Virus record (IMG/VR): IMGVR_UViG_3300010885_029960 | Coordinates: 1-29,768 of that record | Source of the DNA: a virus | Reading direction: 5' to 3' (one strand) | Length of the DNA stretch: 29,768 bases | Shown here: positions 1-29,768 of the stretch, in pieces | Numbering within the stretch: position 1 is the stretch's first letter | Layout: each line of letters opens with the position of its first letter | The notes under the pieces: generated by a model | Databases searched by the model: none | What the model saw: the letters and a program-made list of their open reading frames with translations, nothing else | What the model was told of the DNA's origin: nothing | Made by a program: the position numbers and the translations under genes

Positions 1-432
1 AACCAGAAGGGTAACCGTGATGGTTCGGGGCTCATGGCCACAACCCCGCGCGGCCTCACCCGCGGACTTTGCCGCGCCGATGGCCTCCCGAACGGTGAAG
101 GCCGAACCCGTAACCGAACGGCCGGGGGATTCGGAAACCAGAACCCAACGAAACCCCGGGACTACCTCCCACTCTCCCACGGCCCCTTTGACCAACCGGG
201 AGCCGGGGTTGAGTTCCATTGAACACGTACACCGGCCTCTCCCCGGCCGTCGCCGGTTCGGGCAACTGCGAACCATTGCGGCGCGGTACTCCGTCCGGGA
301 GAGAATGCGCTTTCCGCTGGTCAACACCTGGACTTGAAACGTTCCAGAGTACCCGTGCGCGGGGTTGTGAAACGCCATCGAAAGCATGGTGTGCGGGGCC
401 GGGTTCGGGGGCGGATTGTCGGAGTTGCTCAT
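1..432 (-). CDS. Hypothetical protein, N-terminal part (runs off left edge)
   Basis: This frame is open without a stop from an ATG at 432 to the window edge, giving 144 residues of a longer protein. The start begins MSNSDNPPPNP and is followed by short alternating hydrophobic stretches (for example GTFQVQVLT and WRWVLV-like segments around residues 30-40 and 105-115). Codon choice (ctc, ccc, gcg, gtt) resembles the other phage genes. I recognise no family or motif. It reads away from the control region at 433-1259, so it is divergent from the terminase operon and probably belongs to the minus-strand early side. The first 10-15 residues are Pro-rich, as in several other proteins here. It could still be a chance open frame in GC-rich DNA, but two competing plus-strand frames have poorer composition. 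Confidence 0.55.
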   Translation of the reverse strand, partial: MSNSDNPPPNPAPHTMLSMAFHNPAHGYSGTFQVQVLTSGKRILSRTEYRAAMVRSCPNRRRPGRGRCTCSMELNPGSRLVKGAVGEWEVVPGFRWVLVSESPGRSVTGSAFTVREAIGAAKSAGEAARGCGHEPRTITVTLLV

Positions 433-512
433 GGCCTCGGAAGGTCTCCCCGGGAGGGGCTCCCCGTCAATCCCTTGTGTGCTGTTCCGGGTGTAGTGAG
501 GGTGTAACGATG

Positions 513-730
513 GACTCTAGACCGCGAAAACCTAACTATTCGGCGCAAAACTCAACTTGGGCGATGTAGGCAAAAGCGCATGTGCGAAGACATGCGATGA
601 CATTCTGCGACATATGCGCACAGTGTAGGTATCCCAATAGTTACATGATATCGCCAACTTAGAGCCGTGTATGGTCACATAGGGTGCCACTTGCGAGGAT
701 AGTCGCGACTTCGGAGAGAGGTCTAGAGTC
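513..730. repeat. 11-bp inverted repeat bracketing the AT-rich left part
   Basis: GACTCTAGACC at 513-523 is the exact reverse complement of GGTCTAGAGTC at 720-730, with 196 bases between. The left iteron cluster lies inside. The function is unknown; looping or paired regulator sites are possible. Confidence 0.45.
583..615 (+). repeat. Iteron-like repeats TGCGANGACAT, left cluster
   Basis: TGCGAAGACAT at 583-593 is followed directly by TGCGATGACAT at 593-603, and by a shortened copy TGCGACATAT at 606-615. The first two are spaced exactly 10 bases apart, one helical turn. Matching copies occur at 880-910. Likely binding sites for a replication initiator or repressor. Confidence 0.6.
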
Positions 731-850
731 TGGTGACGTATGCACCCGTTGTTACTGTAATTCTACATATACATTGTAAATACCCCACTCTCTCTTTCAA
801 TATCTCCAATGATGTTTGCAATCCTCTCAAAAGAAATGGGTGATTGCTAA

Positions 851-864
851 GTGGTTGAAACCAC
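851..864. promoter_or_regulatory. Perfect palindrome, operator candidate
   Basis: GTGGTT at 851-856 and AACCAC at 859-864 form a perfect inverted repeat around a GA centre. It lies 16 bases left of the right iteron cluster, in AT-rich DNA. Short dyads of this kind are typical of dimeric repressor sites. Confidence 0.45.
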
Positions 865-879
865 ATGGAGAAAACGTGT

Positions 880-910
880 TGCGACGACATATACCTACAT
901 GCTACGACAT
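880..910 (+). repeat. Iteron-like repeats TGCGANGACAT, right cluster
   Basis: TGCGACGACAT at 880-890 and TGCTACGACAT at 900-910 match the motif of the left cluster with one or two changes. They start exactly 20 bases apart, two helical turns, so a protein binding both would face the same side of the DNA. Confidence 0.55.
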
Positions 911-947
911 TTTGAAAAGTATGGAAAATCGGGAACCGACTTTGATA

Positions 948-987
948 GGTTAGCAACCCGCAACCCTCCCGGGGAGGCAACCTAACC
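948..987. promoter_or_regulatory. Nested inverted repeats
   Basis: An inner dyad CCTCCC (965-970) / GGGAGG (972-977) around a single G lies within an outer dyad GGTTAG (948-953) / CTAACC (982-987). The arms could form a hairpin in RNA or an operator in DNA. No T-run follows, so it is not a typical intrinsic terminator. Confidence 0.4.
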
Positions 988-1005
988 CGGTTCGGGAAAC
1001 CAACC

Positions 1006-1026
1006 ATGTAGGGAACGAACCTACAT
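1006..1026. promoter_or_regulatory. Inverted repeat ATGTAGG-N7-CCTACAT
   Basis: Perfect 7-base arms at 1006-1012 and 1020-1026 separated by seven bases. The same half-site CCTACAT also occurs at 894-900 beside the right iterons, which supports a shared binding protein. Confidence 0.4.
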
Positions 1027-1121
1027 TGCGCGTGTTTGACTACATCCCCCGTACAGTGTTGGCCAACCTCGGAAGGGGTTAGGGAATCGACCTCGGATCT
1101 AATACCCTTACTAATTCCCAT

Positions 1122-1214
1122 GGAGACCTCCGAGGCCGGAGGCTAATCCGTCCAGCCCCGTAGCGCCGCACTAGTGGCCCTCGGAGCCGTGGGAGACCTC
1201 CGAGGCCGTAGGCT
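1122..1214 (+). repeat. 23-bp direct repeat pair upstream of small terminase
   Basis: The 23 bases at 1122-1144 recur at 1192-1214 with one change (G to T at the 18th base); start-to-start spacing is exactly 70. The first copy can fold as CCTCCG / CGGAGG with an AGGC loop; the change in the second copy weakens that stem. The position 46 bases before the small terminase start makes a terminase recognition (cos or pac) site one possibility; an RNA-level element is another. Confidence 0.5.
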
Positions 1215-1247
1215 CGCGGGGAGTGGCTTACGGAGCTCCCTACGTGG

Positions 1248-1253
1248 TATCGT
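1248..1253 (+). promoter_or_regulatory. Putative -10 box before small terminase gene
   Basis: GG followed by TATCGT ends six bases before the ATG at 1260. It matches the GGTANNNT-N6-ATG layout seen at four other genes, although TATCGT is the weakest member. No -35 box is evident. Confidence 0.4.
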
Positions 1254-1259
1254 CCGGGG

Positions 1260-1880
1260 ATGTTTGTCTATCCGGCATGTGTGAGATACCCGGGGGAGGG
1301 AGAGACGGCCTTTGAGGCTTTCCAAGACTTCGTGTCTTTGGGTTGGGATACCCACTCACCGAACAACCCCCGACGGAAGCCGCGCGGCAACCTGGACTCC
1401 CTCCGCCGCAAGTATCAACCCAACACGGTTGACCTTTGGGCGGAGCAATTCGAGTGGGAGGATAGGGCGAACACGTACGATACCGCCATGAACCAAGCCA
1501 TTGCGGGGTTGATTCGCGACTCCGTTGCGCGTTCGCAAAGCGCGTTGGCTTCGTTTACGGGTATGGCCTCGGATGCGCTGGCCTTGGAGTTTGAACGGTC
1601 GTTGACCTCGCTCCGAGGGAAGAAACAGACGATTGCGCCGGAACAGTTGGTTGCGATGGCCGAACGGTTAACCAAGACCCTCGCGGCCCTCTCTCCCCCG
1701 AAGCCGGAGGATTCCAAGACCTATTCACCCAACCTCGGAGGGTTGCCGGAGGATGAGTTGATTGCACTGGACCTCCAAGCGTACGACGCCGCGAAGTCTA
1801 AGCTCCAACCCGGGGAGCCCCCTCTCCCGGGCGTAACCGAACCCCTGGACCTCTCCGGCGACTCCGCGGGGCTGTTGTGA
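1260..1880 (+). CDS. terS: Terminase small subunit
   Basis: A 206-residue protein directly before the large terminase. Small terminases bind the packaging site on DNA and regulate the large subunit. The N-terminal part has the usual small-terminase pattern of a helix-turn-helix-like segment followed by W-x-x-R-x-x-x-Y: here FEWEDRANTYDTAM near residues 62-75. A helical middle part and a Pro-rich acidic C-terminal tail follow. The gene overlaps the large subunit by a GTGA junction at 1877-1880, which implies translational coupling. The ATG at 1260 has only GGGG immediately before it rather than a spaced ribosome site; GTG at 1281 is an alternative start. The family assignment rests on position and this pattern. 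Confidence 0.75.
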   Translation: MFVYPACVRYPGEGETAFEAFQDFVSLGWDTHSPNNPRRKPRGNLDSLRRKYQPNTVDLWAEQFEWEDRANTYDTAMNQAIAGLIRDSVARSQSALASFTGMASDALALEFERSLTSLRGKKQTIAPEQLVAMAERLTKTLAALSPPKPEDSKTYSPNLGGLPEDELIALDLQAYDAAKSKLQPGEPPLPGVTEPLDLSGDSAGLL

Positions 1881-3451
1881 GCGCACCCTTTAGCGCCCAC
1901 TCGGCGGAGGCAATCCAGCGCGAAAAGAACCGGGAGCGCATCCGGCGACGGATCGTATCCGAGGGGTTCTATTCGTTTGTCAAGTTCTTTTGGTCAACGG
2001 TTGAGCCGGGGGTTCCGTTCTCCGACGGTTGGCATATCAAGTTGATTTGCGACCACTTGGAGGCCGTGAGCCGTGGTGAGATTGAGGGGCTCATTATCAA
2101 CCAACCTCCGGGAACCTCCAAGAGCTCCATTGTTTCGGTTATGTATCCGGTGTTTGATTGGTTGTGCCATCACTCCGGTGACCGTTTCATGTTCGCGACT
2201 TTTGATGAGTCGTTGGCCGTTCGCGACTCGGAGAAAAGCCGCAACCTTGTTAACTCAACCCTCTTCCGTATTCTTTTCGGAGACCAGTGCGGCCATGAGC
2301 CGGGTACGTGCAAACACCCCCGGGTTATCCACTCGCGGCATGACAAGTCGAAAGACCGAAGCGATACGTTGGGTGTTTGGTATAACGCCGATGGAGGGTT
2401 GAGGTTCTCAACCACTATCCAGAGCAAAGCCACGGGTTGGCACGCTCACAAACAAATCGTTGATGACCCTCTCAAGCCTCAAGACGTATTGGGAGGTTCG
2501 GGGGTTGATGCTCGGAACGCGCTCAACCGGGTGACCAACTGGTTTGCCGGGACCATGGCAACCCGTAAAGCGGACCCTAAACGCTTTTACCGAATCATCG
2601 TAATGCAACGGCTCCATGATGGAGACCTTGCGGGATACCTGTTGAAGTCTCAACCGGGGGAGTGGGTTCACGTCAACCTTCCCATGGAGTTTATTCCTGA
2701 GAAGCGTTGTGACACGAAGTGGGGCCGTGACCCGCGAACGGAGGCCGGGGAGTTGCTTTGCCCCGCACGGTTCGATGCAAAGGCCGTGGCGATTCTCAAG
2801 CGGGATATGGGGCCGTTGCTCTACTCGGCGCAATGTCAACAGGAACCCGTACCCCCGGGCGGAGGTATCATTCAAGACACCTGGATTGGATACCATGAGT
2901 GGGATTCGCAAGAGTTGGAACGTCGCGGGGCCGTGGGTGTACACAGTTGGGATTGCAGTTTCAAAGACCTCGCGTCCAGTGATTGGGTTGCGGGTCACGT
3001 GTGGTATTACCTCCCCTCGGATGATTCGTTCTATCTCACCGAAGTTCGCAACGACCAATGGAACATTCTCGCGACCATGGCCAACATTGAGGCCGCGGTT
3101 AAGGCGCATCCGTCTATCTTCACAACCCTCATTGAAGACAAAGCCAACGGCCCCGCAATCGTTACCCTGTTGTCAAACTCCGTTGTGGGTATGGCGGCGG
3201 TAACCCCGAAGGGCTCCAAAGAGGCGCGGTTGATGGCATGTACCCCGGCTTTCGCGGCTGGACGGGTGAAGATTCGGAAGGGCCAACCCTGGACGCAACG
3301 TGTGGTTGATGAGTTGGTGAGGTTCCCCCGGTTCACAACCGACGATAACGTTGATGCTTGTACGCAAGCTCTCGGATACTTTCTTCAATCGGGTTCGGCC
3401 TCATGGCTCAAATACATGGGTGAACTTTTCACGTACCAACACGCCGCTTGA
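1877..3451 (+). CDS. terL: Terminase large subunit (packaging ATPase/nuclease)
   Basis: A 524-residue motor protein that pumps DNA into the prohead and cuts the concatemer. The ATPase domain carries a Walker A motif QPPGTSKS (residues 76-83) and a Walker B-like IVDDP (194-198). The RNase H-like nuclease domain shows SWDCSF with Asp359, IEDKANGP with Glu420/Asp421, and a late acidic DDNVDA motif near residue 492, in the usual order. The length is normal for the family. The start is GTG at 1877, in a four-base overlap with the small subunit gene. It is followed 15 bases later by the portal gene, as in most tailed phages. Confidence 0.95.
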   Translation: MSAPFSAHSAEAIQREKNRERIRRRIVSEGFYSFVKFFWSTVEPGVPFSDGWHIKLICDHLEAVSRGEIEGLIINQPPGTSKSSIVSVMYPVFDWLCHHSGDRFMFATFDESLAVRDSEKSRNLVNSTLFRILFGDQCGHEPGTCKHPRVIHSRHDKSKDRSDTLGVWYNADGGLRFSTTIQSKATGWHAHKQIVDDPLKPQDVLGGSGVDARNALNRVTNWFAGTMATRKADPKRFYRIIVMQRLHDGDLAGYLLKSQPGEWVHVNLPMEFIPEKRCDTKWGRDPRTEAGELLCPARFDAKAVAILKRDMGPLLYSAQCQQEPVPPGGGIIQDTWIGYHEWDSQELERRGAVGVHSWDCSFKDLASSDWVAGHVWYYLPSDDSFYLTEVRNDQWNILATMANIEAAVKAHPSIFTTLIEDKANGPAIVTLLSNSVVGMAAVTPKGSKEARLMACTPAFAAGRVKIRKGQPWTQRVVDELVRFPRFTTDDNVDACTQALGYFLQSGSASWLKYMGELFTYQHAA

Positions 3452-3453
3452 GG

Positions 3454-3459
3454 TAGAGT
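3454..3459 (+). promoter_or_regulatory. Putative -10 box before portal gene
   Basis: GGTAGAGT begins directly after the terminase stop and ends seven bases before the portal ATG at 3467. Transcription from it would start at or next to the ATG, giving a leaderless mRNA. GAGG at 3450-3453 is too far (13 bases) to be an ideal ribosome site. Confidence 0.5.
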
Positions 3460-3466
3460 CAAGACC

Positions 3467-4972
3467 ATGGACCACACACACCAACACCTGGACGCGCAAG
3501 CCCTCACCATGGCCGCGTTTGACATTCTCGCAAGTCGCCCGGGAGGGGCCGTTGAGCCCTCGGAAGGGGAGTTCCGAGAGGATGGTTGGTTCAACAGCAA
3601 TACGGGCATCGGTGACCCTACGGAGGGAGACGCGCATTACCTCAAAGGGCCGCAACTCACGTTGCCCGAACTCTCCGCAATCTACTATGGCGACGACTTG
3701 GCATACCGGGTTGTCTCAAAGCTCCCCTCCGAGGCCATGAAGCGAAAGCCCGTGGTGAAGAATAAGAAGGCCAGCAAAGAGCAAGTAACGGCGGTTCAAA
3801 CCCGGTTGGACGCTCTCGGATACCAAGAGAAGATCCGCGATTCTGCAATCTTTGGCCGGTTGTTCGGTGATGCCGGTTTGTGGCTCGCAACCAACGCGGA
3901 CCAAACCCAACCCTTCCGAATGGGTGAGCCGGTTCGGTTTCTCAAGCAACTGGATAGGCGCGTTCTTATCGCGGCTGGTTACTACTGCGATCCCAACTCG
4001 GAGCTCTTGGGCCAACCCTCCGCTTATTCGGTCGTACCCGTGGGTATGACCCTCAATTATCAAGCCCTCGGAAGCCGGGTTCACGCGACGCGCGTTCCCA
4101 TGTTTCACGGGATGAAACTGGACCCTGTTGAGCGCGCATACAACATGGGTTGGAATTACTCAATCCTCCAACGCATCTACGGCGCGATCAAAGATATGGG
4201 CGAAACGTGGGGAGGCATTTCCGTTCTGTTGCGGGAACTCTCAATCAAGGTGCTCAAGGTCAAGGGACTCAAGACCGCTAACGAAGTTCGGCCCGATCTT
4301 GTGCGGTTTCGTCTGAAACTCGCGCGGCAAACCCTCTCCACGCTTCACATGCTGGCCATTGACGCCGATGCTGAATCTTTCGAGAGGGTTGAGAGTGGCA
4401 CGCTCACGGGTGCGGCGGCAATTCTGGAACAGTTGTTGGTGAGGCTCTCCGCCGCGGCTGAAATGCCGGTAACGGTGCTCTATGGTCGGAGCCCCTCCGG
4501 CCTCAACGCAACCGGGGAGAGTGACCTCCAACTCTGGTATGATTCCGTCGCAACCTACCAGCAAAATGAGTTGCTCCCTCCCATGATGCAACTTCTTAAC
4601 GCGGTTGCCGCGGAGTTGTGTCCCGGGGTGAGTGGTTGGGAATGGGAGTTCCCTCCCCTCAAGGTTCCGACGGAGGCCGAAAACCTCGCGGCCATCAAGG
4701 CCGTTTCAGACCTGGATATCCAACTCATCAACGCGGGCATCGCAACCCCGGAACAGATTGCCGTGTTGAGGTTCGGGCCGGAGGGCCATTGGAGGCCGGA
4801 TTACTCTTCCCTGGATATCAGCGTGGCAAAGGCACTGGCCTCCGGCCCTCCGTCGCGGGAGCCCCTGGACGGCCCCGGAGACGGCGGAGACCCGGCCCTT
4901 GACCCGTCCAAGCCTCCGGCCCCTCCCCCGGCCCTCCCGGCCCCCTCCGCGGCTTCTGGTGAGGGGCCGTGA
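3467..4972 (+). CDS. Portal protein (DUF1073 type)
   Basis: A 501-residue protein in the portal position after the large terminase. Portals form the dodecameric ring at one capsid vertex through which DNA passes. Typical features of the DUF1073 branch are visible: YGDDLAYRVVSKLPSEAMKR near residues 70-90, FGRLFGDAGLWLA near 130, and the SGLNATGESDLQLWYDSV motif near residues 345-362, followed by the helical NELLPPMMQLLNAV stretch. The last 50 residues are a Pro-rich, low-complexity tail (DGGDPALDPSKPPAPPPALP) that is not part of the family core. It overlaps the next gene by GTGA at 4969-4972. Confidence 0.9.
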   Translation: MDHTHQHLDAQALTMAAFDILASRPGGAVEPSEGEFREDGWFNSNTGIGDPTEGDAHYLKGPQLTLPELSAIYYGDDLAYRVVSKLPSEAMKRKPVVKNKKASKEQVTAVQTRLDALGYQEKIRDSAIFGRLFGDAGLWLATNADQTQPFRMGEPVRFLKQLDRRVLIAAGYYCDPNSELLGQPSAYSVVPVGMTLNYQALGSRVHATRVPMFHGMKLDPVERAYNMGWNYSILQRIYGAIKDMGETWGGISVLLRELSIKVLKVKGLKTANEVRPDLVRFRLKLARQTLSTLHMLAIDADAESFERVESGTLTGAAAILEQLLVRLSAAAEMPVTVLYGRSPSGLNATGESDLQLWYDSVATYQQNELLPPMMQLLNAVAAELCPGVSGWEWEFPPLKVPTEAENLAAIKAVSDLDIQLINAGIATPEQIAVLRFGPEGHWRPDYSSLDISVAKALASGPPSREPLDGPGDGGDPALDPSKPPAPPPALPAPSAASGEGP

Positions 4973-5868
4973 TTCGTTGGGTAGTCATCAACGGCCGGAG
5001 GCTCCCGGCCCCGCAACCCCCGGCCCCCGCGGCCTATCGCAACGGGCTGTTGCGTATGCTCCGGGAGCTTGAATCCGTCTATCTTGAGGCCATGGGCGCG
5101 GAGCCGGAGTCTCGCGAGGATTCGGGGCTGGTTCGGAGGTTGCTCGGAAACCGCGTTGCGCTGGTTCGGTTGCTCCAGAAGACAGACCGCGCAAGGGGGC
5201 TCACCCAACACAACCTCTCATTGATGATTGATGGAGTAATGGAATACTTCGGCCAAACGGAGTTGGTTGACCAGTTTGGCCGCGCGATCGTTCGGGATGC
5301 CAACTCCGGGTTTGACAAGTTGGTCAAGGCCAGCGCGAAACCCGGCCAACAACTCAAGGCATCCATTTACGCAATCAACCTCAAGGCCGGAAGTTCGGAT
5401 ATGGCCCCGTTTCTGGACGGGTTCCGTCGGAAGAACACGGATCTAATCAAACGGCTTGTGGGTGAGCAAGTAGTCAAGACGGAACGTGTGATTGCGAACT
5501 CTTACGGGGAACACGTCCGGGTGTTGAGGGAGCGAATCCAAGCGGCCACGGGTACGACCGAAAGCCACGCGGAGTTGCTCGCGCGTGACCAAACACTCAA
5601 GGCCAACGCGGACATTCAACGCTTTCGCGCTCAATCCGTGGGCGCAAACCGTTACACCTGGATAACCAGCAACGATGAAAGGGTGAGAGGTAGACCCGGG
5701 GGGAAGTGGGAGGATTCGGATTCAAACCACTTCAAGTTGCACGGCAAACAATTCGAGTTTAACAAACCCCCTTTGACCAACGCAAAGAAGGGTATTCACT
5801 TGAACCCGGGAATGGACTTCCAATGTCGTTGCACGGCAACCCCGGACCTTTCACATATTTTCGAGTGA
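4969..5868 (+). CDS. Minor head protein, Mu F / SPP1 gp7-like
   Basis: A 299-residue head morphogenesis protein, expected to sit inside the prohead near the portal. The C-terminal part has the hallmark pattern of the family: YTWITSNDERVRG near residue 225, a following HxxLHGKQF-like segment (FKLHGKQFEF), and HLNPGMDFQCRCTATPD near residues 280-293 (PG-x6-RC core). The N-terminal half is helical. GTG at 4969 is chosen because it overlaps the portal stop; no better spaced start is seen. The order portal, F-like protein, DUF2213 is standard for this capsid type. Confidence 0.85.
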   Translation: MIRWVVINGRRLPAPQPPAPAAYRNGLLRMLRELESVYLEAMGAEPESREDSGLVRRLLGNRVALVRLLQKTDRARGLTQHNLSLMIDGVMEYFGQTELVDQFGRAIVRDANSGFDKLVKASAKPGQQLKASIYAINLKAGSSDMAPFLDGFRRKNTDLIKRLVGEQVVKTERVIANSYGEHVRVLRERIQAATGTTESHAELLARDQTLKANADIQRFRAQSVGANRYTWITSNDERVRGRPGGKWEDSDSNHFKLHGKQFEFNKPPLTNAKKGIHLNPGMDFQCRCTATPDLSHIFE

Positions 5869-5870
5869 GG

Positions 5871-5876
5871 TATAAT
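5871..5876 (+). promoter_or_regulatory. Consensus -10 box (TATAAT) before DUF2213 gene
   Basis: A perfect TATAAT preceded by GG starts two bases after the stop of the minor head gene and ends six bases before the ATG at 5883. A transcript from it would begin at the start codon. No good -35 box lies 16-18 bases upstream. Confidence 0.6.
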
Positions 5877-5882
5877 AGAGCC

Positions 5883-7094
5883 ATGGTCACAAGAGCTTTC
5901 CGGCTTGACTCGGAGTTGCCGGGGAACATCGAACGCACGCCGCAAGGGGGAGCAATCATTCCCGCGATGCTCACCCGTTCGGGAGTGGTTTCCTACGTTC
6001 AACCCGACGGCTCAACCGTCCGGGAGTGGAGGCCATGGGAAGAGGTCTCCGCGCCCGAAAGCCTCGCGACCCTGGACGGGGCTCCGGTGTGTCTGGAGCA
6101 TCCGGGGCTTGTGACCAACTCCAACTTTCGGGAGCACACTCGCGGCCACGTAGTCAACGGCTCCGTGGGGCCGCAAGAGCCCTTCGCATCCGGCAAGCTC
6201 TGGATTCAAGACGCGGAGCTTCTGGACGATGTTGCATCGAACCGTCGGGTTGAGTTGAGCCCCGGGTATAATTGCAGCGTGGAGAAGTCCAGCGGGGTAA
6301 CCCCCGACGGGGAACCTTACGACGCAATCCAGCGCAAGATTAGGTACAACCACGTTGCGGTTACTCGGAAGGGGAAGCAAGGGCCGGAGGTATCCCTCCG
6401 TCTTGACTCGGAGGGTAACCTTGCGTCACAATCCAGCGGGGCCAACGCGCCCGAAAGGCAGTTTCAGACCATGAAAACGGTAATGATTGGCGGTGTTGCG
6501 TACATCGTCGGAGGCACGGAGGCCGATAACGCGGCGCTTCTCGCGGCCCTCGCGCGTGAGGCTACGCGGTTCGATTCGCTGGCCTCGGAGCGTGCGACGC
6601 GAGAGGCCGAACTCAAGTCGCAAGCTCTCGCGGCAACGGCGCGCGCGGAGGCCGCGGAGAAGAACCTTCAAGCCGCGCTTCGGTACGACGCAACGGATAC
6701 GGAGGTTCTCGCGAAAGCGGCCTCCATCCTCGGAGCGGATTACAAGGCCGAAGGCAAGACCTCCGGCGAAGTGATGCGCGATTGCGTCGCGAAAGCGTAC
6801 CCCGAACTCTCCATGGAGGGGAAGTCGGAGGATTACGTTTCGGGGTTGTTCGATGCAATCGAGGTTGAAACCGGGGAGGATGTTCCCTCCATGGACGGTG
6901 CTCCCCCGGCCGCAACCGACGACTCGAAAGAGCCCCCGGCCCGCATGGACTCGCATCCGAGCGTGGCCCGTGTGAACCTCGCTTCGGCCCTCCCCGGCAA
7001 GCCCCCGGCTCCCGCGCGGCCGGAGCTCTCCGCAACGGAGCAACTCCGTCAAGACTCCCTCGCGCGGGGCCGCGCGCCTCTCCGGGGGAACTAG
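5883..7094 (+). CDS. DUF2213 protein: probable prohead protease/scaffold
   Basis: A 403-residue protein from the ATG at 5883; a longer frame begins at 5823 inside the previous gene and is rejected. The N-terminal 180 residues match the DUF2213 pattern: an early LTRSGVVSYV segment, ESLATLDGAPVCLEHPG, RRVELSPGYNC, and IRYNHVAVTRKGKQGPEV. Proteins of this family precede DUF2184 capsid genes and are thought to mature the prohead; the residue pair in VELSPGY and the His in NHVAV are plausible catalytic positions (inference). Residues about 225-290 are Ala/Glu/Arg-rich and likely coiled coil, fitting a scaffold. The C-terminal part is Pro/Ala-rich. It is followed by the cement and capsid genes. Confidence 0.8.
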   Translation: MVTRAFRLDSELPGNIERTPQGGAIIPAMLTRSGVVSYVQPDGSTVREWRPWEEVSAPESLATLDGAPVCLEHPGLVTNSNFREHTRGHVVNGSVGPQEPFASGKLWIQDAELLDDVASNRRVELSPGYNCSVEKSSGVTPDGEPYDAIQRKIRYNHVAVTRKGKQGPEVSLRLDSEGNLASQSSGANAPERQFQTMKTVMIGGVAYIVGGTEADNAALLAALAREATRFDSLASERATREAELKSQALAATARAEAAEKNLQAALRYDATDTEVLAKAASILGADYKAEGKTSGEVMRDCVAKAYPELSMEGKSEDYVSGLFDAIEVETGEDVPSMDGAPPAATDDSKEPPARMDSHPSVARVNLASALPGKPPAPARPELSATEQLRQDSLARGRAPLRGN

Positions 7095-7101
7095 GCTCAA
7101 C

Positions 7102-7115
7102 CCTCAACCGACAAC
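7102..7115 (+). repeat. Leader motif copy 1 (CCTCAACCGACAAC)
   Basis: The motif lies between the DUF2213 stop and the cement gene, 25 bases before ATG 7141. Its last 12 bases recur exactly before the next two genes. Confidence 0.7.
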
Positions 7116-7140
7116 ATCGAACCTCAAGGGATAGCGTCCA

Positions 7141-7872
7141 ATGCCCACGTTCAATTACGGAATCCAACCGCCGCGCGCCGTCTCCGGCATAATCGGAGAC
7201 CTCAACCTCGCAACCATCGAAACGGCCGTGTTGGTCGATTCAACCGGGACCAGTTCCGGCAAGGTTGCTCTCCAACTCCCGGGAGGCTTCGGGGGTTCGG
7301 GTATCAAGACCATGCAACGCACGCGGACCAGCGGAACGCGCGCGTTTCTTGGGTTCGTTGCGTACAACCCCGGACTCCCCGGTGACCCGGCAACCTCGGA
7401 GTACGCCAACGGGATGTTGGTTCCGGTGTGCCGTCAAGGTCGCATGTGGGTTTACTGCGAGAACTACTCAACGGACCCTATCTCCGCGGCCGATACGTGG
7501 TACGCGCGTGATTCGGGCGGAGCCTCCGGCGCCCCCGGAAACCTCCGGTATGGCGACGATGATTCGGCCACGTGTACGCGAATCCCCGTCGGCCACTTGA
7601 AGGCCGTTGACTCCATCGCGCTTTCCGGTGGCGCCGCGCTGGTTCTTCTGGATTTCAACCTCCGTCAACCGGCCCAAGTCGGCCCCACGGGCCCCGCGGG
7701 TGTCACGTGGCGCGGAGCCTACGCGGGCGGTACGACCTACGCGGTCAATGACCTCGTGCGCGAAACCGGGGGTTCGGCCCCGGGCGTTTACATCGCCATT
7801 CAAGCGGGTTCGGGACACCTGCCCTCTACCTCTTCAACCTACTTCGCAGCGTTCGCGCTGGACGGCGCGTGA
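7141..7872 (+). CDS. Capsid cement/decoration protein with collagen-like hinge and CBM-like module
   Basis: A 243-residue protein directly before the major capsid gene, the usual site of a structural cement protein. The first 180 residues form a beta-rich domain (PTFNYGIQPPRAVSGIIGD, later GDDDSATCTRIPVGHL). A short collagen-like linker GPTGPAG follows near residue 181. The last 60 residues begin WRGAYAGGTTYAVNDLVRETG and end with a VYIAIQAGSG strand, the pattern of the small carbohydrate-binding module (CBM5/12 type) found in phage and chitinase proteins. The layout suggests a capsid-bound base with a surface-exposed sugar-binding head; this is inference. No strong ribosome site precedes the ATG beyond CAAGGG at 7125-7130. 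Confidence 0.7.
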   Translation: MPTFNYGIQPPRAVSGIIGDLNLATIETAVLVDSTGTSSGKVALQLPGGFGGSGIKTMQRTRTSGTRAFLGFVAYNPGLPGDPATSEYANGMLVPVCRQGRMWVYCENYSTDPISAADTWYARDSGGASGAPGNLRYGDDDSATCTRIPVGHLKAVDSIALSGGAALVLLDFNLRQPAQVGPTGPAGVTWRGAYAGGTTYAVNDLVRETGGSAPGVYIAIQAGSGHLPSTSSTYFAAFALDGA

Positions 7873-7886
7873 GCGAGTAGACACAA

Positions 7887-7900
7887 CCTCAACCGACAAC
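7887..7900 (+). repeat. Leader motif copy 2 (CCTCAACCGACAAC)
   Basis: Identical over all 14 bases to copy 1 and placed 27 bases before the capsid ATG at 7928. The bases after the preceding stop (TGAGCGAG) are also shared with the region before copy 3. Confidence 0.75.
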
Positions 7901-7927
7901 CGTTCAACGTAGAAAGCCCCCACTTCC

Positions 7928-8983
7928 ATGAAGATCCAACGCAACCGCGGCCCCGGCCCCCTCAACCGCCGCGCGGACCTTTCGCGCGAGGATTCGCAAC
8001 TGGCCTCCGTTCTCGCCCGTGCGGCGGAGGCCGGTGCGCGGCAACAGAACGTCATTACGGTCACGCCGCAACTTCTCCAACGTTTCGATTCGGATTCCAT
8101 CAACCTTACGGTTGATTTCCGTACCCGGCTCTCTCAGGTCTACCGCGACAAGTTCCAAGCTCTCCGCGCGCTGGACTTCGTTCCCATGCTGGATTCGCCG
8201 GTTCACCAGACTTCAACCGGGTACATCGGAGAGTTTCTCTCCAAGGTTGGAACGGCCCAACTCATCACCGAACTCTCCACGGATGTACCGTTGGTGAGCC
8301 TCACCGGCCGTCCCTTCACCGGCAACATCGCCACGTATGGCGCGGCCGGTTCGTGGTCTCAAATGGACGTGTTCCGCGCGGCGGTTGGTCTCATCAACCT
8401 CCCCGTGGAGACACAGAAAGCGGCGCGCGAGGCCGTAGAGACCATGACGGATTCGCTCGTTTCGCTCGGAAACAGTGACGCGGGCATCCCCGGGTTTCTC
8501 TCGCATCCCTCCGTGGAGACGGTTCCCCTTTCCGCGGGCAACTGGACCTCGCTTTCGCATTCGGCCGTGGTGGCCGACATTCTCACGTGGGTTGGCGGCC
8601 TCATGGCCCGCGTGGGGTACATCGAAAGTTCGGTGCCCGATACGATTCTTCTCCCTCCCCTCGCGAAAACCGCGCTTCTCGCGATTCGTACCACGCTCGG
8701 AGTGAGCGCATGGGCCACGGTCACCCAAGAGCTCCGAGAGGCTTACGGTATCACCGTGGATACCTGGAGCCGCCTCGCTTCGGCCGGAACCGGGGGAGCC
8801 GCGCGCGTGGTTGCGTATCGGCGCGATCCCAAGATTTTGGGGGCCATCGTTCCCATGGTCTACACGGAGTTCGCTCCGCAAGAGCGAGGCTTCCAAGTGG
8901 TGATTCCGGCCATGGCCCGTTGCGGCGGTACTGTGGTCATCGAACCGAAGGCCATTGCCTACGCCGACAACTCGCTTGCGTGA
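7928..8983 (+). CDS. Major capsid protein (DUF2184 type)
   Basis: A 351-residue protein with the features of the DUF2184 HK97-fold capsid family: a polar N-terminal arm (residues 1-60), RTRLSQVYRDKFQALRALDFVPM near 66-88, a glycine-rich loop with TGNIATYGAAGSWSQMD near 135-150, GLINLPVETQKAAREAVETM for the spine helix region, and a C-terminal domain ending VVIPAMARCGGTVVIEPKAIAYAD. It should form the icosahedral shell. The position after the DUF2213 and cement genes supports this. Gln codons in this gene are CAA 11 times and CAG 4 times. Only a weak ribosome site (GTAGAAAG) lies before the ATG. Confidence 0.9.
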   Translation: MKIQRNRGPGPLNRRADLSREDSQLASVLARAAEAGARQQNVITVTPQLLQRFDSDSINLTVDFRTRLSQVYRDKFQALRALDFVPMLDSPVHQTSTGYIGEFLSKVGTAQLITELSTDVPLVSLTGRPFTGNIATYGAAGSWSQMDVFRAAVGLINLPVETQKAAREAVETMTDSLVSLGNSDAGIPGFLSHPSVETVPLSAGNWTSLSHSAVVADILTWVGGLMARVGYIESSVPDTILLPPLAKTALLAIRTTLGVSAWATVTQELREAYGITVDTWSRLASAGTGGAARVVAYRRDPKILGAIVPMVYTEFAPQERGFQVVIPAMARCGGTVVIEPKAIAYADNSLA

Positions 8984-9002
8984 GCGAGGGGCCAACTCAA
9001 CA

Positions 9003-9014
9003 TCAACCGACAAC
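9003..9014 (+). repeat. Leader motif copy 3 (TCAACCGACAAC)
   Basis: An exact 12-base copy located 18 bases before ATG 9033, after the capsid stop. The two leading bases differ (CA instead of CC). Confidence 0.75.
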
Positions 9015-9032
9015 GTGTGAGGTTCAAGTATC

Positions 9033-9371
9033 ATGGCACGCATCCGAATTACCAGCCGCGCGAGTTTCGGGTTTCAAATCCTCTCCATCGGCGCAATCTT
9101 CGCGGCCCTCGCTCCGGGAGGTCAACCGGCCACGTGGGAGGGTGAAGACAAGCTCTCCGACGGGGAGCGGCGTCAACTCGCGCGATGGGAGCCCATGGGG
9201 GTGACCCTGGAGCCCCTGGACGGCCCTCCGGCCCCGGTGGCCCCTCCCCCGGAGCCTCCGGCCCCTCTGGAGCCCCTGGACGGCCCTCCGGCCCCGGCCG
9301 CGCCCCCGGCTCCCCGGTCCAAGGCAAAGCCCCCGGCCGCGCCTCCGGCCCCTCCCCTCCCGAACGGCTAG
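9033..9371 (+). CDS. Small head-region protein with Pro/Ala-rich tail
   Basis: A 112-residue protein of unknown family. Residues 1-55 look folded (ARIRITSRASFGFQILSIG, then WEGEDKLSDGERRQLARWEPMG). Residues 58-112 are low complexity, with LEPLDGPPAP occurring twice (near 59 and 79). The ATG at 9033 has GTGAGG 14-9 bases before it. In related cassettes a short protein often sits between the capsid and DUF4054 genes. It may be a capsid-associated or head-completion protein, but I do not recognise it. The preceding leader motif, shared with the cement and capsid genes, suggests it is expressed with them. Confidence 0.7.
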   Translation: MARIRITSRASFGFQILSIGAIFAALAPGGQPATWEGEDKLSDGERRQLARWEPMGVTLEPLDGPPAPVAPPPEPPAPLEPLDGPPAPAAPPAPRSKAKPPAAPPAPPLPNG

Positions 9372-9392
9372 CCTCCCGGCCTCGGAACGCGG

Positions 9393-9398
9393 TACAGT
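9393..9398 (+). promoter_or_regulatory. Putative -10 box before DUF4054 gene
   Basis: GGTACAGT ends six bases before ATG 9405, in the layout predicted for a leaderless transcript. The nine bases AACGCGGTACA recur before the tail sheath gene (11879-11889). Confidence 0.5.
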
Positions 9399-9404
9399 GA
9401 AGGC

Positions 9405-9683
9405 ATGGACCTTCCGACGTTCCGAGTCCGGTTCCCGGCCTTCAACAAAGCCCCCGATACTCTGGTCCAAGCAAAGATTGACGCCGCGTTGCGACGTTGC
9501 TCCGCGGCTTCGTGGGGAGACTTGCGCGACGACGGTGTTGCGCTTTGGACGGCTCATCAACTTACCATGGAGCCGGAGGGCCGCGAGGTTAGAATCGCGA
9601 ACCAGCAAAGCGGAACTTCAACCTACAAAGACCAGTTTGATGCGCTGGCCATGGTTGCCGGGTTCGGGCCGGTTGTGGTGTGA
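9405..9683 (+). CDS. DUF4054 head-tail connector protein
   Basis: A 92-residue protein with the DUF4054 pattern: FRVRFPAF near the N-terminus, an amphipathic helix QAKIDAALRRC, SWGDLRDDGVALWTAHQLTM in the middle, and a short hydrophobic C-terminus. Members are small helical adaptors expected to bind the portal as part of the neck. The downstream gene starts four bases after its stop, so the two are probably co-translated. A longer frame starting at 9397 in another phase is a shadow. Confidence 0.8.
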   Translation: MDLPTFRVRFPAFNKAPDTLVQAKIDAALRRCSAASWGDLRDDGVALWTAHQLTMEPEGREVRIANQQSGTSTYKDQFDALAMVAGFGPVVV

Positions 9684-9686
9684 GCC

Positions 9687-10163
9687 GTGGGAGTCAAGGT
9701 CAAGCAACGGAACCCTAACGCAATCAAAGATCGGATTGCGGCAACCCCGCGTATATCGGTCAAGGTTGGCGTGCAAGGCACGGAGGCAACCCGGGACCAT
9801 GGAGGGGTTACCGTTGTTGACATTGCGGCAATCCATGAGTTCGGGTTAGGGAACGTCCCTTCGCGCTCATGGCTCCGAGCGTGGTACGACGCACACGAAA
9901 CCGAAGCCGCGGAGAAAATGCGCAAGGGATACCAGAAGGTTATTAGCGGGGAAATCAACGCGGAGACGTTGGGCCGTGCAATCGGCCTTTGGGCTGTTGC
10001 CTCCATCCAAGAGCGAATCAGCGCGGGTATCTCGCCCGGGTTGAGCGATGCGACGAAAGCCCGCAAAGAGTCAACAACACCGCTCATTGATACCGGATTG
10101 TTTCGCAGTTCAATTACCTTCGTTCTTTCAACCGGCGACATACTTTCGGGGGTTCTGCCATGA
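9687..10163 (+). CDS. Tail completion / neck protein (virion morphogenesis type)
   Basis: A 158-residue protein starting at GTG 9687. It carries the typical motif of HK97 gp10-like and Mu virion morphogenesis proteins, VVDIAAIHEFG near residues 43-53 followed by NVPSRSWLRAWYD near 56-68. A helical stretch and the LIDTGLFRSSITF motif near residue 138 follow, which is also characteristic. These proteins join the neck to the tail. The stop overlaps the next start (ATGA at 10160-10163), so coupling is likely. Confidence 0.8.
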   Translation: MGVKVKQRNPNAIKDRIAATPRISVKVGVQGTEATRDHGGVTVVDIAAIHEFGLGNVPSRSWLRAWYDAHETEAAEKMRKGYQKVISGEINAETLGRAIGLWAVASIQERISAGISPGLSDATKARKESTTPLIDTGLFRSSITFVLSTGDILSGVLP

Positions 10164-11146
10164 CCTGGACGCAAGCGATGGAGGCCATCAAGACGGCGGT
10201 AGCTACCTCCGCGGGGCTGGACACAAGCCGGGTAGAGTGGGCGCACACCGGCCGTGATGGAGAGTGGACCGAATACCCGCGGGTCAAACTCACCCCCGCG
10301 GGTAACCGTCAATTCGGGTTGCCGGAAGAACGGCACACGTGGGTTGAGCCAACCGCAACCGAACCGGGTTACCTCCGCCGCGAGGTCTGGAGCGTTGACC
10401 TCTTCCGAGTAACCGCGCGCATCGAATGCGATGCAACGGCCCTCGGAGACGGAGCCCCGTTCGGCCCCGCGGATAGGTTCGCGAAAGTCATCTATACCCC
10501 GGGCGTTTCCGAGGCTCTCCGCGCGGCCGGAGTGGCCCTCAACACCTTGGGTGAGTTCGGCCCCTTCGCGGCAACGGCGGAGAACCGGGAGCTTTCTGTT
10601 TCGGTTGCCGAAATGGTGTTCCAAGTCAACGCACCCGTAGACACAACCCCTCCCGGCGGAGTGGGTTGGTTCAACCGGGTTGAAATCAACTATGAGGTCA
10701 AAATGCCTGGATTCACCGTCGGGCCGGTAACTGAGAACCCCTCAACGCTTCTCTACCTCCCTTCAACACCGCTCACGGGTACAAGCGGCAACCCCGACAA
10801 GACCGCGGATTTGGTTCTTCCGCGGGGGTTCGTGGCCGGAGTCGGAACACGATACCAGTTGTCGGGGGTGTTTCTGGTCTACTCCGCGGCCGGTGCGCTT
10901 CTCGCGTGTCGCGAGGTTGGCGGTATCATCGCGCAACGTGGTTCGGGCACATGGGTTGAGTTGGTCGGAGGTTGGATGCGTACAACCACGTTCACGGGTT
11001 GGAGCTCCTACTTCGTGAGCGAAACCAACCTCCCCGGTTTGGGCTTCACCGGAACCTATCTCCAAGCGTTCGCGGCCCCGCGGAATGGTGCCTCCGTGCG
11101 AGTGGAGTTCCGCGGAGCGATTGCGGCCTATGTGACTTCCGTGTAG
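10160..11146 (+). CDS. Tail/neck terminator-like protein with extra C-terminal domain
   Basis: A 328-residue protein. Residues 1-185 resemble neck terminator proteins of this cassette (YPRVKLTP near 36, RREVWSVDLFRVTARIECDA near 75-94, and a final NRVEINYEVKMPGF strand near 170-183). Residues about 195-328 form an added beta-rich domain containing GTRYQLSGVF near residue 229 and RGSGTWVELVG near 260. The same pattern recurs in the next gene (11211-11780), so the two share a domain. The terminator role comes from position between the neck and sheath genes; the extra domain is not part of the usual family and may face the virion surface. The start is fixed by the ATGA overlap. Confidence 0.65.
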   Translation: MTWTQAMEAIKTAVATSAGLDTSRVEWAHTGRDGEWTEYPRVKLTPAGNRQFGLPEERHTWVEPTATEPGYLRREVWSVDLFRVTARIECDATALGDGAPFGPADRFAKVIYTPGVSEALRAAGVALNTLGEFGPFAATAENRELSVSVAEMVFQVNAPVDTTPPGGVGWFNRVEINYEVKMPGFTVGPVTENPSTLLYLPSTPLTGTSGNPDKTADLVLPRGFVAGVGTRYQLSGVFLVYSAAGALLACREVGGIIAQRGSGTWVELVGGWMRTTTFTGWSSYFVSETNLPGLGFTGTYLQAFAAPRNGASVRVEFRGAIAAYVTSV

Positions 11147-11166
11147 GCTTGAGGGGCTGTAACAGC

Positions 11167-11186
11167 GGGGCCGCAAGCCCGCGGCC
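11167..11186 (+). other. GC-rich hairpin between neck genes
   Basis: GGCCGC at 11169-11174 and GCGGCC at 11181-11186 can pair around AAGCCC. An alternative pairing uses GCGGG and CCCGC. No T-run follows, so it is a poor intrinsic terminator; it could be an attenuator or an mRNA-stabilising hairpin. Confidence 0.35.
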
Positions 11187-11210
11187 TCTCCCAACATCGG
11201 AGCTCCATCC

Positions 11211-11780
11211 ATGAACCGTCAAGCCCGTCGCACCGGCCTCTTTCCCCGCAACCGCCAACCCTTCCGCGCGCGCTTCACCACAACCGAAGTGGTCAACTCC
11301 GCAAGCCTCACGGCCGCAACGGATGCCATCGCGGCGCTTCGTACCGCGATGCGCGCGGCCGGTGGCTTCCCCGTGAGCCTCTCGCCCGTCCAGGTCACCG
11401 GCACGGGGAGCCCCGTCAACGCCAACATGACCATGCCGGATTCGGGGGAGTACCCCATCAACGCGGGCGACAAGCACGAACTCACCGGCTACTTCCAAGT
11501 CATCGCGCAGGAACCGGCCGTGGTCGTGGGCTTCCGTCGCGTGGAGGGGCTGGTTCTGTCGCGCGGTTCGGGCGTGTGGAACGATCGGCGCACGGGTGAG
11601 TTCGCGGTGACCATGAAGCACGCGGATTTCGCGAACTACTTCGCCAGCGATTCGGCGTTCCCGGACGTGGCGAACAACTCCGGCGCGCTGGCGTGCCTCT
11701 ACACCGGCATCGCGGATGCGATCTTCACCATTGACGGTGATTTTGTCATCACGAACAAGGGTGTTGACGCGCCCGCGTGA
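11211..11780 (+). CDS. Neck-region beta-domain protein, paralogous to C-terminus of preceding gene
   Basis: A 189-residue protein of unknown function. Residues 1-60 are basic and then Ala-rich helical. The rest is beta-rich and contains GDKHELTGYFQV near residue 86 and RVEGLVLSRGSGVW near 111-124. These align with GTRYQLSGVFLV and REVGGIIAQRGSGTW in the C-terminal domain of the protein encoded just before, with nearly equal spacing (31 and 32 residues between the two blocks). The gene probably arose by domain duplication. Its site before the sheath gene suggests a virion surface or neck decoration role; this is inference. GGAG at 11199-11202 is a suitable ribosome site. Confidence 0.7.
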   Translation: MNRQARRTGLFPRNRQPFRARFTTTEVVNSASLTAATDAIAALRTAMRAAGGFPVSLSPVQVTGTGSPVNANMTMPDSGEYPINAGDKHELTGYFQVIAQEPAVVVGFRRVEGLVLSRGSGVWNDRRTGEFAVTMKHADFANYFASDSAFPDVANNSGALACLYTGIADAIFTIDGDFVITNKGVDAPA

Positions 11781-11885
11781 TGGCCGCGCCTCGCGCGTGA
11801 CCTCCCCTCCGGCCTAGTTCCAGCCCCTCCGCCCCCTCTCCCAACTCATCAACGCTGGTCCCTTCCGTGGCGCCGCGAAACGCGG

Positions 11886-11891
11886 TACACT
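11886..11891 (+). promoter_or_regulatory. Putative -10 box before tail sheath gene
   Basis: GGTACACT matches the -10 boxes found elsewhere here, but lies 25 bases before the ATG at 11917. This transcript would therefore have a short leader, which contains a good ribosome site (AAAGGAA). It sits in the 136-base gap after the neck genes, a natural place for a tail promoter. Confidence 0.5.
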
Positions 11892-11916
11892 AGCCACGAA
11901 AGGAACTTGCACACCC

Positions 11917-13248
11917 ATGAGTGACCCTCTCGGAATCGTTGAGGTCTCTATCACCGGAACCTCGCAAACCCCGGCCGTTGCCGGGTTCGGAACCGGCCTC
12001 ATCCTCTCCAAGCACACCCGGTTTTCGGGCATCCGAACCTATACCGGCCTCGCGGGAGTCGCGGCCGATGGTTTCGTCGCGAGGTCTCCGACGTACCTTA
12101 TCGCGCAAGCCTACTTCGCGCAGACCCCCCGGCCCGCGCGCCTCAAGATTGCGAACAACGTTTCAAGCGTGGCATGGACGGCCCGCTTTGACGTGACCTC
12201 CGTTCCGGCCGTGGGTACGGTGGTTGAGGTCAAGCTCTACACGTGGGATTCGGTTCTGAGAACTGGAACCTACACCGTTCTCACGGGCGACGCCGCAACG
12301 GACATTGCCGCGGGGCTCCATGCGAGTTTGGACGCGCTTACGGGTGTCTCAACCTCTTTCACCCTCACCAACGAATATTTCACCATGACCGCGGAAAGCG
12401 GTTCGGGGCGCAAGCTCCAAGTGGTGAGCCTCCATCCGTGCGTTTCGTATCGGGATACGGAAGCCGGTTCGGATTACGATACCCGGCTCTCGGAACTGGC
12501 CTTGGTTGACCCGGATTTCTATGGCGTGATGATTGACTCCACTTCGGGAGCCAACATTGAGGCCGTTGCAACGTGGTGCGCGACGGCCCAACGGGTGTTC
12601 TTTGCGGTGACGCAAGACACCCGGGAGAAGACCAGCGGGGCCGTGTTGCTCCCGGCCCTCATGGCCGCGGGTCACAAGCGGGTTGATGCCCGTTACAAAG
12701 AACGGGGAGAACGCTCGGATGGAGCCATGGCCGGAGTGATCCTCTCCCGCACGTGGGATTCGGGAACGGCTCCCACGTGGGCTTTCCGGGAGCTCTTGAC
12801 CATCGGTGTTGACCCGCTTACCCCGACGGAGGTTACCGCCGTTCTGGCCAACAACGGCTCCGTCTACGTGGCAGACCGCGGAGGCCGTATCACGTGGGAG
12901 GGTAAGACTCCCTCCGGCACCTATGGTGACCTCACCGTGTTTCTGGATTGGTTGGATGCCCGTATCGGTGAAAGCGTGTTCGGGTTGCTCTTGCGGGAGC
13001 TCCGGCTGGCCTATACCTCCGAGGATATCCAGAAGGCACAAGACGCGGTTTGGGATGTTCTCCGCGTGGCCATCGAACGCAAGGCCGTTTCGCTGGACTT
13101 CCCCGTTGAACTCACCGCACCGGCCCCCGGCGATGCGACGACAAGCGAGCGCGAAAACCGGACCCTCGGAGGGGGCGGTATTCGCTTCTCTTTCGTGTTC
13201 TCCGGTGGCATTCACAAGGTACAGGTCAACGGGGTTGTCACCCTGTAA
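11917..13248 (+). CDS. Tail sheath protein (DUF3383)
   Basis: A 443-residue contractile sheath protein. The N-terminus has the DUF3383 pattern VEVSITGTSQTPAVAGFGTGLIL, with FVARSPTYLIAQAYFAQTPRPARLKI near residues 50-80. The middle has the LSELALVDPDFYGVMIDS segment and ATWCATAQRVFFAVTQD near residues 190-230. The C-terminal end, NRTLGGGGIRFSFVFSGGIHKVQVNGVVTL, is the beta arm that links neighbouring subunits in such sheaths. Its presence shows that the phage has a contractile (myovirus) tail. A 452-residue open frame on the opposite strand is a compositional shadow. Confidence 0.92.
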   Translation: MSDPLGIVEVSITGTSQTPAVAGFGTGLILSKHTRFSGIRTYTGLAGVAADGFVARSPTYLIAQAYFAQTPRPARLKIANNVSSVAWTARFDVTSVPAVGTVVEVKLYTWDSVLRTGTYTVLTGDAATDIAAGLHASLDALTGVSTSFTLTNEYFTMTAESGSGRKLQVVSLHPCVSYRDTEAGSDYDTRLSELALVDPDFYGVMIDSTSGANIEAVATWCATAQRVFFAVTQDTREKTSGAVLLPALMAAGHKRVDARYKERGERSDGAMAGVILSRTWDSGTAPTWAFRELLTIGVDPLTPTEVTAVLANNGSVYVADRGGRITWEGKTPSGTYGDLTVFLDWLDARIGESVFGLLLRELRLAYTSEDIQKAQDAVWDVLRVAIERKAVSLDFPVELTAPAPGDATTSERENRTLGGGGIRFSFVFSGGIHKVQVNGVVTL

Positions 13249-13278
13249 CCTCAACGACGGATAGAGAGGATTCCCGCC

Positions 13279-13704
13279 ATGAGTGAGCCTATCGGCCTTC
13301 ACAACCCCGTTCTCTGGACGCTTCTTTTCGACACGTTCTCCATTCAAGGGTTCGGCGACGGGGATGCTATCTCCATCGAACCCCCGACGGAAACGATGGT
13401 TGCGAAGCGCGGAACGATGGGAGAGTATGCGGTTGCGATTGTGACCGATGGTCTCCACGCGCTGAAAATCAACGTGCATCAAACCAGCGCAACCAACGCG
13501 GTATTGCGGGCGAAGTTCCGCGCGCAATACGCCGCGGGCTGGAAACCCAAGGTGTGTTCGTTGAAGAACCGCACCACGGGGGAGACGTGGCGCGGAGTCG
13601 CGTGGCTTGACAACGATGCTCCCCTCAAAGTGGGGAAAGAAGTCCAGAACGTGGAGTGGTCTTTCGGTTTCATCGTAGACCAATACACGGCCCCCACTTC
13701 GTAA
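13279..13704 (+). CDS. Tail tube protein (DUF3277)
   Basis: A 141-residue protein directly after the sheath gene. The pattern IQGFGDGDAISIEPPTETMVAKRGTMGEYAVAIVTDG and the later ALKINVHQTSATNAVLRAKF are characteristic of DUF3277 tube proteins. Stacked hexamers of this protein form the inner tube through which DNA is delivered. AGAGAGGA at 13263-13270 provides a good ribosome site before the ATG. Length and order fit the sheath-tube-chaperone arrangement. Confidence 0.9.
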   Translation: MSEPIGLHNPVLWTLLFDTFSIQGFGDGDAISIEPPTETMVAKRGTMGEYAVAIVTDGLHALKINVHQTSATNAVLRAKFRAQYAAGWKPKVCSLKNRTTGETWRGVAWLDNDAPLKVGKEVQNVEWSFGFIVDQYTAPTS

Positions 13705-13734
13705 CAACTGCCTTCAAGGTGTGAGGTTCCAACC

Positions 13735-14268
13735 ATGCTCAAGACGGAAACGCAGCGATTCGGCGAAACTCCCCCGGTCACCGATACGGCCGGGGCTGTT
13801 CTCACTCCCGGCAACCCGGGGGTTGAGGTTACCTGTACTCAAATGCCCTGTAGCCTCCAACGCGAGGTTTTCGCGTGGCTTCTCTCGCAGTTCCCGGAGA
13901 ACCTCCCGGAGAACCTCATCCGAGGCCGCAAGGCTACGGCGGAGGGGGCCGCAAACTTCGCGTATCAAGTCGCGCGGCGCATCCTCGCGGCCCCGGGAGG
14001 GGTTGCGTACCTCCAAAAGCAATTCGGGCAACACTCCATCGCGCGAGTCCAGCGCAACGGCAAGTGGCAGACGGAGCCCTTGGACGAGGGGTTGTGTGAT
14101 GAGTTGTTCGGCGCGCGGTTTTCCGTGTTGCTTGAGTGGCTCGTGTACTCCCTCATTTTCAACTTCATGGACCTCATCAATCTGTTGCCCGATTGGGGAA
14201 AAGAACTCCCGGCAATCGTGGCCGCAGCGATGGCCGGAGAAACCCCCGCGGAGCCCCGGGCGGAGTAA
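13735..14268 (+). CDS. Tail assembly chaperone, short form
   Basis: A 177-residue protein between the tube and tape measure genes, where tail assembly chaperones are normally encoded. They coat the tape measure protein before tube polymerisation and are not in the virion. The protein has an alpha-helical middle (QREVFAWLLSQFPENLPENLIRGRKA) and a hydrophobic stretch LLEWLVYSLIFNFMDLINLL near residues 133-152. Codons 155-156 lie in a GGGAAAA slippery heptamer. Ribosomes that do not slip stop at 14266-14268. GTGAGG before the ATG at 13735 is a suitable ribosome site. Confidence 0.8.
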   Translation: MLKTETQRFGETPPVTDTAGAVLTPGNPGVEVTCTQMPCSLQREVFAWLLSQFPENLPENLIRGRKATAEGAANFAYQVARRILAAPGGVAYLQKQFGQHSIARVQRNGKWQTEPLDEGLCDELFGARFSVLLEWLVYSLIFNFMDLINLLPDWGKELPAIVAAAMAGETPAEPRAE

Positions 14269-14444
14269 AGCGGGCGACTATCCAACTCCCTCCGGGGGCC
14301 GATTGGTTGGTTTGGAGAATCGTTCTCACCCCGGAGCATTTCAAGGCCAGCAAAACAGAGATTGAAACAACCTGGACCTTTGTTGAGTTGCTCCAAGCGC
14401 ATATGTTTCTTGACCAATTCGAGAGCCTCAACAACGCGGAGTGA
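13735..14444 (+). CDS. Tail assembly chaperone, long form made by -1 frameshift
   Basis: Slipping by one base back at 14202 joins 156 residues of the short form to 80 residues read in the -1 frame, giving a protein of about 236 residues. The extension begins basic and Gly-rich (RTPGNRGRSDGRR), passes through KRATIQLPPGADWLVWRIVL, and ends in an acidic helical segment, TWTFVELLQAHMFLDQFESLNNAE. This second half has normal coding composition but no ATG or spaced ribosome site until a Met very near its end, so it is best explained as the T part of a G/GT-type pair. Its stop lies three bases before the tape measure ATG. Confidence 0.8.
14196..14202 (+). promoter_or_regulatory. -1 programmed frameshift site GGGAAAA
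   Basis: In the frame of the chaperone gene the bases read G GGA AAA, an exact X XXY YYZ slippery heptamer of the same class as the GGGAAAG site of lambda G/GT. The -1 frame is open from here to 14444 and has no good start codon of its own. GC-rich sequence follows that could fold as a stimulatory structure. Confidence 0.85.
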
Positions 14445-14447
14445 GTC

Positions 14448-16067
14448 ATGGGCGCGATTCGGGAGTTGATTGCGAAGTTTGAATCCGAGGCCGATAACAA
14501 ACCCCTTGAGGCAACCGACGGGTTGCTTGACAAGTTGGCAAAGAAGTCCGGGGTTGTCGGAGACGGGTTCAAGCGACTCAAGGGAGCTCTCGGAGGCGCG
14601 GCCATCGTCGGGGGTGTTATCGGTTTCGCCCATGCCTTCGTTGGGGAAGTCGAAAACCTCCAATACACGTCGGATAGACTCCGAACCACAACCCATGACC
14701 TCCAACTCATGGGAGCCGTTGGCCGTTCCGTTGGGCTGGACCTCAACGCAACGGCCGGTGTGCTTGGAAGCCTCCGCGCGAAGGTAGATGAGGCCGCGCG
14801 AGGCTTGGGCGACGGGGGATATACGTTTCGTCGGTTGGGTGTCCAGGTAAGAGACTCCAACCGGCAAGTTCGGCCCCTCGCTCAAATCTTTGGAGACGTG
14901 GCAACGGCCCTCTCCGGTGTGCAACGGCCCGCGCGGCAACTCATGTTGACGGAGCGGCTGTTAGGCTCCGAGGGCCGGAGGTTCATTAGCCTCTTCGCAG
15001 AGGGCCGCGATGCAATTCGCGACTTCTCACAAATCATGGCGGAGAGTGGCGGAGGTATCTCGCAAGAGTCTATCAACGCGGGGCTCCGGCTCTCTCGCGC
15101 GTGGAATATCGCCGGGTTGAGCCTGGATTCCCTCAAGAGCCGGATTGCCCTGTTTCTGTTGCCAAAACTCGAATGGTTGGTGCGAACCGGAACGAAGGTT
15201 CTCAACTTCTTTAACACAACCACGATTGCCGCAAATGGGTTGGGTATCGGCCTCGCGGCCATGGGAGCCATGGGAGCGCGTTCCGCGGCCATGTGGGCCA
15301 TCGCAAACCTTCCCTTGATTGCTCAATTCGCAGTTATCGCGGCCGGTATCGGGGTTGTGGTTGTGGTCGTTGATGACTTGATAAACCTCTTCACCGGAGG
15401 TCAATCGGTTATCGGTTCGTTCATTGATGAAATGTTCGGGGTTGGCGCGGCCGGTGAGACGGTTACCTATATCAAGGGGCTCTTTGATGACTTTCTCTTC
15501 ACCGTGCGAACCATCACCGGGGCCATCGGTGAGTTTTGGGATTCAATGTCAATCGGCCCGAACGCGCGAGACAACCCGGCTTTGCGAGCCTCCCGAACTC
15601 CCATGCGTGCGCGGGGAGTCACCCCCGGGGCCGTCGGAGCGGTTGATACCCGCGCGCTCCCCGCTGGCGTGTCTGCCACGGCCCAAGCCAACGCGGCGGA
15701 GAGCCTCCGACGGATGCTCACGGGTGCGGCCCCTCTCCCGGGGCCACGGAGGGGCCGCGAGGGGGCTCCGACGACTCCGGCCGGTGCGTCGCCCGTCCAG
15801 GTCTCCCCGGGGCTCTCCGGGGGCCGTGGCGTGGCTCCGGTGATGGTTCCCGCCCCCGGTGGCCGCGGAGCTCCGCGCGCCTCGGAGGTTAACCTCCACT
15901 CCAACCCCGCGGTTCACGTGACCATCAACAACCCGACGGGGAACGGGGCCGATATCATCCGGCAAGCAACTCCGGCCGTTCGGCGTATGCTCTCGGATGA
16001 GAGCCGGGAGCAAGTCCGCGCGCTCCAAGATTCCGGGTTGGTCTCATTCCAAGGGAGCGAGGATTAG
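14448..16067 (+). CDS. Tail tape measure protein
   Basis: A 539-residue protein placed after the chaperones. Tape measure proteins set tail length and are injected with DNA. It begins with a helical region (residues 1-45), then a first hydrophobic segment GGAAIVGGVIGFAHAFVG near 48-65, and a TMP-repeat-like region with LRTTTHDLQLMGAVGRSVGLDL near 80-105 and a following SEGRRFISLFAEG. A long hydrophobic block lies at residues 263-315, rich in Ala, Gly and Val. Residues 380-480 are Pro/Gly/Arg-rich and disordered in appearance, and the end is helical. At roughly 1.5 angstroms per residue the tail would be near 80 nm (inference). Confidence 0.9.
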   Translation: MGAIRELIAKFESEADNKPLEATDGLLDKLAKKSGVVGDGFKRLKGALGGAAIVGGVIGFAHAFVGEVENLQYTSDRLRTTTHDLQLMGAVGRSVGLDLNATAGVLGSLRAKVDEAARGLGDGGYTFRRLGVQVRDSNRQVRPLAQIFGDVATALSGVQRPARQLMLTERLLGSEGRRFISLFAEGRDAIRDFSQIMAESGGGISQESINAGLRLSRAWNIAGLSLDSLKSRIALFLLPKLEWLVRTGTKVLNFFNTTTIAANGLGIGLAAMGAMGARSAAMWAIANLPLIAQFAVIAAGIGVVVVVVDDLINLFTGGQSVIGSFIDEMFGVGAAGETVTYIKGLFDDFLFTVRTITGAIGEFWDSMSIGPNARDNPALRASRTPMRARGVTPGAVGAVDTRALPAGVSATAQANAAESLRRMLTGAAPLPGPRRGREGAPTTPAGASPVQVSPGLSGGRGVAPVMVPAPGGRGAPRASEVNLHSNPAVHVTINNPTGNGADIIRQATPAVRRMLSDESREQVRALQDSGLVSFQGSED

Positions 16068-16069
16068 CC

Positions 16070-16621
16070 ATGGGCTGGCTTTACGGTTTCGATGACTCGG
16101 AGGTATTGGAGTTCCCGGGGCTGGTTACGAAAGTGGTGCCTCACGGCTCCATGGAGGTCACCGAAAAGCCCGTTGAGGGAGGCGCGGCCCTCACCGATCA
16201 CACGGTGTTGAAGCCCCTCCGAGTGACGGCAACGGTGTTTGTCTCCCCCGTGGAGACCCGGCCGGGGCTGGCCTCAACGGTCAAAGCCGCAACAGAACTC
16301 ATTGAACGAATCCAAGCCGCGCGCACGGTCAACACCGTGGGAGTCGCCGGAGACGTTGGGCCGTGGGAAGAGTTGCTCTTGACCGAATGGCAAGTAGTCC
16401 GGGAGTTCAAAGAGGGAAACGGAGGGGAATTTGAGTTGGAGTTTACTCGCATCGTTTTCGCGCGAGCCGTGACAAACGCGCCCATTCCCCGGAGGCCGCG
16501 CGACCGTGCGCGCATCAACCGCGGCCCTCAAGCGACGGCGGAGACTCCCCGGCAATCGCTGGCCTTTGCGACCTATAACCGGCTTTTCGGTGAGGGTCTT
16601 ATCTCAACGAACAACAGGTAG
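16070..16621 (+). CDS. Dit-like / proximal baseplate protein
   Basis: A 183-residue protein that starts two bases after the tape measure stop. The N-terminal half reads VLEFPGLVTKVVPHGSMEVTEKPVEGG, with LRVTATVFVSPVETRPG near residues 45-65 and an ELLLTEWQVVREF strand near 100-115. This matches the N-terminal beta domain of Dit-like proteins in Pam3-type and P2-like baseplates, which cap the tube end. The C-terminal 50 residues are basic and probably extended. The assignment rests on pattern and gene order. Confidence 0.7.
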   Translation: MGWLYGFDDSEVLEFPGLVTKVVPHGSMEVTEKPVEGGAALTDHTVLKPLRVTATVFVSPVETRPGLASTVKAATELIERIQAARTVNTVGVAGDVGPWEELLLTEWQVVREFKEGNGGEFELEFTRIVFARAVTNAPIPRRPRDRARINRGPQATAETPRQSLAFATYNRLFGEGLISTNNR

Positions 16622-16625
16622 GGCC

Positions 16626-16937
16626 ATGGCAACCGCTGTACAACTTGCGCTCCCGAATCCCCCGGAGCCGTTCTTTTCTCAACGTACGGTGTTGGGAGGC
16701 CGGGAGTTCTACTTTGAGTTCAATTGGAACCAGAGGGCCAACCGTTGGTTTCTCTCCATCTATGATGCGAACGAAAGCGCGATCATGCTTGGTGCGAAAC
16801 TGGTTCCGGGGCTGGCCATTACTTACCGGGTTCGCGACCCTCGTTTCGCGGCCGGTGAGTTGCTGTTGCTCGGAACTCCCCCGACGCTTGAGACTTTGGG
16901 AGACGGTTCGTGTTCGTTGGTGTATGTTGAGCCATGA
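16626..16937 (+). CDS. Baseplate plug protein (Pam3 plug type, DUF6983)
   Basis: A 103-residue protein from ATG 16626, four bases after the preceding stop with AGGTAGGG as ribosome site; an upstream ATG at 16506 lies inside the previous gene and is rejected. The segment SQRTVLGGREFYFEFNWNQRANRWFLSIYDANESAIMLGAKLVPG is typical of the small OB-like plug proteins that fill the tube end in simple contractile baseplates. The C-terminus, GELLLLGTPPTLETLGDGSCSLVYVE, also fits. It overlaps the next gene by ATGA at 16934-16937. Confidence 0.8.
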   Translation: MATAVQLALPNPPEPFFSQRTVLGGREFYFEFNWNQRANRWFLSIYDANESAIMLGAKLVPGLAITYRVRDPRFAAGELLLLGTPPTLETLGDGSCSLVYVEP

Positions 16938-17794
16938 GCACGCTTGACCTCTTCAACCGCTGCTATCGGGTGAGGTTCAACGATCTTGTGTTTGACAGCC
17001 GCGAGCCGGGGGGCGCGTTGGCCGTCAAATTCGAGGTCACGAAAACGCTTTACTCCATGGCCAACACGGGGAGTGTGACCCTCACCAACCTCAACGAATC
17101 GCACCGAACCCGGCTCGCGGCCCTCCGCCAAAGCCGGAGGCGCATCCGGGTTGAGTTATGGGCCGGATACGGTAATGATCCCTCCCTCATTTTCGTGGGT
17201 GACCTCCGCGGGTTTGAAGACTCGGCGGAGGGGGTTGAGGCATCAACTAAGGTTTTCGGAACCGACGGCGGTTACAAAATCACCGATACGCGGTTCACCC
17301 GGTCATACGCGGAGGGGGTTGATATCCGGGTTCCGGTTCGTGACCTCGCGCGCTCCCTTTCGTTGGGTGATGGTAACCTCAACGAACTTGGTTTGTTGCA
17401 ACTTGGCAACTATACGACCCTCCCCCGGCCGAAGTCGTTTCACGGGCTGGCCTCCAAGTCATTGACGGAGTTTCTCCGCGGCTTGGGCCATACCTGGAGC
17501 ATTCAAAACGGGGCTATTCAAATCCTCCGCAACGGTACGGCCCTCGCGCGAACGGGGGTGAGGCTCAACAAAGATACCGGGTTGATTGAAGCCCACTTCG
17601 TTGACCGGAGAACCGTTCGCATCCTCTCGTTTCTCATTCCCGAACTTGCTCCCGGGTATCGCATCACGGTTGACTCGCAAAGGGTCTCCGGGGATTTCCG
17701 CGTGCATTCGGTGAAGTATTCCGGGGATTCGTGGGGAGGGGATTGGTTGTGTGAGACGGAATGCCGGATTCCCCGGCCGCTCACTCCCTATTGA
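16934..17794 (+). CDS. Baseplate hub protein (gp27/gp44-like)
   Basis: A 286-residue protein beginning at an ATGA overlap with the plug gene. It shows the pattern of hub proteins: YRVRFNDLVFDSREPGGALAVKFEVTKTL near the start, SVTLTNLNESHRTRLAAL near residues 47-65, IRVELWAGYG near 72-81, IFVGDLRGFEDSAEG near 86-100, and an end domain with PGYRITVDSQRVSGDFRVHSVKYSGDSWGGDW. Hubs bridge the tube to the spike and lie at the centre of the baseplate. It is followed by the spike gene, as expected. Confidence 0.8.
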   Translation: MSTLDLFNRCYRVRFNDLVFDSREPGGALAVKFEVTKTLYSMANTGSVTLTNLNESHRTRLAALRQSRRRIRVELWAGYGNDPSLIFVGDLRGFEDSAEGVEASTKVFGTDGGYKITDTRFTRSYAEGVDIRVPVRDLARSLSLGDGNLNELGLLQLGNYTTLPRPKSFHGLASKSLTEFLRGLGHTWSIQNGAIQILRNGTALARTGVRLNKDTGLIEAHFVDRRTVRILSFLIPELAPGYRITVDSQRVSGDFRVHSVKYSGDSWGGDWLCETECRIPRPLTPY

Positions 17795-17809
17795 GAAAGA
17801 CCAGCAACC

Positions 17810-18460
17810 ATGACACCCGAAGCAATCGACGCATTGGGGAGGATCTTTGAGGCGCAACGCTCGGAGATTAGAGTCTCCCTCTTCGCGCGAGTCACCCGGT
17901 TTCATAACGACACGAAAACCCCGACGGTTGACTGCCAACCCGTGATTGCAGAGTCCATCACTTCGGTTGAGGGAGTTCGGGACTTTGAAGCGTTGCCGGA
18001 GTTGCTCAAGGTTCCGGTTATGTTCATGCAAGCCGGAGACATTTACATTTCATTCCCCATGGCGGTTGGAAACATCGTTTCAGTTACGGTGAGTTCGCAA
18101 GACTTCGCGCACTGGTTTGTTACCGGGGAGGATTCCCGGGCGGAGGATGGTAGAAACCACTCCCTTGACAACTCCATTGCGTTTCCGTGCGGTTTCTCCG
18201 CGGGCCGGGGGCCGGTTATCGCGACGGGTGCCATGGTCATTGCGGCCCCGGAGCTCCGACTCGGAACAGCAACCGCAAACCTGCATTTGGCCGTGGCAGA
18301 ACTGGTCAAGGCCGAACTCAACAGGTTTGCGGCCGCTTTCGATGGCCATACGCACGCAACGTCCAGCGGGGTAACTGGAACTCCGGCCGCCGCTCCGACT
18401 CCCACTGTGCTTTCTCCCGCGGGTGAGGTACGCTCCGAGAGAGTCAAGGTTGATTCATAG
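17810..18460 (+). CDS. Baseplate central spike (Gp138 N-terminal domain type)
   Basis: A 216-residue protein. The first 95 residues carry the OB-like pattern of the Gp138 N-terminal domain: VSLFARVTRFHNDTKTPTVDCQPVI, VPVMFMQAGDIYISFPMAVGNIVSVTVSSQDFAHW. A beta-helical-like C-terminal part follows, and the end contains AFDGHTHATSSGVTG and a Pro/Thr-rich tail. A His-x-His near the tip is common in phage spikes, where it helps bind a metal ion (family knowledge; metal binding is not shown here). The spike is expected to puncture the outer cell layer, so a cell envelope that needs piercing is implied. Confidence 0.78.
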   Translation: MTPEAIDALGRIFEAQRSEIRVSLFARVTRFHNDTKTPTVDCQPVIAESITSVEGVRDFEALPELLKVPVMFMQAGDIYISFPMAVGNIVSVTVSSQDFAHWFVTGEDSRAEDGRNHSLDNSIAFPCGFSAGRGPVIATGAMVIAAPELRLGTATANLHLAVAELVKAELNRFAAAFDGHTHATSSGVTGTPAAAPTPTVLSPAGEVRSERVKVDS

Positions 18461-18472
18461 GGAGTGTGTCCA

Positions 18473-18706
18473 GTGTCAAAAGAACTTCGTGCGGCCCTCA
18501 AAGCCGCGGGGCTCATGGTCGTTTTCTCGCTCGCGGCCTCCCTCTGCGCGGAGGGTTGCGGGGCCGGTGGCCCTTCGTGGGTTGATATTCTCAAGATCGG
18601 GGTTGGGTTCGGCCAATGCGTGGCCACGGAGGCCGGTAGGATTGACCCTCTCAAGTTCGGGGGAACGGGCGACGCTGGAGCCCCTCGCGACGCTTCCGCG
18701 GAGTGA
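18473..18706 (+). CDS. Small exported or lipoprotein-like protein
   Basis: A 77-residue protein from GTG 18473, preferred over GTG 18464 because GGGAG at 18460-18464 is then eight bases away. It has a basic start (SKELRAALKAAG), a hydrophobic stretch LMVVFSLAASL, and Cys residues directly after, in SLCAEGC. This looks like a signal peptide; AEGC could be a loose lipobox. The C-terminal half is polar. It could be an outer-membrane spanin-like lipoprotein misplaced in the baseplate operon, a superinfection-exclusion lipoprotein, or unrelated. No Rz-like partner overlaps it. Its stop lies two bases before the next start. Confidence 0.55.
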   Translation: MSKELRAALKAAGLMVVFSLAASLCAEGCGAGGPSWVDILKIGVGFGQCVATEAGRIDPLKFGGTGDAGAPRDASAE

Positions 18707-18708
18707 CC

Positions 18709-19116
18709 ATGACAACCGGAGTTTTCGCCCCTACGGCCGTTGATATTCTCATGGATGAAACCTCCGGGGATATGGCACTGGTCCAGGGTGAGGCAACGTT
18801 CTCCGAGGGGCTCCAGGCTATCGCCCAAGGTGCGCGAATCCGGTTCAACCTTTGGCGCGGGGAGTGGCTTTGGAATGCCGCGGAGGGGCTCCCCATGCTC
18901 TCCGAGGTCATGGCCCGTGGTATCCCGCTGGACGATATCCGCGGGGTGTTCTCCCGGGGGCTGTTGCTGGTTCCGGGGGTTCGTTCGGTCACCCGGTTGG
19001 AGGTCTCACGGCTCTCCGCAACCCGGGAGTTGGTTGTTGACTTCGTGGCAAAGACCAACGCGGGGCTTCTCGCGGCCTCCGACTTCGCGCCCTTTGTGCT
19101 GTCCTATGCCCGTTGA
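18709..19116 (+). CDS. Baseplate wedge protein (gp25/W-like)
   Basis: A 135-residue protein. ATG 18709 is preferred to GTG 18703 because GCGGAG then sits six bases upstream. The sequence has the pattern of small wedge proteins: DILMDETSGDMALVQGEATFSEGLQAIAQGARIRFNLWRGEWLWNAAEGLPM near residues 10-65, and VRSVTRLEVSRLSATRELVVDF near 95-115. The LWRGEW segment with following Gly-Leu-Pro is particularly typical of gp25-like proteins in this position. They start sheath assembly on the baseplate. The J-like gene follows. Confidence 0.8.
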   Translation: MTTGVFAPTAVDILMDETSGDMALVQGEATFSEGLQAIAQGARIRFNLWRGEWLWNAAEGLPMLSEVMARGIPLDDIRGVFSRGLLLVPGVRSVTRLEVSRLSATRELVVDFVAKTNAGLLAASDFAPFVLSYAR

Positions 19117-19124
19117 ACCCGTGG

Positions 19125-19130
19125 TAGAGT
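19125..19130 (+). promoter_or_regulatory. Putative -10 box before baseplate J gene
   Basis: TGGTAGAGT, with the extended -10 form TGG, ends six bases before ATG 19137. There is no ribosome site between it and the ATG, which strengthens the case for leaderless translation. Confidence 0.55.
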
Positions 19131-19136
19131 GGCCCC

Positions 19137-20306
19137 ATGGTCTACGGAGTCACCCCGCAAGGCTTTAACGCCAAAACAGCCGCAACGATCTTGGATGAGT
19201 TGGCCGAAAAGCAAGCCTCCGATATCGGCCCCCTCTGGAACGCTCGCGGCCCCTCCCTCATTGGGCTGGTAAACACGTCCATCGCAACCCAACTCGGCGC
19301 GGCATGGGAAGCCCTCGCGGCCATTCACAAGCAATTTGACCGAAGGGACGCGGAAGGGGAGGCACTGGATTCCGTGGGAGCTCTCACGGGTACGTTGCGA
19401 CGGCCCCATCGGCGCACGGTCGTTACGGCCCAATGCCTCATGGTTCCCGGGACCAGCGTTGTTGCTGGTCAAATGGTCGCGCATGTTGTCGGAGACACAA
19501 ACCGACGATTCCAGAACTCCGCCGCGTTTACCGTTCCCGGCTCCGGGTCTACGGGTACGGTGATTGATGTTCAATTCGAGTCGGTTGAGTTCGGCCCGAT
19601 TGCGTGTCCAGCAACCTACCTCACCCTTCGGGACACGGCCGTTACAGGTTGGCTCTCCATCAATAACGCGGCGGATGGAGAGTTGGGTGATGGAGTGGAG
19701 TCGGATGAGGCTTACAAGATCCGTCAAGAAAGCGAACTTGCGGCCGGAGGTTCGGCCACGCAACCCGCGTTGATTGCGGCCCTCTCCGACGTTGACGGGG
19801 TTTCAACGCTCGCGGTTCTGGTCAACGACACGGATTCAACCGCGGATGCGATTCCGGCTCACTCCATGGAGGTTGTCATTTCCGGGGGTGATGACCAGCA
19901 AATCGCGGAGGTTCTCTTTGCAGAGAAAGCCCCCGGAGACGGTACGGTTGGCTCAACGACCATGGCGGTAACAGCCCCGGACGGGTTGGATTTCGCGGTT
20001 TCGTTCTCCCGGCCCCAACTGGTCAACATCTACCTTTCGGTTACCGTCGTCGCAACCTCCGAGTTTCCCGGAGCCTCCGCGTTGAAAACGCTTCTCGCAG
20101 AGTGGGGAAACGCGGCCCATGCTCCCGGCAACGATGTTGTTCCGTCGCGCGTTGGAGCAAAGTGTTTCGAGTTGCCGGGGGTGTTCAATGTGACCAGCGC
20201 AAGGGCTGGAACTTCGGCCCTTGGTGTGTCTACGTCGGTTGTGTCGTTGGGCGTGCGTCAACGGGCGTCGTTTGACGTGTCGCGCATTGCCGTAACGGTT
20301 GCGTGA
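19137..20306 (+). CDS. Baseplate wedge protein J-like
   Basis: A 389-residue protein with the J-like pattern: an N-terminal helical part with GFNAKTAATILDELAEKQASDIG and GSLIGLV-like LIGLVNTSIATQLGAAWEALA, then DAEGEALDSVGALTGTLRRP, a beta domain with VPGTSVVAGQMV, and DGVESDEAYKIRQESELAAGGSATQPALIAALSDVDGVSTLAVLVND near residues 180-230. The C-terminal domain has typical alternating strands. J-like proteins form the wedge ring around the hub and carry the fibres. Upstream is the gp25-like gene and downstream the gpI-like gene, matching the usual order. Confidence 0.9.
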   Translation: MVYGVTPQGFNAKTAATILDELAEKQASDIGPLWNARGPSLIGLVNTSIATQLGAAWEALAAIHKQFDRRDAEGEALDSVGALTGTLRRPHRRTVVTAQCLMVPGTSVVAGQMVAHVVGDTNRRFQNSAAFTVPGSGSTGTVIDVQFESVEFGPIACPATYLTLRDTAVTGWLSINNAADGELGDGVESDEAYKIRQESELAAGGSATQPALIAALSDVDGVSTLAVLVNDTDSTADAIPAHSMEVVISGGDDQQIAEVLFAEKAPGDGTVGSTTMAVTAPDGLDFAVSFSRPQLVNIYLSVTVVATSEFPGASALKTLLAEWGNAAHAPGNDVVPSRVGAKCFELPGVFNVTSARAGTSALGVSTSVVSLGVRQRASFDVSRIAVTVA

Positions 20307-20313
20307 GGCTTCC

Positions 20314-20916
20314 ATGAGATACGACGACAACGGAGCCCCCACGGGCAAACTGGACCACTCCGCGGAGGTTCTTCCGACGGTTCCGGCCGTGTTTCAAAAG
20401 CCCCTCATTCTCGCGTTGCTTGGTTCCTACCTCAAGCAACTCCAAGACTTGGAGGATGCGTGTTGGCAACTGTTCACGCTCCGGTTCCTTTCGGTTGCGG
20501 AGAACGAAGCCCTTGAAAAGTGGGGCCGGTTGGTTGGTGAGTCGCGCAACGGGGATTCCGACGACTTTTACCGGGTGCGAATCACTATCCGAATCGCGGT
20601 CAACCGGAGCCGTGGCAACATGGCAGACCTCCGCAAGATCGCGCTTCTCGTTTTCGGCCATGACCAGTTCCGTATTTGGGCTCACCGCAAAGCGGTTGCG
20701 ATTTACGTGTTTCGCCCGTGGGAGACGCAAGCGACTCGCACCCAAGCTCTCCGGTGGTTCCAACTCGCAAAGGTCGCGTGTGAGAGTTTCCGGCTGTACA
20801 CGGCCGTTGACTCTGGACCTCTTCGCATCGTCTCAATCTATGATTCCATTCCGAGTGATGGCATGGAGTCGGTTTCCGCTCCCCTCTCCGGGGGCCGCAT
20901 GATGGGAGAAATCTAA
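20314..20916 (+). CDS. Baseplate protein, DUF2612/gpI-like
   Basis: A 200-residue protein. The ATG at 20314 is chosen because GTGAGG is placed five bases before it; a TTG at 20299 inside the previous gene is less likely. The pattern EALEKWGRLVGESRNGDSDDFYRVRITIRIAVNRSRGNMADLRKIALLV near residues 65-115 is that of DUF2612 proteins, which occupy the gpI position between the wedge and the tail fibre. The C-terminal half has a beta strand run (AVAIYVF, RIVSIYDS). It probably helps attach the fibre to the J-like ring. Confidence 0.75.
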   Translation: MRYDDNGAPTGKLDHSAEVLPTVPAVFQKPLILALLGSYLKQLQDLEDACWQLFTLRFLSVAENEALEKWGRLVGESRNGDSDDFYRVRITIRIAVNRSRGNMADLRKIALLVFGHDQFRIWAHRKAVAIYVFRPWETQATRTQALRWFQLAKVACESFRLYTAVDSGPLRIVSIYDSIPSDGMESVSAPLSGGRMMGEI

Positions 20917-20917
20917 A

Positions 20918-21691
20918 GTGACACGTCCAGCCGTTCCCGAATGGGCTTCCGATAGCGTTTTCACGGCCGGGGCCGGAGTGGCTCCCGGAGCCGTTGGCCA
21001 GCCCGTGAGGGTTGAGCCTACTTCCGGCCGCAAGGGTCAAGGGGATTCACCCGGCCTCGGATACGACGCCGAAACGCACAACTGGATTGTGGGTTTGTTG
21101 GCGGATAACGCCGCATGGGTTCAAGGGCTCATTGATTCGGGCGGAGACTTCAACTATCCCACGGGGAAGAACCGAAAGAAGGCATACCCCCTCAACCACG
21201 GATGGAACCCGTTTTCGGCCGGGGATTGGTATGCGTACAACGGCCAAAGCATCCGGTCTCAAGTCAATGAGGCATGTTGGGTGGTTCCGCTGGTAGGCAT
21301 CCCCGAAGGGGCTCAAGTGGTTGGCGTCAACGTGAGGGTCAAGACTCACAACGCTACCGGGGGCCGCACCACTCCCGCGCGGATGGAGATTGTTCGGTAT
21401 AGCTTCAACCGGCTTCTGGACCTCTCCAACCCGCTTACTTACGACTCTGGCCCTAATCCAGGTTGGGAGATTTATACGGGGAGTTTCTCCCCTCCGGGGC
21501 CGTTTGTTCTGGACTTCCCCGCAATCAACCTGGAGCTCTTTGCCGGAACCTCGCAACCGTTCTTCATTGAAGGGGGTTACGAATACGCGGTGAGGCTTTG
21601 GGCGGGAATCGACGGCGGAGCCCACAACGTTGATGAGTTCTACGGGGTTGCCGTGGATTGGGTAGACTTCGGCCCGCGGAGCGGCGGATAA
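20918..21691 (+). CDS. Tail fibre or receptor-binding protein candidate
   Basis: A 257-residue protein from GTG 20918, one base after the preceding stop, with GGGAGA nearby. Residues 1-75 resemble the attachment domain found at the start of fibre proteins in this cassette: WASDSVFTAGAGVAPGAVGQPVRVEP, then ETHNWIVGLLADNAAWVQGL. Residues 100-257 form a single beta-rich domain with many aromatic residues (WNPFSAGDWYAYNG, WAGIDGGAHNVDEFYGVAVDWVDFG), of jelly-roll-like appearance. There is no chaperone gene next to it. It is short for a fibre, so it may be a tailspike-less adhesin; function is inferred from position. Confidence 0.65.
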   Translation: MTRPAVPEWASDSVFTAGAGVAPGAVGQPVRVEPTSGRKGQGDSPGLGYDAETHNWIVGLLADNAAWVQGLIDSGGDFNYPTGKNRKKAYPLNHGWNPFSAGDWYAYNGQSIRSQVNEACWVVPLVGIPEGAQVVGVNVRVKTHNATGGRTTPARMEIVRYSFNRLLDLSNPLTYDSGPNPGWEIYTGSFSPPGPFVLDFPAINLELFAGTSQPFFIEGGYEYAVRLWAGIDGGAHNVDEFYGVAVDWVDFGPRSGG

Positions 21692-21700
21692 TGCCTCTCC

Positions 21701-22201
21701 ATGAGTGACCCGCAAGAGCGCACAAGCGCACCCGGCCCCCTCCCCTCCCCTCGCAACTCAACCCCTCCGCCCCCGGCTCCATGGCAACACGGCCCCGGGG
21801 GAGCCCCGGAGAGCCCCGGGAACGGCTCCGAGGGGGCTCCCATGGCTCCGAGGGTCCAAACGCCAGCCGCGGGGGTTCCCGGGGCTCCGAGGTCTCCCGG
21901 CTCCCCGGCCTCCGTGCCTCCCCCGGGAACCCCTCACGATGTTTGGAGGGATCGTTTCCGAGTCGCGCGCGACGGGGCTATCTACATCGCGGTTGTGGTT
22001 GCGATGTACCGGCTCCGAATGGCCGATAAACTGGATTGGGGAACTACGGTTGCGATGCTCTTGGTTGCGGGCATCCGCGCGCAAAACATCGGAGACTTTA
22101 TCGCGAGGCGCGCGGAAGTGGCTCCCGGGTCACGTGCGGCCATGATGCTTGCCGTGATGCACGTAGACCCGGCCACGTTCCGATCACTGTTCCGGGGTTA
22201 G
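21701..22201 (+). CDS. Putative holin with Pro-rich N-terminus
   Basis: A 166-residue protein. Residues 1-80 are Pro/Gly/Ser/Ala-rich and likely disordered. Two hydrophobic segments follow, GAIYIAVVVAMYRL at about 92-105 and WGTTVAMLLVAGI at about 113-125, and a third weaker one near 145-155; basic residues flank them. A small membrane protein beside an endolysin gene suggests a holin, but no holin family motif is recognised. The stop TAG (22199-22201) overlaps the stop of the convergent endolysin gene. GATAAT at 21687-21692 resembles a -10 box eight bases before the ATG, but weakly. Another membrane role cannot be excluded. Confidence 0.55.
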   Translation: MSDPQERTSAPGPLPSPRNSTPPPPAPWQHGPGGAPESPGNGSEGAPMAPRVQTPAAGVPGAPRSPGSPASVPPPGTPHDVWRDRFRVARDGAIYIAVVVAMYRLRMADKLDWGTTVAMLLVAGIRAQNIGDFIARRAEVAPGSRAAMMLAVMHVDPATFRSLFRG

Positions 22202-22926
22202 GTTCTCACAACCTGATATCGCACCGGCCCGATTGCGGCCAACCCCTCCAAGACCTCCGCAACCCGAACCATGATGAAATCGCCCGGGTCTCCCCGGCCA
22301 CGGTCCAGCGGGCGCACGTCCCTATGGCCGAACACGCCGCGCGTTTCCGGCGCCACGGCTCGCGGCCGGGTTCCGTCGGTGGGGTAGCTTGTGCGAACCT
22401 CCAACCACGGCAACGGGTGCGACGCATCCGAGGGGTTCAACAGGCTCACTTGACGGTGTTGCGCTTGAATCGTGCCATGGATGAGGCGCGCGACGGTGAG
22501 GCATGACGCCGAATAAACCGCGTTGCCGTCGGAGACCTGGACCACTTCAACCCCGATAGAGTCCATGGACGCGCCTTTCGCGTGCCACGCAATCACGGGG
22601 ATGAGGTAGTGAGTTTGGACCAGTTGCCCGTTGGTATCCACAATCACGGGGGTTGATGCGCTGGCCTTGTTTCGTCTCCAATACCGGGAGACGTTCTCCG
22701 CGCGTTCGGAATCCGCTCCGGCCCCTTCAATGAGCCGTTGGGGCCAAAGCCCTTGCGTGGTGTGAAGAACGAACTTGCGAACCGTGCGAGTAGGGGCCGC
22801 GCGGAAATCCTCCGGGGCTAACGCAAGCTCCGGGTTGCGCGTCCAGTTGGTGAGGGGGATTCCGTCCAGCGAAAAGCCGGAGCGTGAATCCAAAAGAACT
22901 TGGGTGACCGGGGGCGGTTGAGGCAT
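22198..22926 (-). CDS. Endolysin: N-acetylmuramoyl-L-alanine amidase (Amidase_2)
   Basis: A 242-residue peptidoglycan amidase that cuts the bond between muramic acid and L-alanine during lysis. The core has the fold markers: VRKFVLHTTQG with zinc ligand His55, AWHAKG with His115, SIGVEVVQ with the probable catalytic Glu127, and GHRDV with His201, then a GDPGD motif with Asp213 as the third ligand. The usual Cys of the CDPG-type motif is replaced by Gly. Residues 1-45 form a short N-terminal extension without a signal peptide, so export should depend on a holin. AGAAGG is seven bases before the ATG on this strand. Confidence 0.88.
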   Translation of the reverse strand: MPQPPPVTQVLLDSRSGFSLDGIPLTNWTRNPELALAPEDFRAAPTRTVRKFVLHTTQGLWPQRLIEGAGADSERAENVSRYWRRNKASASTPVIVDTNGQLVQTHYLIPVIAWHAKGASMDSIGVEVVQVSDGNAVYSASCLTVARLIHGTIQAQHRQVSLLNPSDASHPLPWLEVRTSYPTDGTRPRAVAPETRGVFGHRDVRPLDRGRGDPGDFIMVRVAEVLEGLAAIGPVRYQVVRT

Positions 22927-22939
22927 GGGAGACCTTCTA

Positions 22940-23158
22940 TCAGTTGAAGTGTTGGAGAACCGAGGGCTTGACTCCCGGGTGAGGCATACCAGTTGAGATT
23001 TGCCGCGCGAGATATTCCGCTTGTACCCAATCCAAAGCCTGTTTCGCTTCGGTATCGGTCCAAGTCTGAATTACCTTCATTTCGGGCGGAGACTCGAAAA
23101 GCAACATTGCCGTGAAGAAAACCTCCGCGTTGATGTTGCGCCGAACCTCGGAACTCAT
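22940..23158 (-). CDS. Small hypothetical protein
   Basis: A 72-residue protein starting MSSEVRRNINAEVFF. The ATG at 23158 overlaps the stop of the RuvC-like gene by four bases (ATGA), so the two are probably co-translated; an upstream ATG is rejected on this ground. The mostly helical sequence (EAKQALDWVQAEYLARQ) has no signal peptide and no known motif. It sits between the resolvase and endolysin genes. I do not recognise it. Confidence 0.7.
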   Translation of the reverse strand: MSSEVRRNINAEVFFTAMLLFESPPEMKVIQTWTDTEAKQALDWVQAEYLARQISTGMPHPGVKPSVLQHFN

Positions 23159-23715
23159 GGCCGAACCCCTCCACGTTCCATGCGGCCGGTGGCCCAAAGA
23201 CCAATCCCAATTGCGTCCAGGGTGTTGTGATGGAGCCCCGGGGCATGGTCCATGAGCCCCGCGCGCATGATGGCCAACTCACCCGGGGAGAGAATGGCCA
23301 GAACCCGACGGCCCATTACGTCTTTCGGGACTTGACCTTTCCACTCTTGCGGGGTTGCAAACCTCGCTTCAAGGGAGACCATACCGGCAACAGCCGCGCC
23401 GATGGTTGCCACTCGGATGAGGTCTTGCGCGTTGCTCCGTACATCGTCCGGGCGAAACTCCATCAACTCGCACACCGCAAGCGGCCTATCGCCCGGGTGA
23501 TGGCCCATGGCCCAAAGGGCGCGGAGAATGCTCCCTTGAGCCCCGGTGAGGGTCTCCGCGGCTTGTTCGTTGAGACCTCGCGCGGCGGAGCAAACCAGCC
23601 CGCAAGCCGCGAGGGTCCATGCGCCGTGGAGAAAGGCCATGAGGCACCAACCCAAGTTGCGGCCGGGGTCAATGGCGACCAATGCGGTACGGTTGCTCGG
23701 ATTCGTGACGTTCAC
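23155..23715 (-). CDS. RuvC-like Holliday junction resolvase
   Basis: A 186-residue RNase H-fold nuclease. The N-terminus reads ALVAIDPGRNLGW with Asp16; the second acidic residue is in AVCELMEFRP (Glu83); TPQEWKGQVPK at residues 121-131 and HHNTLDAIGIGLW with Asp167 at the C-terminus complete the RuvC pattern. Phage resolvases of this type cut branched DNA before packaging. It starts at GTG 23715 with AGAAGG upstream, and lies just after the polymerase gene. The length is normal for bacterial RuvC-like proteins. Confidence 0.85.
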   Translation of the reverse strand: MNVTNPSNRTALVAIDPGRNLGWCLMAFLHGAWTLAACGLVCSAARGLNEQAAETLTGAQGSILRALWAMGHHPGDRPLAVCELMEFRPDDVRSNAQDLIRVATIGAAVAGMVSLEARFATPQEWKGQVPKDVMGRRVLAILSPGELAIMRAGLMDHAPGLHHNTLDAIGIGLWATGRMERGGVRP

Positions 23716-23718
23716 GGC

Positions 23719-25677
23719 TCAACCTTCTTTCGCGAGGCCGGTAGCCTCATCCCACTCCCACGGAATCAGACACCCTTTGAAGGGGCCACTTTGCGCGATC
23801 TTGATATCGGCGGATTTGGTCCAGCGTTTGGCCATCAACGCGGGTTCGGCGGAGATACCGGCCTCAAGCTCCGGCATCCAACGCGCGGCGGTTTGAACCA
23901 TGATCCGAGAGACCTCCCAACCCGCAAGCGTGGCCCGCGCGGGTTCGGCCGGAACCTCAAGTAAGAACTCATCATGTACGAAGTTCCAAACACGGCAACC
24001 GTACAGGGGAGAGCCGGTTTCCACGTAGCACGCGCGAGCGATTCGGAACCCGGCCTCTTTCGCGATATCAGCCGCGAGCCCTTGGAAGAATGAGTTAGCA
24101 ACCTCGCAATACCCCACTCCGCCGCGGTATCGGTTAGACAACAGGTGTTGAATGCGGGTCGTATCGTTGCCGTCCAGAAGCCGGTTGACCAGTGCGAAAT
24201 AGGGTTTGGCTTCTGGCCAGTTGGTGAGCCACTGTTGACGGAGTGTGGTTGCCTCATCAAGCGAGAGGATCACACCATATTCCGCGCGCGCTTGGGCCAC
24301 AAACCGCTTTACGCCCATGCCTCCGGGGTAACCGAAGTTGGCAATCTTTGCGGTTTGCCGAAACTTGCTCTTGAAGAAATCTTTTCGCTCCGGCCCTTGC
24401 GAGCCGTGAATAAGAGCGGTTGCGGTGAGGTAGTCAATTCCGGCCATACCGGCCGCAAGATCCGTGTGCGGGTCTTTGCCGGAATTAAGAACCTCCATCA
24501 ATCGGGACTCTCCAAGCAACTTGAAACAGACGAAAGCCCACGCACGGAGTTCCATTCCGGTGTAGTCACACGAAAGGAACCAGCAACCCGGCCGCGGTTC
24601 AAAACACTCTTTCGGCCCCTCTTTGCGGGCCGTGTTTTGCAACTGGTAACCATACGCCGCGGGGAGGCCAGTTGCACCCGGCCGCGGGTCACCCTGCGAA
24701 CAACTTGTGCGTCCAGTGCCTTGAAGACACGTAAAACGGGGCTGGATAGGGTATCGGTCGCCGAACCGGAGCCGTTCAATCCGACTCAACACGGTTTTCG
24801 CGGCCCCGTATTTCTGGAACTTCGTTAAAAGATCATGGCCGGTGAGGCCGATTGCATCCTCCGAGAGTTCCGGCTTTCCCCCGGCCGTTGTCGGAAGGGT
24901 GATATCAGCATCCGAACACGCTTGCTCCATGAGCCGTTGTGCGGCCTCCATGTTGCGAACTCCGTTCGGTCGCACCAACCCGGCCGCGGTCAACTCGGCG
25001 CGGTATGCGTCCAGCCGTGCGCGCTCCAACTGGTAATAACGCTCAACCTCTTTGGCGTTGGTATGCACTCCCCATGCTGAAACCAACTTGAGCCAAAAGT
25101 CCGCGGCCGATTGCCTGGACTCATCCTCCAAGGCATCCGGTGCGATACCCCGCGCGCGGGCCGATTGGGCTTCGTGCAAGGCATATTGCACGGCAACATC
25201 CCCGCGCGCGTAGTCCAGTGCCTCCCGGGGCCATTGAGCCACGGGGGTTGCTCGGAGCTCCCAATACCTCAACCTCCACGGGTTGGCCTTGGATACCGGG
25301 GGAAGTCCGTTGTAACGGTATGCGACGGATTCCAGGTCATACGTTTTGTGGCGTGAACCCTCCGCAATGTCCAAGAGTTGTTCCCGGATGATTGAACACG
25401 TAATCCGGCCCTCTTCATAGGCCGCGAAAACCAGCGGGGTAAGCTCTGGCCAGTTGGCGCACACAACCGACATATCAAACGCGGTGTTGTGGCCAGTGAT
25501 GAGGTACGGCCCCTCAAGCACCGTGGCCAGAAAGTCGCGCGTGCGCTGGTTCTCAAGTTGAGCGTGTTCGATGCCGGTTCCGCGCGAGGTTCTCCACTGG
25601 ACGCAAACACACGGGGGAGCCTGGACTCCCGGCTCAATCAACTTGGTTTCAGTGTCCAGCGAAAGAAGTTCGATCAT
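23719..25677 (-). CDS. DNA polymerase, family A
   Basis: A 652-residue replicative polymerase with a 3'-5' exonuclease domain and a polymerase domain, but without a 5'-3' exonuclease. Exonuclease motifs are LSLDTE (Asp8, Glu10), GHNTAFD (Asn64, Asp68) and YARGD (Tyr156, Asp160). Polymerase motifs are TGRTSCS near 321, motif A DYTGMELR (Asp371, Glu376, Arg378), motif B with Arg440, Lys444 and Phe448, and motif C VHDE (567-570). Motif B continues GYPGGMG, so the usual O-helix Tyr (E. coli Tyr766) is Gly452. The ATG at 25677 is only two bases after a tRNA-like element and has no clear ribosome site. Confidence 0.93.
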   Translation of the reverse strand: MIELLSLDTETKLIEPGVQAPPCVCVQWRTSRGTGIEHAQLENQRTRDFLATVLEGPYLITGHNTAFDMSVVCANWPELTPLVFAAYEEGRITCSIIREQLLDIAEGSRHKTYDLESVAYRYNGLPPVSKANPWRLRYWELRATPVAQWPREALDYARGDVAVQYALHEAQSARARGIAPDALEDESRQSAADFWLKLVSAWGVHTNAKEVERYYQLERARLDAYRAELTAAGLVRPNGVRNMEAAQRLMEQACSDADITLPTTAGGKPELSEDAIGLTGHDLLTKFQKYGAAKTVLSRIERLRFGDRYPIQPRFTCLQGTGRTSCSQGDPRPGATGLPAAYGYQLQNTARKEGPKECFEPRPGCWFLSCDYTGMELRAWAFVCFKLLGESRLMEVLNSGKDPHTDLAAGMAGIDYLTATALIHGSQGPERKDFFKSKFRQTAKIANFGYPGGMGVKRFVAQARAEYGVILSLDEATTLRQQWLTNWPEAKPYFALVNRLLDGNDTTRIQHLLSNRYRGGVGYCEVANSFFQGLAADIAKEAGFRIARACYVETGSPLYGCRVWNFVHDEFLLEVPAEPARATLAGWEVSRIMVQTAARWMPELEAGISAEPALMAKRWTKSADIKIAQSGPFKGCLIPWEWDEATGLAKEG

Positions 25678-25679
25678 AG

Positions 25680-25731
25680 TGCGCGGCGGAGGGCTTGAAC
25701 CTCCCGAACCCCTCCCGGTGAGGGTCCGCGC
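25680..25731 (-). ncRNA. Two-armed tRNA-like element before polymerase gene
   Basis: Reading on the minus strand from 25731, GCGCGGA pairs with GCCGCGC (25687-25681) over six bases, with one A/G mismatch at the seventh. A T-arm-like hairpin of five base pairs with loop TTCAAGC lies at 25704-25688. A second five-pair hairpin CCCTC / GAGGG with a five-base loop occupies 25724-25710. A single A follows the acceptor-like stem. The 52-base length leaves no room for both D and anticodon arms, so it is a tRNA remnant or a tRNA mimic rather than a working tRNA. It ends two bases before the polymerase ATG. Confidence 0.5.
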
Positions 25732-25743
25732 TACCGGAGGCCG

Positions 25744-26718
25744 TTAGTAACGGTGAGTCGTACCCGTTGCCGTGTCGTAATAGGCCGTGGGCGCATCCTC
25801 CGACGGCCCCGCGAACCACCAACCGGGGAACTTGACCGAATGGAACCAGCCCGCTTGACCCTCAACCGGCCGGGGGCCGGAGGGGGCCGCGGGAGCCGGG
25901 GGAGGCGCGGCCGGGGCCGGAGGGGCCATCACCGGAGCCGGAGGCGCGGAAGGGGCCGCCGGAGCGGCCGGAGGGGCCATCGCAGGGGCCGGAGGCATCA
26001 TGGGCGCGGCCGGGGGAGCCATGGGCCGAACTGCGATGCTTGCCGAACCAGCCCCGGGGAGGTTCGGTTGAGCCGGAGGGAGCCCCCAACCGGGGGCCGT
26101 GGTGAGGGGAGCGGCCATCGCAGGGGCCGGAGCGGCCATCGCAGGGGCCGGAGCGGCCGAACCCGGCTCCGCGGCCACGGGGGTAACTTCGGGCCACTCG
26201 AAACCCGATTGACGCGCGAGGGCCGGGGTTGCCGCGCTCCACTCATGGCGGGTGAATTTGAAGCCGGAGCCCTTCGCGGTACGTTCTTCCGCGCGCACGA
26301 ACACCCGAATACCGGCATACGGGTTGGCCGGTTGCGGAGGGTTCCCCACGGTAGCCTCGAAAGCGCGTTGGATGAGGGCCGCGAGCGTTCCCCCGTCAAC
26401 CACGCGCGAAACGGGGTTGGTGAAATCGTCTTGAGACTTCCCTTCACATGCCGCACAGAACTGGACCAGTTCCCGCGTAGAGGCTTCGGGGCTCTTTTCG
26501 AGTTTCGGAACGGAAGAGAACTTTTGCCCCGCGAGAGGGCCGGAGACTACTCGCATTTCGATGATGAATGCCGCACCCGAACGCGCTCCCGCGGCCCCCG
26601 GCCGGGTAGAGATAACCTCTACCAAGTGGAGGCCGTCCGGGAGACGCCGCGAGGTTGCGTTGAGAATGTTCGGGTTGTTCGCGAGAAGCCCATAGATACC
26701 TTGTGCGCCGGTTCCCAT
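25744..26718 (-). CDS. Putative ssDNA-binding-like replication protein with Pro/Ala linker
   Basis: A 324-residue protein from ATG 26718; an upstream ATG at 26871 would enter the helicase gene and is rejected. Residues 1-165 look like a globular beta-rich domain (YGLLANNPNIL, DGLHLVEVISTRPG, AFIIEMRVVSGPLAGQKFSS, then helical EKSPEASTRELVQFC, and GIRVFVRAEERTAKGSGFKFTRHEW). This arrangement resembles OB-fold single-strand-binding-like proteins of phage replication modules, but I cannot name a family. Residues 175-290 are a Pro/Ala/Met low-complexity linker with an exact 21-base tandem repeat in the DNA (26111-26152). The last 35 residues form an aromatic-rich module, FHSVKFPGWWFAGPSED then AYYDTATGTTHRY. 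Confidence 0.6.
   Translation of the reverse strand: MGTGAQGIYGLLANNPNILNATSRRLPDGLHLVEVISTRPGAAGARSGAAFIIEMRVVSGPLAGQKFSSVPKLEKSPEASTRELVQFCAACEGKSQDDFTNPVSRVVDGGTLAALIQRAFEATVGNPPQPANPYAGIRVFVRAEERTAKGSGFKFTRHEWSAATPALARQSGFEWPEVTPVAAEPGSAAPAPAMAAPAPAMAAPLTTAPGWGLPPAQPNLPGAGSASIAVRPMAPPAAPMMPPAPAMAPPAAPAAPSAPPAPVMAPPAPAAPPPAPAAPSGPRPVEGQAGWFHSVKFPGWWFAGPSEDAPTAYYDTATGTTHRY
26111..26152. repeat. Tandem 21-base repeat, two copies
   Basis: Two exact in-frame copies (26111-26131 and 26132-26152) in the Pro/Ala linker of the ssDNA-binding-like gene. A related part-copy occurs near 25975-25992. Confidence 0.75.
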
Positions 26719-26791
26719 TGTGTTGAATCGCTTTCGTTCGATGTTCCGTGTTCGGGACCAACCCCGGGGCCGTGTGCTCCGAGGTCTCTTC

Positions 26792-26822
26792 ACGCTACGC
26801 CGCAAAGGGGCTGGCGTGTCAA
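26792..26822 (-). promoter_or_regulatory. Putative promoter for the ssDNA-binding-like gene
   Basis: On the minus strand a perfect -35 box TTGACA (26822-26817) is followed after 19 bases by TAGCGT (26797-26792), a TANNNT -10 box. It lies in the 109-base gap after the helicase gene and would give a leader of about 70 bases. The spacer is longer than usual. Confidence 0.45.
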
Positions 26823-26827
26823 GTCTT

Positions 26828-28702
26828 TTACTTGGACCAGCGCGCGCCGCGCCTATCGTCCAAGTCTTCAAGATCGGGCATATCCATTGCGGCCATGGAA
26901 ATCTTTTGCGGGATACCCGTTGTCGCTTCGGTGTATTCGCAATCCCGAACCGTTTTCCAAAACGTGTTCACATGCTCCCAACAATTCAGCATGAACTCAA
27001 CCCGGACTTCCGCGGAGTTCTGGCCTTGCCGGTGCGTTCTTCCGAGCAATTGCTCCAGTTTCGCACCCGTGAACGGGGGAGCCGTAATCAGGTTTCTATC
27101 CCAACCTTGGAGGTTGCGGCCGGTTCCGTTCGCGGCCATGGAAGCCACGAAGGGAGTACCCGGGGAGTGGTCTTCAATCCGCTGGCCTTGAGCCGTCTTA
27201 CCTTGCTCACCGTAGAAGGGAACCCGCGCGAGCCGGGAGACGTAGCCTCCAAAACTTTCTTGCTCCGTCCAGACAATCCCCGTCGGGTTATCGCGGAGCC
27301 AACGTTGACAGTACCGCGCCGCGAGGTCTGAAATCCAACACGGCTCCGTCACTGGAACGAACTTCGGTTGCTCTGCGCGCCAAAGGGTGAGGGTTGCTTC
27401 TCCATCGGCCCATGCGGGAAACGACTTCGTTTTGATCCCATGGACTACCTGCAATTCGGTATCCATGTGGTGTGAATGCTTGAGAGTGGACCGAACGAAC
27501 TTGCTCCATGCCTTGCGCGCTTCACGCCATGCTTCCGGGGGCTGTTGCGTCCAGCGATAGTAAAAGCCCAACGCCAACTCCCTTGCGTGTCGCGAGAGTT
27601 CCAAGGCATCCGTCATCATTTGACCATCCGGCAACTCCCACTCATCACGAAACCGCTCCCAATGCTTATCGCATCCGTCCAGGCTTCCGAGCGGATAGAC
27701 CTCCGTATCCAACTCGGAGAGGATGAGAGAGGTTGCGTTGGTCGTATGAAGGGCCACAACCCCGCGGGTTTCAGAGAACCTCCGACGGTACAGCGAACGC
27801 GCGGCGCGCACCCTATCGTCTCCGACGGCGGAGGTAATGGTGAGCAACTCACCCGGGGTTGTGGCCAGCGTTCGCAGAGCTCCCGGGAGAACCCTTCGGC
27901 CTTGTGAGGGCTTCTCATCAATCGCGTTGGCCCATGGCGCACAATCAACCCACGCGCGAGGGAGGGGGCTCGTGTGCCGGAGAGCCCAACCGATAAGAAG
28001 GTAATAATCCAGAATCGACCGCTTTGTAATGGTGCCGGAGAGGCCAACGAACATGGCCCCCGGGTTCTCATCCATGTATCGCCGGAGCCTCCGAGTAACC
28101 GCGGCGCGCGGGTTTCTCAGGTGTTGGCATTCATCGGTCACAACCAAGTCCGGTTGATAGTCGCGCAGAAGGTCTTTCGCGTTGATGCTTGCCAACCTCT
28201 GGTAACTTTCGATTCGGTATGATTGCGGCGGAGTACCGTACAACCGGGTTGAGAGGTCTTGGAAGTCTCTCCGGGTCTTCTCTTTGAGGGCCGCGGGAAT
28301 GAGTAACAGGGGCCGTTTTGCCTGGAGCATCGTCGGAGCAAGGTAGGTAATTGCGGTCTTACCCTCTCCGACGGGGATAGGGCCGAACAACCCGCGCGCC
28401 TCGGAGAGCTCCGAAAGCGCCCAAGCCTGGACCGGACGGAGGGTGAACCGTTGCGCGTGGCCCCTCGGAAACCGGGAGAAAAGATCGGTGAAAGCCTCGC
28501 AAAACTCCGTGCATTCGAGGGAATCCACTCCCCCGGGCGGATGTTGCGGCCTCCGGGGAAGGGCCGCGATTCGCTGGAGCTCCAGCGAATCAGGAACCTC
28601 CGGGAGAGTGAGGGGCTTCGGGATTGACTTCGCAATGCGCGCCGCAAAGTCAATACCCGAAAGGGCCGGGTGCAACTGGTTTACGAAGGTCTCTTCACTC
28701 AT
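26828..28702 (-). CDS. SF2 DNA helicase/translocase (SNF2-like)
   Basis: A 624-residue helicase. The N-terminal 85 residues are variable; a Q-motif-like TLRPVQAWAL lies at 87-96. Motif I is PVGEGKT (110-116), motif II is DECQ (190-193) in place of DEAH, motif III is LSGT (221-224), and motif VI is LLGRTHRQGQ near residue 565, close to the SNF2/Swi2 QTxDRxxRxGQ type. Such proteins act in phage replication or recombination. The ATG at 28702 follows the end of the tRNA-Gln by three bases, with no ribosome site between. The acidic C-terminus (DMPDLEDLDDRR) is variable in this family. Confidence 0.88.
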   Translation of the reverse strand: MSEETFVNQLHPALSGIDFAARIAKSIPKPLTLPEVPDSLELQRIAALPRRPQHPPGGVDSLECTEFCEAFTDLFSRFPRGHAQRFTLRPVQAWALSELSEARGLFGPIPVGEGKTAITYLAPTMLQAKRPLLLIPAALKEKTRRDFQDLSTRLYGTPPQSYRIESYQRLASINAKDLLRDYQPDLVVTDECQHLRNPRAAVTRRLRRYMDENPGAMFVGLSGTITKRSILDYYLLIGWALRHTSPLPRAWVDCAPWANAIDEKPSQGRRVLPGALRTLATTPGELLTITSAVGDDRVRAARSLYRRRFSETRGVVALHTTNATSLILSELDTEVYPLGSLDGCDKHWERFRDEWELPDGQMMTDALELSRHARELALGFYYRWTQQPPEAWREARKAWSKFVRSTLKHSHHMDTELQVVHGIKTKSFPAWADGEATLTLWRAEQPKFVPVTEPCWISDLAARYCQRWLRDNPTGIVWTEQESFGGYVSRLARVPFYGEQGKTAQGQRIEDHSPGTPFVASMAANGTGRNLQGWDRNLITAPPFTGAKLEQLLGRTHRQGQNSAEVRVEFMLNCWEHVNTFWKTVRDCEYTEATTGIPQKISMAAMDMPDLEDLDDRRGARWSK

Positions 28703-28705
28703 GGG

Positions 28706-28776
28706 TTCCCCCGGTAGGGATCGAACCTACACGGCCGGAGTCAAAGTCCGGTGTTCTGCCATTGAACTACGGGGGA
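28706..28776 (-). tRNA. tRNA-Gln (anticodon UUG)
   Basis: A complete 71-base cloverleaf on the minus strand. The acceptor stem TCCCCCG / CGGGGGA pairs over all seven bases with a U1-A72 pair, as is usual for tRNA-Gln. The D stem is GTTC / GAAC, the anticodon stem CCGGA / TCCGG with loop CTTTGAC (anticodon TTG), and the T stem GTAGG / CCTAC with loop TTCGATC. The discriminator is A. The CCA end is not encoded (CCCAT follows). It decodes CAA, which the phage prefers for Gln. The tRNA lies three bases before the helicase start. Confidence 0.95.
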
Positions 28777-28783
28777 GGGGTTC

Positions 28784-28820
28784 GGGGCCATGTTGCACGT
28801 GCAACGTTTCACACGGCCCC
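28784..28820. promoter_or_regulatory. Nested perfect palindromes
   Basis: A perfect 14-base palindrome GTTGCACGTGCAAC (28792-28805) lies within an outer pair GGGGCC (28784-28789) / GGCCCC (28815-28820). It stands between the tRNA and the end of the next gene. It may be an operator, or, as RNA, a hairpin marking the tRNA transcript or ending it; there is no T-run on either side. Confidence 0.5.
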
Positions 28821-28830
28821 GGGTTAGGTT

Positions 28831-29768
28831 CTAGAAGCCGCGAATCACGCGCGAGGCCATGGCGCGGAGGGTGTCCAGGCAGTCACGGCCCGCGGGGGTG
28901 TTGGCGTCGATGGTCACGAAAGCCCCGGCTCCGAGGGCCGGAGCGTTGGCCGTGAGCCACTCGGAAAGGGCCGCGTTGACCAGCGGGAGCCCACGGCCGA
29001 AGGGAACGGCCCCGTACGACTCGAAACGGCCCTTCGTACCGTTGTCCAGGGTGATATCCGTTCCGGCGATGCGCGCTTGAAGCATGGGGAGGATGTCCCG
29101 GGCGAAGTCGGTTGCGCCTCCATCGCTCACGGTTCCGTTGATGACCAGAACGAAGCCCATGCGCGCCGCGGGGTTGCTGGTCTTGGATGCCTTGGGCGCC
29201 GCGGGAGCGGCCTCCGCCGCGGGAGCGGCCGGAGCGGCCGGGGCCGTGGGCGCCGCGGGAGCGGCGGCCGGGGCCGTGGGCGCCGCGGGAGCGGCCGGAG
29301 CGGCCGGGGCCGTGGGCGCCGCGGGAGCGGCCGGAGCGGCCGGGGCCGTGGGCTCCGTGGGTTCGGCCGGGGCAACCTCCGCCGCGGGGGTGAAGGGGGC
29401 CATGGTCGCGTTGTAGATGCTCTGCGCGCCCTTCGCGGCTTCGGCCTTCTCCCATGCCGCGAACTGGTCCAGGCTCCAGCCCCATGCGGTCATGGCGCGG
29501 AGCTTCGCAACCCCCGGCTTCCGGCCGCTCCGGTTCGCGGGGATGAGGCCGCGCGACACGAGCCCTTCATAAAGGGTCTTCTGTTCCGAATCCGCGGCCC
29601 CGCTGGCCTCGGAGGGAGCCGGAGCGGCCGGAGCGGCCGGAGCGGCCGGAGCGGCCGGAGCGGCCGGAGCGGCCGGAGCGGCCGGGGCCGTGGGCGCCGC
29701 GGGAGCGGCCGGAGCGGCCGGGGCCGCGGGAGCGGCGGGAGCGGCGGGAGCGGCGGGAGCGGCGGGAG
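28831..29768 (-). CDS. Two-domain Pro/Ala-linked hypothetical protein (runs off right edge)
   Basis: The frame is open from the window edge to a stop at 28831, so the N-terminus is missing; a GTG at 29559 is internal. From the edge the order is an (Ala-Ala-Pro)-rich block, a 60-residue folded segment (KTLYEGLVSRGLIPANRSG, then AMTAWGWSLDQFAAWEKAEA), a second Pro/Ala/Thr block of about 65 residues, and a C-terminal domain of about 110 residues (GFVLVINGTVSDGGATDFARDILP, later GAFVTIDANTPAGRDCLDTLRAM). I do not recognise either domain. The DNA of the linkers is built from 9-base repeats and may vary in length between isolates. Confidence 0.75.
   Translation of the reverse strand, partial: PAAPAAPAAPAAPAAPAAPAAPAAPTAPAAPAAPAAPAAPAAPAAPAAPAPSEASGAADSEQKTLYEGLVSRGLIPANRSGRKPGVAKLRAMTAWGWSLDQFAAWEKAEAAKGAQSIYNATMAPFTPAAEVAPAEPTEPTAPAAPAAPAAPTAPAAPAAPAAPTAPAAAPAAPTAPAAPAAPAAEAAPAAPKASKTSNPAARMGFVLVINGTVSDGGATDFARDILPMLQARIAGTDITLDNGTKGRFESYGAVPFGRGLPLVNAALSEWLTANAPALGAGAFVTIDANTPAGRDCLDTLRAMASRVIRGF
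29621..29683. repeat. Tandem 9-base repeat, seven copies
   Basis: GGAGCGGCC is repeated seven times without change, encoding Ala-Ala-Pro units on the minus strand. A related repeat (GGGAGCGGC) runs from 29728 to the window edge with four full copies. Such tracts change length easily by slippage. Confidence 0.9.

Follow-up and report, generated by a model that had tools for sequence, protein, structure and literature searches.

In plant mitochondria, RNA structures known as t-elements are cut by RNase P and RNase Z, define the ends of mRNAs and are not aminoacylated (PMC11658184, PMC4919922). In phages, host RNase P acts on transcripts that are not tRNAs, namely the phi80-type M3 RNA, the C4 antisense RNA of P1/P7 and the gene 32 mRNA of T4 (PMC11143913). 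For the Microbacterium phages of cluster EA, the accessible part of their description reports one tRNA-Ala in subclusters EA2 (except Eleri), EA3, EA4, EA5 and EA8 (PMC7302621). No direct report of tRNA punctuation or of t-elements in phages was found in the open-licence literature, which is weak evidence of novelty. Here, two junctions at which a tRNA or a tRNA-like element abuts a replication gene were analysed in the virus record IMGVR_UViG_3300010885_029960, whose 29,768 nucleotides are referred to as the window, and in related phages.

Results

A tRNA and a tRNA-like element directly precede two replication genes

On the minus strand of the window the order was found to be an Ala-rich gene, a hairpin, a tRNA-Gln, a helicase gene, an uncharacterised gene, a tRNA-like element and a family A DNA polymerase gene. 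The polymerase (23719..25677, minus strand) carries a 3'-5' exonuclease domain (PF00476, PF01612, phrog_17), and the helicase (26828..28702, minus strand) is of the SNF2/DEAD type, as assigned by phrog_62 (2e-13) and by its relatives. The open reading frame upstream of the element (25744..26718, minus strand) had no family match; in relatives a small gene stands at this place, between helicase and polymerase, and any likeness to SSB is one of position only. The start codons of the polymerase (25677) and the helicase (28702) agreed with those of relatives in alignments. A first-pass annotation of this DNA had placed the end of the tRNA-Gln 3 nt before the helicase ATG and the end of a 52-nt tRNA-like element 2 nt before the polymerase ATG, and both placements were confirmed, the former by ARAGORN, RF00005 and the sequence, the latter by the fold and by shuffling.

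The tRNA-Gln (anticodon UUG; 28706..28776, minus strand) was called by ARAGORN at 28704-28776(-) and matched Rfam RF00005 at 28706-28776(-) with 68.2 bits against a cut-off of 29; with its cloverleaf and 7-nt anticodon loop it is a canonical tRNA. The 3' side of its acceptor reads CGGGGGA-A-CCC-ATG, in which the discriminator A is position 28706, the CCC spacer is 28703..28705 (minus strand) and the helicase ATG begins at 28702; CCA is not encoded. Glutamine codons of the phage were CAA in 219 cases and CAG in 61, opposite to the GC-rich trend, and the tRNA-Gln is therefore probably functional and has to undergo maturation. From established tRNA biology, maturation of its 3' end would have to cut the transcript 3 nt before the helicase. 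Just upstream of the tRNA-Gln lies a strong hairpin without a U-run (28783..28821, minus strand; -27.1 kcal/mol, z -5.16).

The first-pass annotation had also seen no ribosome site at either gene. This holds for the polymerase, whose start has no Shine-Dalgarno (SD) sequence (dG +0.3 kcal/mol, the weakest of about 30 window starts), but not for the helicase, which has an SD-like GGGGGAA (28706..28712, minus strand; -8.6 kcal/mol, the second strongest of about 30) within the 3' strand of the tRNA acceptor. The SD of the helicase is thus hidden in the folded tRNA-Gln and is removed once the tRNA is trimmed. The further proposal that leaderless promoters provide a second route to such mRNAs was not borne out: there was no sigma-70-like promoter in the 22.0-29.8 kb part of the window, and TANNNT stood at a fitting place before only 4 of 28 starts, the polymerase and helicase not being among these. 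A leaderless gene of the promoter type was rejected for both junctions, as neither has a TANNNT or sigma-70 site and the helicase has an SD; neither intrinsic terminators nor promoters were detected at the two junctions. In mycobacteria, the best-studied leaderless host, translation of leaderless mRNAs starts most efficiently when no nucleotide precedes the initiation codon (PMC4633059). Leaders of 2-3 nt may therefore be less efficient, and they are not equivalent to true leaderless starts in that host.

The window element keeps the upper half of a tRNA

The tRNA-like element before the polymerase (25680..25731, minus strand) folds as a three-way junction of -27.4 kcal/mol with a 6-bp acceptor and no D arm. 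The acceptor pairs 25731-25726 (GCGCGG) with 25686-25681 (CCGCGC). After a single A there follows a 5-bp arm with a 5-nt loop (25724-25710; CCCTC, ACCGG, GAGGG), then GTTCG, then a 5-bp T arm (25704-25688; GGAGG, TTCAAGC, CCTCC) whose loop has the canonical form TTCRANN, and then a single G before the acceptor 3' strand. The discriminator A at 25680 is followed by a CT spacer (25678..25679, minus strand) and the polymerase ATG at 25677.

The fold energy, with z -1.64 for the element and 0.0 over the gap as a whole, was unexceptional and was rejected as proof of the element. The motif of a tRNA top half, defined as the T-arm letters, a 5-bp T stem and an adjoining 6-7-bp acceptor, was rare by chance: dinucleotide shuffling of the 66-nt gap yielded it in 2 of 200,000 sequences, and its frequency in shuffled genomes was 0.05 per 201 kb. 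A covariance-model check of 25680-25731, as the first-pass annotation had suggested, gave no RF00005 match even at E 10, while a tRNA-like three-way-junction fold was recovered. Default ARAGORN also missed the element, and mitochondrial-type tRNA models made no call on it. An intron-containing tRNA was rejected as well; ARAGORN with introns was plausible only for contig L044. Without a D arm and with a loop of 5 nt instead of 7 nt, the element is not a canonical tRNA; like t-elements, it lies at a gene junction and has an acceptor and a T arm resembling those of tRNAs.

Elements recur before the polymerase of related phages

Polymerase and helicase relatives of the window were gathered from viral contigs. 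A tRNA or tRNA-like element was present in the pre-polymerase gap of about 6 of 80 (the window, L048, L036, L044, L018 and L069), and the gap of many others contained plain hairpins. No close relatives of the window were obtained by single-protein scans or a GTDB scan, and a closer search for relatives of L048 returned only L048 itself. This contig, among the closest to the window, has a similarly shaped element (6916-6963) with a 5-bp arm, a 5-nt loop and the T loop TTCGACT, and some 34 nt separate the end of this element from the ATG. It also has a tRNA-Gln(UUG) at another upstream junction, before a different gene and with 38 nt and an SD between them; the tRNA-Gln/helicase junction of the window has no counterpart in relatives. 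A spacing of 2-3 nt was seen in the window alone, the distance from element end to polymerase start being 24-231 nt elsewhere, which contradicts near-leaderless spacing as a general rule. The comparison of related phages advised in the first-pass annotation thus bore out the pre-polymerase element and its covarying fold, but neither the 2-3 nt spacing nor the junction of tRNA-Gln and helicase.

Microbacterium phages, with a polymerase ~25% identical to that of the window, share with it the gene order helicase, small gene, element, polymerase. The element was present in all ten Microbacterium phages first examined, and whole-genome scans of Eleri, Etna and Mercedes gave exactly one match each, on the coding strand of the pre-polymerase gap. 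Among related contigs with the polymerase start in view, 24 of 26 had the element (L118-L120 and L131 recognised by eye, the others by script). It was absent from L128 and L129, and is therefore dispensable. These two contigs, together with most of the distant window relatives, which also lack the element, are in part what the first-pass annotation had named as evidence against its proposal, that is, relatives keeping the genes without the tRNA-like fold.

Strict matches in 262 kb of Microbacterium-type loci fell within the pre-polymerase gap in 17 of 17 cases. In 230 kb of control loci there was one match, which was itself a tRNA-like RNA, of Gordonia phage Archimedes, that has no anticodon; the control consisted of polymerase loci of other phages and replaced a random 16-mer control that comprised only 5 small loci. 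The acceptor partner in Microbacterium-type gaps was significant by itself (combined p 7e-9, uncorrected for relatedness). The Etna gap matched 125 cultured phage records, and no tRNA was annotated among the 60 matches listed. CCA was not encoded in the DNA of most elements. In Elerivirus the element is followed by an AGGAG SD before the polymerase, and the leaders also contain GACTCC...GGAGTCC, which is able to hide the SD. In each of the 21 Microbacterium-type gaps tested, the element was directly preceded by a GC-rich hairpin without a U-run; in the window such a hairpin precedes the tRNA-Gln and is absent before the tRNA-like element. It could shield the 3' end created by RNase P cleavage, or act as a weak terminator.

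The upper half is constant and the lower half is hypervariable

Across the elements the acceptor and T arm were intact, and the lower half was aberrant and hypervariable. The distance from the acceptor 5' strand to the T stem ranged from about 26 to 117 nt (mostly 35-62), and the anticodon arms had loops of 5, 6 or about 15 nt or were missing. Of 27 distinct gaps, default ARAGORN made a call in only 9, in some of them with unusual anticodons, and RF00005, which did not match the window element, fitted 6 of 12 Microbacterium-phage loci at 37-49 bits. Some elements are annotated or score as tRNAs, such as tRNA-Ser in Sansa, tRNA-Thr in Finny and tRNA-Ala in YuuY.

Finny and Saratos were 98% identical over the first 900 nt of the polymerase and matched at 53/53 and 83/87 positions beside the element; their element bodies (67 and 124 nt, respectively) were unrelated. 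Within Ilzatvirus the flanks are the same, but one type of element stands between them in Hamlet, Peppino and Leafus and another type in Etna and others. By these alignments, element bodies are swapped as cassettes between near-identical phages.

Ten Ilzatvirus elements of one type were aligned by homology and not by pairing (87% mean column identity), and the alignment therefore gave a fair covariation test. RNAalifold returned an acceptor, a 4-bp D-like arm, a 7-bp arm with a long loop and a T arm. All 220 of the 220 pair cells were kept, 8 pairs had changed on both sides, and compensatory changes amounted to 23 cells compared to 6.3 in shuffles, a signal that was lost when partners were slid. 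Among 27 top halves from distant phages there were 92 covarying cells compared to 21, in a sample partly chosen by pairing. These findings point to a functional fold for the elements of other phages. Moreover, the constant acceptor and T arm beside an aberrant anticodon region suggest selection on the half used by processing enzymes.

Discussion

We favour the reading that the pre-polymerase element is a phage t-element, by which RNase P and RNase Z would punctuate the transcript between replication genes, and give it a probability of about 0.5. The half of a tRNA formed by acceptor and T arm is the part recognised by RNase P, RNase Z and the CCA-adding enzyme. The element would keep this enzyme-read part (acceptor stem, T arm and A discriminator) and drop the decoding half. 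Transcribed inside the replication operon, it would be cut at its 5' side by host RNase P and after the discriminator by RNase Z or by an equivalent 3' route, the latter being allowed for because CCA is usually not encoded. The cuts would part the mRNA of the upstream gene, often with a strong hairpin at its end, from that of the polymerase, which may be of benefit by letting the stability or dosage of each mRNA be set independently. In the window they would leave 5'-CU-AUG on the polymerase mRNA and, after the genuine tRNA-Gln, 5'-CCC-AUG on the helicase mRNA, such near-leaderless ends being presumably a special case peculiar to the window.

Because the enzyme-recognised half is retained, t-elements offer a precedent and phage transcripts are known RNase P substrates, the element is read as an mRNA divider, and punctuation by tRNA enzymes requires the fewest assumptions. 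Counted in its favour were the single element per genome, its fixed gap, its frequency among the contigs, the covariation, the hairpin and the want of a promoter at the junctions. Counted against it were the two contigs, and most of the distant window relatives, that are devoid of the element, and the window element itself, which has no hairpin before it and no close homologue.

Ordinary phage tRNA genes and their decaying relics, gathered in a gap that tolerates insertions, would give a similar picture with mRNA cutting as a functionless by-product. The tRNA annotations and RF00005 scores of some elements, the fit of the window tRNA-Gln to the CAA bias and the loss of the element from L128 and L129 agree with this account. 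Relics, however, should lose the acceptor and T stems first or equally, whereas compensatory changes have preserved every pair in elements that have no usable anticodon arm, and there is one element per genome, always in the same gap; we therefore consider the account unlikely. It is about as improbable that the excised RNA works in trans, as a decoy, in anti-defence or in regulation, with its lower half under diversifying selection. Whole-body exchange between near-identical phages is not predicted by pure processing, so that a trans-acting RNA has to be considered, and the hypervariable bodies exchanged between phages 98% identical in polymerase and within Ilzatvirus hamlet, as well as the stable cloverleaf-like folds bearing extra arms, would suit it; but no partner is known, and both the hairpin upstream and the unvarying place before the polymerase suggest that it acts in cis.

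The likeness to a tRNA would be superficial if the element served polymerase expression or DNA replication in cis, for instance as a translational operator or as a hairpin at an origin; such a role would explain why the element adjoins the polymerase and why the Elerivirus leader can hide its SD. The conserved TTCRA letters of the T loop and the A discriminator are nevertheless specific to tRNAs and needless for a plain hairpin, and the element may lie up to 231 nt from the polymerase start, which makes this very unlikely. For the 52-nt element of the window alone, a chance fold of GC-rich sequence would account for the unexceptional energy, the missing Rfam score and the lack of a close homologue. 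Its rarity in shuffles, and a position identical to that of the elements of L048, L036, L044 and the Microbacterium phages, leave this the most improbable of the explanations considered.

If punctuation holds, phages use the tRNA-maturation enzymes of the host to cut their own mRNA between replication genes, and the odd or missing tRNA annotations of a large phage cluster are explained. Why nearly identical genomes should exchange, as a cassette, an RNA of which one half is constant and the other hypervariable is an evolutionary puzzle. We suggest, quite tentatively, that unrecognised and widespread phage tRNA-like cassettes punctuate replication operons through host tRNA enzymes while an arms race of anti-defence or phage competition drives the swapping of their bodies; this broader proposal is rather doubtful. 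Microbacterium phages, which are cultured and easily infected, provide a test system for punctuation.

The locus has been partly annotated before. In the accessible part of the cluster EA description (PMC7302621) the hypervariable tRNA-like nature of the element is unrecognised, and its general presence, aberrant form and exchange are, as far as seen there, undescribed. No tRNA is reported in that part for Eleri or the large EA1 group, whereas both carry the element in the present analysis. The M3 RNA, C4 RNA and T4 gene 32 mRNA differ from the elements described here in that none of them is a canonical T-arm element sited at a conserved junction between genes. The mascRNA-type elements of MALAT1 and MEN-beta (PMC4919922) are likewise tRNA-like RNAs, and cuts by RNase P and RNase Z define an RNA end there; in contrast to the phage elements, they belong to eukaryotic nuclear long RNAs and do not lie between the genes of an operon.

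With mitochondrial tRNA punctuation the window shares a real tRNA whose end lies 3 nt from the start of a gene. In the mitochondrial type tRNAs abut most genes, whereas the window has only two such junctions, one of them with a non-canonical element, and the helicase SD lies inside the tRNA; the relatives have leaders of 24-231 nt. The plant mitochondrial t-elements (Forner et al. 2007, cited in PMC11658184; PMC4919922) are the closest counterpart: they too are tRNA-like structures at gene ends in which the acceptor and T arm are kept, and in both CCA is as a rule not encoded. They differ in that the lower half of the phage elements is far more variable and exchanged in cassettes, and in that cleavage, which is established for the plant elements, is predicted for those of phages.

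Glutamine in the coding sequences of the window was encoded by CAA 219 times compared to 61 times by CAG, despite the phage being GC-rich. This bias agrees with the tRNA-Gln(UUG) that the phage itself carries. The end of the window (28831-29768) was found to consist of a long Ala/Pro-type repeat made of GGAGCGGCC units, and the contig probably breaks inside this repeat.

tRNA-like RNAs were also observed at other loci. In the viral locus L010, a 108-nt tRNA-like RNA lies directly after the helicase stop (L010:6693-6800, corresponding to 14149-14256 of MW202816) and is overlapped by the annotated hypothetical protein UOF82299.1 (14141-14284 of MW202816), which is probably not a real gene. Downstream of the helicase in L019, there were two seemingly nested T-arm elements (L019:9490-9660), with an inner acceptor, GCGCGG/CCGCGC, that resembles the acceptor of the window element, and an outer acceptor, CGTCGGC/GTCGACG. 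An unannotated tRNA-like RNA was present in Gordonia phage Archimedes (L116:5878-5943), 34 nt before gene 49; it contains the D arm, T arm and acceptor and lacks the anticodon stem.

The gap before the polymerase in L022 (upstream of 6986) was filled by a long inverted repeat whose arms match perfectly; its loop measures approximately 50 nt, and it has no T arm. In the Elerivirus polymerase leaders (L105, L107-L112), a conserved GCGGATTNGTCTCCGT..GACTCC...GGAGTCCACC stretch was found 3' of the tRNA-like element. GACTCC is able to pair with the polymerase SD, and this GACTCC/SD stretch is possibly an autoregulatory operator. In the Ilzatvirus elements, the middle arm has a long loop containing GGTGT (columns 38-42 of alignment A7), the complement of the D-like loop ACACC (columns 16-20), with one end pair absent in Endor and MonChoix. 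As judged from this complementarity, ACACC and GGTGT may form a pseudoknot.
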